The notes beneath the pieces are model-generated. The model did not search any database and was not told the origin of the DNA. It worked only from the letters and a program-made list of their open reading frames with translations. The translations under genes were made by a program, and so were the position numbers. Positions 1 to 64,000 of a DNA stretch of 64,000 nt are shown piece by piece. Source of the DNA: Rhodocyclaceae bacterium (GTDB taxonomy: Bacteria > Pseudomonadota > Gammaproteobacteria > Burkholderiales > Rhodocyclaceae); contig JAVBXY010000038.1 in the NCBI GenBank assembly GCA_030824275.1, positions 62,001 through 126,000 of the forward strand. The letters are read 5' to 3'. Within the stretch, counting starts at the first letter, position 1, and each line of letters opens with the position of its first letter.

Positions 1-624
1 GAAGGCGAGGAACTCATGGCGCGGGCGACCGTCGATATCCGTCATATTGCCGCCAGCGTTGAACATGCTGCCGTGGGCATCCGCTCCCTGGAGAGCGAGA
101 CGGAGGCGATCTCCGCCATGGTCAAGCTGATCCACGACATTGCCGACCAGACCAATCTGCTTGCGCTCAACGCGGCCATCGAGGCGGCTCGGGCCGGCGA
201 ACAGGGGCGCGGCTTCGCCGTGGTGGCCGACGAGGTTCGCAAACTGGCGGAGAACACCAGCAGCACGACTACCAACATCACCGGCAAGATCGAGCACATC
301 CGCCAATTGACCCATGTTTCCGCCGAGGACATGAAGCAGAGCGTGGATCAGGTGGCCGTCGGGGTCACCGAAATTGAACGTGCCTCAAGCGCCTTCACCC
401 GGACGCGGGAGCTGGCCCATCAGACCACCGTTCGCTTCCTGGATATTTCGGCGGCACTGCGCGAGCAGAAAAGCGCAGCCCACGAGATCGCCCGCCAGGT
501 GGAGCGGATTGCCGCGATGTCCGACGAGAACATGGGTGTGATCGAGCAAAGTCGTGCTGGCGCGTATTCTCTGGACAATCAGACCGAGTACCTGAAGGCG
601 TCGCTGGCCGGTTTCCGCGTGTGA
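1..624 (+). CDS. Methyl-accepting chemotaxis protein, C-terminal part (5' end outside window)
   Basis: This is the cytoplasmic signalling half of a chemoreceptor. The reading frame is open from base 1, so the first ATG at 16 is internal and the sensor, membrane and HAMP parts lie upstream of the window. The conserved hairpin tip that contacts CheA and CheW is present ([20 protein letters not shown], followed by [15 protein letters not shown]), with long helical stretches on both sides typical of the coiled-coil bundle. It is followed after about 107 bp by a second chemoreceptor on the same strand. The ligand cannot be inferred. Confidence 0.93.
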
Positions 625-731
625 TCGGCGCTTGATCCACGTTTGTCGATAGTGTTCTGAACGGCGACGAAACACGTTTGTAACAGGCGGCCATTAGGCT
701 GGCTGACTCTGTCTCACGGAGTGGCCTTCCT

Positions 732-2705
732 ATGCTCGCCTATCTCGTCCAGCCGATTTCCGGGCTGATGCACCGCCTTTCCTTCCAGAAGAAGTTCATC
801 CTCGCCGGCGGCCTGATGGTCGTCGCGCTGCTGGTGGCGCTGGCCCCCGGTGTGCTACGCATGAAGCGCGACCTCGACGAACTCCAGCGTCGGCAGGCTG
901 GTATCGATGCCATTGCGCAAAGCCTCGCCACCTTGGCCGCAACCAGTGCCCATCGCGAACTGCATCTGCTGTCCCTGCGTGGACTGGCCGATAACGCCGA
1001 CGCCCTGAAAGCCTCTGCCTCCGCACTGGAAACCCGTATCACCGGTTTGCGCACGGTGGTGATCGCCGATCCCGAGGTAGCTGCCATTGCCACCGAAATG
1101 AATGCCGCCTGGGGTACGCTGCGCGAGCGCTCCGGCGGGCGTTACAACGCCGTCAAGGCCAATGCCGATTATGCCGTTCTGCTGAGCGCCCAGCGTCGTC
1201 ATCTCGATGCAATGGCCGCTGCTACGGGCATGCTACGCGAGTCGGCGCCGGCGGCACGGCGCCAGGCCACGCAACTCGCGGTGGACCTGCCGGAACTAAG
1301 CCTGGCCCTGAGCGAGGCCGGCGCCCTCGGCGTGACCGTGGCCGCCGGACTGGCCAATGACGAGGACCGCCAGCGCCTGGCCTATCTAAGCCAGCATCTG
1401 CTGCACATGGCCGACAGCGGCCGCTTTTCCGCCAAGGGGAACGAAGCGTTGTCCGGCGCCGTGAGCGGCCTGGGCAATCTGCTGCTCAACCGGGGCGTAC
1501 TCCATCCCGAGAATGGCATCCCTGTCGCCGAACTGACGGCGGCGACGCGGGCCGCCGCAGAGGGCGCGACTGGCGTGGCGACGCTGACGGCGAATGGCCT
1601 GCGTGCCGACCTGGCCGCGCGCCATGCCGACATGCTTGCGCTCTTCGCGGCGCAACTGGCGGCCATCGGCATCATCCTGGCAGTGGCGACCTATGTCTTC
1701 GTCGGCTTCTGGCACGCCTCGCGGGAGACCATCGATGCGCTGGTGGCAGCGACCGAGCGCATCATCGCCGGCGATCTCAACTCGGAGGCGCGGGTGCGTT
1801 CCCGCGACGAGTTGTCCAAGATCGCTGGCCGCTTCAATGAACTGGCCAGCACGCTGCGCGAGGTCATCGGCCACATCGCCGAGCACAGCCATCGCGTCAC
1901 CGCCATGGCCGGCGATCTCAGCCGCTCGGCCAATCGCGTCATCGGCAACACCGAGGAACAGGCCCGCGCCACCTTGGCCACCTCGGCCTCGGTGCAGCAG
2001 ATCGCCGTCGGCATCGCCTCGGTGAACGACAATGCCTCCGACCTCGAACGCCAGGCCCGTGAGGGTGTGGCCCACGTCACCGCTGGCGAAGCCGCGCTGA
2101 AACTGTTGCAGGTGCGGATGGGCGACATGCGTCACGTCATCGGTCGCATCACCGACGTCAGCAATGAGTTCCTCGCCGATTCCCGCAGCGTGGCCGGCAT
2201 GACCCGGCAGGTGAAGGAGATTTCCGACCAGACCAATCTGCTGGCGCTCAATGCCGCCATCGAGGCGGCAAGGGCCGGCGAGGCCGGCCGTGGTTTCGCC
2301 GTGGTGGCCGACGCGGTGCGGGCCCTGGCCGAAAAGGTCGCGGACACCGCCCGCGAGATCGACGCCGTGATGGCGGCGATGATGTCCCGCGCCGGCGAGA
2401 TGAGCACCGCTATCGCCGATGGTGGCGAAAATCTTGCGCGGGCCGAGGAGGGTGCCGGCGAACTGGCCGAGGTGCTGCTGGCGACGGGACTGGCGATGCG
2501 CGAAACCCACAGCAGCCTGACCGGCATCAACCTCGCCATCAGCGAACAGAAACTGGCCAGCGAGGATATTTCCCGCCACGTCGATGGCATCGCCGGCATG
2601 GCCGACAGTACCCAGGACACGGTGGGCGACATCGCCGGCCTGATCCGCGAGATGGTGGAACTGACGCGGGTGATGGGCGGCCACGTGGCGCGCTTCCAGA
2701 CCTGA
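732..2705 (+). CDS. Methyl-accepting chemotaxis protein (full length)
   Basis: Transmembrane chemoreceptor of 657 residues. A first membrane helix lies at about residues 22-44, then a large mostly helical periplasmic region of about 255 residues, a second helix at about 302-326, a HAMP linker, and the signalling domain with the hairpin tip [20 protein letters not shown] near residue 500. The ATG is preceded by a weak GGAG-like site. It lies directly downstream of another chemoreceptor, so the two may be co-transcribed. The last base of its TGA stop is the first base of a dispersed repeat copy. The periplasmic domain matches no ligand family I can name. Confidence 0.93.
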
Positions 2706-2728
2706 AAAGTCGGCGCTGGTGATACGGC
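2705..2728 (+). repeat. Dispersed AAAAGTCGGCGCTG repeat, copy 1
   Basis: Core AAAAGTCGGCGCTG followed by GTGATACGGC. It begins on the last base of the chemoreceptor stop codon and fills nearly all of the 26-bp gap to the convergent SURF1 gene. It belongs to a family of at least eleven copies in this window. Confidence 0.85.
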
Positions 2729-2731
2729 AAT

Positions 2732-3457
2732 TCAGTCCTTGCGCGGCGGCCGTTCTAGATTCAGGCCAAGGTAAAGGGCGACGACGATACCGGCGAAGAT
2801 GAACCACTGGACTGCGTAGGCGATGTTCCGCTCCGGTTGCAAGGGCGGTGTGGCTTGCGCATGGCTGCCTTGCTGTTCCAGGCGCAAGGTATAGGGCAGC
2901 AGCGGTAGCGCCAGCGTCGTGGCAAGGGCGGGGATATCCAGATGCTGGACACGCAGAGTTCCGGCGCCCAATGTTTCGATGCCGGCATCCCCGCGCGCAG
3001 GAGCAGGGGCCTGCGCGATGCCGCGCAGCACCGCTTGGCCATGAGGTGCGCCCACTTCCGGCACGCGATCCCGGCGCTCCAGCGGTACCCAGCCCCGCTC
3101 GACGAGTACCGTGCCTTGTCCGTCGTCCAGTTGCAGCGGCGTGAACACCGCGTAGCCGGCGCGACCATTGCGCACCCGGTTGTCGAGCAGGACGTGATGC
3201 CCGTCGTGCCAGCGGCCGGTCACGCTGATGCCCGCCATGGCGGTGGCTGACACCAGCGCACGCTTGGCCTCCGCTCGTTGCAATTGCCAGAAACCAAGCC
3301 CGACGAAAAAGAGTGTGCCGAGCAGGGCAATGAGCGTGATCAGCGGGCGCGGATGGAAACGCCAGCCACGGGGCTGCAAACCGGGCTGCACGCCGGCATG
3401 GACGGCAGGCTTGTGCTGGCTATACTTTTCCTGATACACCGATTCCGCTGCGGCCAA
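2732..3457 (-). CDS. SURF1 family cytochrome c oxidase assembly protein
   Basis: SURF1-like inner-membrane protein, in known systems needed for heme a insertion into oxidase subunit I. Family marks are visible: an N-terminal helix ending in GFWQLQRAEAKR, the central VLVERGWVP stretch, and a C-terminal helix starting YAVQWFIFAG. The two membrane helices flank a periplasmic domain. The longest frame starts at a TTG whose position coincides with the start of the divergent DUF2909 gene. SURF1 proteins usually begin shortly before the first helix, so the true start may lie 20-35 codons further in. It sits at the distal end of the oxidase cluster. Confidence 0.85.
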   Translation of the reverse strand: MAAAESVYQEKYSQHKPAVHAGVQPGLQPRGWRFHPRPLITLIALLGTLFFVGLGFWQLQRAEAKRALVSATAMAGISVTGRWHDGHHVLLDNRVRNGRAGYAVFTPLQLDDGQGTVLVERGWVPLERRDRVPEVGAPHGQAVLRGIAQAPAPARGDAGIETLGAGTLRVQHLDIPALATTLALPLLPYTLRLEQQGSHAQATPPLQPERNIAYAVQWFIFAGIVVALYLGLNLERPPRKD

Positions 3458-3678
3458 TGCACACCTCCTTTACCGTCAAGCTGCTGATCGTCCTCGGCCT
3501 GCTGGCTATCCTTGTCAGTCTCGGTTCGGCGCTGTTCGCGCTGGTTCGCGACAAGGGGCGCTCGCAGCGCACCGTGCGCGCCCTGACCTGGCGCATCGGC
3601 CTGTCGCTGGGTCTGTTCGTCCTGCTGTTGCTGGGTATCGCCACCGGCGTCGTGGTGCCCCACGATATCGGTGGCTAG
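3457..3678 (+). CDS. DUF2909 twin transmembrane protein
   Basis: A 73-residue membrane protein with two predicted helices (about residues 6-27 and 44-66) separated by a short basic loop (RDKGRSQRTVRALTWR). It matches the DUF2909 family, commonly found beside oxidase subunit III and SURF1 genes in betaproteobacteria. It is on the opposite strand to its neighbours and its stop overlaps the coxC stop. A role in oxidase assembly is inferred only from position. Confidence 0.8.
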   Translation: MHTSFTVKLLIVLGLLAILVSLGSALFALVRDKGRSQRTVRALTWRIGLSLGLFVLLLLGIATGVVVPHDIGG

Positions 3679-4553
3679 AGCACATAGACGAAGAGGAACA
3701 GCGCCAGCCAGACCACGTCCACGAAGTGCCAGTACCAGGCGGCGGCCTCGAAGGCGAAATGCCTGTCCGGGGTGAAATGTCCACGCGCCGCGCGTAGCGT
3801 GATCACCGCCAGCATGATGGCGCCGATGCTGACGTGGAGGCCGTGGAATCCGGTGAGCATGAAAAAGGTGGCGCCGTAGATGCCGGACGACAGCTTCAGG
3901 TTCATTGCCGTGTAGGCGTGCCAGTACTCGTAGGCCTGGAGGCAGACGAAGAGGAGGCCGAGGGCAACCGTGCTGGCCAGGCCGATGACCAGCTGGCGCT
4001 GTTTGTCGGCCTTCAGGGCCCAGTGTGCCCAGGTTACGGTGGCGCCGGAACTGAGCAGGATCAGGGTATTGATCGCCGGCAGGCCGAAGGCGCCCATGGC
4101 TTCGCGGATGGCGGCATAGCGGGCCGGATCGGGGGCCTGCAACAGCGGCCAGGTCGCCACGAACGACGGCCACAGCAGCTCATGGGCCAAGCCCTTGTCG
4201 CCCATGCCGCCAAGCCAGGGCACGGAGTAGTTGCGGGCATAGAAGAGCGCGCCGAAAAAGCCGGCGAAGAACATCACTTCGGAGAAGATGAACCAGGCCA
4301 TGCTCCAGCGGAAACTGAGATCGACCTGGTCGCTGTAGCGGCCTTGCATGCTTTCGCCGATGACGGTGCCAAACCAGCCCCACATCATGGCGGCGACGAT
4401 GCCGGCACCGATCACGGTGACGATCTGGCCGCCGGCGATCTGGTTGAGCCAGAGGGCGGCGCCGAGCACCAGCACGAACAGCCCGGCGGAGCCGATCAGC
4501 GGCCAGATGCTGGAATCGGGAACGTAGTAGCGGGGAGTGGCGGCGTGGTCCAT
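3675..4553 (-). CDS. coxC: Cytochrome c oxidase subunit III
   Basis: Subunit III of the aa3-type oxidase, a polytopic inner-membrane protein of 292 residues that stabilises the catalytic core. Family motifs include FRWSMAWFIFSEVMFFAGFF and the C-terminal AAAWYWHFVDVVWLALFLFVY. A longer frame begins at a TTG at 4574, but the ATG at 4553 has a GGAGG seven bases upstream and is chosen. It follows ctaG by 17 bp in the same operon. Its stop overlaps that of the opposing DUF2909 gene by three bases. Confidence 0.93.
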   Translation of the reverse strand: MDHAATPRYYVPDSSIWPLIGSAGLFVLVLGAALWLNQIAGGQIVTVIGAGIVAAMMWGWFGTVIGESMQGRYSDQVDLSFRWSMAWFIFSEVMFFAGFFGALFYARNYSVPWLGGMGDKGLAHELLWPSFVATWPLLQAPDPARYAAIREAMGAFGLPAINTLILLSSGATVTWAHWALKADKQRQLVIGLASTVALGLLFVCLQAYEYWHAYTAMNLKLSSGIYGATFFMLTGFHGLHVSIGAIMLAVITLRAARGHFTPDRHFAFEAAAWYWHFVDVVWLALFLFVYVL

Positions 4554-4570
4554 AGTGGCCTCCGTAGTGC

Positions 4571-5131
4571 TCAATGCGCGGCTGACAGTGCAGCTACCTT
4601 GTCCGGCGCGCTGAAGAAGGTGTAGGAAAGGGTCAGGGTGCCGATGTTCTTCGGTAGATCAGGATCGACGATGAACTGCACCGGCATTTCCTTGGCTTCG
4701 CCCGGCGCCAGGGGCTGGCGCGAGAAGCAGAAGCATTCGAGCTTGCGGAAATGGGATGCCGCCTGCAAGGGCGTGACGCTGGGCACCGCCTGGCCGATGA
4801 CGGCGGCGTTGCCAATGTTGCGGGCATGGAAGCTGGTCAGCACGATGTCGCCGGGATGAACGCGGACGCTGGCGACGGTAGGGCGAAATTCCCAGGGCAG
4901 GTTGCCGCTGGTGTTGGCGACGAACTCGACGATGACATGGCGGCTGGTATCCACCACGGTGGCCCGTGCGGCGACGGCCTCGATGCGAGAGGTTGTGCCG
5001 TTGAAGCCCGTCCATTCGCAGACCACGCGGTAGATCGGCACCAGCAGGTAGCCGAAGCCGAACATGGCCGTCGCCACCAGGGCCAGTTTCCAGCCCATGC
5101 GGCGCGAGGAGGAGGGGGCGACAGTATCCAT
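4571..5131 (-). CDS. ctaG: Cytochrome c oxidase assembly protein CtaG (Cox11 family)
   Basis: Copper chaperone that delivers copper to the CuB site of subunit I. The 186-residue protein has one N-terminal helix (about residues 13-33) and a periplasmic domain with the copper-binding CFCF motif in LECFCFSRQPLAPGE, plus the typical ending DPDLPKNIGTLTLSYTFF. It lies between the small oxidase-associated protein and subunit III, the usual order in proteobacterial oxidase operons. Confidence 0.93.
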   Translation of the reverse strand: MDTVAPSSSRRMGWKLALVATAMFGFGYLLVPIYRVVCEWTGFNGTTSRIEAVAARATVVDTSRHVIVEFVANTSGNLPWEFRPTVASVRVHPGDIVLTSFHARNIGNAAVIGQAVPSVTPLQAASHFRKLECFCFSRQPLAPGEAKEMPVQFIVDPDLPKNIGTLTLSYTFFSAPDKVAALSAAH

Positions 5132-5140
5132 GTTCAGGGT

Positions 5141-5281
5141 TCAGAGCAGGTAGTAAAGATAGATGCCGAGATAGGCGCTCAGCGCCGCTGCCGCAAGAAT
5201 CATGGCGGTGCGCTGGTTCTGTGCCGGGCGGGTGTCGGTGCGAGCGTCGGTGCGAGCGTCGGTTGCGTGGTCCATGGCCAT
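5141..5281 (-). CDS. Small single-helix oxidase-associated protein (46 aa)
   Basis: A short open frame of 46 codons fits exactly between coxA (stop 5285) and ctaG (start 5131). The translation begins MAMDHATDARTDARTDTR, then has one hydrophobic helix (AMILAAAALSAYLGIYLYYL) and stops. Position and form match the 'cytochrome oxidase small assembly protein' found at this place in other betaproteobacteria. An alternative start is the second ATG at 5275. The hydrophilic N-terminus is encoded by 12-bp tandem units. Function is inferred from context only. Confidence 0.65.
   Translation of the reverse strand: MAMDHATDARTDARTDTRPAQNQRTAMILAAAALSAYLGIYLYYLL
5229..5264. repeat. 12-bp tandem repeat, three units
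   Basis: Two identical GCGAGCGTCGGT units preceded by a variant GCGGGTGTCGGT. In the minus-strand gene they encode the DART-DART-DTR stretch, so length changes by one unit would keep the frame. Confidence 0.8.
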
Positions 5282-5284
5282 GAC

Positions 5285-6856
5285 TCAATGCAACTTCGGC
5301 GGTTCGCTGAAACTGTGGTGGGGTGGCGGCGAGGAAAGCGTCCATTCCAGTCCCTCGGCGCCTTCCCAGACCTGGCCGCTGGCCGGCTGGCCCTTGCCGC
5401 TCATGGCCCGTAGCACGATGTAGAGGAAGATCAGCTGCGAGGCGCCGAAGACGAAGCCGCCCACCGAGGAGACCATGTTCCAGCCGGTGAATTGCGTTGC
5501 ATAGTCGGGAATGCGCCGCGGCATGCCGGCCAGGCCGAGGAAGTGCTGGGGGAAGAACAGCATGTTCACCGAAATCGCCGACAGCCAGAAGTGCAGCTTG
5601 CCGAGGCGTTCGTCATACATGACGCCGGTCCATTTCGGCAGCCAGAAATAGACCCCGGCGATGATGGCGAAGACGGCGCCGGTGACCAGCACGTAATGGA
5701 AATGGGCGACCACGAAATAGGTGTCCTGGTACTGGAAGTCCACCGGCGCAAGGCCCAGCATCAGCCCGGAAAAGCCGCCGATGGTGAATAGCACGATGAA
5801 CGAGAGTGCCCACAGCATGGGCGTCTCGAAGGTGAGCGAGCCGCGCCACATGGTCGCCACCCAGTTGAAGACCTTGACCCCCGTCGGCACGGCAATGAGG
5901 ATGGTCGAATACATGAAGAACAGCTCGCCCGCCAGCGGCATGCCGACGGTGAACATGTGGTGGGCCCAGACGATGAAGGAGAGGGCGGCGATGGCGCCCA
6001 CCGCATAGACCATGGAGCGGTAGCCGAACAGGGGCTTGCGGGCAAAGGCCGGAACGATGTGAGAGACAATGCCGAAGGCCGGCAGGATCATGATGTACAC
6101 CTCGGGATGGCCGAAGAACCAGAACACATGCTGGAACATCACCGGGTCGCCGCCGCCAGCGGCGTCGAAGAAGCTGGTGCCGAAATACTTGTCGGTCAGC
6201 AGCATGGTCACCACACCGGCCAGCACCGGCATAGCCGCGATGAGCAGGAAGGCGGTGATGATCCAGGTCCAGACGAACATCGGAAGCTTGAAGAAGGTCA
6301 TGCCCGGTGCACGCATGTTGAACACCGTGGTGATGACGTTGATTGCACCCATCACCGAAGAGATGCCCATCAGGTGGATGGCGAAGATCAGGAAGGGAAA
6401 GGCCATGCCGGTCTGAAGGACCAAAGGCGGGTACATGGTCCAGCCGCCGGAGGGCGGCCCACCGGGCATGAACCAGGTGGCGAGCAGCATGGCGAAAGCG
6501 AAGGGAAGAATCCAGAAGCTCCAGTTGTTGAGGCGCGGCAGGGCCATGTCCGGGGCGCCGATCATCATCGGGATCATCCAGTTGGCCAGTCCGACGAAGG
6601 CCGGCATGACGGCGCCGAAGATCATCACCAGGGCGTGCATGGTGGTCATCTGGTTGAAGGTCATCGGCTCGACGACCTGCAATCCCGGCTGAAACAATTC
6701 GGCGCGGATCACCATGGCGAAACTGCCGCCGGTGAGGAACATCAGCGCCGAGAAGCACAGGTAGAGCGTGCCGATGTCCTTGTGGTTGGTGCTGAACAGC
6801 CAGCGCTGGAGGCCGCTTGGTGCGGCGTGGTGGTGGTCGAGTGCGATGTCGGTCAT
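5285..6856 (-). CDS. coxA: Cytochrome c oxidase subunit I
   Basis: Catalytic heme-copper subunit of 523 residues, inner membrane, reducing O2 and pumping protons. Ligand motifs are intact: [11 protein letters not shown] (low-spin heme), [11 protein letters not shown] (CuB histidine, the cross-linked tyrosine and the glutamate of A-type D-channel enzymes), IVWAHHMF (CuB histidine pair) and VVAHFHYVL (both hemes). It follows coxB by 13 bp and precedes the 46-residue small protein by 3 bp, consistent with one operon. Confidence 0.97.
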
Positions 6857-6869
6857 GTTGTCCCCCTGA

Positions 6870-7952
6870 TTATTTGCGTGCGCTCTTGACCTGGGCCGAC
6901 TGCACCATGTCGCCGGCGCTGTTGCCCCAGGAGTTGCGCTCGTAGGTGATGACCGCCGCGATCTCGAGGTCGGACAACTGGCCGGCGAAGGCCTGCATGG
7001 CAGTACCGGTCTTGCCGTTCATGACGGTGTCGAGGTGCGCGGCCAGCGGGCCATTGGCTACCGGGCTGGCCTTGAGCGGCTTGAACACATTGGGGATGCC
7101 TTCGCCGCCGGGCTGGTGGCAAGCCACGCACATGCGCTCGTAAACCGCCTTGCCCTGAGTCATCATTTCCTCGCGGGTATAGGTTCGGCCGGCGCTGGCG
7201 GCTGCGGTGGCCTGCGCCGTCTTCTTCGTTGCCACCCATTTCTGGTAGTCGGCCTCGTCCATCGCCACCATCACGATGGGCATGAAGCCGTGGCCGACGC
7301 CGCACAGTTCGGTGCATTGGCCGCGATAGGTGCCCGGCTCATCCACCCGCGCCCACATCTCGTTGATGAAGCCGGGAATGGCGTCTTTCTTGACGCCGAG
7401 ATCGGGTATCCACCAGGAATGGATCACGTCGCTGGCCGTAGCGAGGAAGCGGATCTTCTTGCCCACCGGCACCACCAGCGGGTTGTCCACCTCCAGCAGG
7501 TAGTTTTTCACTGTATGCGGATCGATACCCGAGTCGCGCCGCGAAGCCTCGGCGCTCTTGGCGTCGAGGGAACTCAGGAAGCCGAAGCCTTCGTTGACGT
7601 AGTCGTAGCGCCAGCGCCACTGCTGGCCGGTGATGCGGATCGTGACGTCGGCGGCGCTGGTATCGGCGCCGCGCATCAGTGCGCTGGTGGCGGGAAAGGC
7701 AAGGGCGACCAGGATCAGGAAAGGCACCAGCGTCCACGCGATCTCCAGCGGTGTGTGGTCGTGGAAGCTGGCGGCCACGGCACCTCGCGACTTGCGGTGA
7801 TAGATGACGACCCAGAGGATGGCACCGAAGACGATGATGCCGATAGCCACGCAGAGCCACAGTGCGATCATGTGCAGGTCGTAGGCATCGCGGCTGATCG
7901 AGGTCACGCCGCGCGGCAGGTTGAGCGGAAAGCTGAGGCTGGTGTCGCTCAT
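6870..7952 (-). CDS. coxB: Cytochrome c oxidase subunit II with fused cytochrome c domain
   Basis: Subunit II of 360 residues, larger than the usual 250-300 because a class I cytochrome c domain is fused at the C-terminus. Two N-terminal helices are followed by the cupredoxin domain with CuA ligands (HSWWIPDLG and [13 protein letters not shown], near residue 213) and then the heme-binding CVACH near residue 274. This is the caa3-type layout. No clear cleavable signal precedes the first helix. Its ATG overlaps the stop of the DUF2244 gene (ATGA). Confidence 0.93.
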
Positions 7953-8461
7953 CGCAGACCCCCGGCAGGAAGGGTGACATCAAGGCTGCGTTGGCCAAGC
8001 AGGCGGGCCAACCATGCGGCAAGCCGGTGCCGCTCGTCGACATCGAGGAAAGCGCCGACCTCCAACTGCCGGTCGCCGGCGCGGATCATCAAGTGGCTGC
8101 CGGCCTCGCTGGATGGTTCGAGCAGGACCACCTCGGTTGCGCCTCGCGCGAACTCGAAGCGTTCCTCAGGCCGACGGTGGCCGCGCTCCACTGCAATGGC
8201 ATCGTCGGTCAGGGAGACGACCTCGCGTATCTGGGTGCGCCGATAGCCGCTGCGGAAGGCGATGCCCAGCACCGCGACCATGGTCAGCGAGGCCGGCATG
8301 GCGTACCAGTTGCCGAGAAAACCGCTGATCACGGCGACGCCGATGATGGGCGTGCTGACGGCAATAAACAGCAATATGGATGCGCGCACCGAGAAGGGCG
8401 CGTAATGGGTGAGAACGGCGCATGCATCATGGCCGCCTGGATCGCCTGTGGTTGCAACCAT
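7949..8461 (-). CDS. DUF2244 membrane protein
   Basis: First gene of the oxidase operon. DUF2244 proteins are small membrane proteins common at this position. Two adjacent helices (about residues 25-70) are followed by a soluble C-terminal domain containing GYRRTQIREVV and a run of beta-type sequence. The longest frame starts at 8476, but the ATG at 8461 has GGAGGAG six bases upstream and is preferred. It is translationally coupled to coxB. A role in oxidase assembly is plausible but unproven. Confidence 0.8.
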   Translation of the reverse strand: MVATTGDPGGHDACAVLTHYAPFSVRASILLFIAVSTPIIGVAVISGFLGNWYAMPASLTMVAVLGIAFRSGYRRTQIREVVSLTDDAIAVERGHRRPEERFEFARGATEVVLLEPSSEAGSHLMIRAGDRQLEVGAFLDVDERHRLAAWLARLLGQRSLDVTLPAGGLR

Positions 8462-8566
8462 GATCGTCTCCTCCATGGTCGTCCTGGCGTCGTCCCTCCC
8501 TGGCAGTTTCTGCGACTACGGGACGAATTGTTTGTGTGTTGGCAGCATAGGACGTTGGCGTTAAAA

Positions 8567-8591
8567 ATACCAGACAAATTTAGTCGGGTAT
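8567..8591. promoter_or_regulatory. Rrf2/IscR type-1-like operator, box 1
   Basis: Imperfect 25-bp palindrome with left arm ATACCAGAC, centre AAATTT and right arm AGTCGGGTAT. It fits the known IscR type-1 pattern (outer ATA/TAT, inner GAC and AGTC at the same spacing) at all but two positions. It lies about 105 bp upstream of the first gene of the oxidase operon. Binding by IscR or a related Rrf2 protein is an inference from the motif. Confidence 0.5.
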
Positions 8592-8629
8592 AACCGCTTT
8601 ACTGTACGGGTTTTTGGGAGAGTGTTGTA

Positions 8630-8654
8630 ATGGCGGACAAATTTAGTCGGCATG
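8630..8654. promoter_or_regulatory. Rrf2/IscR-like operator, box 2
   Basis: Second copy of the same box. The inner 16 bases (GGACAAATTTAGTCGG) are repeated and the outer arms are weaker (ATGGC and CATG). Its centre is 63 bp from box 1, about six helical turns, so two dimers would sit on the same face of the DNA. It lies between the oxidase operon and the divergent chemoreceptor gene. Confidence 0.4.
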
Positions 8655-8656
8655 AG

Positions 8657-8682
8657 ATCAATTTCGACTTATCCGGCGATAA
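8657..8682 (+). promoter_or_regulatory. Possible sigma-28 (FliA) promoter of the chemoreceptor
   Basis: GGCGATAA at 8675-8682 matches the FliA -10 element GCCGATAA at seven of eight bases. The upstream element around 8657-8664 is poor. Chemoreceptor genes are often in the flagellar regulon, which makes the reading plausible. The rest of the 8462-8761 gap holds only the two boxes described separately. Confidence 0.3.
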
Positions 8683-8761
8683 GAATTAACCATCGAACTG
8701 TGATTCCAACTGACATGTTTCCCATTACAGTGGCGTGTCACCCATCCATCAGGATTCCCCT

Positions 8762-9982
8762 ATGACACTGCGCAACCGTCTTGTTGCCGTCCTCGCGATC
8801 CTTGCCGGGGCGACGCTGGTGGCCAATGGCACCAGTCTCTATCTTTTCATGCACCTCGCCAGCGAGGCCTCGGCCCTAAGTCCGGCGCTGCGCGAATTCG
8901 CCGACTCCGCCCGCTGGACGATCATCATCGTCAGCGGCATCGCGTCCCTGGTCGGCCTGGCTGCCTTCGTCCAGTTGTTGCGGATGATCCTCGGCCTGAT
9001 CGGCGGCGAGCCGCAGTACGTGGCCGATGCCGTCAAGCGCATCGCTGGCGGCGATCTCGCCTTTCGGCTCCAGTTGCGGCCCGGCGATACGGACAGCCTG
9101 TGCGCCGCCATCGCCGGCATGCAGGAAAAGTTGCGGCAGACGGTCGGCGAGCTGTCCGATGCCAGCCAGAAGCTGGATGCCTCGGTAAGCCATATCGGTA
9201 CCATGAGCGGTGACATCCTCGACAGTTCCGGGCGCCAGAGCAGCGCAGCCCAGGCCACCGCCGCGACCCTCGATCAACTCTCGGCCGCGCTTGGGCAGGT
9301 GAGCGGCAATGCGGCCAGCGTCAGCAGCCAGATCGGTGCCAGCCTGGAGCGCACCCAGGCCGCCAATGAAAGCCTGTCGCACCTGATCGGCGAGATTTCC
9401 GCCGTCGAAGAGGCGGTGGGCGAGATCGCCAGCACCGCTACTGAATTCATCGAAAGCACCAAGGCCATCGCCGGCATGACGCGGGAAGTGCGCGACATTG
9501 CCGACCAGACCAATCTGCTGGCCCTCAACGCCGCCATCGAGGCGGCCCGCGCTGGCGAACAGGGACGCGGCTTCGCCGTCGTGGCCGACGAGGTACGCAA
9601 GCTGGCCGAGAAATCCGCCGTTGCCGCCGCGCAGATCGACACCGTCACCCAGTCCATGGGTGGGCGTTCCGGCGACGTGGAAAGCGCCATCCAGCGTGGC
9701 CTCGCCTCGCTGGGTACCAGCCAGGAATATCTCGAGGAAGTGGCCATCGCCCTCGGCGAATCCAACGAGGCCGTGCAGCAGACCACCGGCGACGCCGAAC
9801 TGATCGTCGGCTCGGCAAGGGAACAAGCGCAGGCGACCGAACTGGTGGCCCGCCATGTGAACGAGATGTCCGGCATGGCCGGTGAAATCCGCACCGCGCA
9901 GGAACGGGCGGTGGCCGCTGTGCGCGACCTGGAAACCCTATCAGGCCGGCTGGCGACAGCGGCCGGCCGCTTCCAGGTCTGA
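8762..9982 (+). CDS. Methyl-accepting chemotaxis protein (small sensor loop)
   Basis: Chemoreceptor of 406 residues with two membrane helices (about 6-28 and 42-63) separated by only a short periplasmic loop, then HAMP and a signalling domain with the hairpin tip near residue 255. The small loop suggests sensing within or near the membrane, or through a partner. A GTG at 8735 would add nine residues, but the ATG at 8762 with AGGA eight bases upstream is favoured. The 3' end is 15 bp from the convergent caspase-like gene. Confidence 0.92.
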
Positions 9983-9997
9983 GACAGCTTCCGAGGC

Positions 9998-11428
9998 CTA
10001 CTTGGCCTTCAGCCGCTTGATCCGGTTCCTAGCGATCTCGGCGAAGCGGCCGTTCGGGTATTGCCGCAGGTAGGCGTCGAAGTCCTCGGCCTCCTGGCTG
10101 TCTTTTACCGATTGCCAGAACAGCAGTTCCGCTTCCGTGTCGGTGCTGCCGGATGAGGTGGACGCAGCGGGTTTGGCCGGCAATGACCGGGTGGCGAAAA
10201 AGAAGTCGCCGGTCAGGGAGGATGCCTCCCAGGGCACCTGCATGTCGCCGGTCATCTGTACTACCTCGCCGCGCACCCGCTTGAACACGGTCTCCACCGG
10301 CAGGCCCGGCTCGCCTAGCACCTTCAGCAGCGCCGTCGTATAGGTGGAGTTGGCGCCGTCGCCGTCGAGGGCTACCTTGCCCGGCGCAGTGGCGTAGGCA
10401 ATCAGGGTGCCCTTGGGTGCTTCCATCTGCGCGAGGCCGCCGCTGACGCCCCGGAAACGGCGTTCGAAGGGATTGTTGCGGCAGGCGTCGAGGATCACCA
10501 CGTTGAGCGGGCTGGGTGACAACTGGTCGAGGATGGTGTCCACATCCACCGCTTCGGCGCGGGCGGAATTCTCCGAGGCGATTTGCGCGTCGATGGGAAT
10601 CAGGTAGTTTTTGCCCTTGATCTGGATGCCATGGCCGGCGAAGAAGAACATGCCGACGTCGTGACCGGCGAGGCGCTCGCCGAAACGCGCCACCAGCCGG
10701 TTCATGTCGCGCTGGCCGAGGTTCTCGCCGAGCATGACCTCGAAGCCGAGGGTGCGCAGCTTGTTGGCGAGGGCGCGGGCGTCGTTGACCGGGTTTTTCA
10801 GCGGTGCTTCGCGGTAGGCGCCGTTGCCGATCACAAGGGCGAGGCGTTTGCCGCTGGATGGGACTACGGCTATCGCCGTCGCGCTACCGGTCAGCGACGG
10901 GGCGGCTGCGGCGACAGGTACAGCGGGTGCTGCAGGTGAAATGGGCGTCAGGACCGTGGTGCTTGCCGCGCCAGGCACGACGCGCGCGCTGCGCAGATGG
11001 GCGACGTCCAGCTTGCGGCGTTCCACTTCGGTGCGCACCGAGGCCAGTTCGCGTTCGTAATCGCCGGCGTCGGTAAAGAATTCAAATTCGCCGCGATGCC
11101 CCCATTGATCAATACCGTAACCCTTGCCCTGAGACATCGATACGGCACGGGAGTCGGTCTTGATGACTCGCTGATCGTCGCATTGGAGTTCTCCTCTGGA
11201 CTTGCCAGGCGCGTAATCCGTGAACTTTCCCGTGCAGCGGCTGCCGAGTTTGGCAAAGCGGATCTCTGCTTCACCCCTGCCGGCCAGCGGGTCGGCGCTG
11301 CCGGTGCCGGTCATGTAATCCGACCAGTCATCCGTGTGCCCGACGATGAAGACCTTGACGCAACCGCCAAGCAGCAGCGCGGCGGCGATCAGAATCAGGT
11401 GTTGCCAGGATGGGACGCGGGGAGACAT
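9998..11428 (-). CDS. Caspase-like (peptidase C14 family) lipoprotein
   Basis: Protein of 476 residues with a lipoprotein signal (hydrophobic stretch ending LLGGC, Cys23), so it is probably anchored in the outer or inner membrane facing the periplasm. After a region of about 180 residues ending in an Ala/Pro-rich linker comes a caspase fold. RLALVIGNGAYREAPLKNPV starts it, the catalytic His lies in FFFAGHGIQ (about residue 265) and the Cys in VILDACRNNPF (about 315). A C-terminal stretch, EDFDAYLRQYPNGRFAEIA, resembles a short TPR-like repeat often appended to such proteins. Substrate and role are unknown. Confidence 0.8.
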   Translation of the reverse strand: MSPRVPSWQHLILIAAALLLGGCVKVFIVGHTDDWSDYMTGTGSADPLAGRGEAEIRFAKLGSRCTGKFTDYAPGKSRGELQCDDQRVIKTDSRAVSMSQGKGYGIDQWGHRGEFEFFTDAGDYERELASVRTEVERRKLDVAHLRSARVVPGAASTTVLTPISPAAPAVPVAAAAPSLTGSATAIAVVPSSGKRLALVIGNGAYREAPLKNPVNDARALANKLRTLGFEVMLGENLGQRDMNRLVARFGERLAGHDVGMFFFAGHGIQIKGKNYLIPIDAQIASENSARAEAVDVDTILDQLSPSPLNVVILDACRNNPFERRFRGVSGGLAQMEAPKGTLIAYATAPGKVALDGDGANSTYTTALLKVLGEPGLPVETVFKRVRGEVVQMTGDMQVPWEASSLTGDFFFATRSLPAKPAASTSSGSTDTEAELLFWQSVKDSQEAEDFDAYLRQYPNGRFAEIARNRIKRLKAK

Positions 11429-11483
11429 GGATGTGAAGCCTTGTTGTGCGATGGCGATGAAATTCTAGGATAGCCCAGGATCG

Positions 11484-12770
11484 CTAGGGTGCTGCGATGC
11501 GCAGCCACAGCGGCGCGGTGTGACTGCCGGCGCGGCCGAGATCCGAGCGTGACTTGAACTTGCCGGCGGTGTCGCGCAGCGGATCGCCCTCGATTTCCAG
11601 CCAGGCGGGAAAGGCGACGCCCGGCGCGATGCCGGCTTCGGCAAGATCGATGGCCAGCTCGAAGCGGCGATGGCCGTTCATGCTGGCGGCACCACGGGCA
11701 TTTTCGTAAATGTGCCAGTCGGTGCGCGAGCGCGGTGGGTAGTCGCCCCACGGAAAGCGCGTGGCGCGCAGGACGGAGACGCCGCCCGAACGGTCGACGA
11801 AGGCGCGCTCGTTGTCCAGCCATGGCGACAGGCCGATGTGATACCAGATGCGGAACTGGTCGAAGCCTGTCGCCGTCGTGTCGGCCGGCGCATCGGCGGC
11901 GAGATAGAGAAAACGCCCGTCACTGGCCAGCAGTACCGAGCTTGCCAGTGCCTCGGGTGCAAGTGCTGTTGGTGCCAGCGGGAGGCGCAGGGCGCCGCGC
12001 CATTCGTCGCCGTTGATGGCGCCATCGATGGTGGGCGTCGTTGTGATGTGGGGAATCGTCAGCACCGTGGCTTCGGGTGGCGTACTGCGTGCCGCCGCCA
12101 GCCGGCTGCGCGTGGCCTTGGTCCATTGCTCGAAATTCCGCCAGGGCGGGTAATACCAGTGGGCAGGTTCGCTGCCCTTGTGACGCAGCCAGCCTTCGTC
12201 TTCGGCAAGCAGGGCGTAGCGGCCCAGGCGCGCATGATCGTCGGCGATATCCGGCCAGCGCGGCTCGGCGGGGACAATCTCCAGCAGCAGGTACAGCATC
12301 GCCGCCGCTGCCGCGAGTACGCCGAGGCGCACGGCCCAGGCCATTTTGGCCAGCCACGACAGCCAGGCGACCAGTGCGATCAGGCCGACGATCAACGCGC
12401 TGAGGGCAAAGACGCTGCGGCCGATATCCGCCGCGTCGAAGCCGATGGCAAAGCCGAGGAATCCTGCACTGCCGGAAAAGCTGCGGCGTCCGCCGCCCCA
12501 GGCGATCCAGGCCGGGATCAGGGCGAACAGGGTCAGCATGCAATTTCCCAGGAAGGCTTGAACCTCGCGGGGCATGCGGCCCTGGGTCAGGATGCTGATG
12601 CCGGCAAGTGCGAAGATGCCGCCCGCCGACAGCAGCACCCACATCGGGGCATGGGCGCCGCCCAGGGCAGCCGGAAAGAAGCCGGCGCCCAGCGCCCCGA
12701 TGCCGAGCCCGGTCAGCAGGGCGATGGCGCCGAAAATGTCCTTGCTCGGCGAGTCGGCGCTGCGCGTCAT
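11484..12770 (-). CDS. Membrane protein with possible C-terminal CBM9-like domain
   Basis: A 428-residue protein. The first half has about five hydrophobic helices. The second half is soluble and contains IPHITTTPTIDGAINGDEWR, which resembles the start of CBM9-type carbohydrate-binding domains, followed by beta-rich sequence (FLYLAADAPADTT; FELAIDLAEAGI). A much longer upstream extension is open but Arg/Pro-rich, overlaps the next gene and is not believed. The ATG at 12770 is chosen. I cannot name a function; envelope or exopolysaccharide binding would fit. Confidence 0.55.
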   Translation of the reverse strand: MTRSADSPSKDIFGAIALLTGLGIGALGAGFFPAALGGAHAPMWVLLSAGGIFALAGISILTQGRMPREVQAFLGNCMLTLFALIPAWIAWGGGRRSFSGSAGFLGFAIGFDAADIGRSVFALSALIVGLIALVAWLSWLAKMAWAVRLGVLAAAAAMLYLLLEIVPAEPRWPDIADDHARLGRYALLAEDEGWLRHKGSEPAHWYYPPWRNFEQWTKATRSRLAAARSTPPEATVLTIPHITTTPTIDGAINGDEWRGALRLPLAPTALAPEALASSVLLASDGRFLYLAADAPADTTATGFDQFRIWYHIGLSPWLDNERAFVDRSGGVSVLRATRFPWGDYPPRSRTDWHIYENARGAASMNGHRRFELAIDLAEAGIAPGVAFPAWLEIEGDPLRDTAGKFKSRSDLGRAGSHTAPLWLRIAAP

Positions 12771-12817
12771 TGGTGACGGTCCGGTTGGGTCTGGCTCGTG
12801 CGTGCCGCCGGAGTGAT

Positions 12818-13069
12818 TCAGTGGCGGAAGTTGATTTCCAGTTCGGCGTCGAGGCCGACGACGGTGTCCAGCACCGCGTCGACGAGGTCGGTGTCCATGT
12901 CGGACCACTCGGCCTCCACCTCTTCCGAGCGGGTGGTTAGCGGGGCGATGTCGAAATCGACGAACTGGTCGCCGATCTTGAGCACCTGGGCGCCGGAGGG
13001 ATGTTCGACCAGTTCCCACTCGTCGGGGATTTCAAGTTCGGCGCGGATCAGTACGGTCAGTCGTTTCAT
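12818..13069 (-). CDS. Small acidic protein, unknown function (83 aa)
   Basis: An 83-residue, strongly acidic protein with no signal peptide or membrane helix. It opens MKRLTVLIRAELEIPDEWEL and ends ELEINFRH. The ATG at 13069 has AGGAGA seven bases upstream; the longer open frame upstream is ignored. It is divergent from the trypsin-like protease gene, with 72 bp between starts, so the pair may share a promoter region. I recognise no family. Confidence 0.6.
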   Translation of the reverse strand: MKRLTVLIRAELEIPDEWELVEHPSGAQVLKIGDQFVDFDIAPLTTRSEEVEAEWSDMDTDLVDAVLDTVVGLDAELEINFRH

Positions 13070-13141
13070 GGAAGTTCTCCTAGGGTCAAGGCGTGACTGT
13101 AGCAGGCCGGATGGGGCTGTGCCGGCGCGTATGATGGTCCG

Positions 13142-13873
13142 ATGATAGAAACCATCCTGCTGACCGCCGCCCGCATCCTGACCTTTGATGGGCAGACACC
13201 GCTGACCAACGCCAGCGGCTTCTTTTTCCTGCGTGACGAGCGCCTGTTTCTCGTCACCAGCCGGCATGTGATGTACGACGAGCCGACGAAACATTTTCCG
13301 GATCGCATCGAGATCGAACTCCACACCGACGTGAACAACCTGGCCGAGTCCACCGGCTTTTCGATGCCGCTGTATCGGAACGGACACGGCGTCTGGCGCC
13401 AGGGCCTCGACAAGGCCGGCGAGATCGATGTGGCGGTGATCGAGATCGAGCGCGCTGCGTTGCCGGCGACGGCGGTGTACCGGGCCTTCACGCCGCGTCA
13501 TCTGCCCGGTGGCCTTGATCAGGTGGAGGTCGGCTCATCCTTGCTGGTGGTCGGTTTCCCGCTCGGCTTTCACGACACCCTGCACCACATGCCGGTGGTG
13601 CGGCAGGCCATCGTCGCCTCGTCCTTCGGCATGCGCTTTCAGGGCGAAGGCTATTTCCTCACCGACGCGCGCACGCATCGGGGCACCAGCGGTGCACCCG
13701 TCGCCATGCGGGTTGCGGCACCGGATGCGGCGCTGGGCGATCTGCCCTGGATGCTGCTGGGAGTGCACTCGGCGCGGCTCGACATCGGCACCCGCGATAC
13801 GGAACAGGACGAGGCGCTGGGGCTGAACTGCGCCTGGTATGCCGACATCCTGCTGACCCTGACGGCGAACTAG
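13142..13873 (+). CDS. Trypsin-like serine protease without signal peptide
   Basis: A 243-residue chymotrypsin-fold protein. The triad is recognisable: His42 in LVTSRHVMYDE, Asp96 in GEIDVAVIEIE and Ser183 in THRGTSGAPV, where the GTSGAP form is the usual nucleophile context. No signal peptide or membrane helix is seen, so it is probably cytoplasmic, unlike DegP-type proteases, and there is no PDZ domain. The start ATG at 13142 has no strong ribosome site. Its target is unknown. Confidence 0.75.
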   Translation: MIETILLTAARILTFDGQTPLTNASGFFFLRDERLFLVTSRHVMYDEPTKHFPDRIEIELHTDVNNLAESTGFSMPLYRNGHGVWRQGLDKAGEIDVAVIEIERAALPATAVYRAFTPRHLPGGLDQVEVGSSLLVVGFPLGFHDTLHHMPVVRQAIVASSFGMRFQGEGYFLTDARTHRGTSGAPVAMRVAAPDAALGDLPWMLLGVHSARLDIGTRDTEQDEALGLNCAWYADILLTLTAN

Positions 13874-13904
13874 CATCACCGCCAGCCTCCGCATCACGCG
13901 GATT

Positions 13905-13931
13905 CGCCGTACCGTCAGCGCCGACTTTTTT
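13905..13931 (-). repeat. Dispersed AAAAGTCGGCGCTG repeat, copy 2
   Basis: Reads CGCCGTACCGTCAGCGCCGAC followed by T7 on the plus strand when split at the T-run. It lies in the 67-bp gap between two convergent genes and is immediately preceded by a small stem-loop (TCCGC, five-base loop, GCGGA, 13888-13902). Confidence 0.85.
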
Positions 13932-13940
13932 GTGCGTGCT

Positions 13941-16898
13941 TTATGGCCAGGTGCGGCGCATCTCGGCGGCGGGCACCGGTCGCGAGAACAGATAGCCCTG
14001 ACCGTAGTCGCAGCCGGCGGCGAGCAGCAGCTTGCGCTGTTCTTCCGTCTCGATGCCTTCGGCGATGACCTTGAGGCCCAGCTTGTGTGCCATCACGATG
14101 ATGGCCTCGACGATGGCCTGATCGCTTGGGTCGGTGGCCATGTCGCGGACGAAGGACTGGTCGACCTTGAGATAGTCGATGGGGAATTTCTTCAGGTAGG
14201 CCATAGCGGAATAGCCGGTGCCGAAATCGTCGAGAGAGACCTTGAAGCCGGCGTCGCGGAAGCAGGCGAGCTTCTCGGCGATCTCGGGGCGGTCTTCGAG
14301 CAGCAGGCCCTCGGTGATTTCGATGGCGATGCAGGCGGCCGGCAGGCCGATCTCCTGAAGATGTGCGACCCAGGTTTCGTGGGTCTTGCCGGAAAAGAAC
14401 TGGCGTGGCGACTTGTTCACGCTGATCTGGAACAGCGACGCGTCGGGTGCCGCTTCGTCGAGCCAGGTTTTCGCCACCCGCGCCGATTCGCGGAAGACCC
14501 AGTCGCCGATTTCGTTGATCAGGCCGTTTTCCTCGGCGATGGGAATGAATTCGGCGGGGCTGATCATGCCGTGCTGCGGATGCTTCCAGCGCAACAGGGC
14601 CTCGGCCTTGGCGATCCGGTTGCTGGCTAGTTCGACGATGGGTTGCAGATGCACCTGCAACTGGCCGTCGGCGAGGGCACTGCGCAGGTCGTTGGAGAGT
14701 TGCAGGCGGCTCTGGGCGACGGCCTGCATCGAGCCGGTGAAATAACTGAAGCGGTTGCGCCCGGCCTCCTTGGCGGCATACATGGCCTGGTCTGCGTTGC
14801 GCAGCAGCGACTCGACGCTGTCCGCGTCGTTGGGGAACATGGTGATGCCGATGCTGGCCGACACATAGGCGACCTCGCTGCCGAGGGTGAAGGGCTGGCC
14901 GAGGGCATCGAGCATGTCCTGGGCGACCTTGCCGATGCGGTCGATGTCCGCCAGGTCCGACATGATCACGGTGAATTCGTCGCCACCCAGCCGGGCCACG
15001 GTATCGCTGGCGCGCACACACTGGCCGATGCGGTTGGCCGCCTCGGCCAGCAACAGGTCGCCGGTATGGTGGCCGAGGGTGTCGTTCACTTCCTTGAAGC
15101 GGTCGAGATCGATGAACAGGACCGCCAGGCACAGGCCGGCGCGACGGGCCTTGACCACCTCCTGTTCGAGACGGTCGCGGAACAGGCGGCGGTTGGGCAG
15201 CTCGGTCAGCGGGTCGTAATTGGCCTGGCGCCAGATGATTTCCTCGGCCCGCTTTTTGTCGGTGATGTCGGAGAACATGGCGATGCGGCGCTGTACCCGA
15301 CCTTCCTCGCCATACACCGTGCTGATCGACAGCCATTCTGGATAGATTTCGCCGTTCTTGCGCCGGTTCCAGATTTCGCCCTGCCAGCGGCCGGTGGTTT
15401 CCAGCGCTTGCCACATCTTCTGGTAGAAGGCTGGGCCGTGGCGTCCGCTGCTGAGCAGGTTCGGCGTCTGGCCGATGGCTTCCGCCGAGGTGTAGCCGGT
15501 CAGACGGGTGAAGGCGGGATTGATGGCGATGATGCGGTTGTCGGCATCGGTCACCGTGATCGCTTCGCCCACGGCCTGGTGCACCGAGGCGGCGATGTGC
15601 AGTTCGTTCTCGGTGCGCTTGCGTTCGATGGCCAGACTCGCCAACTGGGCAGTCTCCCGGATCAGGCCTTCGTCGTGGATGTTCGCTGGTCCGGCGCGGC
15701 GCAGGGCCAGCACGCCCAGCACTTCGCCATGCAAGGAGGTGATGGGTTCCGTCCAGCAAGTGACCGGGCGTCCCGCATCGTCCGAGGAATGGCCGCAGAC
15801 GCAGTCCGGGTGGTGGTGAACATCTTCGGTCAGGCCAGCCTTGCCGTTGTGTGCGGTAAAGCCGCAGGCGGCGCCGCTGTCGCCGATCAGAATGTCGCCA
15901 GCAGCGGCGCCGCTGATGCCGTTGGTCAGTTTTTCGCCCGACTCGTCCACCAGAAGGATCGAGCATTGCATGTCGCTGGCGACGCGCTGGACGCCGCCGG
16001 TCACCAGGCCGAGGATTTCCGGCAGGGGAATGCTGCGGGTGAGGCCTTCCATGACCGCACTGCGGGTTCTTTCCCGGTCCTCCGTGCGCTTGCGCAGGGT
16101 GATGTCGAGGATGTTGCCCAGATAACCACTGAGATTTCCCTGGGCATCGCGCAGGGCGACGGCATTGCCGTTGACCCAGGCTATGCGGCCGTCCGGGCGC
16201 AGGTAGCGGAAGTCCTGGGACCATTCACGGCCCTCGCTCACCGCCTTGCGCCAGCTCTCGGCAACGATTTCCCGGTCCTCCGGGTGCGTTGCGTGGAGCC
16301 AGCCGCGCCCGTTCGCCTGCTCGCTGGACAGGCCGGAAATTTCACACCAGCGCGGATTGACGAACAGGCAGTTGTGATCGGTGTCGATCTGGTAGATGCC
16401 GGCGGGGGAATGGGTGGCCAGCAGTCGAAAGCGTTCCTCGCTGTCGCGGAACTGGGTGATGCGTTCGTTGATGGTCCATTCGAGGCGGGTCTTGTTGTTT
16501 TCCAGCTCGCGTCGCTGGCGGTAGAGATCGCGGAAGACCTTGACCTTGCCTTGCAGGATATGCGGCTCGAAGGGCTTGATCAGGTAGTCCACCGCACCCA
16601 GGTCGTAGCCCTTGAACTGGAGCTGGATGTTCTTCATGCCGGCGGTAACGAAGATGATGGGCAGGTGCTTGGTACGCGGATTCGATCGCATCAGCGCGGC
16701 GGTCTCGAAGCCGTCCATGTCGGGCATCTGCACGTCCAGCAGGACCAGCGCGAAATCACGCCGCAGGGCCTGGCGCAGGGCATCGTTGCCTGACGTGGCG
16801 GTTATCAGGTCGAGTTCCGGGTCGTCGAGCACGGCCTTCAGGGTGACAAGGTTTTTCGGATCGTCGTCCACCAGCAGCAGGGGCACTTTCTCAAGCAT
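13941..16898 (-). CDS. Response regulator with PAS, GAF, GGDEF and EAL domains
   Basis: A 985-residue c-di-GMP enzyme and the output protein of a signalling operon. Order: receiver (about 5-120, phosphoacceptor in LLDVQMPDMDG), PAS, GAF, PAS, GGDEF (RLGGDEF near 637, with an RASD inhibitory site five residues upstream) and EAL (EALLRW near 765, DDFGTGYS near 889). Both synthase and hydrolase motifs look intact, so the net activity is uncertain. The ATG at 16898 lies inside the end of cheB (8-bp overlap), implying coupled translation. A longer frame from 17102 is only shadow sequence of cheB. Confidence 0.93.
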   Translation of the reverse strand: MLEKVPLLLVDDDPKNLVTLKAVLDDPELDLITATSGNDALRQALRRDFALVLLDVQMPDMDGFETAALMRSNPRTKHLPIIFVTAGMKNIQLQFKGYDLGAVDYLIKPFEPHILQGKVKVFRDLYRQRRELENNKTRLEWTINERITQFRDSEERFRLLATHSPAGIYQIDTDHNCLFVNPRWCEISGLSSEQANGRGWLHATHPEDREIVAESWRKAVSEGREWSQDFRYLRPDGRIAWVNGNAVALRDAQGNLSGYLGNILDITLRKRTEDRERTRSAVMEGLTRSIPLPEILGLVTGGVQRVASDMQCSILLVDESGEKLTNGISGAAAGDILIGDSGAACGFTAHNGKAGLTEDVHHHPDCVCGHSSDDAGRPVTCWTEPITSLHGEVLGVLALRRAGPANIHDEGLIRETAQLASLAIERKRTENELHIAASVHQAVGEAITVTDADNRIIAINPAFTRLTGYTSAEAIGQTPNLLSSGRHGPAFYQKMWQALETTGRWQGEIWNRRKNGEIYPEWLSISTVYGEEGRVQRRIAMFSDITDKKRAEEIIWRQANYDPLTELPNRRLFRDRLEQEVVKARRAGLCLAVLFIDLDRFKEVNDTLGHHTGDLLLAEAANRIGQCVRASDTVARLGGDEFTVIMSDLADIDRIGKVAQDMLDALGQPFTLGSEVAYVSASIGITMFPNDADSVESLLRNADQAMYAAKEAGRNRFSYFTGSMQAVAQSRLQLSNDLRSALADGQLQVHLQPIVELASNRIAKAEALLRWKHPQHGMISPAEFIPIAEENGLINEIGDWVFRESARVAKTWLDEAAPDASLFQISVNKSPRQFFSGKTHETWVAHLQEIGLPAACIAIEITEGLLLEDRPEIAEKLACFRDAGFKVSLDDFGTGYSAMAYLKKFPIDYLKVDQSFVRDMATDPSDQAIVEAIIVMAHKLGLKVIAEGIETEEQRKLLLAAGCDYGQGYLFSRPVPAAEMRRTWP

Positions 16899-17511
16899 GA
16901 ACAACCGTCTCCTTTGTCGGTGTGGCGTGTTCGCCGGCAAGGGTGCACAGCATGCCGGCGATGTTCGCCAGCGAAAGTACTTGGTCCACGGCGGTGGCCG
17001 CCAGGGCCGCTTGGGGCATTTGCGGCGCCTCGGCGTCGGCCGGGTCCTGGACGATGGCGATACCGCCCTGGCGCTTGATGCGGGCCAGGCCGCGACTGCC
17101 ATCGAAATTGGCGCCGGTGAGGACGACGCCGATCAGCGCCGGGCCAAAGGCATCGGCCGCCGATTCGAAGAGCACGTCGATGGAGGGGCGGGCATAGCTG
17201 ACCGGCGCGTCGGCGGACAGCGCCAGACGGCCGTCACTTTCCACCAGCAGGTGATAGTTGGGCGGTGCCAGATAGACCGTGCCGGGGAGGGTTTCATCCT
17301 GTTCGTCGGCCTCCTTGACGCGCAACGTGCAGCGGGCGCCGAGCAGGCGCACCAGGCCATCGTCGGCATCGGGGCTGATGTGCTGCACGATCAGCAGTGG
17401 CAGCGGGAAATCCTGCGGCAGCTCGCTCAGCAGGGTTTGCAGGGCCTGCACGCCGCCGGTGGAGACACCGATGACGATGGCGCGGAATCGGCGGGGCGTC
17501 GGCTTAGACAT
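16891..17511 (-). CDS. cheB: CheB-type protein-glutamate methylesterase (no receiver domain)
   Basis: A 206-residue methylesterase domain. Catalytic residues are in context: Ser in VIGVSTGGVQAL, His in IVQHISPDADDG and Asp in LTGANFDGSRG. The usual N-terminal receiver domain is missing, so activity must be controlled otherwise, perhaps by receiver domains of the adjacent kinase. The start ATG at 17511 overlaps the cheR stop by 8 bp. No cheA or cheW gene is near, so it probably serves this local system. Confidence 0.88.
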   Translation of the reverse strand: MSKPTPRRFRAIVIGVSTGGVQALQTLLSELPQDFPLPLLIVQHISPDADDGLVRLLGARCTLRVKEADEQDETLPGTVYLAPPNYHLLVESDGRLALSADAPVSYARPSIDVLFESAADAFGPALIGVVLTGANFDGSRGLARIKRQGGIAIVQDPADAEAPQMPQAALAATAVDQVLSLANIAGMLCTLAGEHATPTKETVVHA

Positions 17512-18328
17512 AGCGCTTGCGGTAGATGCGGGAGGAGGGTGCCAGCTCTTCATAGCGTTCGCCGAGCTTGCGGTTTTCCAGCGTCTCCTTGAGGCCGAGA
17601 CAGAGGAAGCCGCCGGGCAGCAGGCTGGTGTCGAACAGTTTCAGGCAGCGCTCCTTGAGGGCGGCCTTGAAATAGATCATCACGTTGCGACACAGCACCA
17701 TGTGCATTTCACCGAATTCGGCATCCGTCGCCAGGTTGTGGGGGGCGAAGACAATGTTCTTGCGCAGTTCCGGCGCAACGATTGCACGATCATAGCGGGC
17801 GGTGTAATAGTCCGCAAAGGACGATTTTCCGCCGCTCTTCTGGTAGTTACGGGTGAATCGCTGCATTTCGGTGATCGGGATCACGCCTTCGCCGGCCTTC
17901 TGCAACACCGCCTCGTTGATGTCGGTGGCGTACATCCGGTAGCGGCCACCGAGTCCTTCCTCTTCCAGCAGGATGGCCATGGAATAGGCCTCCTCGCCGG
18001 TGGCGCAGCCGGCGTGCCAGATCTTGACGAAGGGATAGGTGCGCAGGAAGGGCACCACCTGTTCGCGCACGATGCGGAAAAACGCCGGGTCGCGGAACAT
18101 CTCGGTGACATTCACGGTGATGCCGGCGAGCAGGGATTCGAACACGGCGCGGTCTCGCAACAGCCGCGACTGGGCTTCGGAAAAAGTTTCAAAGCCGGAC
18201 TCGGCCAGCCAGTGGGTCAGCCGGCGCCGGATCGAGGCCTCGGCGTAGTCGCGGAAATCGTAGCCATAGACCTGGTGCACCCCCTCCAGCAGGAGGCGGA
18301 TTTCCAGGTTGGCGATATCCTCGCCCAT
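17504..18328 (-). CDS. cheR: CheR-type protein-glutamate methyltransferase
   Basis: SAM-dependent methyltransferase of 274 residues. The helical N-terminal domain contains DFRDYAEASIRRRL, and the Rossmann domain has IWHAGCATGEEAYSMAI (SAM binding), MYATDINEAVL and NIVFAPHNLA, ending VLCRNVMIYF. The ATG at 18328 is chosen; the longer frame runs back into the kinase gene. It lies 11 bp after the hybrid kinase stop and overlaps cheB. Pairing of CheR, CheB and a multi-receiver kinase without CheA is a recurrent non-chemotaxis arrangement. Confidence 0.9.
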   Translation of the reverse strand: MGEDIANLEIRLLLEGVHQVYGYDFRDYAEASIRRRLTHWLAESGFETFSEAQSRLLRDRAVFESLLAGITVNVTEMFRDPAFFRIVREQVVPFLRTYPFVKIWHAGCATGEEAYSMAILLEEEGLGGRYRMYATDINEAVLQKAGEGVIPITEMQRFTRNYQKSGGKSSFADYYTARYDRAIVAPELRKNIVFAPHNLATDAEFGEMHMVLCRNVMIYFKAALKERCLKLFDTSLLPGGFLCLGLKETLENRKLGERYEELAPSSRIYRKRYV

Positions 18329-18339
18329 GGCACCGGGAG

Positions 18340-21300
18340 TCAATTGCGCTGGAACAGCCAGACGCGGATCAGGGACAGCAGCTTGTCCACGTCGATCGGC
18401 TTGGCGATGTAGTCGCTGGCCCCGGCGGCCATGCATTTTTCCTGGTCGCCCTTGAGCGCCTTGGCGGTCATGGCGATGATGGGCACGGCCGCGTGGCGCG
18501 GATTACCGCGAATCGCGCGCATGGCGGTGTAGCCATCCATCTCCGGCATCATGATGTCCATCAGCACGAGGCCGACATCCGGGTTTTCCTCCAGTCGGGC
18601 CAGCGCGTCGCGGCCGTTCTCTGCCTCGATCACGATCATGTTCTTCTCGGCCAGGATGCTGGCGACGGAGAAGACGTTGCGCATGTCGTCGTCCACCAGC
18701 AGCACCTTGCGGCCTTCGAGCATCGCCTCCTTGTCCAGCGCGGTACGGATCATGCGCTGCTTGCTCGGGTGCAGGTTGCTCTCCACCAGATGCAGGAACA
18801 GGGTCACCTCGTTGAGCAGGCGCTCGGGACTCTTGGCGCCCTTGATGATGATGCTCTCGGCAAAGCGCCGCAGGCGGCGTTCGTCGTCGTGACTGAGGTC
18901 CTTGCCGGAATGGACGATGACCGGTGTGCGCCGGGCCTTGTCCAGGCTCTGGATGTGTTCCAGCAGCTCGAAGCCGGACATGTCGATGAGGCCGAGGTCG
19001 AGCACGATGCAGTCGAAGTCGGTCGCCGCCAGACGGGCGATGGCCTCGCGGCCGGTGGCGGCCACGCTGATATCCACATCCCGCTCGCCGAGCAGGGCAA
19101 CCATGCTCTTCGCTTCGTCGTGATTGTCCTCGACGATCAGCAGTTTCTTCATCGACTTGGCCAGCGCGTTCTCGATGGTGCCGAATGCCTCGTCCAGGCG
19201 TTCGCTGCTGGCCGGCTTGGTGATGAAGCCGATGGCACCCATGCTCATGGCCTTCTGGCGATCTTCCAGGCAGGTGATGAAGTGCACCGGGATGTGCCGG
19301 GTGCGGGGATTGTCCTTGAGGCGGCGCATCACGTCCCAGCCATCGAGGCCGGGCAGCATCACGTCGAGCAGGATGGCACTGGGCAACGCGCGTTCGGCCA
19401 GGGCCACGCCGCTTTCGCCATCGGCAGCCAGCAGCGGCGCGAAGCCACGCTCGCGGACCATGTGCTGGAGGATGCCGGCGAAGTTTTCGTCGTCCTCGAT
19501 GACGAGGATGCTGCGCTCGCCGGAGGGCTGTGGCGTCGGCACATCTGCCTGTGCCGCCAGTGTCGCTGGTGGCGCGGCAGGGCGGAGCGGGATGGCCGGT
19601 GCCATCGGCTGGATGGCGGGCGTCGCCGGAGCCTGCGACTCGCCACCGACGGGCGTCAGCGGCAGATAGAGGACAAACTCGCTGCCCTTGCCCAATTCGC
19701 TGCTCATGCGTATCTCGCCTTGCATGTTGCGCGCCAGCTGGAGCGAGATCGACAGGCCCAGGCCGGTGCCGCCGTATTTGCGGCTGATGGAGCCGTCGGC
19801 CTGCTGGAAGGCCTGGAAGATCAGGGGCTGCTTGTCGGCGGAAATGCCGATGCCGGTGTCGCGCACGGCGAAGGCGATGGCCGGCACGGACAGGGGATTG
19901 TCGGCGCCCGCCGGGACGCGCACGGACAAGGCGACGCCGCCATGCTCGGTGAATTTGAAGGCGTTGGCCAGCAGGTTTTTCAGCACCTGCTGGATACGCT
20001 GGTCGTCGCCCTTGAAGCTGGCAGGCACTTCGTCGGCCACCTCGATGCGGAAGTCCAGTCCCTTCTGTTCGGTCATCGGCGAGAACAGGGCGCCAGCGGC
20101 GCGGCAGATGTCCTGCACCGGAATCTCGACGATCTGGAATTGCATCTGTCCGGCCTCGACCTTGGACAGGTCGAGGATGTCATTGATCAGGTTGAGCAGG
20201 TCCTTGCCAGCGGAATGCATGGTGGCGGCGAACTCCACCTGCTTGTCCGTCAGATTGCCGTCCTTGTTCTGCTTGAGCAGACTGGACAGGATCATCAGGC
20301 TATTGAGCGGCGTGCGCAGCTCGTGGGACATGTTGGCGAGGAATTCCGATTTGTAGGTGCTGACCTGCTCCAGCTCCTCGGCCTTGGCGCGCAAGGTTTC
20401 GGCTGCCGCCTCGATTTCGCGATTCTTCAGGCGGATGCTCTCACGCTGCTGCTCCAGCAGTTGCGCCCGCTCTTCCAGCTCCTCGTTGCTCTGCTGGAGT
20501 TCTTCCTGCTGCACGCGCAGTTCTTCGGTCTGCTGCTGGGTTTCCTCCAGCAGTTCGGCCAGCCGCTGGCGCGATAGGTTGACGCTGAGGCCGATGGCGA
20601 TGCCCTCGGCGGCGAGGGTGAGGAACTCCTGTTCGGCGGCGGTGAATTCGCGGAAGCTGCCCAGCTCGATGGCACCCACCAGGCGTTCGTCGTGCAGCAG
20701 CGGCAAGGCCAGCACCCGTGCCGGCGTCGAGGAACCGACGGCCGAGGCAATCGGCAGATGCGTGGGCGGTACATCGCTCAGGCAGATCGGGCGCCGCTCG
20801 GCGGCGGCCTGGCCGATCAGGGTCTCGCCGACGCGGATGCGGTCGCCGCGACGGGTGAGGGCATAGCCGGCCACCAGATACAGTTCGTTGCCGCGATCAT
20901 CATGGAGATAGAGTGCGCCGACGCCGGCACCGAGGTATTCGGCCAGGTAGCCGAGGGCCTTGTCGGCCAGTTCGGCGGTGCCCTGTTCGCCGCGCATCAG
21001 GCGGTTGAGTTCGTTGAGTCCGGTCTTCAACCAGTTCGAGGTCTGTTCCTCCTCGCGGCCCTCGCGCAGGGAAAGCGTCATGCGACGGAAGGCATCGTCC
21101 AATGCCAGTTGCACTTCCGATAGACGTACCGCCGAGGCCAGCAGGGCGCCGGTCTCGTCGTCGGGTAGCCTGTCGAGGTCAATGTCCAGCGCTCGCGCCG
21201 AGCTGATGTCCTGATCCATCTGGCCGTTGCCGATGGCTTCGGCCATGCGGATTTTTTCCTCGCTGCCGTCGATCAGTCCGCCGACCGCTGTTACCGCCTT

Positions 21301-21948
21301 GTCCAGGGACTGGCGGACGCTGCGGGTCACCAGCAGGGCCACCGCGATACCACTGGCGATGATCAGGCTCAGCGTCAGGGAAATCAGGCGCACGGCCTTG
21401 CTGCCCTCCTGTTCGGCGCTGCGCTGGAATTCCTCGGCACTGGTGTTGGCGTAGCCGATGACATGGTCCACATGGCCCAGCAAGGTCTCGCCGATCTGAT
21501 GGTCCTGGCCGTCGTTGCGTGCGACGGCCTCAGCGCGACGGCCCTTGCGCACCAGTGCCAGGGTTTCCTCGCGGGTGGCGCGCAGGTCGATCAGGCCTTT
21601 CTCGATGTGCGTCAGATCGATGGCATTGCCCAGATAGCGTTCACGCACCAGCGCCAGGTTGGCATCGGTGCGTCGCACCTGTTCCTTCAGCTTGCGCTGG
21701 GTCCGGTCGATCTCGGTGGTCGAGCCGTTGTGCACCAGGTGGGTCATCAGCGCCTGATTGACGAGGATGTCGGCGCGAACCTCGAGGATGGCCTTGGAGA
21801 CGGCGAAGGGGTGGCGGATGATGTTGCCGGTCAATTCCGTCAGGGTCATCGCGCTGCGGCTGCCGATGATGCCGAGAACCAGGGCGCCGATGAGCAGCAG
21901 GGAAAAACCGAGCAACAGCCGGGTGACGATTTTCGTGCGGTTCAGCAT
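18340..21948 (-). CDS. Hybrid sensor histidine kinase with three receiver domains
   Basis: Membrane kinase of 1202 residues. Helix 1 (about 9-29), a four-helix-bundle periplasmic sensor, helix 2 (about 190-210), HAMP, GAF (about 315-470), a Gln/Glu-rich coiled coil, HisKA (SHELRTPLNS, His near 540), HATPase with GTGLGLSI, then three receivers with acceptor sites in ILLDVMLPGLDG (861), IVLDLGLIDMSG (985) and VLMDIMMPEMDG (1128). There is no HPt domain, so phosphotransfer to the GGDEF-EAL regulator must use an outside HPt or go directly. It is the first gene of the four-gene operon. Confidence 0.93.
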   Translation of the reverse strand: MLNRTKIVTRLLLGFSLLLIGALVLGIIGSRSAMTLTELTGNIIRHPFAVSKAILEVRADILVNQALMTHLVHNGSTTEIDRTQRKLKEQVRRTDANLALVRERYLGNAIDLTHIEKGLIDLRATREETLALVRKGRRAEAVARNDGQDHQIGETLLGHVDHVIGYANTSAEEFQRSAEQEGSKAVRLISLTLSLIIASGIAVALLVTRSVRQSLDKAVTAVGGLIDGSEEKIRMAEAIGNGQMDQDISSARALDIDLDRLPDDETGALLASAVRLSEVQLALDDAFRRMTLSLREGREEEQTSNWLKTGLNELNRLMRGEQGTAELADKALGYLAEYLGAGVGALYLHDDRGNELYLVAGYALTRRGDRIRVGETLIGQAAAERRPICLSDVPPTHLPIASAVGSSTPARVLALPLLHDERLVGAIELGSFREFTAAEQEFLTLAAEGIAIGLSVNLSRQRLAELLEETQQQTEELRVQQEELQQSNEELEERAQLLEQQRESIRLKNREIEAAAETLRAKAEELEQVSTYKSEFLANMSHELRTPLNSLMILSSLLKQNKDGNLTDKQVEFAATMHSAGKDLLNLINDILDLSKVEAGQMQFQIVEIPVQDICRAAGALFSPMTEQKGLDFRIEVADEVPASFKGDDQRIQQVLKNLLANAFKFTEHGGVALSVRVPAGADNPLSVPAIAFAVRDTGIGISADKQPLIFQAFQQADGSISRKYGGTGLGLSISLQLARNMQGEIRMSSELGKGSEFVLYLPLTPVGGESQAPATPAIQPMAPAIPLRPAAPPATLAAQADVPTPQPSGERSILVIEDDENFAGILQHMVRERGFAPLLAADGESGVALAERALPSAILLDVMLPGLDGWDVMRRLKDNPRTRHIPVHFITCLEDRQKAMSMGAIGFITKPASSERLDEAFGTIENALAKSMKKLLIVEDNHDEAKSMVALLGERDVDISVAATGREAIARLAATDFDCIVLDLGLIDMSGFELLEHIQSLDKARRTPVIVHSGKDLSHDDERRLRRFAESIIIKGAKSPERLLNEVTLFLHLVESNLHPSKQRMIRTALDKEAMLEGRKVLLVDDDMRNVFSVASILAEKNMIVIEAENGRDALARLEENPDVGLVLMDIMMPEMDGYTAMRAIRGNPRHAAVPIIAMTAKALKGDQEKCMAAGASDYIAKPIDVDKLLSLIRVWLFQRN

Positions 21949-22020
21949 CGCGGGATTCCTGATCCGGGGGAAGGTTTGCAGCCGCGCGATTATAGGGGCG
22001 GGAGGCCCTAAAACCCTGTT

Positions 22021-22338
22021 TTAATCGGGGTCGTTCAATGCCTTGCAGGACTTGGCACTGTCATCTTCGATGACGACGGCTTCGCCCTCGATGATGACTT
22101 CGCCAGCCGCCGGATCATCGTGCCGGGCGGGCGGCGGCATGCCGTTCATGGCCTGTTCGCGCAGCGCCTTGCGCAGGGCGCGGGTCTTCCACCAGACATA
22201 GCCGAAGACGCTCAGGCCGATTACCGCAACCACCGCCAGCACGGCCACCGAGAGCACGGCGCCGACGGCCAGCAGGACGAGGCCGCCAATCAGGGCCAGG
22301 GCCTTGCCCAGCGGGCCGGTGGGTTGTCGGTTCATCAT
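22021..22338 (-). CDS. Small membrane protein, unknown function
   Basis: About 105 residues with two adjacent hydrophobic helices (about 12-50), a basic stretch WWKTRALRKALREQ and an acidic tail rich in Glu and Asp. It starts 6 bp after the tex stop at ATG 22338; a TTG at 22344 would add two residues. The tight spacing suggests translation coupled to tex. I do not recognise the family. Confidence 0.55.
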   Translation of the reverse strand: MMNRQPTGPLGKALALIGGLVLLAVGAVLSVAVLAVVAVIGLSVFGYVWWKTRALRKALREQAMNGMPPPARHDDPAAGEVIIEGEAVVIEDDSAKSCKALNDPD

Positions 22339-22344
22339 CGACAA

Positions 22345-24705
22345 TCAGCGCTTGAGCTTGGCGAAGGCGGCGGCCATGGCACCATCGGCGGGTTCCGCCT
22401 GGCGCGGGGGCGGCGAAGCGCGACGCCCGCCATCACGGCCCCCATCACGCCCGCCATCGCGCGAATTCGCCGTAGCGCCAGCGCCGACTTTTGCTGCCGG
22501 CGCCGCATCGGTCAAACGCATGGTGAGGGCGATGCGCTTGCGAGGAACATCCACTTCCAGCACCTTCACTTTCACCACATCGCCGGCCTTGACCACCGTG
22601 TGCGGGTCTTTGACGAAGGTGTTGGACAGGGCCGAGATATGCACCAGGCCGTCCTGATGCACACCGATGTCCACGAAGGCGCCGAAGTTGGTGACGTTGG
22701 TGATCACGCCTTCGAGCTGCATGCCGGGCTGCAAGTCCTTGAGGTCTTCGATGCCGTCCTTGAAGGAAGCGGTCTTGAACTCGGGACGCGGATCGCGGCC
22801 GGGCTTTTCCAGTTCCTTGAGGATGTCCTGCACGGTGGGCAGGCCGAAGCGCTCGTCGGTGTATTTCTCGGCCTTCAGTGCACGCACGATCTTGCTGTCG
22901 CCGACTACTTCCTTCACGCCCTTGCTGATGTCGGCGAGGATGCGCTCGACCACCGGATAGGCTTCCGGGTGCACGCCCGAGGCGTCCAACGGATTGTCGC
23001 TGCCATTGACGCGCAGGAAGCCGGCGGCCTGCTCGAAGGTCTTGTCGCCGAGGCGCGGCACCTCGCGCAACTGGGCGCGGGACTTGAAGGCGCCGTGGGC
23101 ATCGCGGAAGCTGACGATGTTGGCGGCCAGCGTGCTGTTGAGGCCGGAGATGCGGGCCAGCAACGGCGCGCTGGCGGTGTTCACATCGACGCCGACGGAG
23201 TTCACGCAGTCCTCCACCACCGCATCGAGCTGGCGCGCCAGCTTGCTCTGGTTCAGGTCGTGCTGGTACTGGCCGACGCCGATGGACTTGGGATCGATCT
23301 TCACCAGTTCCGCCAGCGGGTCTTGCAGGCGGCGGGCGATCGACACGGCGCCGCGCAGCGATACGTCGAGTTCGGGGAATTCTTTGGCCGCGAGTTCCGA
23401 GGCGGAATAGATCGAGGCGCCGGCTTCCGAGACCACGATCTTGGTCAGGCCCAGTTCCGGGTGACGCTTCATCAGGTCGCCGGCCAGCTTGTCGGTCTCG
23501 CGGCTGGCGGTGCCGTTGCCGATGGCGATCAGCGCGGCGCCATGCTTGCCCGCCAGATGGCGCAGGGCGGCGAGCGAGGCATCCCAGTCGCGGCGTGGCT
23601 CGTGCGGGTAGATGGTGGTGGTTTCCAGCAGCTTGCCGGTGGCATCGACGACGGCGACCTTGACGCCGGTGCGGATGCCCGGATCGAGGCCGATCACCGT
23701 CTTCGGGCCGGCCGGGGCGGCCAGCAGCAGATCGTGCAGGTTGCGGGCGAAAACACGGATCGCCTCTTCCTCGGCGCGCTCGCGCAACTGGTTCATCAGT
23801 TCCAGTTCCAGGTGCAGCGAAAGCTTGACCAGCCAGGCCCAGCGGGCGGTTTCCAGCAGCCACTTGTCGCCGGCGCGACCCTGATCCTTGATGCCGAAGC
23901 GGCCGGAAATCATGGCGACGCAGGGCGAAGATTCCGGCGGATCACGCAGTTCCTGCTCGGTCTTCAAGGCCAGACGCAACACGTCCTCGTTGCGACCGCG
24001 AAACATGGCCAGGGCGCGATGGGAGGGTACGGCCTTGATCGGCTCGCGGAAATCGAACCAGTCGCGGAACTTGCTCACTGCCGGATCGTTGCTCTCGGCC
24101 TTGCCGTCGGCGACGGTGGAGACGAGGATGCCGTAGTCGTTGAGATAGCTGCGCAGCTTTTCCAGCAGCGAAGCGTCCTCGGCAAAACGCTCCATGAGGA
24201 TCTGGCGCGCGCCTTCGAGGGCCGCCTTGACGTCGGGCACATGCTGCTCCGGCGGCTCGGTGGCGGTGTTCACGTACTTGGCCGCCTCGTCCTCCGGCTT
24301 CAGCGTCGGGTCATTGAACAGCGCATCGGCCAGTGGCTCCAGCCCCGCCTCGCGGGCGATCTGGGCCTTGGTGCGGCGGCGCGGCTTGTAGGGCAGGTAG
24401 AGGTCTTCGAGGCGCTGCTTGGTGTCGGCGTTCTCCACCTCGTTGCGCAGCTCGGGGGTGAGCTTGCCCTGTTCGTCGATGCTGCTGATGATCGCCGCGC
24501 GGCGGTCTTCCAGCTCGCGCAGATAGCCCAGGCGCTCCGCCAGATTGCGCAACTGGGTGTCGTCGAGATTGTCGGTGACTTCCTTGCGGTAGCGGGCGAT
24601 GAAAGGCACGGTCGCGCCTTCGTCGAGCAGTTGCACGGTGGCGATAACCTGTTGCGGACGGACGCCGAGTTCCTCGGCGATGCGGTGTTCGATAGGAGGC
24701 AGCAT
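22345..24705 (-). CDS. tex: Transcription accessory protein Tex
   Basis: RNA-binding protein of 786 residues. The N-terminal Tex domain, the YqgF-like domain ([19 protein letters not shown]), helix-hairpin-helix elements ([20 protein letters not shown]) and a C-terminal S1 domain ([20 protein letters not shown]) are all visible. The ATG at 24705 is preferred over 24747 because family members begin close to [10 protein letters not shown]. The disordered tail carries three RDGG units and the in-frame dispersed repeat copy 3, encoding KVGAGATAN. Confidence 0.93.
22468..22492 (-). repeat. Dispersed AAAAGTCGGCGCTG repeat, copy 3 (inside tex)
   Basis: Full-length copy read on the minus strand within the 3' part of tex, after the S1 domain. 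It is in frame and encodes AKVGAGATA in a low-complexity tail, where an insertion would be tolerated. It runs into the palindrome GCGAATTCGC. Confidence 0.85.
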
Positions 24706-24786
24706 GGGCAGGCGATGAAACGGAAACGGGCGCGAACTATGCCCCAAGCCGACGACCGTGGCAACGGCTTGACCGGGGCGAAAAAT

Positions 24787-25458
24787 TCAGGCGAAAAGAC
24801 TCGTCTGAACGCGGGTGAAATGCAGGAAACGCCCCTTGTAGGCTTCGCCCGACTGCTGCTTCGTCGCCGCGCGGGTTTCCGTGCAGGCATAGCCCAGCGC
24901 CGCCATGCGACGGTTGAAGCGCGGCCGGTTGCCCCGGTCCGGGTCGACGATGATCACTTCCACCGCTGCATTGGCGTGGCGGTCGATGAATTCGGCCAGC
25001 AGGTCCGGCAGGTCGCGGTCGTAGAGCAGGTCGCTGCCGATGATCAGATCGAAACGGCCCAGCGCCGGATTGGCCCGGCCCCAATGTCCAGTCAAATAGG
25101 GCAGGGGCAGCATGTCGTTGAGCAACACGTTCTCGGCGAGAAACACCCCCGCCAGCGGATGGCAGTCGCTGGCCGTGATGTCGGCCTGGCGGCCATGCAG
25201 CACGATGCTGGCCAGGGCCAGGCCGGACCCGATCTCGAGGATGCGCTTGCCCGCAATCGGCTGATGCCGCATGGCCTCCGCAAGAATGCGCGCCGACGGC
25301 CAGATCAAACCGAAGATTGGCCAGGCCGCCGACGAGATGCCGGCAAGGGCGGCTGCGCCGTCGGGGTCGGAATACTGTTGGCGGTCAAGCAGGGAGCGGA
25401 TGCGGTAGGCGGAATCGCCGATGGCGAGCGATTCGAACTTGACGTGATAACCGGGCAC
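24787..25458 (-). CDS. Class I SAM-dependent methyltransferase
   Basis: About 223 residues with a Rossmann methyltransferase core: motif I ILEIGSGLALAS, an acidic strand end ITASDCHP and post-motif LIIGSDLLYDRDLPDLL. The pattern resembles the METTL16-like/lysine methyltransferase group that modifies protein side chains, but the substrate is not deducible. The GTG at 25458 with AAAGGG upstream is chosen; a TTG at 25482 would add eight residues. It is transcribed away from the AT-rich patch that follows. Confidence 0.75.
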   Translation of the reverse strand: MPGYHVKFESLAIGDSAYRIRSLLDRQQYSDPDGAAALAGISSAAWPIFGLIWPSARILAEAMRHQPIAGKRILEIGSGLALASIVLHGRQADITASDCHPLAGVFLAENVLLNDMLPLPYLTGHWGRANPALGRFDLIIGSDLLYDRDLPDLLAEFIDRHANAAVEVIIVDPDRGNRPRFNRRMAALGYACTETRAATKQQSGEAYKGRFLHFTRVQTSLFA

Positions 25459-25721
25459 AGAGGCCCTTTCGGGGTGATGCAATGGGGCAGGCTAGCACGG
25501 GAGTCGTCGGATCACCGCGAAATCTCGAGGGTGCCGGGAGGGTGATTGAAGCGATGATGCCGACGGCGTATGCTGCATGGCATTGTGTTTCTTCCGGGGC
25601 GGCAAAAACTCATGCCTATTACTGGATATTTCGAGATGGCTAGATATGGATTTGTATTTCCAATGATGGCAACTTGGTTCCAGTATTGGACGTTCAATTC
25701 ACGTTCGGCATTTTGATCTCT

Positions 25722-26756
25722 ATGGTCCAGTACAAGAAAACGAATATCACTGCGAAGAACGGAATCAATTTCGTCCGCTCTGCAGTCGAGGGCGCTGGGT
25801 CGTTGTTTCACAAGATCGAAGCAGAAAACGATCTTGGAATTGATGGGCTCATTGAACTTATCCGTGACGAAAAACCGCTGAACCGACAAGTCGCCGTACA
25901 GATCAAGTCTGGCCCGTCGTACTACAACTCCTCCGGTGAGGAGTGCCTAATTCCGATTGAGCGCCACCGGGACTACTGGCTCAATCATCCCCTTCCGGTC
26001 TTGGGAGTTGTCTTTATTCCTGCACTTGGTGTTGCTCACTGGGTAAATATCAAGGGCTATCTAAAGGACCACCCGACCAATACCGTCATTCGCTTCCGCA
26101 CCAGTAGAGCAAACCATTTCGACCAATCTGCTTTCTCAACGATTTTTGTTCCGACAGTACTTCGTGAAGTTCCGGATCTATCGCTACCCGAAGCATTTAC
26201 CCTCTTTGGCTCCCCAAAGCCGGATGAGTCGTACCTCGGGTTGATAGTCCTGTTCCGTCGCTATCCGAACGATCCCGAAGTCTGGATCCGGTTGATTCAG
26301 CATCTTGTTGAGACGCCCTCTCAAGAGATTCCTCCTGTGCTGGTCTATTTCCTCGCACACATTCCGTGGCATGGTGACATCGCCTACTTTGGCGAAACTA
26401 TCACAGCTGAAACCAAGGCTCACGCTAAGAACTTGCTTGCACGTTTTTCCCGAGAGCTAGTCGTGAAGCTCCTGGAGTTCATCGACGAAGAGACTTCCAT
26501 TTCTCGTGGTGCTATCGGTCAATCAGTAGAGGCCATCATTTCATCATTGCCCAATGCCTCAAAGCTCTTGGAGGACACTGTTCTCGACAAATCGCTGGAA
26601 CCCTTCACGCGAGATTGTGCCGCGATAATCCTCGCGATGAATGAAGGTCCGGCAGCTATTCCAACGATCAAGCAGCTAGCCGACACAGGCTCTTGGTACG
26701 CTGGAGAACTCATTGAGCACATCGAAACATATGGGAGCTTTAATCCTTATGCATAA
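25722..26756 (+). CDS. DUF4365 domain protein (putative nuclease-fold, defence-type)
   Basis: A 344-residue protein whose first 130 residues match DUF4365. Key positions fit a PD-(D/E)xK-like core: Glu23 in SAVEGAG, Asp41 in DLGIDGLIEL and Gln60-x-Lys62 in VAVQIKSG. The remaining 200 residues are helical, perhaps repeat-like, and unassigned. The ATG at 25722 is preferred to a TTG at 25674. Base composition and codons are visibly more AT-rich than in neighbouring genes, which suggests acquisition by transfer. DUF4365 proteins occur in defence contexts; nuclease activity here is an inference. The upstream gap 25459-25721 holds no other gene I can support. Confidence 0.7.
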   Translation: MVQYKKTNITAKNGINFVRSAVEGAGSLFHKIEAENDLGIDGLIELIRDEKPLNRQVAVQIKSGPSYYNSSGEECLIPIERHRDYWLNHPLPVLGVVFIPALGVAHWVNIKGYLKDHPTNTVIRFRTSRANHFDQSAFSTIFVPTVLREVPDLSLPEAFTLFGSPKPDESYLGLIVLFRRYPNDPEVWIRLIQHLVETPSQEIPPVLVYFLAHIPWHGDIAYFGETITAETKAHAKNLLARFSRELVVKLLEFIDEETSISRGAIGQSVEAIISSLPNASKLLEDTVLDKSLEPFTRDCAAIILAMNEGPAAIPTIKQLADTGSWYAGELIEHIETYGSFNPYA

Positions 26757-26772
26757 GACGAAAAACTTAGGG

Positions 26773-26806
26773 GGCAGAGTCATTTTTAAATTTGAATGAT
26801 TCTGCC
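26773..26806. repeat. Inverted repeat downstream of the DUF4365 gene
   Basis: Arms GGCAGAGTCATT (26773-26784) and AATGATTCTGCC (26795-26806) pair over 12 bp with one G-T, around a 10-base AT-rich loop. It may act as a terminator for the DUF4365 gene, as an operator for the antitoxin gene that starts 25 bp later, or be a mobile-element remnant. Confidence 0.65.
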
Positions 26807-26830
26807 TCCTGCGATATTGGAGGATCACGA

Positions 26831-27073
26831 ATGACCACGCTTACCGCCAGCGAAGCTCGTACCAATCTGTACCAGCTTATCGATCAGACAACAGAATCAC
26901 ACGAGCCAATCTTCATTTCCGGCAAACACAGCAGTGCCGTTCTTCTCTCCGTGGAGGATTGGCGCGCGATACAGGAAACCCTGTATCAATTGGCCGTGCC
27001 TGGCATGCGCAAATCCATCAAGGTCGGGATGGACGAGCCTCTTGCAAAAAGTTCGAAGGCGCTCAAGTGGTGA
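26831..27073 (+). CDS. YefM/Phd-family antitoxin
   Basis: An 80-residue antitoxin of the Phd/YefM type. The DNA-binding N-terminus reads MTTLTASEARTNLYQLIDQT, followed by HEPIFISGKHSSAVLLSVEDW, the family hallmark. The ATG at 26831 has GGAGG eight bases upstream and replaces a longer frame start at 26792. Such proteins repress their own operon and neutralise a RelE/YoeB or Doc toxin, but no intact toxin gene follows. It may be an orphan or have lost its partner. Confidence 0.85.
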   Translation: MTTLTASEARTNLYQLIDQTTESHEPIFISGKHSSAVLLSVEDWRAIQETLYQLAVPGMRKSIKVGMDEPLAKSSKALKW

Positions 27074-27186
27074 CTCTGGAAATCGGCTTTCTCCTGAGTT
27101 GGATCACCGGAACCGGGAGGTCGCCGTACCGCCAGCGCCGACTTTTGAACGATGCGCCTATTCAGGTCAAGGCACTGAAGGAATGA
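27070..27186 (+). other. Short ORF at the toxin position, possibly a remnant
   Basis: A GTG overlapping the antitoxin stop opens a 38-codon frame in the place where yefM operons carry the roughly 84-residue YoeB/Txe toxin. The translation contains RRLLNDAPIQVKALKE, loosely reminiscent of the toxin's middle part, but similarity is too weak to call. A dispersed repeat copy covers its centre. It may be a decayed toxin or chance. Confidence 0.2.
27122..27146 (-). repeat. Dispersed AAAAGTCGGCGCTG repeat, copy 4
   Basis: Full 25-bp copy, close to the family consensus (tail GCGGTACGGCG). It lies between the antitoxin gene and the downstream VOC gene, both on the plus strand, and is the only clear intergenic copy not at a convergent junction. 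Confidence 0.88.
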
Positions 27187-27605
27187 AGCCCCGAATCACC
27201 GTCATCACCCTCGGCGTCGACGATCTGGAGCGCTCGCTTTGCTTCTATCGCGACGGTCTCGGTTTTCCGACCGAGGGCATCATTGGTCAGGAATTCGATC
27301 ATGGGGCGGTGGCCTTCTTCGATATGCATGCCGGTTTGAAACTGGCTCTCTGGCCCCGTAAGAGTCTTGCGCACGATTCGGGCATACCTCTCGGCAATTC
27401 GAATCCGACCGAATTCTCGCTCGGTCACAATGTTTCCTCCCGGGCCGAGGTGGATGCAGTGATGGCACAAGCCAGGCTTGCCGGTGCGGTGATCGTGAAG
27501 CCGGCGCAGGAAACCTTTTGGGGCGGTTACGCCGGCTATTTCCAGGACCCGGATGGGCATCTGTGGGAGGTCGTGTGGAATCCCCATCTATTGCCCGAGG
27601 ACTGA
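27183..27605 (+). CDS. VOC family (glyoxalase/bleomycin-resistance-like) protein
   Basis: A 140-residue vicinal-oxygen-chelate fold protein with two beta-alpha-beta-beta-beta modules: ITLGVDDLERSLCFYRDGLG at the start and GGYAGYFQDPDGHLWEVVWN at the end. The final Glu and an early Thr/His position are typical metal-site places in this family. The ATG at 27183 follows a GAAGGA site. The substrate is unknown; members range from lyases to dioxygenases and antibiotic-binding proteins. It converges on a GGDEF gene across a repeat copy. Confidence 0.85.
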   Translation: MKPRITVITLGVDDLERSLCFYRDGLGFPTEGIIGQEFDHGAVAFFDMHAGLKLALWPRKSLAHDSGIPLGNSNPTEFSLGHNVSSRAEVDAVMAQARLAGAVIVKPAQETFWGGYAGYFQDPDGHLWEVVWNPHLLPED

Positions 27606-27628
27606 GCGGATAGTCTTTGACTTCTGGC

Positions 27629-27673
27629 GCCACAGCCCCTCCGGGCCGTTTCATACCGCCAGCGCCGACTTTT
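27629..27673 (-). repeat. Dispersed repeat, copy 5 (45-bp extended form)
   Basis: On the minus strand the AAAAGTCGGCGCTGG core is followed by four variable bases, ATGAAACGGCCCG and AGGGGCTG, forming a GCCC/GGGC stem-loop. It matches the copy at 41284-41328 at 40 of 45 positions without gaps. Two Ts of the T-run belong to the stop codon of the adjacent minus-strand GGDEF gene. Confidence 0.85.
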
Positions 27674-28880
27674 ACATTATCAGCGGATCAACCAGACCAA
27701 AGCGCCCTTTGCCGGAATGCTTGACGCGGTACATGGCGTGGTCGGCCATGTGGCGCAGGGCTTTGACGTCGTCGGTGTGGTCGGGGAAGAGGGCGATGCC
27801 GATGCTGGCGCCGAGCACCAGCGTGCTGCCCGGAATCTGGATCGGCTGGCTGATGGTGTTGATGATGTTGTTGGCGGCGATGGTGGAGGCCAGGGCGTCG
27901 GGGAGGTTGCCGAGGATGACGAGGAATTCGTCGCCGCCGATGCGGGCGGCAGTGTCTTCGGCGCGGACGTTTTCCTGCAAGCGGTGGGCGACTTGCTTGA
28001 GGACGGTGTCGCCGGCTTCGTGGCTGTAGTTGTCGTTGATCGCTTTGAAGCCGTCGAGGTCGATGAAGAGCAGGGCGACCTTGGTGCTGTTGCGGCGGGC
28101 GGCGCTACAGGCGATGTGCAGCCGGTCTTCGGCCAGGCGCATGGTGGGCAGCCCGGTGAGGTGGTCGTGGGTGGCGAGGCGTTCGAGTTCGTTGCGCTGT
28201 TCGGTGACTTCGGCGAGGGCAGTCTCGGCGGCAGCGAGCATGGCGTTGGCGCTCAGGGAGAGCATGCCGATCTCGTCGTCGGCGTGGCGCTTGTCGATCT
28301 CCAGACGCGCCGAGCTGCCAGGGTGGATGGCGGCCATGGCTTCGGCCAGCCGGGTGATCGGATTGACCATCATCAGGCGCAGCACGGCGGCCATGATGAG
28401 GGCGGCGATCAGCACCTGGGCGAGCATCAGCAGGGTCTGGAGCTGGGCGGCCTGCACGGCGGCCTGCTCCACCTGGGCGTCGTTCTGGGTGACCACCAGC
28501 GTGCCGATGGGTTCGATGTGATCGACGGGCGAGAACAGCGGGTAGCTGCGCGTAGCGTTGCTGCCGACTTGCTGGCGGGAGCCGAGTTCGAGCTTGAAGC
28601 CTTCCGTCGATTCGATGCGCGCGGCGAGCACGATGGGGTTGGCGAGCAGGCCTTCGATGACGCCCCGTGCAATGGGTTCGTTGGCGGCAAAGGCGGCGAC
28701 TTCGGCCTGGACCTGTACGGTGCGCACCAGTTGTTTTTGCAGGTCGACCGCCATGGCCCGCTCGTGCTGGTAGGCGTGGCGATAGGTGAAGGCGGCGGCA
28801 ATCAGGGAGAAGGCCAGCAGACTGGCGCCGACGATGACGATCAGGCGGGTGGCAAGCCGCTGGCCGATCAGGCTTTTCAT
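27672..28880 (-). CDS. Membrane-bound diguanylate cyclase (GGDEF)
   Basis: A 402-residue protein: helix 1 (about 13-33), a periplasmic sensor of roughly 120 residues, helix 2 (about 153-173), HAMP, then a GGDEF domain with RIGGDEF and an inhibitory RAED site five residues before it, so it is probably an active, feedback-inhibited diguanylate cyclase. It is the last gene of a three-gene minus-strand group with a periplasmic binding protein (7 bp upstream) and an outer-membrane protein, which suggests that ligand sensing is relayed to c-di-GMP. Confidence 0.9.
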   Translation of the reverse strand: MKSLIGQRLATRLIVIVGASLLAFSLIAAAFTYRHAYQHERAMAVDLQKQLVRTVQVQAEVAAFAANEPIARGVIEGLLANPIVLAARIESTEGFKLELGSRQQVGSNATRSYPLFSPVDHIEPIGTLVVTQNDAQVEQAAVQAAQLQTLLMLAQVLIAALIMAAVLRLMMVNPITRLAEAMAAIHPGSSARLEIDKRHADDEIGMLSLSANAMLAAAETALAEVTEQRNELERLATHDHLTGLPTMRLAEDRLHIACSAARRNSTKVALLFIDLDGFKAINDNYSHEAGDTVLKQVAHRLQENVRAEDTAARIGGDEFLVILGNLPDALASTIAANNIINTISQPIQIPGSTLVLGASIGIALFPDHTDDVKALRHMADHAMYRVKHSGKGRFGLVDPLIM

Positions 28881-28887
28881 GCGGGGC

Positions 28888-29355
28888 CTACTCTTTGGCC
28901 TTGAGGCGAAGGACGACCTTTACCGAGTCATTGACCGTGGCGGCGTCTACGTAGCCGATGGCATTGCGGGTACGGCTGACGGACTGGACCATGGAGCGGC
29001 TGTCGGCAATGGGCGTAGGGGGGAGCACCTCGCCACTAAAACGCAGGCGTGCCCAATAGGCATTGATCTGGCTCAAACTCATACCATTCAGGAAGCGAAA
29101 GAAGGTTTCCCTGAGGGGGCTGTTTGCCGGATATTCCAGGATCGATGCGGGTGGCCCGACCTCTTCGCTGCTGAGGTGGAAATGCTTGGCCCGGCCCAGG
29201 TAGAGGTCGGAGACCTGCCGTTCCGTGAGGGCTTGCACGGGGTTGTCGGGATGGACGATGACGACGAGGTCCGCCTGGGCGGCCAGTGCCCAAGCGAGGG
29301 CGACCAGGCCAGCGAATTGGCGAACGAGATGGTGGACGGTGTGCCGGCTGTCCAT
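28888..29355 (-). CDS. Periplasmic phosphate/anion-binding-like protein
   Basis: A 155-residue protein with a signal peptide ending near ALAAQADL and a single PstS-like lobe (LVVIVHPDNPVQALTERQVSDLYLG, RNAIGYVDAATV). It is about half the size of a normal phosphate-binding protein. Small proteins of this kind are commonly paired with a GGDEF protein. The ATG at 29355 is chosen; the longer frame overlaps the upstream porin-like gene. It probably modulates the periplasmic domain of the adjacent cyclase. Confidence 0.75.
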   Translation of the reverse strand: MDSRHTVHHLVRQFAGLVALAWALAAQADLVVIVHPDNPVQALTERQVSDLYLGRAKHFHLSSEEVGPPASILEYPANSPLRETFFRFLNGMSLSQINAYWARLRFSGEVLPPTPIADSRSMVQSVSRTRNAIGYVDAATVNDSVKVVLRLKAKE

Positions 29356-29357
29356 GT

Positions 29358-30614
29358 TCAGAAAACGAAGTCCAGCGTGGCGGAAATCAGGTTTAGGCGC
29401 AGGGATTGCCGGGCGGCTTCGGCGGAGCGGTTGCCGACGCCGTAGCCGGGTGGGGACGAGCGGGTGTGGTCCCACTGCACCTTCAGCGCGGCGTTGTGGC
29501 GGAAATCCCAGCGGGTGCCGATGGAGAGCGTGGTTTGGTCGATGCGCAGGGCATTCACGGTGCGCACGGCCGGGTCGCGCAGGGAGGTGTTGAGGGCGGC
29601 GCCCCAGTCGTTGGCGGCGGTGCGAAGGGCGCCGGGACGCGAAGTGCTGAGCATGGCGAAGGGCATCCAGTTGCCGAAGCGCCGTCCGGCGCCGACGTAG
29701 GCCATGCGGGCGGTGGGCACGACTGCTGCCGTGGAGGTGGATACGCCCAGTTCGGCCTGGACCTGCCAGGTGTTGTCGTCGTAGACGGCGCCGAGGGTGG
29801 TGTAGCTGATGCGGGCGTTCTTGAAGGCAAGCTGCTGGCGCAGGTCGGCGGCTTCGGCGCTGACGCCGGGCGTGCCCGCCGCAGCGACGCCTTCCAGTCC
29901 GCTGTGCAGGGCGGCGAAGGCCGGGACTTCCCGGGTCGAGGTGAAGCGCGAATGGGCCGCCTTCAGGCGCCAGAAGGCGGTTTGCCGCGTCACCGAGACG
30001 CTGAACAGATTGTCGGCCTTGAAGTGATAGCCGCCGTCGCGGCCGGAGTCGACGGGGATATAGAAGTGGCTGTTGCCGGCCTGGGCCTTGAGCCGCCAGC
30101 GGGCGTCGTCGCCGGGCAGGGTGTAGGCGGCATCGATGCCGTTGAGGGAAAAGATCGGAATCCAGCCGTAGAACTCCAGCGGCGGGCGGACCCAGGCATA
30201 GGCATAGCCGACGTTGCGATGGTCGGACATGAGGAAGGCGTCGTAGTTGATGCGGCCGACGCGGATATCGAGGTCGGCATGGGGGTGCAGGGCGGCGTAA
30301 GCCAGTTCGGTGGCGCTGTCGAGATTGGCGCGGAAGTGGTCGCGGGCGACGAACTGGCCTACCAGGTCGAGCATCGGTGTCGGCTTGTATTCGACCTGGA
30401 TGCCGAATCGGGTGTCTACTTCCCAGCTGCCGCCGGTGTTGTAGCTGTGTTTGGGCAATTGGCTGATGTCGCGGGCCGGGGCGACGTCGGCATGGTCGTC
30501 GAAGACGTAGCCGAGGGTGCCGAATCCGCTGACATGGAGAGTTTCGTCGGCCCGGGCGGCGGGGCTGCCGAGCGTGAGCAGCGCGGACAGCAGCAGAATC
30601 GGCAGGAAAGCCAA
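29358..30614 (-). CDS. Outer-membrane beta-barrel (porin-like) protein
   Basis: About 418 residues with a signal peptide (FLPILLLSALLTLGSPAARA then DETLHV) and alternating beta-strand sequence ending in SATLDFVF, the aromatic C-terminus of outer-membrane barrels. No ATG lies near the signal. The TTG at 30614 is a tentative start, and the long frame back to 30800 is unlikely. It is first in the group with the binding protein and cyclase. Substrate unknown. Confidence 0.7.
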   Translation of the reverse strand: MAFLPILLLSALLTLGSPAARADETLHVSGFGTLGYVFDDHADVAPARDISQLPKHSYNTGGSWEVDTRFGIQVEYKPTPMLDLVGQFVARDHFRANLDSATELAYAALHPHADLDIRVGRINYDAFLMSDHRNVGYAYAWVRPPLEFYGWIPIFSLNGIDAAYTLPGDDARWRLKAQAGNSHFYIPVDSGRDGGYHFKADNLFSVSVTRQTAFWRLKAAHSRFTSTREVPAFAALHSGLEGVAAAGTPGVSAEAADLRQQLAFKNARISYTTLGAVYDDNTWQVQAELGVSTSTAAVVPTARMAYVGAGRRFGNWMPFAMLSTSRPGALRTAANDWGAALNTSLRDPAVRTVNALRIDQTTLSIGTRWDFRHNAALKVQWDHTRSSPPGYGVGNRSAEAARQSLRLNLISATLDFVF

Positions 30615-30783
30615 GGATGAGCTGTAGTGACCTGATTGTGAATCAGAAAATTGCCGTGCCGCCAATCCGAAATCTCCGTTGTTGAGCCGGGTTTTCGCCG
30701 GGCTGTGCAGTCTAGCGGATTCGTCATCATGCGGGCTTACAGCTCGGGTATCCTGCGCCCTTTTGAACAGCAGAGGACAGATC

Positions 30784-31578
30784 ATGGCAATGGACGTCAT
30801 CGATTACGAAATCCACGGCGACGACATGCAGTTCGTCGAAATCGAGCTGGACCCGGAAGAGGCTGCGGTCGGCGAAGCGGGCAGCATGATGTACATGGAA
30901 GACGGCATCACCATGGATACCGTCTTCGGCGATGGCTCGGCCCAGCAGGGCGGCATCTTTGGCAAGCTGATGGGCGCCGGCAAGCGCCTGATCACCGGCG
31001 AATCGCTGTTCACTACGGTTTATATCAACAAGGGCCAGGGCAAGAAGCGCGTGGCCTTCGCTGCGCCCTACACGGGCAAGATCATTCCCTTCGATCTGTC
31101 CAAGCACGGCGGCACCATGATCTGCCAGAAGGATGCTTTCCTTTGCGCGGCCAAGGGTGTGTCGCTGGGCATCGCTTTCCAGAAGAAGCTGGGCGCCGGC
31201 TTCTTCGGTGGCGAGGGTTTCATCATGCAGAAGCTGGAGGGCGACGGCATGGCTTTCGCCCATTGCGGTGGCACCGTGATCGAGCGGCAACTGAAGCCGG
31301 GCGAGGTGTTGCGTGTGGATACGGGCTGCGTGGTGGCCTATACGCCGAACGTGGATTTCGACATCCAGTTCGTCGGCGGTGTGAAGACGGCACTGTTCGG
31401 CGGCGAGGGCCTGTTCTTCGCCGTGTTGCAAGGCCCCGGCACGATCTGGCTGCAATCCCTGCCGTTCGCCCGCCTGGCCTCGCGCATCTTCGCAGCAGCG
31501 CCGGTGTCCAAGGGCGGTGGTGGCAAGGGCGGCGAGCAGGGCGGCCTGCTGGGCAGCATTTTCAACGGTGACGATTGA
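30784..31578 (+). CDS. AIM24/TIGR00266 family protein
   Basis: A 264-residue protein of the TIGR00266 (AIM24-like) family, a double beta-helix fold with many Gly turns. Visible marks are [50 protein letters not shown] and a Gly-rich C-terminus ([13 protein letters not shown]). It is probably cytoplasmic or membrane-associated; no biochemical role is established. The ATG at 30784 has a GAGGACAG site. It is followed with overlap by a membrane metallopeptidase and a response regulator. The 170-bp gap upstream separates it from the divergent porin-like gene. Confidence 0.85.
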
Positions 31579-32641
31579 ATCAGTGTCGGGGCGGGGCTTC
31601 GGCCCCGGCCTGCCGACGGAGGGTGCGCCGGTTTTGCTGCGCCGTAACGGGGACGATCTGGTGATAGACGGCTGGCCGGCGATGCCGGTCGTGGCCGTCA
31701 CCCATCTCGCCGCTTCGCGGCGGGGCGAGTCGCTGCTGCTGGAATGGGACGACGCGGCCGGTCGCTGCGCTGTGACGCTGGATGCGGCGCAGGCTGAAAA
31801 AGTCGGCCTTGGCGGAACGGCAAAACAACCCCGTCACGACCGCGCCACGCGTCTGTGGCTGTGGGGCACGCTGTTCCTGCTGATCGGCCTGCCGCTGTTG
31901 TTGCTGGCGCTGGCCGTCGGCTTTCGCGGCGTGTTCATCGACGGGGTGACGGCGTGGATTCCGGTCGAGCAGGAAAAGCAGCTCGCCGACCAGCTCTGGC
32001 CGATGCAGAAAGCCCAGCTCAAACTGATCGAGGGTACGGCGGCGAACAAGGCGGTGACGGAGATTGGCGCGCGTCTGGTGGCGGCCAAGCCCTCGCCCTA
32101 CACCTACCGCTTCCACGTGGCCGAGGACCGCACGGTGAATGCCTTTGCCATGCCGGCGGGCTACATCGTCGTGCATCGCGGCCTGATCGAGAAGGCTGCG
32201 TCGGCGGAGGAACTGGCCGGCGTACTGGCCCACGAGATCGAGCATGTGGAGGGGCGCCACGCGCTGCGCGGCATGGTCCAGGCCTTGGGCTTTCACGCCC
32301 TGTGGCTGACGCTGACCGGCGATCTCGGCGGTGGGCTGGCCGGTGAGGGCGCACGGCAACTGGCCGGACTGCACTTTTCCCGCGAGCAGGAGACGGCGGC
32401 GGACCAGGGCGGTCTGGCGCGCTTGCTGAAGGCGGGCATCGATCCGCGCGGCATGGCGAGCTTTTTCGACAAACTGGCACAAGAGCAGGCGGCGATGCCC
32501 GACCTGCTGTCTTCCCATCCGGCGAGCAGCGAGCGTTCGGCCCGTTTGCTGGCGCTGATGGCGAACGTGCCTCGCCAGCCGCCCCTGGCCTATGACTGGC
32601 TGGCGATCCGGGCGTCGCTGATTCCACGGGACAAACGATGA
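31568..32641 (+). CDS. M48 family zinc metallopeptidase, membrane-bound
   Basis: About 357 residues. A soluble N-terminal part of about 95 residues is followed by a membrane helix ([18 protein letters not shown]) and an M48 peptidase domain with zinc motif H222-EIE-H226 in [16 protein letters not shown] and the third ligand Glu in [12 protein letters not shown]. Starts GTG 31568 (overlapping AIM24) or GTG 31583 are both possible. The N-terminal part contains a degenerate dispersed repeat encoding [10 protein letters not shown]. Related proteins such as BepA and HtpX act in envelope quality control. Confidence 0.82.
31798..31822 (+). repeat. Dispersed repeat, degenerate copy in the M48 gene
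   Basis: Reads AAAAGTCGGCCTTGGCGGA followed by ACGGCA, four differences from the consensus. It encodes KVGLGGTA, nearly the same peptide as the clear copies in tex and the YgfX-like gene, which argues for common origin. Confidence 0.5.
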
Positions 32642-33414
32642 CGACACGAATTCTGGTGGTGGACGATGCCGCCGCCATGCGCGCGGCACTGCGCGCTTTT
32701 CTCAAGAGCGAGGGTTACCTCGTGGTGGGCGAACTGGCCAGCGGCGGCAGTGTCGTCGAGACGGTGAAGCAGTTGCAGCCGGACGTCGTCTGCCTCGATT
32801 ACAACCTGCCCGACGCCAATGGCATCGACGTGCTGCGGGCGATCCATGCCGAGCATCCGACGATTGCGGTGGTGATGATCACGGGTGATGTCGGGCCGGA
32901 TCTGGAAGCGGAAGCGGCGGAGGCAGGGGCGGCGGGCTTCATCCGCAAGCCCTTTTCGCAGGACCGCATGTCGCTGGAAATCCGTCAGGTGGTGCATGCG
33001 CAGGAACTGCACAAGCGGCAGGTGGAAAAGGGCAGCTTCGAGGTGAATCAGGCGCGGGCCCGCGCCGTGGTAGCCGACGACAGCGCAACCATGCGCATGT
33101 TGCTGGCATCCATCCTCCAGCACGCGAAGGTCGAGGTGGTGGGCCAGGCACCCGACGGTCGCCAGGCGGCGGAGATGGTGGCGCGCTGCAAGCCGGAGAT
33201 CGTTTGCCTCGACATGGACATGCCGGTGATGAACGGGCTCGATGCGCTGGACTTGATCCGGGTGCAGTCGCCCGCTTCACGGGTGCTGATGATCACCGGC
33301 CGCGCCGGCAAGGATCTGGTGATGCAGGCGGCCAAGCGCGGCGCCAGCGGCTACATCCTCAAACCCTTCCAGCCCGACAAGGTGATCGAGGCGATCGACC
33401 GGCTGCTGGGCTGA
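32638..33414 (+). CDS. Tandem receiver-domain response regulator
   Basis: A 258-residue protein consisting of two CheY-like receivers and no output domain. Receiver 1 has ILVVDDAAAMR, acceptor Asp in VVCLDYNLPDANG and Lys in IRKPF. Receiver 2 has AVVADDSATMR, IVCLDMDMPVMNG and ILKPF. Both look phosphorylatable. The start codon overlaps the M48 stop (ATGA). It may act by protein-protein contact or as a phosphate relay. No kinase gene is adjacent. Confidence 0.88.
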   Translation: MTTRILVVDDAAAMRAALRAFLKSEGYLVVGELASGGSVVETVKQLQPDVVCLDYNLPDANGIDVLRAIHAEHPTIAVVMITGDVGPDLEAEAAEAGAAGFIRKPFSQDRMSLEIRQVVHAQELHKRQVEKGSFEVNQARARAVVADDSATMRMLLASILQHAKVEVVGQAPDGRQAAEMVARCKPEIVCLDMDMPVMNGLDALDLIRVQSPASRVLMITGRAGKDLVMQAAKRGASGYILKPFQPDKVIEAIDRLLG

Positions 33415-33425
33415 GCCTGCTCGTT

Positions 33426-33467
33426 CGCCCCCATGCGGGGGGCGCCGTGTCACCAGCGCCGACTTTT
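33426..33467 (-). repeat. Stem-loop plus dispersed repeat, copy 6
   Basis: A seven-pair stem (CGCCCCC at 33426-33432 with GGGGGCG at 33438-33444) runs directly into a full repeat copy (33443-33467) ending in TTTT. It fills the 61-bp gap between two convergent genes and may end transcription from the plus-strand operon. Confidence 0.85.
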
Positions 33468-33475
33468 GACGGTGC

Positions 33476-35233
33476 TTAGACCGTGGCGGGGTCCGGTTGC
33501 TGATACACCCGATAGCAATTGCGGCCCGCCTGCTTGGCGGCATACATGGCCTGGTCGGCCTGACACAGCAGCGTCTCGCCGTCGCTGCCGTCGAGGGGCG
33601 ATAGCGTGAGGCCGATACTGGCGGATACCGCCACTTCGTCGCCATTGATCCGATAGGGGCGAGCCAGTTCGAACAGGGCTCGCTCGATGATGCGCACGGC
33701 TTCGGCCATGTCTTCCAGGCCGACCAGGAGCAGGACGAACTCGTCGCCGCCGAAACGCGACACCGTGTCGCCGGCGCGCACGCACTGCCGTAGACGTTGC
33801 GCTACCTCGATCAGCAACTTGTCGCCGGCATCGTGGCCGAGGCGGTCGTTGACCGGCTTGAAGCCGTCGAGGTCGAGAAAGGCGACGGCCAGCAGGTCGT
33901 CCTTGCGCTCGGCCTGTTTCAGGGCCAGTTGCAGGCGGTCGGCGAACAGGATGCGGTTGGGTAATTCCGTCAGGGCGTCGTGGTGGGCCATGCGGTCGAG
34001 CCGCGATTGGTGTTCCTTGATTACGGTGATGTCGGAGAAAATGCCGACGTAGTGGCTGGTCGCGCCGGTCTCGTCGCGCACGGCGGTGATGGTCAACATC
34101 TCGACGTAGTGCGCGCCGTCCTTTCTGCGATTGACGACTTCACCCTGCCAGTAGCCCTGGGTGACGAGAGTTGCCCACAACTCGGTGTAGAAGTCGTGTG
34201 CCTGGTGGCCGGACTTGAGCAGGTTCGGGTTCCTGCCCTTGACCTCTTCCGCCGAGTAGCCCGTCAGGCGCGTGAAGCCGGGGTTGGTGGCGACGATGTT
34301 GCCGCTGACGTCGGTGATGACGATGCCTTCGCGGGCATTCTCGAAGACGCTGGCTGCCAGGCGTTGGCCTTCTTCCCGCTTCTTGAGCGCTTCCTGGAGA
34401 TGGTTGAAGCCAAGGACGAAGCTGCCGATCTCATCGTTCCGCTCCACTGGCAGCGGCGCCAGGGGACGTTCGCCCCGCGTCATCTGCTCCAGTACGCGGG
34501 CATTGCGGGTCAGCGGGCGGATGATGCTGCGGCCCAGCAGTGCCGCCAGCAGGGCCAGGACGCTGCCGATGAGGGCGATCAAGGCGAGATGCCGCATGCT
34601 GCGCTCGCGAATCATGGCGTCCACGTCGTCCACGTAGATGCCGGAACCGATCAGCCAGCCCCAGGGTTCGAACAGCTTCACGTAGGAAATCTTGGGATGG
34701 CGCTCGCGAGTGGCGCCGCCGCCGGTCAGCGGCTTGGGCCAGTCGTAGGCGACATAGCCGTGACCGCCTTGATTGGCGACCTGGTTGAAGGCGGCGAAGA
34801 GATTGGTTTTTTCCGTGAGCGGCGTTTCCTCACCGTCGTGCCCGATCTGGATGCGGGTGGCGCAGCATTGCTCCGGGCCTCCCAGCAGCTGGCCATCGAG
34901 GGCCGGCACGGTCGGATGCATGACCATGCGCGGCACGGGTTGTTCGAGATTATTGATCCAGAAGTATTCGGTGCCTTCGTAACGCATGGCGCGGAGAGTC
35001 TCCTTCGCCGCTGTCTGGGCCGCATCGCGGGACATTTCCCCGCGCTGCTGACGGTCGGCATAGTGGGCGACGATGCTGTGGGCCGCCTCCACCAGATGCC
35101 GCGTCTTGAGCTTTTTCTCGCTGATCAGGGTGTCGCGTACCGCCAGCAGGTCGACGATGCCGAGAACCAGCAGGCTGATGACGAACAGGGCCATCACGCC
35201 ACGAATCTTGCTGCTTACGCTGGGTTGGATCAA
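33476..35233 (-). CDS. Cache-HAMP-PAS-GGDEF diguanylate cyclase
   Basis: A 585-residue membrane protein: helix 1 (about 13-33), a periplasmic single Cache domain of the methyl-accepting type (RYEGTEYFWINNLEQPVPRM, then GHGYVAYDWPKP, WGWLIGSGIYVDDV), helix 2 (about 215-237), HAMP, PAS (VITDVSGNIVATNPGFTRLT) and GGDEF with RFGGDEF and an inhibitory RAGD site. Cache domains of this sort bind small organic ligands in other proteins. It is monocistronic by position. The region 35234-35354 upstream shows only an AT-rich stretch consistent with a promoter. Confidence 0.9.
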   Translation of the reverse strand: MIQPSVSSKIRGVMALFVISLLVLGIVDLLAVRDTLISEKKLKTRHLVEAAHSIVAHYADRQQRGEMSRDAAQTAAKETLRAMRYEGTEYFWINNLEQPVPRMVMHPTVPALDGQLLGGPEQCCATRIQIGHDGEETPLTEKTNLFAAFNQVANQGGHGYVAYDWPKPLTGGGATRERHPKISYVKLFEPWGWLIGSGIYVDDVDAMIRERSMRHLALIALIGSVLALLAALLGRSIIRPLTRNARVLEQMTRGERPLAPLPVERNDEIGSFVLGFNHLQEALKKREEGQRLAASVFENAREGIVITDVSGNIVATNPGFTRLTGYSAEEVKGRNPNLLKSGHQAHDFYTELWATLVTQGYWQGEVVNRRKDGAHYVEMLTITAVRDETGATSHYVGIFSDITVIKEHQSRLDRMAHHDALTELPNRILFADRLQLALKQAERKDDLLAVAFLDLDGFKPVNDRLGHDAGDKLLIEVAQRLRQCVRAGDTVSRFGGDEFVLLLVGLEDMAEAVRIIERALFELARPYRINGDEVAVSASIGLTLSPLDGSDGETLLCQADQAMYAAKQAGRNCYRVYQQPDPATV

Positions 35234-35354
35234 TGGCGTCTCCTGGGGGGGCCGCCATCATAAGCCAATGGTCTTGCGAGAAAGCTTACAAATCAATAAT
35301 TTGCTGAAGATATTTTTGATGGGGGCATTCAGGTCGCCGTCATCGCGGCGGGAC

Positions 35355-36218
35355 TCAGTTCAGCGTGCGCGCCAGGGCGATGCGGAATTCGCGGACCAGT
35401 TCGGTGTGGCGGGCGTCGCTGCCGAGCAGGGTGAACAGGTCGAGCATGGTCTTGCGCGCTGCTTCGTCCTGCCACTGGCGGTCGCGCCGGATGATCTCCA
35501 GCAATTGTTCCAGCGCCGGGCGGTAGTCCTGCGCGACGGCGAGAGCGTTGGCCAGTTGCAGGCGGGCGTCGAAGTCGCCCGGATTGGCGTCGATGCGGGC
35601 TTGCAGGGCGCCGATGTCGGCACCGCCGCCAGCGGCGATCAACTTGATGCGTGCATTCAGGGCCTGGACGCGGTCGGTGTCCTTGACGCGAGCTTCGAGC
35701 TGGGCGAGGACGCGGCGGGCGGTATCGAGGTCGTTCAGGTCGATGGCCAGTTCGGTCTGGTCCAGGGCCACGGTTTCGTTCGAGGGATCGAGCTGGGCGG
35801 CGTCGTTGAGCAGTGACAGGGCGACTTCGTAATCGCCCTTGGACCGGGCTTCGCGGGCGGCGAGCCGCAAGGGCTCAGCGGGAGAGGGAATCAGGCGGTC
35901 GATGAAGTCGCGCAACTGGGCTTCGGGCAGGGCGCCAGTGAACTCATCCACCAGTTCGCCTTTGACGAAGGCCTTGACGTTGGGAATGCCGCGTACGCCG
36001 TAGCGGGTGGCGAGTTCCTGGTTTTCGTCGGAATTCACCTTGGCGAGGACGAAGCGTCCTTCATAGGCGGCGGCGAGCTTTTCGAGGATGGGCTTGAGGG
36101 TCTTGCAGGGCCCGCACCATTCGGCCCAGAAGTCCACCAGCACCGGGGCGTGGTGGGAGGCGTCGATGACTTTTTCCTGGAAATCGGCGAGGGATGCGTC
36201 GTAGGAATGCGGGGTCAT
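35355..36218 (-). CDS. cnoX: Thioredoxin-TPR fusion protein (CnoX/YbbN-like)
   Basis: A 287-residue cytoplasmic protein with an N-terminal thioredoxin domain and a C-terminal TPR region (YEVALSLLNDAAQLDPSNETV; DARLQLANALAVAQDY). The active site is a full WCGPC (Cys35, Cys38). E. coli CnoX lacks this dithiol whereas some others, such as the Caulobacter protein, keep it, so redox activity is expected. The family acts as a holdase that passes clients to chaperonin under chlorine or oxidative stress. It lies 18 bp downstream of a GGDEF gene. Confidence 0.85.
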   Translation of the reverse strand: MTPHSYDASLADFQEKVIDASHHAPVLVDFWAEWCGPCKTLKPILEKLAAAYEGRFVLAKVNSDENQELATRYGVRGIPNVKAFVKGELVDEFTGALPEAQLRDFIDRLIPSPAEPLRLAAREARSKGDYEVALSLLNDAAQLDPSNETVALDQTELAIDLNDLDTARRVLAQLEARVKDTDRVQALNARIKLIAAGGGADIGALQARIDANPGDFDARLQLANALAVAQDYRPALEQLLEIIRRDRQWQDEAARKTMLDLFTLLGSDARHTELVREFRIALARTLN

Positions 36219-36236
36219 GAAGTGTGTTGCTTGAGG

Positions 36237-37232
36237 TCAGGTGGCGGCGAACAGGGTGATGTCGTCGGAGTTGCGATGGACCTCGATGTCGTGGGAGGCG
36301 AGCAGGGTCTCGTAGAAGCAGACCTGATTGCGACCGTGGGTCTTGGCGTGATACAGCGCCTGGTCGGCGTGGCCCAGCAGTTCGACCGGGATCGAGTTGT
36401 CGCGGATCTCGGTGACGCCGACGCTGACGGTGACCTTGCCGACCTGGGGGAAGGCGTGGTTCTCGATGGAGCGGCGCAGGCGTTCGAAAGTCATTTCGGC
36501 ATCGGCGCGATCTTCAACATAGACGATGACGACGAACTCTTCGCCGCCGAAGCGGTAGATGAGATCGGTCTTGCGGAAGGTGTTTTGCAGGATGCGGGCG
36601 ACGATCAGCAGCACTTCGTCGCCGTAGAGATGCCCGAAGCGGTCGTTGATGGCCTTGAAATGGTCGATGTCGATTTCGCCGAGGAAGAAGCTGCCGGTGT
36701 CGGCGGCCTTGCGATGGTGCTCGCTGATGTCCTCGCGACTGGTCTGGTAGGCGCGCCGGATCAGGCCCAGCGCTTTGTCGAGCTGGGCGTCGAAGGTGTG
36801 GCGATTGAGCAGGCCGGTGAGGCGGTCGATCTGCGAATCCTTGAGCACCGAGAGGTAGTTGTCATAGACCCGGAAGAGTCCGGTCATCAGCTTCTGCTCT
36901 TCCGCCGACAGGGCCGGGGAGCGCTGCACCAACAGATAGCCGAGGACGTTGCGCGACTGGCTCATGATCGGAAACGCGGTGACGCCGATGGCGCTGACCA
37001 GATGGGAAAAGGAGTCGGTAAAGGGCGTGCGGTTGACCACGCCTTCGCGCAGGGCTACCGAAAACTCGGGCACGTCATCCGAACTGAGATGGTAGATCGC
37101 GGCCCAGCCCGGCGTGAAAAGGTCGGCGACGGTTTTCAGCAGGCTGGTTTCGAGTACGTCGATGTCACGATGGTCCGTGAGCGCGGCGATCATGCTGACG
37201 ACTTCGGGGGGGGACTGTTTGACCATAATCAT
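36237..37232 (-). CDS. Soluble GAF-like/GGDEF diguanylate cyclase
   Basis: A 331-residue cytoplasmic protein with no membrane helix. The N-terminal 130 residues look GAF-like (GWAAIYHLSSDD, LGYLLVQRSPALSAEEQKLM) and the C-terminal half is a GGDEF domain with RFGGEEF, an active-type motif, and an RKTD inhibitory site five residues upstream. Start ATG 37232 or 37226 are equivalent choices. It is divergent from purL with a 141-bp gap. Confidence 0.88.
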   Translation of the reverse strand: MIMVKQSPPEVVSMIAALTDHRDIDVLETSLLKTVADLFTPGWAAIYHLSSDDVPEFSVALREGVVNRTPFTDSFSHLVSAIGVTAFPIMSQSRNVLGYLLVQRSPALSAEEQKLMTGLFRVYDNYLSVLKDSQIDRLTGLLNRHTFDAQLDKALGLIRRAYQTSREDISEHHRKAADTGSFFLGEIDIDHFKAINDRFGHLYGDEVLLIVARILQNTFRKTDLIYRFGGEEFVVIVYVEDRADAEMTFERLRRSIENHAFPQVGKVTVSVGVTEIRDNSIPVELLGHADQALYHAKTHGRNQVCFYETLLASHDIEVHRNSDDITLFAAT

Positions 37233-37326
37233 TGTTTGCTTATTTAGGTGCTAGTGTCGCAGGCTTGGCCCGCAGATGCAATCGATCGGTGGCGGCCGGA
37301 GCCGGGGAGTGGCCGGGGCGGACGGG

Positions 37327-37332
37327 TATAAT
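37327..37332 (+). promoter_or_regulatory. Probable -10 element of purL
   Basis: A perfect TATAAT lies 41 bases before the purL start in GC-rich surroundings. No good -35 hexamer is visible at 17 bp, so it may rely on an activator or context. The rest of the 37233-37373 gap shows nothing else. Confidence 0.4.
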
Positions 37333-37373
37333 TCGCTGCTTCCTGCCCGTCACTTTTTCCCGCTCCCTTGATC

Positions 37374-40300
37374 ATGGCTGAATTCCTTGCCCTGCGCGGT
37401 TCTTCCGCGTTTTCGGCGTCCCGTCTCGCCCGTCTCCAGCTATCCCTGCGCGAGCTTGTCGCCAAGGTCGAACTGGCCGCCGAACACTGGTATTTCATCG
37501 AGTCCGAACGGCCGCTGGATACAGCAGAAGTGACCCGCCTGAAAGACCTGCTGGGTATCCCTGCGGCGTTGCCGGCGACGCCGGGCGGTGAACTGCTGTT
37601 GGTGACGCCACGTCTGGGCACGATTTCGCCCTGGTCGTCGAAGGCTACGGACATCGCGCACAACTGCGGCTTTAGCGGCGTAACGCGTATCGAACGCGGC
37701 ACGGCATTTCATCTGGCTCATGCCGAGGGCAAAAAGTCGGCGCTGGCCACACGGCTCCACGACCGCATGACCGAGTCGGTGCTTGGCTCGGTGGAGGAGG
37801 CCAAGGCCCTGTTCCATCACGTCGCGCCGCAGCCCCTGAGTTCGGTGGATTTGCTGGCCGGTGGCCGTGCAGCTTTGGTCAAAGCCAACGGCGAACTGGG
37901 CTTGGCCCTGTCCGAGGATGAGATCGACTATCTGGTTGAGAACTTCGGCAAGCTCGGCCGCAACCCGACCGACGTCGAACTGATGATGTTCGCCCAGGCC
38001 AATTCCGAGCACTGCCGGCACAAGATTTTCAACGCCACCTGGACGGTGGACGGCGAGGAGCAGCCGCTGTCGCTGTTCGGCATGATCCGCGAGACGCACA
38101 AGGCGCATCCCGAAGGCACCGTGGTGGCCTATTCGGACAATGCGGCGGTGATCGAAGGGGCGACCATCGGCCGCTTCATGCCGCAGGAACATGGTGCCTA
38201 CGCGTATGTCGAGCAGCAGACCCACATCCTGGCCAAGGTCGAGACGCATAACCACCCGACGGCGATCTCGCCCTTTCCTGGCGCCGCCACCGGCTCCGGC
38301 GGCGAGATCCGCGACGAGGGCGCTACCGGGCGTGGTTCCAAGCCGAAGGCGGGCCTGTGCGGTTTCTCGGTATCCGATCTGAATATCCCCGGCTACCAAC
38401 AGCCCTGGGAATCGCATTACGGCAAGCCCGAGCGCATCGCCTCGGCGCTGGACATCATGATCGAAGGCCCGATTGGCGCGGCGGCCTTCAATAACGAATT
38501 CGGTCGGCCGAATCTCGCCGGCTACTTCCGCACCTTCGAGCAGGAATTCGCAGGCGAGGTACGCGGTTATCACAAGCCCATCATGATCGCCGGCGGCATC
38601 GGCAACATCGCGGGCGAACACTGCTTCAAGGAGAAATTTCCCGCCGGCTCGCTGCTGATCCAGCTCGGCGGCCCCGGCATGCTGATCGGCCTCGGCGGGG
38701 GGGCGGCTTCGTCCATGGCGACGGGTACCAATACCGCCGACCTTGATTTCGCCTCCGTGCAGCGCGGCAATCCGGAAATCCAGCGCCGTGCCCAGGAAGT
38801 CATTGACCGCTGCTGGCAGCTCGGCGACAAGAACCCCATCCTCGCCATCCACGACGTCGGCGCCGGCGGCATTTCCAACGCCATGCCGGAACTGGCGCAC
38901 GACGCCGGGCGCGGTGCGCATTTCGATTTGCGCGCGATTCCCAGCGAAGAGCCGGGCATGTCGCCGCGCGAGATATGGAGCAACGAGGCGCAGGAGCGTT
39001 ACGTCCTCGCCATTGCGCCGGCGCGGCTGGCCGAATTCACCGCCCTGTGCGAGCGCGAGCGCTGCCCGTTTTCAGTCCTCGGCACCGCTACCGACGACGA
39101 CCAGTTGATCGTCACGGACGATCACTTTGGCAATCGCCCCGTGGATATGCCCATGGAAGTGCTGCTCGGCAAGGCGCCGCGCATGCACCGCGACGCCCGC
39201 CGTCAGGTCGCCACCATGCCGGCTCTGGACCTGGAAGTCATCGACCTCAAGGAGGCCGTGCTGCGCGTGCTGCGCCTGCCGACGGTAGCCTCGAAGAATT
39301 TCCTCATCACCATCGGCGACCGCAGCGTCGGCGGCTTCACCGCCCGCGACCAGATGGTCGGCCCCTGGCAGGTGCCGGTGGCCGACGTGGCGGTCACCGC
39401 CATGGGCTACGACAGCTTTACTGGCGAATGTTTCGCCATGGGCGAGCGCACGCCGTTGGCCCTGCTCAACGCGGCGGCCTCGGGCCGCATGGCGGTGGGC
39501 GAGGCGCTGACCAACCTGGCTGCTGCCGATGTCGGCGACATTACGAAAATCAAGCTCTCCGCCAACTGGATGGCCGCTGCCGGGCATGGTGCGGAAGACG
39601 CTGCACTGTTCGACACGGTGAAGGCCGTCGGCATCGAGTTCTGCCCGGCTCTGGGCGTGTCGATTCCCGTCGGCAAGGATTCCCTGTCGATGCGGACGAA
39701 GTGGGAAGACTCCGGTGCGCAGAAGCAGGTGGTTTCGCCGCTCTCGCTGATCGTTACGGCCTTCGCGCCAGTGACCGACGTGCGCCGCACCTTGACGCCG
39801 GAACTGCGCCGCGACGCGGAAGTGGGTGAAACCGAACTGGTATTGATTGACCTCGGCTTTGGCAAGAACCGTCTCGGCGGCTCGGTATTGGCCCAGGTAT
39901 ACGGCGTCAGCGGCGACGAAGTGCCGGACGTGGATGCGGAATCCCTCAAGGCCTTCTTCGGCGCGATCCAGCGTCTGAGCCGGGAAGAGAAAATCCTCGC
40001 CTATCACGACCGCTCCGACGGCGGCCTGTGGGCGACCGTCTGCGAGATGAGCTTCGCATCCCATGTTGGCGTCTCGCTGAATCTCGACGGGCTGTGCTAC
40101 GACCCGCTGATGAACGATGTGGATGGCATTGAACGCTTTCCGCAGATCATCGATGGCCGTTTGCGCGACCGTCTGCTTTCCGCCCTGTTCAACGAGGAAC
40201 TCGGCGCCGTGTTGCAGATTCGCCGCGAGGTCCGCAGCCATGTCATGCAGGCCCTGCGCGATGCCGGTCTGGGCAAGGCCATCCACCTGATCGGCACCAC

Positions 40301-41282
40301 CAATCCCGACGACGAAGTGCGGGTCTGGCGCAATGCCAAGCGGGCCTTCTCCGCCAAGCGCAGCGAACTGCAACAGGTGTGGAGCGAGGTCAGCTTCCAG
40401 ATCGCCCGCCTGCGTGACGATCCGGTTTGTGCGCAGGAGGAGTTCGATGCGCTGGCGGATGCCGACAATCCCGGCCTGTCTGCGTCCCTGAGCTTCGATC
40501 CGGCGGCGCCTTTCGTGCTGACCGGTGCCCGACCCAAGATCGCCATCCTGCGCGAGCAGGGCGTGAACGGTCAGGTGGAAATGGCGGCGGCCTTCGAGCG
40601 CGCCGGCTTTGCACCTTACGACGTGCACATGTCCGACCTGCAATCGCGCCGTGTCGCCATCGCCGACTTTCACGGCTTTGCCGCCTGCGGTGGTTTCTCC
40701 TACGGCGACGTGCTAGGTGCCGGCCAGGGCTGGGCCAAGTCGGTGCTGTTCAACGAGCGTCTGCGCGACGAGTTCGCCGCCTTCTTTCAGAGCTCCGATA
40801 GCTTCGCGCTGGGTGTCTGCAACGGCTGCCAGATGATGGCCCATTTCGCGCCGCTGATTCCCGGTGCCGAACACTGGCCGACCTTCCAGCGCAATCGCAG
40901 CGAGCAGTTCGAGGCGCGCTTGGTGATGGTGGAGATTCCGCAGTCACCTTCGCTGTTCCTGTCCGGCATGGCCGGTTCGAAACTGCCGGTGGTGGTCTCC
41001 CACGGCGAGGGTCGGGCGGTGTATGCCGGCACGGAGCGGGCGACGGTGGCCCTACGCTACGTAGACAATCGTGGCGCGGTGGCGACCACCTATCCCTTCA
41101 ACCCCAACGGTTCGCCCGAAGGCATTGCCGGCGTGACGACGGCCGATGGTCGTTTCACGATCATGATGCCGCACCCGGAGCGTACCTTCCGCACGGTCCA
41201 GATGTCCTGGCATCCTCGCGAGTGGGGCAATGATTCACCCTGGCTGACCATGTTCCGCAACGCCCGTCGCCGGCTGGGCTGA
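37374..41282 (+). CDS. purL: Phosphoribosylformylglycinamidine synthase
   Basis: Large single-chain PurL of 1302 residues, fourth step of de novo purine synthesis: ATP- and glutamine-dependent amidation of FGAR. The order is N-terminal domain, linker, FGAM synthase domains ([40 protein letters not shown]) and a class I glutamine amidotransferase domain ([19 protein letters not shown]; nucleophile Cys in [17 protein letters not shown]). The ATG at 37374 is used instead of a TTG two codons upstream. Length and motifs are normal for proteobacteria. A repeat copy begins right after its stop. Confidence 0.97.
37732..37756 (+). repeat. Dispersed repeat, possible degenerate copy in purL
   Basis: Core AAAAGTCGGCGCTGG is exact, tail CCACACGGCT diverges. 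It encodes KKSALATR in the purL N-terminal region, a different frame from the tex and YgfX-like copies. It could be chance given the short core. Confidence 0.4.
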
Positions 41283-41283
41283 G

Positions 41284-41328
41284 AAAAGTCGGCGCTGGTG
41301 ACATGAAACGGCCCGCAGGGGCTGCGGC
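41284..41328 (+). repeat. Dispersed repeat, copy 7 (45-bp extended form)
   Basis: AAAAGTCGGCGCTGG, four variable bases, then ATGAAACGGCCCG and AGGGGCTG with a GCCC/GGGC stem. It is the near-identical partner (40/45) of the copy at 27629-27673. It lies one base after the purL stop in the 111-bp convergent gap. Confidence 0.87.
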
Positions 41329-41348
41329 AACAGCGCGGCGCTGCAAAC

Positions 41349-41376
41349 AAAAACGGGAGCCGAGGCTCCCGTTTTT
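41349..41376. terminator. Bidirectional rho-independent terminator
   Basis: Stem ACGGGAGC / GCTCCCGT with a four-base loop, an A-run on the left and a T5 run on the right. It lies between convergent purL and the peptidyl-prolyl isomerase gene and can serve both. Confidence 0.9.
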
Positions 41377-41393
41377 CTTGAGGCTGGCGAGAT

Positions 41394-42194
41394 TTACTCG
41401 ACCTTGGCCTTGGCGCGCAGATCCTCGATGTGCTTTTGCACCATGCGCTGCTGGAGTTGCTGGCCGATCTGACCCTTGGCTTCGTCGAAAACGGGCAGTT
41501 TGAGTTCGCGAGTGTCGTCGAGCTGGATCACGTGCCAGCCGAAGTCGCTCTTGACCGGGGCCAGGGTGAACTTGCCTTTTTCCAGCTTGGTCATGGCGGC
41601 GGAGAAGGCCGGCACGAAGGAGGCGGGGTTGGCCCAGCCCAGATCGCCGCCACGCTCCTTGGAGCCGGGGTCCTTGGAGTCCTTGGCCAGGTCTTCGAAC
41701 TTCTCGCCCTTCTTCAGCTTCTCGATGACGGCCTTGGCCTCGTCTTCCTTTTCGACCAGGACGTGGCGTGCCTTGTATTCCTTGTCGCCCAGCTTGGCCT
41801 TGATGCTCTCGTATTCCTTCTTGATGGCATCCTCAGTGATCGGATGGGTCTTGACGTAGTCGTTCAGGTAAGCGCCGATCAGCACGCCCTGGCGGGCGAG
41901 GTCGATCTGGCCGAGGACTTCCGACTTCTTGTCGAGGCCCTTCTTGATGGATTCCTGGGTCAGAATTTCACGACGCACGAGCTCTTCAGTCACCGCCTTG
42001 CGCAGCTCCGGCGAGTCGGGCTGGCCTTGTGCTGCCTGGCCGGCGATCAGCGCGTCGGCGCGGTTCTTGGGAATGGCCTTGCCATTGACGGTGGCGAACG
42101 CACTGCCGTCGGCCTTCTTCTGGGCCAGGGCGGGAGTAGCGGTGATGGTGGCGGCGAAGGCCAGCAAAATGGCGTGACGGAGAGTGCGGTTCAT
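41394..42194 (-). CDS. Periplasmic parvulin-type peptidyl-prolyl isomerase
   Basis: A 266-residue protein with a signal peptide (LLAFAATITATPALAQ) and a central parvulin domain (KARHVLVEKEDEAKAVIEKL, SKERGGDLGWANPASFVPAF, VKSDFGWHVIQLDD). Family members such as PpiC, SurA and PrsA fold outer-membrane proteins in the periplasm. It is the last gene of the msrB-yciB-yciI-bolA group, starting 57 bp after bolA's stop. Confidence 0.92.
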   Translation of the reverse strand: MNRTLRHAILLAFAATITATPALAQKKADGSAFATVNGKAIPKNRADALIAGQAAQGQPDSPELRKAVTEELVRREILTQESIKKGLDKKSEVLGQIDLARQGVLIGAYLNDYVKTHPITEDAIKKEYESIKAKLGDKEYKARHVLVEKEDEAKAVIEKLKKGEKFEDLAKDSKDPGSKERGGDLGWANPASFVPAFSAAMTKLEKGKFTLAPVKSDFGWHVIQLDDTRELKLPVFDEAKGQIGQQLQQRMVQKHIEDLRAKAKVE

Positions 42195-42225
42195 CGAGGT
42201 TCCTGAATTAACGGGATTGAATTAA

Positions 42226-42266
42226 GAGGTACTGCGTTATGAGGTACTGCGTTATGAGGTGCTGCG
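42226..42266. repeat. 15-bp tandem repeat spanning the bolA stop codon
   Basis: Two exact GAGGTACTGCGTTAT units followed by a partial third, GAGGTGCTGCG. On the minus strand each unit encodes RSTS then a stop, so the last four codons and stop of bolA are duplicated downstream. Confidence 0.85.
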
Positions 42267-42524
42267 AATTTCTTCCGGGGTTTGCGCGGTGATGCTCAAT
42301 GCATGGATTCCCTGCTTCATCAGCGGGCCGAGGGCATCATACACCAAGCGATGTCTTTCCATTGTCCTGCAACCGGCGAAGCGCGGCGAGACGATGGTCA
42401 GCCGGAAATGCCCGCCATCCCTGGCGCCGGCATGCCCGGCGTGGAGGTGCGAATCGTCGCCGATGTCGATGCTTTCGGGCGCCAGGACGGCGAGACGCTC
42501 GCGCATCTGCTCGATGACATTCAC
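42252..42524 (-). CDS. bolA: BolA family protein
   Basis: A 90-residue BolA-type protein with the fold's typical elements: [20 protein letters not shown] (His residues able to coordinate a [2Fe-2S] cluster with a glutaredoxin) and [17 protein letters not shown] followed by IHALSI. It probably acts with monothiol glutaredoxin in iron-sulfur handling. The start overlaps the yciI stop (ATGA). A second in-frame stop 15 bp beyond the first comes from a tandem duplication. Confidence 0.92.
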
Positions 42525-42823
42525 TTGGGGAAGACCTGGCGGAAAGGCTTGACCGTGACCTTGGCATAGACGCCGGCGGCGACATAGGGGTCGGCATCGG
42601 CCCAGGCCTGGGCGGCGGCCAGCGATTCGAATTCGCCGACGATCAGGCTGCCGGAAAAGCCGGCTGGGCCGGGGTCGGGGCTGTCGATGGCGGGAAAGGG
42701 GCCGCCGAGCACGATGCGGCCGGCGGCTTCGAGCTCGCTGAGGCGGGCCAGGTGGGCAGGGCGGGCGGCCAGTCGCTTTTCAAGGCTGTTCGGCACGTCT
42801 TCACCGATGATGGCGTAAAGCAT
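42521..42823 (-). CDS. yciI: YciI family protein
   Basis: A 100-residue protein of the YciI family, ferredoxin-like fold, dimeric. Marks are [20 protein letters not shown] at the start, [10 protein letters not shown], the catalytic-type His/Asp region around ARPAHLARL and [17 protein letters not shown]. Function is unsettled; some members show dehalogenase-like activity. It overlaps yciB by one base and bolA by four, showing translational coupling. Confidence 0.9.
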
Positions 42824-43359
42824 TACTGTTTTTCCTCCGGGATGTATTTGGCGAGCACCATGCCCTGGGCGACGATAAAGGCGATCATCAGGCCCATCCC
42901 GCCGAAGAGTTTGAAGCTGACCCAGGTGTCGGTGGAGAAGCGGAAGGCGATATACAGGTTGAGTACGCCCATGACGCTGAAAAAGCCCACCCAGGCCAGA
43001 TTGAGTTTGGACCAGAGCGCATCCGGCACCTGTACCTGCTGTTCAAGCATTTTTCGGATCAGGTTCTTGTTGAAGAACTGGGCGGAGCCGAAGAGGACTG
43101 CGGCGAACAGCCAGTAGAGGATGGTCGGCTTCCATTTGATGAAGGTTTCGTCGTGCAGCAGCAGCGTGGCGCCGCCAAAGACGACGACGAGGGCGAGGCT
43201 GACCCAGAGCATGGTGTCGACCTTGCGGTGACGGAACCAGACCCAGGCGATTTGTGCTGCCGTGGCGGCGATGACGACGACCGTGGCGATGTAGATGTCG
43301 AAGACCTTGAAGGCGACGAAGAACAGGATGACCGGAAGGAGGTCGAAAAGGAATTTCAT
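42823..43359 (-). CDS. yciB: YciB/IspZ family inner-membrane septation protein
   Basis: A 178-residue polytopic protein with five or six helices, opening [20 protein letters not shown] and ending [13 protein letters not shown]. YciB homologues affect envelope integrity and cell division. The start ATG at 43359 overlaps the msrB stop. The longer frame to 43464 is an extension within msrB. Part of the operon msrB-yciB-yciI-bolA-ppiC, a gene order common in betaproteobacteria. Confidence 0.92.
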
Positions 43360-43766
43360 GCGGTGGATTTCTTGTCGTGCTGGATGGAGGCGGAGTTTAT
43401 GCAATAACGCAGGCCCGTGGGGGCCGGGCCGTCGGGGAATACATGGCCCAGGTGGGCGCCGCAATGGCTACAGGTGACCTCGGTGCGGCGCATGCCGTGG
43501 CTGCTGTCTTCGTGTTCGGCGACGTTCTCGGCGACGGCCGGCGCGGTGAAGCTGGGCCAGCCGCAGCCGGAATTGAACTTGGAGGTGGCATCGAAAAGAG
43601 GCTCACCACAGCAGATGCAACGATAGAGGCCCGGCTCCTTGCAGTCCCAGTATTCGCCGGTGAAAGCGCGCTCGGTGCCCTTTTCGCGGGCGACCTGGTA
43701 TTGCATGGGCGTGAGTTGGGCGCGCCATTCGGCGTCGCTCTTGATGATTTTCGGTTTGTCGCTCAT
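43356..43766 (-). CDS. msrB: Peptide-methionine (R)-S-oxide reductase
   Basis: A 136-residue enzyme reducing methionine-R-sulfoxide. Two zinc CxxC pairs are present (RCICCGEP and VTCSHCGAH) and the catalytic Cys lies in LRYCINSAS. The central [10 protein letters not shown] motif is conserved. The ATG at 43766 has AAGGAG upstream. It is the first gene of its operon and divergent from the dadA-like gene, 87 bp apart. Confidence 0.95.
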
Positions 43767-43793
43767 GGTGAGTCGCTCCTTCAAGGGGCTGAC

Positions 43794-43799
43794 TATAAT
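43794..43799 (+). promoter_or_regulatory. Probable -10 element of the dadA-like gene
   Basis: A perfect TATAAT 55 bases before the start codon in the divergent gap with msrB. No convincing -35 hexamer at standard spacing. Confidence 0.35.
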
Positions 43800-43853
43800 C
43801 GGCCCGATGGGGCTTGAGAACAGGGAAACCGTGGAAAAGTTCGGGACGACACG

Positions 43854-45095
43854 ATGCGCGTGATTGTCCTTGGCGCCGGTGTGGTCGGCGTCGCATCCGC
43901 CTGGTACCTCGCCGCCGACGGTCATGAAGTGACCGTCATCGACCGCCAGCCCTCGCCGGCGAAGGAAACCAGTTTCGCCAACGGTGGCCAGATATCCGTC
44001 AGTCATGCCGAGCCCTGGGCCAGCCCGGCGGTGTTCGGCAAAATCCTGCGCTGGTTCGGCCGCGAGGATGCGCCGCTGTTGTGGCGATTGCGCGCCGATC
44101 CGGCCCAGTGGGCCTGGGGCTTGCGCTTCCTCGGTCAATGCACGACGGCGCGGGCGCGAGCCAACATCGGTGCCATCGTGCGGCTGGGGCTCTCCAGCCG
44201 CGAGGCGCTCGGGCAGTTGCGGCGCGAACTGGCTCTCGAGTACGACCATCTGGAGCGCGGCATCCTGCATTTCTATACCGACCCCCGCGAGTTCGAGCAT
44301 GCCCTGCCGCAGGCGGCGCTGATGCGGGAGTTCGGTTGCGATCGTTTGCCGAAAACCGCAGCCGAATGCCTGGCCATCGAGCCGGCGCTGACGGCGTCCC
44401 GCGCGGCCATTGTCGGCGGTACCTATACGCCAGCGGACGAGTCCGGCGATGTGCGCCTGTTTACCGAGGCCTTGGCCAAGAAGGCAGCGGCTCGTGGCGC
44501 GACATTCCGTTTTGGCGAAGCCATTGCCGGCTTGAATATGCAAGGCGGGCGGGTGGCCGGCGCGCAGCTGGCGAGCGGGGAAACGCTGAACGCCGATATC
44601 ACCGTGCTGGCGCTGGGCAGTTATTCGCCGCTGCTGGTGGGGCCGCTGGGATTGCGCTTGCCGGTCTATCCGGCGAAAGGCTATTCGGCGACGCTGAGTT
44701 TGCCAGCGGGCATCGATGCGCCGACGGTGAGCCTGACCGACGATGGACACAAGCTGGTGTTTTCCCGCCTCGGCCAGCGTTTGCGGGTGGCGGGTACGGC
44801 GGAGTTCAATGGCTATGACACAGCGCTGAACTCCGTGCGCTGCGCTGCGCTGCTGTCGCGCACGCGAGCGATTTTTCCGGCGCTTGATGCGGTCGATCAG
44901 ATTGAGTACTGGGCCGGGCTGCGACCGGCGACGCCGGGCAACGTGCCGCTGATCGGCGAAGCCATGCCGGGGCTGATGCTGAATACGGGGCACGGCACGC
45001 TGGGCTGGACCCTGGCTTGCGGTTCCGCTCGCTTACTGGCCAATCTGATGGCCGGGCGCGATCCCGGTTTGGACGCTCAGCCCTATTTACCCTGA
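43854..45095 (+). CDS. dadA: D-amino-acid dehydrogenase, DadA-like FAD oxidoreductase
   Basis: A 413-residue flavoprotein of the DAO family. The FAD-binding fold is at the N-terminus ([18 protein letters not shown] then VTVIDRQ), with family marks [31 protein letters not shown] and the C-terminal [18 protein letters not shown] and [16 protein letters not shown]. DadA oxidises D-amino acids and passes electrons to the respiratory chain. No alanine racemase gene is adjacent, so the physiological substrate is open. Confidence 0.88.
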
Positions 45096-45104
45096 GCGGG
45101 TCTG

Positions 45105-45140
45105 AAAAGTCGGCGCTGACGGGACGGCGATCGCCGACTT
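45105..45140 (+). terminator. Dispersed repeat, copy 8, forming a convergent terminator-like stem
   Basis: Repeat copy at 45105-45129 (core plus ACGGGACGGCG). Its AAGTCGGCG pairs with CGCCGACTT at 45132-45140 to make a nine-pair stem with a 16-base loop. The 25-bp part is identical to the copy at 62150-62174. The TAA of the opposing DUF2863 gene overlaps the stem end. Confidence 0.8.
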
Positions 45141-46311
45141 AGTGCAGGTGTCGGGGCGCGGTTTCCGTCTGTTCCTCGGGCAATTCGGCATGCACCGGTT
45201 CGCCTTCGGGATTCGGGTAGAGCGGGGCGCCGCAGTCGTCGCAGTATTCGAGCGGAAAGCGATGGTCCAGCTGGAGCACGCTGGCGATGCCGGCCTCGCG
45301 CAGCACGGCCTCGATTTGGGCGGGCGTATCGCTGTTGTCGTCCTCGGTTTCCAGCAGTGGCCAGACCACACCGTGAAGCACTTCACTGCTGCTGCGCGGG
45401 GTGAAGCCGATGCGGTATTCCTCCAGTTGGCGATCATGGAAGGGCGCGATCACGGCACGAAACTCGGTGGCCGGGCGGTTCAGCATGGTTTGCAGGAAGG
45501 CCACAGCGGAACGCAGGGACCAGGGCCGCGAGGCCCGGTCGGCGTCGCGCACCGAGGCGTGGTAAGCCAGCACAGGCAGGAATTCCAGGGCACAGGCCGG
45601 TAGCAGCGGGCGCAGGGCATCGCCACCCTGGCTGGCCCATTGGCGGAAGGCTTCGAGGGGATCGCCGTCGTCTTCCTGCCAGCGGAAGAAGGCCGCGCCG
45701 CGCGGTGCGGCGATGGCACCGACGAGATAGCGGGTGTCGGAAAGGAAGCTGATGGTTTCCGGCAACTGCGCCGGATCGAATTTGACGTCGCGACCATGCA
45801 CGGCGCCCTTGGCCAGCTTTTCGGTCAACTGGGCGGTTTCCACATAGCTCTGCGGCAGCTGGTCCGGGCTGAACAGCACGTCGGCGAGGCCGAGGCGGGC
45901 GCCGGTGGCGAGGACATGGGCCTGGAGATGGACGCGCAGGGTTTCCATCTGCGCGGCAGGAATCGGGCCGGAGGGAATCTGGAAGCGCGACCAGGCCAGT
46001 ACCGGGACGGCGATCAGCAAGGTGTCGAGGCCGTTGGTGCCTTCGCCACGGCGGATTTCGGCGCAGGCTTCGACCATGTCGGCCAGTTCTTCGTAGGCGC
46101 GGGCATCGACGTTGTAGAGCTGATCGAGGACGCCGATCAGGGTTTCCTCGGCCTGGTCAGCCAGCAGGTGATCGATGTGTGCCGCCAGGCGGGTTTCCCA
46201 CCAGGCATCCTCGATGCGGCTCGATGACTGGCTGAGGCGGGTGGCCAGGCGGATGAGCTGTTCGGAGTCCGGCGTGTGGCGGACCCGGCGCGAGGGGCGG
46301 TTGCGTTTCAT
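45139..46311 (-). CDS. DUF2863 family protein
   Basis: A 390-residue cytoplasmic protein matching DUF2863, known mainly from betaproteobacteria. No catalytic motif is recognised. The C-terminus holds a possible zinc pair in LEYCDDCGAPLYPNPEGE, and the N-terminus is strongly basic (MKRNRPSRRVRH). The ATG at 46311 is chosen; the frame from 46344 lacks support. Function unknown. Confidence 0.8.
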   Translation of the reverse strand: MKRNRPSRRVRHTPDSEQLIRLATRLSQSSSRIEDAWWETRLAAHIDHLLADQAEETLIGVLDQLYNVDARAYEELADMVEACAEIRRGEGTNGLDTLLIAVPVLAWSRFQIPSGPIPAAQMETLRVHLQAHVLATGARLGLADVLFSPDQLPQSYVETAQLTEKLAKGAVHGRDVKFDPAQLPETISFLSDTRYLVGAIAAPRGAAFFRWQEDDGDPLEAFRQWASQGGDALRPLLPACALEFLPVLAYHASVRDADRASRPWSLRSAVAFLQTMLNRPATEFRAVIAPFHDRQLEEYRIGFTPRSSSEVLHGVVWPLLETEDDNSDTPAQIEAVLREAGIASVLQLDHRFPLEYCDDCGAPLYPNPEGEPVHAELPEEQTETAPRHLH

Positions 46312-46425
46312 GGATGGGTACAGCGGAAGCAATATAGTCCGCAATTCTAACAGTTGAAGTCATCCCGGCCGCCGCGCCAGAAGCTGGTAGACTTCGCGCG
46401 TTTTGTTTGCCAGCGACGGTGCCCG

Positions 46426-47064
46426 ATGTTCTCCCGATTGATGCCCAAGGAAGTCAAGTTTTTCGATCTGTTCAACGCACACGCGGACCTGATCGCAAAA
46501 GGAGGAAGGCAACTGGTGACCTTGGTTGACGACCTGCCCAAGGGACCGGAAGTGGTGGCTCAGCATGCCCAGGCCATCGACGAAACGGAAACTGCGGCCG
46601 ACAAGATCACCCACGAGACCATTGCGCTGTTGCATACCTCGTTCAATACGCCGCTGGACCGGGACGAAATCCATCAGCTGATCACGCGCATGGATGACAT
46701 CCTCGATCTGGTCCAGGATTTCGCCGAGGCCATGTTTCTCTACGACATCCGCAAGCTGACCCAGGAGGCCCGCCAGCTGGCCGACCAGGCCGCTTCCTGT
46801 TGCGAGCGCGTGCGCTCGGCAGTGATCCTGCTCAACAAAATGGACAATGCGCCGGCGATTCTCAAGCTGTGCCGCGAGATTGACCAGCTGGAATCTGATG
46901 CGGATCGCGCCATGCGCACCGGCATCACCAAGCTGTTCCGCGACGAGGAGGATGTCCGCCAGCTGATCAAGCTAAAGGGCATCTACGAGCTGCTGGAATC
47001 GGTGACCGACCGCTGCGAGGATGTGGCGAACATCATCGAAGGCATCGTCCTGGAAAATTCCTGA
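46426..47064 (+). CDS. DUF47/PhoU-like Pit accessory protein
   Basis: A 212-residue all-helical protein of the DUF47 family, related to PhoU. Marks are FFDLFNAHADLIAKGG, DETETAADKITHETI (metal-binding acidic repeats), RMDDILDLVQDFAEAM and the C-terminal YELLESVTDRCEDVANIIEGI. It lies 9 bp before pit, and such pairs are standard, with the DUF47 protein regulating the transporter. The ATG at 46426 is selected over 46354. Confidence 0.92.
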   Translation: MFSRLMPKEVKFFDLFNAHADLIAKGGRQLVTLVDDLPKGPEVVAQHAQAIDETETAADKITHETIALLHTSFNTPLDRDEIHQLITRMDDILDLVQDFAEAMFLYDIRKLTQEARQLADQAASCCERVRSAVILLNKMDNAPAILKLCREIDQLESDADRAMRTGITKLFRDEEDVRQLIKLKGIYELLESVTDRCEDVANIIEGIVLENS

Positions 47065-47073
47065 GCGACCACC

Positions 47074-48081
47074 ATGCAAGTGGTCGAGATGAGTCTTTGG
47101 GTAATCGTCGTGCTGGTGCTGCTTGCACTGGCCTTCGATTTCATGAATGGTTTCCACGATGCGGCGAACTCCATCGCCACGGTGGTTTCCACGGGTGTCT
47201 TGAAGCCCCAGCAGGCGGTCGCCTGGGCGGCCTTTTTCAACGTTCTGGCCTTCGCGGTGTTCCAGCTCAAGGTGGCGGCCACCATCGGCAAAGGCACCAT
47301 TGATCCAAGCATCGTCGACCACTATGTCGTCTTTGGTGCGCTCATCGGCGCCATCGCCTGGAACATCATCACCTGGTACTACGGCATCCCGTCGAGTTCG
47401 TCGCACGCGCTGATCGGTGGCCTGGCCGGCGCCGCCATCGCCAAGTCCGGCACGGGTTCCCTGGTCTGGGCCGGCATTGGCAAGGTGGTGGCCTTCATCC
47501 TGATTGCGCCTCTGCTCGGCTTCCTGCTCGGTGGCTTCCTGATGGTGATCGTTGCCTGGCTGTGCAACCGCAGTACGCCGCGCAAGGTGGACAAGTCTTT
47601 TCGTCGTCTCCAGTTGGTATCGGCGGCCTTGTACAGCCTCGGTCACGGCGGTAACGATGCCCAGAAAACCATCGGCATCATCTGGATGCTGCTGCTGGCC
47701 GCCGGCATTTCCAAGAATGGCGAGTCCGTGCCGATGTGGGTGGTGATCTCCTGCTACACGGCCATGGGCCTGGGTACGCTGTTCGGCGGCTGGCGCATCG
47801 TCAAGACCATGGGCCAGCGCATTACCAAGCTGCGTCCGGTGGGCGGCTTCTGTGCCGAAACCGGCGGTGCGATCACGCTGTTCACGGCCACCGCGCTGGG
47901 TATTCCGGTGTCCACGACGCACACGATCACTGGTGCCATCGTTGGCGTGGGTGCCTCGAAAGGCCCCAGCAATGTGCGTTGGGGCGTCGCCGGTGGCATC
48001 GTCTGGGCCTGGGTGCTGACCATTCCGGCCAGCGCATTGATTGCCGCCGCCGCCTGGTGGTTGGGCCGGTTCCTGTTGTGA
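47074..48081 (+). CDS. pit: Low-affinity inorganic phosphate transporter (Pit family)
   Basis: A 335-residue PiT-family symporter with about ten helices. Both inverted-repeat signatures are present: FDFMNGFHDAANSIATVVST and SLGHGGNDAQKTIG, plus GIPSSSSHALIGGL and GIPVSTTHTITGAIVGVG. It takes up metal-phosphate with protons. ATG 47074 or 47089 could be the start. It is the second gene of a pair with the DUF47 protein, and a cysteine-cluster protein follows 6 bp later. Confidence 0.94.
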   Translation: MQVVEMSLWVIVVLVLLALAFDFMNGFHDAANSIATVVSTGVLKPQQAVAWAAFFNVLAFAVFQLKVAATIGKGTIDPSIVDHYVVFGALIGAIAWNIITWYYGIPSSSSHALIGGLAGAAIAKSGTGSLVWAGIGKVVAFILIAPLLGFLLGGFLMVIVAWLCNRSTPRKVDKSFRRLQLVSAALYSLGHGGNDAQKTIGIIWMLLLAAGISKNGESVPMWVVISCYTAMGLGTLFGGWRIVKTMGQRITKLRPVGGFCAETGGAITLFTATALGIPVSTTHTITGAIVGVGASKGPSNVRWGVAGGIVWAWVLTIPASALIAAAAWWLGRFLL

Positions 48082-48087
48082 GTCGCC

Positions 48088-48429
48088 GTGAGCCACTGTC
48101 AGTCATGCGGCGCCTGCTGTGGGGTGTTCCGGGTTTCCTTCTATCACGGCGAGGTGGATGATCTTCCCGGCGGTTGGGTGCCGGCGGGATTGGTCGAAGC
48201 GATAACGCCGCATCTGGCCTGTATGCGCGGCACCGCCGCTGCACCGATTCGTTGCATCGCCCTGCGCGGCGCCATTGGTGAATCTGTCTCCTGTGTCATT
48301 TACGAAATGCGGCCGAGTCCCTGTCGCGAGTTCGCGCCGCTGGCCGCTGTAGGCAGCGGTGACGAGGCCTGCAACGACGCCCGTCGGCGCCACGGCCTGC
48401 CGCCGCTGACGCCCGTCGCTGTCGTATGA
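48088..48429 (+). CDS. YkgJ-type cysteine cluster protein
   Basis: A 113-residue protein with Cys-rich N-terminus (MSHCQSCGACCGVFRV) and later cysteines in HLACMRG, PIRCIALRG, VSCVIYEMRP and PCREF, the YkgJ/CxxCxxCC pattern thought to bind zinc or an iron-sulfur cluster. It starts at a GTG 6 bp after pit and overlaps the EamA gene at its end. Function unknown. Confidence 0.85.
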   Translation: MSHCQSCGACCGVFRVSFYHGEVDDLPGGWVPAGLVEAITPHLACMRGTAAAPIRCIALRGAIGESVSCVIYEMRPSPCREFAPLAAVGSGDEACNDARRRHGLPPLTPVAVV

Positions 48430-49310
48430 ATTCCCGCATCGCCCCCGGCCCGGCTGCTTTTGCCTTGATGGTGCTGCTGTGCGCCATCTGGGGCTTGCAG
48501 CAGATCGCCATCAAGATCGCCAACGCCGGCATCAGCCCGGTGTTCCAGGCGGGGCTGCGCTCCGCGATTGCCGCCGTGCTGGTGCTCGGCTGGGCGCGCT
48601 GGCGCGGCCTGCCCCTGTTCGCGCGTGATGCCTCGCTCAAGCCAGGCCTGCTTGCCGGTCTGCTCTTTGGCCTCGAGTTCGTTTTCATTTTTCTCGGCGT
48701 CGAGCACACCACGGTGTCGCGCATGGTGGTCTTTCTCTACACTGCGCCCTGTTTCACGGTGCTCGGCCTGCATTTCTTCGTGCCCGGTGAACGCATGGGC
48801 TGGCGCCAGGGCAGCGGCGTCCTGCTGGCTTTTGCCGGGCTGGTCACCGCCTTTGCCGACAAGGCTTCCGGCGGCACTTTGCAAGGCGATGCCTTTGGCG
48901 TGCTGGCGGCGCTGTTCTGGGCGGCAACCACGGTGCTGATCCGTGCCACCGGTCTCGCCAAGGTGACGGCGACCAAGGTCTTGCTCTATCAGTTGGTGGT
49001 GTCGGCGGCCGTGCTTTTTCCGCTGTCCTGGCTGCTCGACGAGCGGGGTGTCACCGTCCTGTCAGCGCCGACTTTTTGGGCCATGGCCTATCAGGCAGTG
49101 ATCGTCGCCTTCGCCAGTTACCTCGCCTGGTTCTGGCTGCTGACCCGTTATCTGGCCGGGCGTCTGCTGGTGTTCTCTTTTCTGACGCCACTGTTCGGCG
49201 TGCTCTTCGGCATGCTGCTGATGGGCGACCGACCCAGCGTGCATTTCTTCGTCGCTGCGGCGATGGTGGTGAGCGGCATCGTTCTTGTCAATCTGCCCGC
49301 TCGCAAATGA
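48426..49310 (+). CDS. EamA/DMT-family transporter
   Basis: A 294-residue inner-membrane protein with ten helices in two EamA repeats, opening after a short hydrophilic start with ALMVLLCAIWGLQQIAIKIA. DMT exporters move amino acids, nucleobases or other metabolites; the substrate here is unknown. It overlaps the YkgJ-type gene and azlC by ATGA junctions. A repeat copy in its second half encodes SAPTF within a loop between helices. Confidence 0.9.
   Translation: MNSRIAPGPAAFALMVLLCAIWGLQQIAIKIANAGISPVFQAGLRSAIAAVLVLGWARWRGLPLFARDASLKPGLLAGLLFGLEFVFIFLGVEHTTVSRMVVFLYTAPCFTVLGLHFFVPGERMGWRQGSGVLLAFAGLVTAFADKASGGTLQGDAFGVLAALFWAATTVLIRATGLAKVTATKVLLYQLVVSAAVLFPLSWLLDERGVTVLSAPTFWAMAYQAVIVAFASYLAWFWLLTRYLAGRLLVFSFLTPLFGVLFGMLLMGDRPSVHFFVAAAMVVSGIVLVNLPARK
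49060..49077 (-). repeat. Dispersed repeat, copy 9 (core only, inside the EamA gene)
   Basis: TGTCAGCGCCGACTTTTT on the plus strand; the tail side (GTCACCGTCC) is weaker. It is in frame and encodes LSAPTF in a loop of the transporter, using a different reading frame from the tex copy. Confidence 0.7.
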
Positions 49311-49990
49311 GCCGTCGCCAGGCGTTTGCCCTTGGCGTGCGGGCATTGCTGCCCATGTTGCTGGGCGTCGCGCCCTTCGGAGTCATCTATGGCGTCGTCG
49401 CCCTGCAAAGCGGCATTCCGCCGCTGGCGGCGATGGCCATGTCCTCGGTCGTCTTCGCCGGCTCGGCCCAGTTCCTTCTCGCCCAACTGGTCGGGGCCGG
49501 CGCACCGCTACTGCTGACGGCAGGCGCTGTTGGTCTGGTGAATCTGCGCCATGCCCTTTACAGCGCTTCAGTGGCGCCGGTGCTGGCCCGTTTGCCGCAG
49601 CGCTGGAACCTGTTGCTGGCCTATCTGCTGACTGACGAAGCCTATGCCGCCGCGATTCCTCATCTGCTAGCGGAACCGCGCTCGCCCTTTGCGCACTGGA
49701 TACTTTTCGGTTCCGGCTTTGCGCTTTGGGCCGGCTGGCAGTTATCGACGCTGATCGGTGTCGCCCTCGGTGCTCAATTGCCGGCAGACCTGGGTCTCGA
49801 TTTCGCTCTGCCACTGACCTTCATCGCCATCGTGGTACCGATGATCGTGGACCGGGCCGGATTGGCCGCGGCGCTTGGCGCGGGAGTTGTCGCCGTGCTG
49901 CTGGCCGGTCTGCCCTACAAGACCGGGCTGTTCATCGCCGCATTGGTCGGACTGGTGGTTGGTGCCGTGTTATCGCGGAGGGCGGCATGA
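49307..49990 (+). CDS. azlC: AzlC family branched-chain amino acid exporter subunit
   Basis: A 227-residue membrane protein of the AzlC family, the large subunit of a branched-chain amino acid exporter. Marks are FGVIYGVVALQSGIPPLAA, SSVVFAGSAQFLLAQL, VGLVNLRHALYSAS and LTDEAYA. It overlaps the EamA gene upstream and azlD downstream (ATGA in both cases), so all three are co-translated. Confidence 0.93.
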   Translation: MSRRQAFALGVRALLPMLLGVAPFGVIYGVVALQSGIPPLAAMAMSSVVFAGSAQFLLAQLVGAGAPLLLTAGAVGLVNLRHALYSASVAPVLARLPQRWNLLLAYLLTDEAYAAAIPHLLAEPRSPFAHWILFGSGFALWAGWQLSTLIGVALGAQLPADLGLDFALPLTFIAIVVPMIVDRAGLAAALGAGVVAVLLAGLPYKTGLFIAALVGLVVGAVLSRRAA

Positions 49991-50295
49991 CGCTCTGGGG
50001 TTTGATGATTCTCTGCGGACTGGTGACCTTCTTCATCCGCTATTCCTTTATCGCCGCCGAAGGCCGCTTCCAGCCCGCCGACTGGTTCCGTCGCCTGCTG
50101 CCCTTCGTGCCCATCGCAGCCTTGACGGCGCTGGCCGTACCGGAACTGCTGCTGGTCGGTGGCAGCGTGCAGATCGTCAATCCCCGTTTGTGGGCCGGGA
50201 TGACAGCCATTCTGGTCGCTGCGCTCTGGCGCAATACGCTGCTGACCATAGGCTGCGGCTTTGCTGCTTTCTGGCTGCTTCAACGCCTCATATAG
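49987..50295 (+). CDS. azlD: AzlD family exporter small subunit
   Basis: A 102-residue membrane protein with three or four helices (GLMILCGLVTFFIRYSFI; ALTALAVPELLLV; NTLLTIGCGFAAFWLL), the AzlD partner of AzlC. The last eight bases overlap the convergent senA gene. Nothing links it to selenium metabolism apart from position. Confidence 0.93.
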   Translation: MTLWGLMILCGLVTFFIRYSFIAAEGRFQPADWFRRLLPFVPIAALTALAVPELLLVGGSVQIVNPRLWAGMTAILVAALWRNTLLTIGCGFAAFWLLQRLI

Positions 50296-51466
50296 CGCAA
50301 CTGCGGAAGCCGACGAAAATGTCGTCGCGGTGGGCTTCGTAGTAGTTGCGATAGCGCGGATGGCGCATGCGCGGCCGGGTGGCGAAAGAGCCGCCGCGCA
50401 CGCTGCGGTGGCTGTGGAAGAAGGGTGCCGCATATTCCTTGTAGGGGTCGGCGGCAAAGCCCGGATAAGGCAGAAAGTCGCTCGCGGTCCATTCCCAGAC
50501 CTGGGTGCCCCAAGTGAAGTCGCTGGCGTGAGTCGCGGCGTATTCCCATTCCGCTTCACTCGGCAGCCGGCGTCCCGCCCAACGGCACCAGGCGTCGGCC
50601 TCGAAGGCGCTGATGTGGATTACCGGCTGGGCTGGGGCGATAGCGAGCCAGCGGTCGAAGCGGCGTTGCTGCCATTGGCCATCTTCCTGCCGCCAATAGC
50701 GTGGTGCTGTACGGCCCGTTGCGGCCAGCCACTCGCGTCCGGTGGGCGACCACCAGCGCGGGTCACGATAGCCGCCATCGCTGATGAAGTCGAGAAATTG
50801 GCCATTGTTGACCGGCGTGGCGGCGATGGCAAAGGCGTCGAGACGGCAGGGATGCGCCCACTTTTCATTGTCGAAGACGAAGCCCCTGCCGCGCTCGCTG
50901 CCGAGCTGGAATTCACCGCCGGCGAGGGAGATGTCGCGGCCGGGCGGCAAGTTGGCGAGCCCATCGTCACGGGGCCAGGTCAGGGTCTGGTGGGTGTAGG
51001 CGAAGGCCTCGTCGTGCATGTCTTCATGGAAGAGCGCAAGGCGGTGAAAGTAGAGACTCTCATCGCTGTTGGGCCGTGATTCCAGCGTGGCCAGCGCGGC
51101 ATCCAGAGTGTCCAGCAGATAGCGTCGCGTGCCGGCCCAGTCCGGCAGGTCTAGCTGCCAGCGGCTGTCGTGGGACACTGTGCGCGAGTCGTACCAGCGG
51201 TCGGCATCGGCCAGCAGGGACGGCGCCGGAGCCATGCCTTCGCCCTGATGGCGTAGGCACCAGTATTCGGTGAACCAGGCGACGTGACCAATTTCCCATA
51301 GCGGCGGATTGATGATGGGGATGAGCGGCACGTCCAGCGGCGTGGGCGATGCCGTCACCATGTCGCCGGCCAGTGTGTCGAGCAGGCGAACCGTATAATC
51401 GCGGGCATCCTGCATCGCGGCTGCCAGCGCTGCTTTTCCTGCTACCCGTATATCCGCAATTTCCAT
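50288..51466 (-). CDS. senA: Selenoneine synthase SenA (EgtB-like)
   Basis: A 392-residue non-heme iron enzyme with an N-terminal DinB-type domain and a C-terminal FGE-sulfatase domain. Iron-ligand histidines occupy the EgtB positions: His61 in EIGHVAWF and the His147-EDM-His151 pair. FGE marks include ISLAGGEFQLGSERG, RLPSEAEWEYAA and SVRGGSFATRPRMRHPRYRN. EgtB-like proteins join hercynine to a thiol; next to senB and selD-like genes the selenium-using SenA is the better call. The ATG at 51466 has GGAGG seven bases upstream and shares two base pairs with the opposing senB start. Confidence 0.85.
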   Translation of the reverse strand: MEIADIRVAGKAALAAAMQDARDYTVRLLDTLAGDMVTASPTPLDVPLIPIINPPLWEIGHVAWFTEYWCLRHQGEGMAPAPSLLADADRWYDSRTVSHDSRWQLDLPDWAGTRRYLLDTLDAALATLESRPNSDESLYFHRLALFHEDMHDEAFAYTHQTLTWPRDDGLANLPPGRDISLAGGEFQLGSERGRGFVFDNEKWAHPCRLDAFAIAATPVNNGQFLDFISDGGYRDPRWWSPTGREWLAATGRTAPRYWRQEDGQWQQRRFDRWLAIAPAQPVIHISAFEADAWCRWAGRRLPSEAEWEYAATHASDFTWGTQVWEWTASDFLPYPGFAADPYKEYAAPFFHSHRSVRGGSFATRPRMRHPRYRNYYEAHRDDIFVGFRSCAI

Positions 51467-52433
51467 GAGCGCACCTCCCTCCGTCGCCATTATCAGCCCC
51501 GCGCTGGCCAGTGCCAATAACGGCAACTGGCATACGGCGCGGCGCTGGGCGCGCTGCCTTGCACCTCACGCCAGGGTCAGCATCGACATGGAGTGGCGTG
51601 GCGCCAGCGCCGACTTTTTGATTGCGCTCCATGCGCGACGCTCGGCGGCGTCCATCGCGGCCTTCGCCGAGCGCTACCCGGATCGCCCGCTGATCGTCGT
51701 ATTGACGGGAACGGATCTCTATCGCGACATCCTGACCGATGCCAGCGCTCAGCGCTCATTGGCATTGGCGAGCCGCCTCGTGGTCTTGCAGGCAGACGGC
51801 GTACACGCGCTGCCGCCCGAACATGCGGCCAAGACGGTGACGGTTTTCCAGTCGGCGCGGACACTTGCCGCCGGCCGTCGCAGTCGTCGTCATTTCGATC
51901 TGGCGCTGATCGGCCATCTGAGATCCGAGAAGGATCCGCTGACGGCGGTGCGCGCCTTGTGCCTGTTACCTGCCGACCTGCCGGTACGCCTTTTCCATAT
52001 CGGCGGCGACCTCGATCCGGCGCTGGCGGCCGAAGTTCGTGCCCTCGGTGCCATCGATCCGCGCTACATCCCGCTGGGGCCGCTGTCGCAGGCAGCCACG
52101 CGCCAGCGTCTGAAGCGCTGCCATCTGTTGCTACTGCCATCGCTCATGGAGGGTGGTGCCAACGTGCTGATCGAGGCTGTCACCAGCGGCGTGCCGGTGC
52201 TCGGCAGCGACATCGCCGGCAATCGGGGCATGCTCGGCGCCGACTATCCGGGCTGGTTCCCCGTCGGTGATGCTGCCCGTCTGGCGGACATGATCGCTGC
52301 GGCAGTCCGCGACCAAGGCTACTATGACGTCCTTACGCGCCGCTGTGCCGAGCGTGCGCCCCTGTTTTCACCCATCCGCGAATGTATGGACGTGCGCGGG
52401 TTACTCGACTTTACAAGGACCAAGCTGCAATGA
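51465..52433 (+). CDS. senB: Selenosugar synthase SenB (glycosyltransferase)
   Basis: A 322-residue glycosyltransferase of the TIGR04348 type, cytoplasmic. Marks are ISPALASANNGNWHTARRWA, LIALHARRSAASIAAFA, IVVLTGTDLYRDI, GHLRSEKDPLTAVRAL and MEGGANVLIEAVTSGVPVLGSDIAGN. In the known pathway SenB makes a seleno-sugar from selenophosphate and a UDP-sugar, supplying selenium to SenA. The start coincides with that of divergent senA and no ribosome site precedes it. The stop overlaps the senC start. A repeat copy near codon 50 encodes GASADFL. Confidence 0.85.
   Translation: MSAPPSVAIISPALASANNGNWHTARRWARCLAPHARVSIDMEWRGASADFLIALHARRSAASIAAFAERYPDRPLIVVLTGTDLYRDILTDASAQRSLALASRLVVLQADGVHALPPEHAAKTVTVFQSARTLAAGRRSRRHFDLALIGHLRSEKDPLTAVRALCLLPADLPVRLFHIGGDLDPALAAEVRALGAIDPRYIPLGPLSQAATRQRLKRCHLLLLPSLMEGGANVLIEAVTSGVPVLGSDIAGNRGMLGADYPGWFPVGDAARLADMIAAAVRDQGYYDVLTRRCAERAPLFSPIRECMDVRGLLDFTRTKLQ
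51597..51619 (-). repeat. Dispersed repeat, copy 10 (inside senB)
   Basis: CGTGGCGCCAGCGCCGAC followed by T5 on the plus strand. It is in frame and encodes RGASADFL at a place where SenB proteins are variable, directly before the conserved LIALHARRS. Confidence 0.75.
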
Positions 52434-53494
52434 ATTCCTCCCTGCCTTCCGCCGCCCAGATTCGTCTGACCTCCTTCAGTCATGGCGGCGGCTGCGGCTG
52501 CAAGATCGCCCCCGGCGTGCTCTCCGAGATATTGCGCGGCGCGCGCGGGCTGCCGGTGCCCAAGGAGCTGCTGGTGGGCATCGAAACCGCCGACGACGCG
52601 GCGGTCTACAAGCTCAACGATACTCAGGCCCTGATTGCGACGACGGATTTCTTCATGCCCATCGTCGATGATCCCTACGACTTCGGCCGCATCGCTGCGA
52701 CCAATGCGATCAGCGACGTGTATGCCATGGGCGGCACGCCGATCATGGCCCTGGCATTGGTCGGAATGCCCATTGACAAGCTGCCCCTGGAGGTGATCGG
52801 CAAGATTCTCGAAGGTGGCGAATCCGTTTGCGCCGCTGCCGGCATCCCCATCGCTGGCGGTCACACCATCGATTCCGTGGAGCCGATTTATGGCCTCGTG
52901 GTCATGGGTCTCGTGCATCCCGACAAGATCAAGACCAATGCCGGCGCCCGCGCTGGCGACGTGCTGATCCTCGGCAAGGGACTCGGCGTCGGCATTCTCT
53001 CGGCGGCCCTGAAAAAAGGTGCGCTGGATGCCGAAGGCTATGCGGCGATGATCGCCAGCACGACCAAGCTCAATACGCCGGGCCGTAAGCTCGCCGATCT
53101 GGCTGGCGTACACGCCCTGACCGACATCACCGGCTTCGGCCTGCTTGGTCATTTGCTTGAAGTCTGTCGCGGTGCCGGTCTCGGCGCGGAACTGGACATG
53201 AGCACGATTCCCTTGCTCGACGAAGTGGATCGCTTGGCGACAGCGGGTTTCATGACAGGCGCTTCGTCCCGCAACTGGACTGCCTATGGCGACGATGTCG
53301 ATCTTGCGGAGGCGCTGACGCCTATCCATCGTGCCCTGCTGACTGATCCGCAGACCAGCGGCGGCTTGTTGGTGGCCTGCGCGCAGGAGGCAGTCGACGA
53401 AGTGCTGGGCGTGTTCCGTAGCGAGGGTTTCGATGGCGCGGCCGTGGTCGGCCGCCTTGCCGCTGGCGCAGCGCGGGTGCGCGTATCGGTTTAG
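52430..53494 (+). CDS. senC: Selenide, water dikinase (SelD-like, SenC)
   Basis: A 354-residue selenophosphate synthetase. The Gly-rich N-terminus SHGGGCGCK holds the catalytic Cys22 and Lys25; Cys, not selenocysteine, is encoded (TGC). ATP/metal-binding Asp motifs follow in ETADDAAVYKL, IATTDFFMPIVDDPYDFG and AATNAISDVYAMGGTP, and LTDITGFGLLGHL is present. The gene overlaps senB by ATGA and its stop overlaps that of convergent egtD. It most likely feeds SenB, but could also supply selenoproteins or selenouridine, whose genes are not in the window. Confidence 0.9.
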   Translation: MNSSLPSAAQIRLTSFSHGGGCGCKIAPGVLSEILRGARGLPVPKELLVGIETADDAAVYKLNDTQALIATTDFFMPIVDDPYDFGRIAATNAISDVYAMGGTPIMALALVGMPIDKLPLEVIGKILEGGESVCAAAGIPIAGGHTIDSVEPIYGLVVMGLVHPDKIKTNAGARAGDVLILGKGLGVGILSAALKKGALDAEGYAAMIASTTKLNTPGRKLADLAGVHALTDITGFGLLGHLLEVCRGAGLGAELDMSTIPLLDEVDRLATAGFMTGASSRNWTAYGDDVDLAEALTPIHRALLTDPQTSGGLLVACAQEAVDEVLGVFRSEGFDGAAVVGRLAAGAARVRVSV

Positions 53495-54474
53495 GCGAGG
53501 CGGGCGGGGCGAGCGAAGAACAGCGCAAACCAGCCGCGCGTATCGGTCCACATCTCGATGTCGCCGAAACCGGCGGCGGCCAGCAGGGCGCCAAAGCCCT
53601 CGGGCGAATATTTGTAGGAGTTCTCCGTGTGGATGCACTCGCCGGCGGCGAAACGCCGTTGGCCACCGGGCCAGGTGACGACAAGCTTGCGTCGGGCTTC
53701 CAGGTGCATCTCGATGCGTTGTTGCTCAATGTCGTAGAAGGCGACGTGAGCCCAGTCGGCCAGCCTGAAGTCGGCACCGAGTTGCGTATTCACATGCAGC
53801 AGCAGGTTGCGGTTGAAGGCGGCCGTGACACCGAGTGCATCGTCATAGGCGGCATCAAGCAGGGCTTTGTCCTTGATCAGGTCGACGCCGATCAGCAGGC
53901 CGCCCTCGCCATCCAGTTGAGCGGCCAGACGTTTCAGGAAGGCAAGCGCATCCGCCGGCGAAAAGTTGCCAATGCTGGAGCCGGGGTAAAAGAACATGCG
54001 ACGTTCGGCGGGCACGTCGGCCGGTAGTTCGAAGTCAGCCGTGAAGTCGAGGCCGACACCCATCATGTCGATGGCTGGCAGTTCCCGCTTGAGGGTGTGC
54101 AAGGCCTCGCGCAGGAAGTCCACGGAAATATCCACTGCCACATAGCGGGCTGGAACGATGCCGGCGTGAAACAGCTTCCCTGCCTTGGTGCAACTGGCGG
54201 CGCCGAGATCGATCAGCGTGCAGCCCTCGCCGAGGGCGCGGTGGATTTCCGGCAGGCGTGTCGTGAAAATTTCGGCTTCGGTGCGTGTCGGGTAGTACTC
54301 GGGCAAGGCTGTGATGGCGTCGAAGAGTCGCGAGCCGAGTGGGTCGTAGAAGAACTTGGGGGCGATGGCCGCTTTGACGGCCAGCAGGCCGGCGGCGAGT
54401 TCTTCACGCAGGCGCGCTTGCTGGTCCGGCGAGTTCCAGTCGATGCGTTGATGCAGACGGACTGGCGTCGTCAT
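53491..54474 (-). CDS. egtD: L-histidine N-alpha-methyltransferase EgtD
   Basis: A 327-residue SAM-dependent enzyme that trimethylates histidine to hercynine, the backbone of ergothioneine and selenoneine. Marks are FFYDPLGSRLFDAITALPEYYPTR broken across the start region, the SAM loop LIDLGAASCTKAGKL, VAVDISVDFL, RRMFFYPGSSIGNFSPADA and HTENSYKYSPEGF. It is convergent with senC and one base downstream of the rsmI-like gene. No egtB, egtC or egtE is seen here, so hercynine is probably for SenA. Confidence 0.92.
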   Translation of the reverse strand: MTTPVRLHQRIDWNSPDQQARLREELAAGLLAVKAAIAPKFFYDPLGSRLFDAITALPEYYPTRTEAEIFTTRLPEIHRALGEGCTLIDLGAASCTKAGKLFHAGIVPARYVAVDISVDFLREALHTLKRELPAIDMMGVGLDFTADFELPADVPAERRMFFYPGSSIGNFSPADALAFLKRLAAQLDGEGGLLIGVDLIKDKALLDAAYDDALGVTAAFNRNLLLHVNTQLGADFRLADWAHVAFYDIEQQRIEMHLEARRKLVVTWPGGQRRFAAGECIHTENSYKYSPEGFGALLAAAGFGDIEMWTDTRGWFALFFARPARLA

Positions 54475-54475
54475 C

Positions 54476-55186
54476 TCAGTCAGCCAGTAACAGGAAGACG
54501 GTGGGCCGCTTGTCGAGGGCCGGTGCCGGTAGCCGTTTCCAGTCGGCGATGCGGCGGGTGGCGATTTCTTCGGACGGCAGGGTCAGGTCGGCGGCGACGC
54601 ACAGGCGAGTCTGAGGCCGGCAGGTGGCGAGCAGGGCGTCGAATATGGCGTGGTTGCGGTAGGGCGTCTCGATGAAAAGCTGGGTCTGCCGCTTTTGCGC
54701 CGACTCTTTTTCCAGTTCGGTGATGCGCTTGGCGCGCTCCGGCTCCTTGGCAGGCAGATAGCCGTGGAAGGCGAAGTGCTGACCGTCTAGGCCGGAAGCC
54801 ATCAGACCCAGCAACAGTGAGGAGGGACCGACCAGCGGGCGTACAACAATGTTCAGTTCGTGGGCGCGACGCACCAGAAGGGCACCGGGGTCGGCCACCG
54901 CCGGGCAGCCGGCTTCGGAGACCAGGCCAAGATTGTGGCCCTCTTTCAGCGGTGCCAGCAGGCGGTCGATGTCGGTTGGAGTGAGTTTTTCCGGCAGTTG
55001 CTCGATGGCGATGTCGCGCAGCGGCAGCGGGTGGCCAATGCGCTTGAGTTCGGCCCGAGCCGTCTTGGCGTTCTCGGCGACGAAATGGGTCAGTTTGCAG
55101 GCGGCTTCCCGGGTAGCCGACGGCAAGACCACTTCCCAGGCCGTGTCGCCCAGGGCCACCGGCAACAGCCAGAGGACCCCTGTCAT
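54476..55186 (-). CDS. SAM-dependent methyltransferase, RsmI/tetrapyrrole methylase-like
   Basis: A 236-residue protein of the tetrapyrrole methylase fold, resembling the 16S rRNA 2'-O-methyltransferase RsmI group. Marks are LLPVALGD in place of the usual ATPIGNLGD opening, GLVSEAGCPAVADPGALLVRRA and RPLVGPSSLLLGLMASGLDG, then FIETPYRNHAIFDAL. It is shorter than canonical RsmI and belongs to the paralogue often found beside maf. The start ATG at 55186 overlaps the maf stop. Substrate uncertain. Confidence 0.8.
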   Translation of the reverse strand: MTGVLWLLPVALGDTAWEVVLPSATREAACKLTHFVAENAKTARAELKRIGHPLPLRDIAIEQLPEKLTPTDIDRLLAPLKEGHNLGLVSEAGCPAVADPGALLVRRAHELNIVVRPLVGPSSLLLGLMASGLDGQHFAFHGYLPAKEPERAKRITELEKESAQKRQTQLFIETPYRNHAIFDALLATCRPQTRLCVAADLTLPSEEIATRRIADWKRLPAPALDKRPTVFLLLAD

Positions 55187-55767
55187 CAGGGCAGAGCCAC
55201 GCCTTCGGCGCGCAGCATGTCGCACAGGGCGATCAGCGGCAGGCCAACGAGGGCATTAGGGTCGTCGCCGCGCAGGTAGCGCAACAGGGAAATGCCGAGG
55301 GCTTCCGATTTGGCACTGCCGGCACAGTTGAGGGCATCTTCCTTGTCGAGGTAGGCCTCGATTTCGGCATCCGTGAGGTCGCGAAAACCGACATGGGTGG
55401 GCACGACCCGGACCTGGCTACGGCCCGTGGCGCTGTTGTAAAGGCACAGTCCGGTGTGAAAGACGACCTCTTTTCCCCGCATCGCCTGCAATTGGGCGAT
55501 GGCATTCTCTCGCGTCCCCGGTTTGCCGAAACGGTGGGAGCCGCTGGCGGCAACCTGATCGGAACCTATGATCAGCGCGTCCGGATAGCGGTCGGCGACG
55601 GCGCAGGCCTTGGCTACGGCCAGGCGTTCCGCCGTGGCGGCGGGTGATTCGTCGGGGAGTGCGGTTTCGTCGGTTTCCGGTGCGACCGTCTCGAAAGCGA
55701 GTTGCAGGCGGCCGAGGAGTTCGCGGCGGAAGGGGGATGTGGAAGCAAGTACAACAAGTCGCGCCAT
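55186..55767 (-). CDS. yceF: Maf family nucleotide pyrophosphatase (YceF type)
   Basis: A 193-residue Maf protein. The opening [51 protein letters not shown] (catalytic Asp) and [16 protein letters not shown] match the YceF subgroup, which hydrolyses m7GTP. It is the first gene of the maf-rsmI-like pair, divergent from yceD with 70 bp between starts. This head-to-head arrangement with yceD-rpmF is conserved in proteobacteria. Confidence 0.92.
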
Positions 55768-55837
55768 GTTTCTGACTTGAAAAGAAAAGGCTGGGCATGA
55801 TAACATTCGCCGTTTATGTCCGAGCCCTTGCCGATTT

Positions 55838-56332
55838 GTGTCAGACATGATTGACGTCGTTATCGACAGTCTGGAGTTCGCGAGGGGTGGTCGTGTGCGG
55901 GAAGGCACGATCCGGATCGACCGCTTGCCGCGCTTGCAGGATTTGCTGGCCGACCCTGTCGGCGAGCTGTCCGTCCGGCTGGAAGGTTGGCGGGATGAGG
56001 AAGGCAAGTCCTGGTTGCATCTGGATGTGGTCGGCGAGCCGGTGCTGCATTGTCAGCGGTGTTTGGGTGGCGTGAAGTTTCCACTGCACATCGACAGTCG
56101 GTTGCAACTGGTGGCGCCCGGTGAAGCATGGCCGGACGACGATCTGGCCGACGATAGTGCCGATGCCATTGAGGCCGACAGGGCTCTGGCCTTGGCGCCG
56201 TTGGTGGAAGAAGAAGTGTTGCTGGCGTTGCCCATCGCGCCGATGCACGAAGATTGCGAGCCGCCCGGTGGGGCGGCGAATGAACATGGGCTGTCGCCGT
56301 TCGCGGCGCTGGCCGCTTTGAAGAAGCATTGA
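55838..56332 (+). CDS. yceD: YceD family protein (23S rRNA accumulation)
   Basis: A 164-residue YceD/DUF177 protein with two zinc-type cysteines in [14 protein letters not shown] and an acidic C-terminal half ([38 protein letters not shown]). YceD is linked to 23S rRNA accumulation. Starts GTG 55838 or ATG 55847 are possible. It lies 16 bp before rpmF and is normally co-transcribed with it and the fatty acid genes. Confidence 0.9.
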
Positions 56333-56348
56333 AACAAGGAGTAGCGAA

Positions 56349-56528
56349 ATGGCCGTACAACAGAACAAGAAGTCCCCCTCCAAGCGCGGCATGCATCGCG
56401 CCCACGATTTCCTGACCAACCCGCCTCTGGCTGTCGAGCCGACCACCGGCGAGGTGCATCTGCGCCACCATATCTCGCCTTCCGGCGTGTATCGCGGCAA
56501 GAAGGTCGTCAAGGCCAAGGGCGAGTAA
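56349..56528 (+). CDS. rpmF: 50S ribosomal protein L32
   Basis: A 59-residue L32 protein: [20 protein letters not shown] at the start and [18 protein letters not shown] at the end. The cysteines of the zinc-binding L32 form are absent, so this is the Cys-free type. AAGGAG precedes the start by nine bases. A strong terminator-like stem follows 12 bp after the stop. Confidence 0.96.
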
Positions 56529-56540
56529 TCTCCTGGTTTG

Positions 56541-56575
56541 AAACGGCCGGATGCGGTATCCGCATCCGGCCGTTT
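56541..56575. terminator. Strong stem-loop between rpmF and plsX
   Basis: Sixteen-pair perfect stem (AAACGGCCGGATGCGG with CCGCATCCGGCCGTTT) and a three-base TAT loop, followed by a T. It probably ends part of the transcription from yceD-rpmF and sets a lower level for plsX and the fab genes. Confidence 0.9.
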
Positions 56576-56595
56576 TCATACTCATCCCACGATAT

Positions 56596-57615
56596 ATGGC
56601 GATCACCCTAGCGGTGGATTGCATGGGCGGCGATCACGGTCCTTCCGTTACGCTGCCCGCCGTTTTCGATTTCCTGCGCCACGACAGCGATTGCGCCGCC
56701 ATCCTGGTCGGCCGCGAGGATGCGCTGCGGCCGCAGGTCGAGAAGCTTGCGGCCGAGTTTGGCGACCGTGTGCGTATTCGTCATGCCTCCGAGGTTGTCG
56801 GCATGGACGAGCCAGTGGCATCTGCTCTGCGCAACAAGAAGGATTCGTCCATGCGCGTGGTGGCCGATCTGGTCAAGGAGGGCGAGGCCAACGCGGCCGT
56901 GTCCGCCGGCAATACCGGCGCCTTGATGGCGATCTCCCGCTTCGTGCTGAAGACCCTGCCCGGCATCGACCGGCCGGCGATCTGCTCCATCCTGCCGACG
57001 CGCCGGGGTAGCACCTACGTCCTCGACCTTGGTGCCAACGTTGATTGCAGCCCGGAGCATCTGCTCCAGTTCGGCATCATGGGGTCTTCGCTGGTTTCTG
57101 CGCTGGAGCACAAGGAACAGCCCATCGTCGGCCTGCTCAATATTGGCGAGGAAGACATCAAGGGCAACGATGTGGTCAAGCGAGCCGGCGAGTTGTTGCG
57201 CGAATCGGATCTGAATTTCGTCGGCAATATCGAGGACATCTACAAAGGCGCGACCGATGTGGTGGTTTGTGACGGCTTCGTTGGCAACGCCGTGCTCAAG
57301 GCTTCGGAAGGCCTGGCGCAGATGATCGGTGGCGGCCTCAAGGAAGAGTTCTCGCGCAATCTGTTTACCAAGCTGGCGGCGCTGGTGGCGCTGCCGGTAC
57401 TCAAATCCTTCCGTCGGCGCTTCGATCATCGCCGTTACAACGGCGCCAGCCTCTTGGGTCTCAAGGGGATCGTGGTCAAGAGCCATGGTTCGGCTGACCA
57501 ATTGGCCTTTCTCTGTGCCCTGGAGCGCGCAGCCGAGGCTGCTCGGCAGCGCCTGCCGGAAATGATTGCTGCCCGCATGGCCGCCGTAGCGCCAACGCCG
57601 ACTCTCTGCGACTGA
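56596..57615 (+). CDS. plsX: Phosphate acyltransferase PlsX
   Basis: A 339-residue peripheral membrane enzyme making acyl-phosphate from acyl-ACP for phospholipid synthesis. Marks are [50 protein letters not shown] and [17 protein letters not shown]. The ATG at 56596 gives the conserved N-terminus; the frame from 56551 runs through the terminator stem. The last dozen codons contain a degenerate dispersed repeat (VAPTPTL). Confidence 0.95.
57582..57605 (-). repeat. Dispersed repeat, degenerate copy at the plsX 3' end
   Basis: CGCCGTAGCGCCAACGCCGAC then TCT on the plus strand, differing from the consensus by an A in the core and a broken T-run. It lies ten bases before the plsX stop and encodes AVAPTPT. 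Confidence 0.5.
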
Positions 57616-57635
57616 ATTCACGAGGTGAGGGACCA

Positions 57636-58604
57636 ATGATCCATACCCGCATTTCCGGTACCGGTAGCTATCTGCCCGGCGAACCCATCAGCAATGACAC
57701 CCTGATTGCTGCCCACAAACTTGATTCATCCAATGACTGGATCATTGAGCGTACCGGCATCAGGCAGCGCCATCTGGCTCCGGTCAATGTCGCCAGCAGC
57801 GATCTGGCGCTGGAGGCCAGCCGCCGTGCCATCGAGGCCGCAGGCATTTCGGCGGCGGATATCGATCTCGTCGTCGTCGCTACCTCAACACCGGATTACA
57901 TTTTCCCAAGCACGGCGGCCTTGTTGCAGCACAAGCTGGGCATCACCAATGGGGCGCCGGCCTTCGACGTGCAGGCGGTGTGCAGTGGTTTCGTCTATGC
58001 ACTGTCGATCGCCGACAAGTTCATCCGTTCCGGTTCGCACAAGCGCGCCCTCGTAGTGGGCGCGGAAGTGTTTTCACGCATCCTCGACTGGAAGGATCGC
58101 GGTACCTGCGTATTGTTCGGCGATGGCGCCGGCGCAGTGGTACTGGAAGCCTGTGACGCTCCGGGCATTCTGGCGACGGCCTTGCACGCCGACGGTAGTC
58201 ATCACGGCATTCTTTCCGTTCCCGGCCACGTCTGTGGTGGCACGGTGATCGGCGATCCCTTGTTGCGCATGGATGGTCAGGCTGTGTTCAAGTTTGCTGT
58301 GCGCGTGCTGGCCGAAGTGGCTCACGAGGTGCTGGATGCTGCCAAGCTGACGGCAGAACAGATAGATTGGCTGATTCCCCATCAAGCCAATGTGCGCATC
58401 CTTGCCGCTACTGCGAAGAAGCTGGGCATACCGGCAGAGAAATGCATCGTTACCGTCGAGAATCATGGCAATACCTCGGCGGCCTCGATTCCGCTGGCGC
58501 TTGACGAATCGGTGCGCGCGGGGCGCGTCAAGCGCGGCCAGACGCTGCTGCTCGAAGGCGTGGGCGGTGGTTTCACCTGGGGCGCCGCGCTCCTCAAATT
58601 CTGA
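57636..58604 (+). CDS. fabH: 3-oxoacyl-ACP synthase III
   Basis: A 322-residue condensing enzyme that starts fatty acid synthesis from acetyl-CoA and malonyl-ACP. Catalytic triad in context: Cys116 (QAVCSGF), His249 (IPHQANVRI) and Asn279 ([10 protein letters not shown]). GAGGTGAGGGACC precedes the ATG. It lies 20 bp after plsX and 17 bp before fabD in the fab operon. Confidence 0.97.
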
Positions 58605-58621
58605 ACTTTGAGACTTCCCTC

Positions 58622-59557
58622 ATGAAATTTGCACTTGTATTTCCGGGCCAGGGCTCGCAAGCTGTCGGCATGATGAACGCCTACGGCGACTCTGCCGTCG
58701 TGCGTGCCACTTTCGACGAGGCGTCTGCTGCGCTGGGGCGCGATCTCTGGCAACTGGTGGCCGATGGTCCTGCTGAAGCGCTGAACCAGACCGTCAATAC
58801 CCAACCGCTGATGCTTACCGCCGGTATCGCCGTCTGGCGCCTGTGGCAGGAAAAGGGCGGCCCGGCGCCGGCGATGGTTGCCGGCCACAGTCTTGGCGAG
58901 TATTCGGCCCTGGTGGCGGCCGGTGTGCTGACACTCAAGGATGCCGTGCCCCTGGTCGAACTGCGTGCCAAAGCGATGCAGGAAGCCGTACCGGCAGGCG
59001 AGGGCGCCATGGCTGCCGTTCTCGGCCTTGATGCCGAGGGCGTGATCGCTGCCTGCGCCGAATCGGCACAAGGGCAGGTGGTACAGGCGGTGAATTTCAA
59101 CGAACCGAAACAGACCGTGATCGCCGGTCACAAGGCAGCTGTCGAGCGAGCGGCGGAGGCCGTCAAGGCCAAGGGTGCCAAGCGCGCCGTGATGCTGCCG
59201 GTGTCCGCACCCTTCCATTGCAGCCTGATGCAGCCGGCGGCGGAAAAGCTGAAGCTGCGTCTCGCGGAACTGACGTTTGTCGCGCCGCAAATTGCCGTGG
59301 TCAATAACGTCGATGTGGCGCAACTGACCGATCCTTCCGCCATCAAGGACGCCCTGGTGCGTCAGGCCGCTTCGCCGGTGCGCTGGGTCGAGACCATGCT
59401 GGCGATGCAGTCGGCGGGCGTGACCAATGTTTTCGAATGCGGTCCCGGCAAGGTGCTCGCGGGCCTGGTCAAGCGTTGTGCCGATGGCATGGCGGGCGGT
59501 GCGATGGCCGACTTGGCCGGTGTCGATGCGGCGCTGGATACGCTTAAGGGAGCATAA
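58622..59557 (+). CDS. fabD: Malonyl-CoA-ACP transacylase
   Basis: A 311-residue transacylase loading malonate onto ACP. The nucleophile Ser90 is in VAGHSLGEYSAL; FVFPGQGSQ-type opening (VFPGQGSQAVGM), the Arg in LVELRAKAMQEA and the His in VSAPFHCSLM are all present. It is followed by fabG after 7 bp. Confidence 0.97.
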   Translation: MKFALVFPGQGSQAVGMMNAYGDSAVVRATFDEASAALGRDLWQLVADGPAEALNQTVNTQPLMLTAGIAVWRLWQEKGGPAPAMVAGHSLGEYSALVAAGVLTLKDAVPLVELRAKAMQEAVPAGEGAMAAVLGLDAEGVIAACAESAQGQVVQAVNFNEPKQTVIAGHKAAVERAAEAVKAKGAKRAVMLPVSAPFHCSLMQPAAEKLKLRLAELTFVAPQIAVVNNVDVAQLTDPSAIKDALVRQAASPVRWVETMLAMQSAGVTNVFECGPGKVLAGLVKRCADGMAGGAMADLAGVDAALDTLKGA

Positions 59558-59564
59558 GGGAAGT

Positions 59565-60314
59565 ATGAACATGAGCCTGAAGGGACAAGTTGCGCTGGTG
59601 ACCGGCGCTTCGCGCGGGATTGGTCGCGCCATTGCATTGGAGCTGGCCGCGCAGGGCGCGACGGTGATCGGTACGGCGACATCGGAGGCGGGTGCCGCCG
59701 ACATCCAGAAGGCCCTTGACGATGCCGGCGCTACCGGCTTGGGTGCAGTGGTCAATGTGACCGATGCGGCTGCCTGCGAAGCGCTGATCGGCGAGATCGA
59801 AAAGAAGTTCGCGCCGGTGTCTGTGCTGGTCAATAACGCCGGCATCACTCGCGACAACCTGGCCATGCGCATGAAGGACGATGAGTGGGATGCGGTGATC
59901 GACACCAACCTGAAGGCGGTGTTCCGCATGTCCAAACTGGTCATGCGCGGCATGATGAAGGCCCGCTTCGGCCGTATCATCAGCATCACCTCGGTGGTGG
60001 GCGAGGCCGGCAATCCGGGCCAGGCCAACTACGCGGCGGCCAAGGCCGGCGTCGCCGGCATGAGCCGGGCGCTGGCACAGGAACTGGGCAGCCGCAACAT
60101 CACGGTGAACTGTGTGGCGCCCGGTTTCATCGACACCGACATGACCAAGGCCTTGCCCGATGCCCAGCGCAATGCGCTGTTGACGAAGATTCCGCTGGGC
60201 CGACTGGGTCAGGCGGAGGAAATCGCTGCTACCGTGGCATTTCTTGCGTCGCCTCGTGCCGGCTATATCACTGGCAATACGATCAATGTAAATGGCGGGA
60301 TGTACATGGCCTGA
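59565..60314 (+). CDS. fabG: 3-oxoacyl-ACP reductase
   Basis: A 249-residue NADPH-dependent short-chain dehydrogenase. Cofactor motif TGASRGIGRAIAL, NNAGITRD, catalytic Ser in SITSVVGEAG and the YAAAK motif in QANYAAAKAGV are intact. The ATG at 59565 is selected over 59571; either fits AAGGGAAG upstream. Its stop lies inside a weak terminator-like stem. Confidence 0.97.
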   Translation: MNMSLKGQVALVTGASRGIGRAIALELAAQGATVIGTATSEAGAADIQKALDDAGATGLGAVVNVTDAAACEALIGEIEKKFAPVSVLVNNAGITRDNLAMRMKDDEWDAVIDTNLKAVFRMSKLVMRGMMKARFGRIISITSVVGEAGNPGQANYAAAKAGVAGMSRALAQELGSRNITVNCVAPGFIDTDMTKALPDAQRNALLTKIPLGRLGQAEEIAATVAFLASPRAGYITGNTINVNGGMYMA

Positions 60315-60342
60315 TCCTGTAACAAGGGAGCAGGCCGTTTTT
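60308..60342 (+). terminator. Weak terminator or attenuator between fabG and acpP
   Basis: GGCCTG at 60308-60313 pairs with CAGGCC at 60331-60336 around a 17-base loop and is followed by GTTTTT. It overlaps the fabG stop. It may reduce readthrough ahead of the highly expressed acpP, whose own promoter probably lies in 60340-60395. Confidence 0.55.
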
Positions 60343-60404
60343 GGTAAAATGGACAGGTTTTGTACCTGACACTCAAGTAAGTAAACCTAGGGAAGGAGCA
60401 GCAA

Positions 60405-60644
60405 ATGGAGAACATCGAACAACGTGTCAAGAAGATCGTCGCCGAGCAACTGGGCGTTAACGAAGCTGACATCAAGAATGAGTCCTCGTTCGTGGACGAT
60501 CTGGGTGCTGATTCCCTCGACACCGTTGAACTGGTGATGGCGCTGGAAGAAGAGTTCGAGTGCGAGATCCCCGATGAAGACGCCGAGAAGATCACCACCG
60601 TCCAGCAGGCGATTGACTACGTCAACGCCAACGTCAAGAAGTAA
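60405..60644 (+). CDS. acpP: Acyl carrier protein
   Basis: A 79-residue acidic carrier protein. The phosphopantetheine attachment Ser37 lies in [14 protein letters not shown]. The start has a strong GGAAGGAGC site upstream. It carries acyl chains between FabD, FabH, FabG and FabF, all encoded alongside, and is also used by PlsX. Confidence 0.98.
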
Positions 60645-60671
60645 ATCCCCTCTTAGTCTGCGGAGTTCAAT

Positions 60672-61916
60672 GTGCGGAGTTCGACGTCGCGCCGTGTAGT
60701 CGTTACCGGTCTGGGCCTTGTCTCGCCGGTGGGAAATACCGTTCCCGAAGCCTGGGAAAACCTGACTGCCGGCAGGAGCGGCATCACCCGCATTACGAAG
60801 TTCGATCCGTCCGCCTTCAAGGCGCAGATCGCTGGCGAGGTCAAGAATTTTGACGTCGCTGCCTATCTGTCGCCGAAAGAGGCTCGCCGCATGGATACCT
60901 TTATCCATTTCGGCATGGCGGCCGGCATCCAGGCCCTGCGTGATGCAGGGCTGGATACCCAGCAGGTGGATGCCGAGCGCATCGGTGTGAATATCGGTTC
61001 GGGCATCGGCGGTCTACCGATGATCGAGGATACGCACAACGATTATCTCGGCGGCGGTCCGCGCAAGATTTCCCCCTTCTTCATTCCTGGCACCATCAGC
61101 AACATGATCTCGGGCAACCTGTCGATCATGTTCGGTTTGAAGGGACCCAACATTGCCGTGGTGACCGCCTGTACCACAGGCTTGCACGCTATTGGCCTGT
61201 CGGCACGGATGATCGAGTATGGCGATGCCGACGTGATGGTCTGCGGTGGCGCCGAAGCGACGATTTCCCCGCTTGCCATTGGCGGCTTTGCCTCCGCTCA
61301 GGCTCTGTCCACCCGCAACGATGATCCCGCTACCGCGTCCCGTCCCTGGGACAAGGGCCGCGATGGCTTCGTCATGGGTGAAGGCGCCGGTGTCATGGTG
61401 ATCGAGGAGTACGAACACGCCAAGGCCCGTGGTGCGAAGATTTATGCCGAACTCGCCGGTTTCGGCATGAGCGGCGACGCCTTCCATATGACCGCACCAG
61501 ATACCGATGGTCCCAAGCGCTCGATGGTCAACGCGCTGAAGAACGCCGGTGTCAATGCGGACCAGGTGCAGTATCTGAACGCCCATGGCACCTCGACGCC
61601 GCTGGGCGACAAGAACGAGACCGAAGCCATCAAGCTGGCTTTCGGTGCCGATAATGCAAAGAACCTGGTGGTGAATTCCACCAAGTCGATGACCGGCCAC
61701 CTGCTCGGTGGCGCTGGTGGTCTCGAATCGGTGTTTACCGTGCTGGCCGTGCATCACCAGGTCTCGCCGCCCACTATCAACATCTTCGAGCAGGACCCGG
61801 AGTGCGATCTCGACTACTGCGCCAATACGGCGCGACAGATGAAGATCGATGTTGCCATGAAGAACAATTTCGGCTTCGGTGGCACCAACGGTACGCTGGT
61901 CTTCCGCCGCGTCTGA
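60672..61916 (+). CDS. fabF: 3-oxoacyl-ACP synthase II
   Basis: A 414-residue elongating condensing enzyme. The nucleophile Cys167 is in VVTACTTGLHAIG and the two histidines are in NAHGTSTPLGD and KSMTGHLLGGAGG. The start is a GTG with GGAG seven bases upstream; the preceding TGCGGAGTTC is duplicated, which creates an alternative ribosome site. It follows acpP by 27 bp. Confidence 0.96.
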   Translation: MRSSTSRRVVVTGLGLVSPVGNTVPEAWENLTAGRSGITRITKFDPSAFKAQIAGEVKNFDVAAYLSPKEARRMDTFIHFGMAAGIQALRDAGLDTQQVDAERIGVNIGSGIGGLPMIEDTHNDYLGGGPRKISPFFIPGTISNMISGNLSIMFGLKGPNIAVVTACTTGLHAIGLSARMIEYGDADVMVCGGAEATISPLAIGGFASAQALSTRNDDPATASRPWDKGRDGFVMGEGAGVMVIEEYEHAKARGAKIYAELAGFGMSGDAFHMTAPDTDGPKRSMVNALKNAGVNADQVQYLNAHGTSTPLGDKNETEAIKLAFGADNAKNLVVNSTKSMTGHLLGGAGGLESVFTVLAVHHQVSPPTINIFEQDPECDLDYCANTARQMKIDVAMKNNFGFGGTNGTLVFRRV

Positions 61917-61928
61917 TCTTTCCGGGCG

Positions 61929-62408
61929 ATGAAGCGCATCGCCCCGCTTACCGTTACGCTGAAGCCTTCGCGCCGCCTGCTGGTTATCCAGTCGGCGGCG
62001 CATTTGATTGCGGGCTTGTCGGTGTTGGTGGCGACGATTCCACCTTGGCTGGCCGTTTTGTTGCTGCTCGGGCTGGGCGCATCGTTGGCGCATATGCGCA
62101 AGTCGTCGGATATCTCGGCGCTGGTCCTGCGTGGCGATGGTCGGCTGGAAAAAGTCGGCGCTGACGGGACGGCGAAGGAGCTGGGTTTGCATCCCCATAC
62201 GACCGTCCTGCCCTTCCTGATCGTACTGCTCTATCGCGAGGAGGGTCGGTCAGGGTCGCTGGTCCTGCTCGTCGACAGCATGAGCGACGATGATTTCCGC
62301 CAGATACGCGTGTGGCTGCGCTGGCGGGCGGAAACCCTCAGTCCTGCCGGCGTGGATGCAGCACCGTCTCCAGGGCGCGGGGCAGGGTCTCCGGATAATC
62401 CCGGCTGA
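61929..62408 (+). CDS. YgfX-like membrane protein
   Basis: A 159-residue protein with two close helices (about 18-55) and a soluble C-terminal part containing [18 protein letters not shown], a pattern typical of YgfX/CptA-like proteins. E. coli YgfX was described as a membrane toxin partner of SdhE; no sdhE lies beside this gene. The reading frame continues 71 bp into the 3' end of opposing nadB, so the last 25 residues look like readthrough tail. A perfect dispersed repeat encodes [11 protein letters not shown] between the helices and the conserved end. Confidence 0.6.
62150..62174 (+). repeat. Dispersed AAAAGTCGGCGCTG repeat, copy 11 (inside the YgfX-like gene)
   Basis: Twenty-five bases identical to the copy at 45105-45129 although that one is intergenic. 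Here it is in frame and encodes KVGADGTA. Identity between a coding and a non-coding copy indicates selection or recent movement at DNA level. Confidence 0.88.
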
Positions 62409-63963
62409 AGTGCAGGCCCCGGCTTTCGTGCCGACGCTGGGCGCTTTTGACGATCAGGTGGGCGGTGAGGACGAGATTGCGCAACTCGATCAGGTCGCTG
62501 CTGACGCGGAAATTGGCGTAGTACTCGTCGATTTCCTTTTCCAGCAGACGGATGCGGTGCAGTGCCCGTTCCAACCGCTTGTTGGTGCGCACGATGCCGA
62601 CGTAGTCCCACATGAAGCGGCGCAGTTCCGCCCAGTTGTGGGAGATGACGACTTCCTCATCGGCGTTGCGTACGCGGCTCTCGTCCCAGGAGGGCAGGTG
62701 GGGCAGGGGCTCGACCGGAGCGGCGAGAATGTCGGCGGCGGCCGAGGCCGAGAACACAACGCATTCCAGTAACGAATTTGAGGCCAGCCGATTGGCGCCG
62801 TGCAGGCCGGTAAACGCGGTTTCACCGACGGCGTAGAGGCCGGGTAGATCGGTGCGCGCCGCCAGGTCGGTGACAACGCCGCCGCAGGCATAGTGGGCGG
62901 CCGGTACGACAGGGATAGGCTCTTTCGTGATGTCGATGCCGAGTTCCAGGCAGCGGGCAAGGATGGTCGGGAAGTGTTCCTGGAGGAATTCCGGCGACTT
63001 GTGGGTCATGTCGAGGAAGACGCAATCCAAGCCGTGCTTCTTCATCTCGAAGTCGATGGCGCGTGCGACGATGTCACGAGGAGCCAGTTCGGCGCGGCTG
63101 TCGTGGTCGGGCATGAAACGCTTGCCGCCCAGTTCTTCGGGGAGGCGCAGCAAACCGCCTTCGCCGCGCAGGGCCTCGGAAATCAGGAAGGACTTGGCGT
63201 GGGGATGGTAGAGGCAGGTCGGATGGAACTGGATGAATTCCATGTTCGCCATGCGGCAGCCCGCCCGCCAGGCCATGGCGACGCCGTCGCCGGTCGCGGT
63301 GTCCGGATTGGTGGTGTAGAGATAGACCTTGCCGGTTCCGCCGGTGGCCAGCACCGTGTGGCTGGCGCCGATGGTCATTACTTTATCGCGGGCGATGTCG
63401 AGCACGTAGGCGCCGAGGCAGCGATTGCGCGGCAGGCCCATCTTGGATGCGGTGAGCAGATCCACGGCGATGTGGTGCTCGAACACGGTGATGTTCGGAT
63501 GGCGACGAACCTGCTCGGTCAGCGTTTCCTGCACGGCGGTGCCGGTGGCGTCGGCGGCATGGATGATGCGGCGGTGGCCGTGGCCGCCTTCCCGGGTCAG
63601 GTGGAAGCCCAGCGGCGAATCGTCTGCGGTGAAGGGCACGCCGCGATCAATCAGCCACTGGATGGCGGCGCGACTGTTCTCGACGACGAAGCGCGTCGCG
63701 GCCGGATCGCAAAGACCGGCGCCGGCGGTGAAGGTATCGGCGACATGGGCCTCGACGGAGTCGGCCGGGTCGAGCACGGCGGCGATGCCGCCCTGGGCCC
63801 AGGCGGAGGCGGAGTCGTCGAGGGATTTCTTGGTCACCAGCGCGACGCGGCGGGAATCGGCGAGGCGCAGGGCGAGGGACTGGCCGGCGAGTCCGCTACC
63901 GATGACGAGAACGTCGAAGTGGCTGGGATGGCCGGGAACGGCAGGTTTGGAGGCTTGATTCAT
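62338..63963 (-). CDS. nadB: L-aspartate oxidase
   Basis: A 541-residue flavoenzyme, first step of NAD synthesis, converting aspartate to iminoaspartate. Marks are the FAD fold [57 protein letters not shown], the active-site region [12 protein letters not shown] and [20 protein letters not shown]. Its 3' end overlaps the opposing YgfX-like gene by 71 bp. The promoter should lie at the window's right edge; a TATAGT-like element is visible just upstream of the ATG. Confidence 0.96.
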
Positions 63964-64000
63964 GGCTCGGGACTATATCATCCGTGGAACTATTCGCCGT

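Follow-up and report, generated by a model that had tools for sequence, protein, structure and literature searches.

The closest described counterparts of the elements reported here are the IscR type-1 operators at the isc promoters of Escherichia coli and Pseudomonas aeruginosa. The P. aeruginosa isc promoter carries two such sites, one strong and one weak (sites B and A), of which one dominates; they abut, at -67 to -43 and -42 to -18 (PMC6599224, in the parts cited here). In the same parts of that study, type-1 sites near a promoter repress and need a cluster on IscR, and cluster-less IscR mutants do not bind (PMC6599224). IscR control extends beyond isc at nfuA, tpx and fprB, by means of single type-1 sites near the promoter; these targets, as named in the cited parts of the papers, include no heme-copper oxidase (PMC6599224; PMC4521836; PMC6084964).

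Oxidase genes are affected by IscR in Caulobacter crescentus. In an iscR mutant, the cbb3 and bd operons are up and qox is down, an effect described as running via FixK, with apo-IscR at a type-II-like motif; the regulatory regions of rpoH and sodB are bound by IscR there as well (PMC11475020, in the parts cited here). In the literature that we searched, this route via FixK was the only IscR action on oxidases (PMC11475020, in part). The search combined IscR with cytochrome c, aa3, caa3 and terminal oxidases and covered titles and abstract openings, with subscription journals mostly outside it; no type-1 site at an aa3/caa3 operon was reported there.

Here, two related boxes were examined in a 64-kb window of a Rhodocyclaceae genome, the window being the whole stretch of DNA that was analysed. 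Both lie in a divergent intergenic region of 286 bp, flanked by an oxidase operon on the minus strand and, on the plus strand, by a chemoreceptor gene (Table 1). The GC content of this region is 47.6%, compared with 63.8% for the window. The start of box 1 is 91 bp from the ATG at 8476 of the DUF2244 gene, and the end of box 2 is 107 bp from the chemoreceptor ATG at 8762. An alternative start of the DUF2244 gene, ATG 8461, is preceded by a GGAGGAG stretch. ATG 8762 is the probable start of the chemoreceptor, the listed open frame of which begins with GTG 8735. The chemoreceptor gene is adjoined by a gene for a lipoprotein-like protein with a caspase domain (9998-11428; PF00656, 151 bits).

Table 1 Features of the oxidase locus and matches to the IscR model elsewhere in the genome. 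Positions are those of the window unless a contig is given; E values are those of the model R1.
Feature	Position	Strand	R1 E value	Remarks
SURF1 assembly protein	2732..3457	(-)		PF02104
Oxidase subunit III	3675..4574	(-)		PF00510
CtaG/Cox11 assembly protein	4571..5131	(-)		PF04442
Oxidase subunit I	5285..6856	(-)		PF00115; TIGR02891 CtaD_CoxA over cut-off
Oxidase subunit II with fused cytochrome c domain (caa3-like)	6870..7952	(-)		COX2, COX2_TM, Cytochrome_CBB3
DUF2244 membrane protein, first gene of the oxidase operon	7949..8476	(-)		PF10003, 83.9 bits
Box 1	8567..8591	(-)	0.42 and 0.44 (two strands)	ATACCAGACAAATTTAGTCGGGTAT; IscR type-1-like candidate operator, near-palindrome; read towards the oxidase operon, ATACCCGACTAAATTTGTCTGGTAT
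Box 2	8630..8654	(-)		ATGGCGGACAAATTTAGTCGGCATG; weaker copy, 15-base core as in box 1, proper outer arms absent
Divergent chemoreceptor gene	8762..9982	(+)		MCPsignal, 112 bits
iscR, two sites			0.009, 0.024	
grxD	contig 16, 279592-279614 (L146:3591-3615)		0.05	Grx4 monothiol glutaredoxin by TIGR00365
dxs-folE2	contig 1, 106810-106833 (L141)		0.22	Dxs and FolE2 named by NCBIfam
sodB	contig 18, 43548-43572 (L010)		0.37	A few tens of bases 5' of the SOD gene
rpoH	contig 10, 29510-29534 (L008:4510-4534)		0.60	RpoH by NCBIfam
Partial match	contig 7		4.9	

An earlier sequence-only reading had described two 25-bp boxes with a common core, 63 bp apart, between the oxidase operon and the chemoreceptor gene, and the sequence confirmed all of this. 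The boxes are identical at 18 of 25 positions, and 63 bp is their start-to-start spacing, with a gap of 38 bp between them. The stretch GACAAATTTAGTC is present in both, and the part that they have in common is actually longer (GACAAATTTAGTCGG). Outer ATACC/GGGTAT arms, which the reading had assigned to both boxes, were found in box 1 and are missing from box 2; self-complementarity covers 10 of 12 positions in box 1, compared with 7 of 12 in box 2. Six helical turns of 10.5 bp make up 63 bp, so two dimers bound to the boxes would lie on the same face of the DNA.

The likeness to the isc-promoter operators of E. coli and P. aeruginosa lies in the 25-bp near-palindrome with AT-rich ends, and that to the P. 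aeruginosa isc promoter also in the pairing of a strong with a weak site (PMC6599224, in part). In contrast to isc promoters, the boxes here adjoin an oxidase operon and not Fe-S genes, and they are separated by a gap, whereas the P. aeruginosa sites abut. While the oxidase effect in Caulobacter is described as running through another regulator, the type-1-like site is located here at the oxidase operon itself.

As in E. coli and P. aeruginosa, the genome encodes an IscR with cluster ligands. A single Rrf2 gene exceeded the Pfam cut-off in the assembly (85.3% complete), with two more weak matches below it. Its product was identified as IscR by TIGR02010 (210.8 bits, cut-off 207.55); the narrower, E. 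coli-specific IscR model NF008110 was not reached (188 vs 275 bits). The protein aligned to the E. coli IscR structures with an E value of 1.3e-47 and carries Cys92, Cys98, Cys105, His108 and Glu43; the cluster ligands of P. aeruginosa IscR are C92, C98, C104 and H107 (PMC6599224, in part). The iscR gene shares its contig with the boxes, at a distance of about 79 kb; it lies between cysE and cysteine desulfurase genes, and IscS and an IscU-type scaffold are encoded downstream (NCBIfam). Other members of the Rrf2 family were also considered. In this assembly, 85% complete, the Rrf2 protein reached 29.4 bits with the NsrR model, against a cut-off of 182, and it stayed far under the cut-offs of both the CymR and the RirA models; all three identities were rejected on these scores. 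The suggested link of the oxidase to nitric oxide is thus unsupported, since the only Rrf2 protein over the cut-off in this assembly is IscR.

Box 1 matches the published type-1 consensus ATASYYGACTRWWWYAGTCRRSTAT at 23 of 25 positions. Box 2 matches it at 19 of 25, which, judged by sequence, is not a clear type-1 match on its own. A family motif was learned ab initio, without the E. coli consensus, from the last 250 bp upstream of iscR in 68 other family genomes, this genome being left out of the training set. We set its width to 25 and constrained it to a palindrome, both by choice, and the best of 60 random starts was ATAgttGActAaatTagTCaacTAT. Scored with this motif, box 1 ranked first in the 64-kb window (25.4) and box 2 second (16.7), followed by a third match at 10.0; the better iscR site of the genome scored 27.1, above box 1.

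Windows covering the conserved end of cysE are part of the ab initio set but were left out of a curated one. There, 172 iscR-proximal windows scored at least 12 and 94 of them passed the filter; with 20 of 42 sites further upstream, this gave 111 distinct sites, 77 of which entered the alignment, the curated matrix and the sequence-only model R1. The curated matrix gave 30.0 for box 1 and 14.0 for box 2. Elsewhere in the genome it gave 30.0 and 23.7 for the two iscR sites, 28.6 for sodB, 26.6 for rpoH, 26.0 for folE2 and 21.4 for grxD. By this matrix, box 1 is equal in strength to the best iscR-promoter site of the genome. That box 1 closely fits the IscR type-1 pattern, as first read from the letters, was borne out by its consensus match and by its top rank with a family motif built independently of E. 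coli, and its identification as an IscR type-1-like candidate operator is supported.

Chance expectation was assessed at several scales. The exact 13-mer core has two copies in the 3.58-Mb assembly (85.3% complete, 38 contigs), both at this locus, and a genome scan for the core GACTAAATTTGTC with up to one mismatch added to these a single copy, at rpoH and with one mismatch. With up to three mismatches to the type-1 consensus, the window has one match (box 1, two mismatches), compared with none in 100 shuffles; at three mismatches, the sites returned by the genome scan were box 1 and that at sodB. In the window, a looser core pattern allowing two mismatches was not significant (2 found vs 0.90 expected). 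When the intergenic region was shuffled 20,000 times with dinucleotides preserved, no shuffle reached the 30.0 of box 1 with the family motif, the largest score being 23.8. Among the same shuffles, 5 reached 20, 40 reached 14 (the score of box 2) and none had two matches of at least 14. Eight random sequences of genome length, drawn from a first-order Markov model of 137.5 kb of this genome, had no match of at least 20 with either the ab initio or the curated matrix. A match as good as box 2 is expected 1.25 times per genome with the ab initio motif (16.7) and 1.4 times with the curated matrix (14), so box 2 means little by itself.

The R1 scan of the genome, at E values up to 10, scored 150 of 529 first-look candidates and gave nine matches; the number of places is thus at least eight, box 1 being counted on both strands. 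Box 2 was absent among the matches listed (E up to 10), and it counts against box 1 that it is not unique by E value (0.4). The sequence-only reading had pointed to isc, bfr and other iron genes as places where the box might recur. Matches were found at iscR (two), grxD, sodB, folE2 and rpoH, which bears this expectation out; bfr was absent among the matches listed. Type-1-like boxes at rpoH and sodB are a further likeness to Caulobacter, and control beyond isc has its parallel in nfuA, tpx and fprB of P. aeruginosa.

The grxD box sits 17 bp 5' of the ATG of the Grx4-type glutaredoxin. The dxs-folE2 box lies between both genes and is followed at normal promoter spacing by TATAGT, similar to the layout of the iscR promoter. 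The superoxide dismutase next to the sodB box best fits the iron-type model but remains under its cut-off (310 vs 348).

At rpoH, in this genome as well as in loci L188-L202, the IscR type-1-like box is directly 5' of an exact CIRCE element that precedes rpoH. Among the 30 rpoH loci nearest to that of this genome, 25 were anchored, and the promoter score was at least 20 in 8 and at least 14 in 12. Across all 30 loci (112 kb), 14 matches reached 13, of which 13 lie before rpoH. This conserved site may equal the oxidase box in interest; the rpoH region is also bound by IscR in Caulobacter (PMC11475020, in part).

Across the family, a strict box-1-type pattern occurred at 25 places in 25 of 199 genomes (26 matches, one place being counted on both strands), compared with 10 matches of a reversed control pattern in the same 199 genomes. 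Of the 25 places, eight are next to iscR or some 0.85 kb upstream of it, in the second case presumably in front of cysE, which is the arrangement of this genome; sufB, apbC and a mutY/dsrC-like pair adjoin three more. An R1 match at E up to 0.5 was present in 90 of 101 sampled family genomes. Besides the paired iscR sites, the other genomes (L068-L137) have 42 sites scoring at least 12 about 0.87 to 1.05 kb before iscR, many of them strong (up to 30.2). Their position fits a possible third operator before cysE. The best pre-cysE site of this genome is weak (9.9 to 10.9).

The oxidase operons compared in other genomes lack the box. In 40 regions of about 2.5 kb upstream of subunit II from other family genomes, a test that is blind to promoters further away than this, no site of at least 14 was found near oxidase genes. 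The two matches among these regions (L161, 16.9; L166, 21.2) are about 2.5 kb away, before rpoH. DUF2244 is a neighbour in 6 of the 40, and the box is missing there too. None of 28 further oxidase loci (15 + 13) reached 14 with either matrix; the 15 are from 5 Rhodocyclales MAGs and 10 Halomonas or relatives. The locus sets overlap (L011 and L187 are one locus), the upstream DNA is short in L179 (789 bp) and L014 (410 bp), and all compared genomes are outside the genus of this genome. R1 matches were compared by eye with the places of subunit II in 101 genomes, and no pair within 5 kb was seen among the matches and places listed; the last match listed is stronger than this genome's own oxidase match (E 0.4), so that this comparison carries little weight. 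The sole other oxidase-side candidate seen, one of the 25 places of the strict pattern, was a weak box-like site (13.5) in genome G148, between the gene for subunit III (COX3) and a divergent cytochrome c gene (L053:1412-1436).

Two subunit II genes exceed the cut-off in this genome: one is that of the window, with its fused cytochrome c domain, and the other is on contig 10 (22958 onward), near further oxidase assembly genes and rpoH. No IscR-like match was found at the contig 10 subunit II locus or in the examined stretch of contig 5, with the genome model and matrix scoring.

The oxidase box looks lineage-specific. Its distribution suggests that the site was gained recently or else has no function, and the statistics favour recent gain. 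Because the box is missing from other oxidase operons, conservation offers no argument for function at this site. The targets of IscR vary by lineage, and conservation and promoter position are therefore not strictly defining for type-1 sites.

With moderate confidence, we propose that both boxes are candidate operators of the genome's own IscR and that cluster-loaded IscR represses the oxidase operon until the clusters are lost. When clusters suffice, a [2Fe-2S]-IscR dimer would occupy box 1 in the cell, and a second dimer may bind the weaker box 2 on the same helix face, about six turns away, the two perhaps cooperating. Bound IscR would repress, rather than activate, the DUF2244-caa3/aa3-type oxidase operon, which is the presumed target. 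Once oxygen, oxidants or a shortage of iron had depleted the clusters, apo-IscR would leave the type-1 sites, and the operon would be derepressed along with isc, grxD and further regulon members. Repression by IscR on box 1 is proposed by analogy with the P. aeruginosa sites. A scan of the intergenic region for one promoter type found a single weak site, on the chemoreceptor strand (1 found vs 0.6 expected); since this match is at chance level, that repression works by blocking of a promoter is something that we infer.

A broader version of this proposal is tentative, and we would sooner doubt than accept it: that rewiring in this lineage has brought its high-oxygen oxidase under the Fe-S regulon. 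Two cooperative, possibly looped type-1 operators would then read cluster loss (oxygen or iron shortage) and turn on the caa3-type oxidase with isc, grxD and rpoH, the gene of the heat-shock sigma factor, and respiration would sense oxygen indirectly through IscR, with neither Fnr nor FixK involved.

The remaining explanations appear less probable. IscR might activate the oxidase operon from boxes upstream of the promoter, so that oxidase synthesis would go with an ample supply of clusters. The boxes are at least 90 bp before the first start codon, which leaves room for a promoter downstream of box 1, and IscR activates or represses depending on site position (PMC8262890, in the part cited); yet type-1 sites near promoters repress in P. 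aeruginosa (PMC6599224, in part), and the scan, limited to one promoter type, found no promoter downstream of box 1. We regard activation as unlikely. Slightly less likely still is that IscR binds the boxes to regulate the divergent chemoreceptor, or both genes, so that Fe-S status would tune a taxis receptor. The divergent layout, with box 2 107 bp from the receptor ATG and box 1 91 bp from that of DUF2244, would suit such a role, as would the strand of the only promoter-like match in the region. Against it, of the two boxes it is the stronger that lies closer to the oxidase operon, the promoter match is no better than chance and the other matches of the genome precede metabolic and stress genes, not receptors.

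It is improbable that the boxes belong to a different regulator, such as a second Rrf2 protein that the assembly lacks or an unrelated factor whose palindrome is similar. The incompleteness of the assembly and its two sub-cut-off Rrf2 matches would allow for one, and the exact core is confined to this locus apart from the 1-mismatch copy at rpoH; but the boxes are the top two matches of the window to a motif learned from iscR promoters, and box 1 scores like the iscR sites. A chance or decayed resemblance without function, to which the weakness of box 2 and the box-free oxidase operons elsewhere would point, is very improbable given that no shuffle yielded box 1 or the pair, that no random genome had a match of at least 20 and that a 15-base core is repeated exactly at six helical turns.

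IscR repression of the oxidase operon is the reading that we prefer, and the locus is a credible new candidate target of IscR in one lineage. Heme-copper oxidases contain no Fe-S cluster, and the clusters are needed upstream in the chain, in complex I, complex II and the Rieske protein. The boxes suggest a link between Fe-S supply and respiration that would be particular to this lineage. If true, direct control of a heme-copper oxidase by IscR would couple the supply of clusters to the oxygen-reducing end of the respiratory chain.
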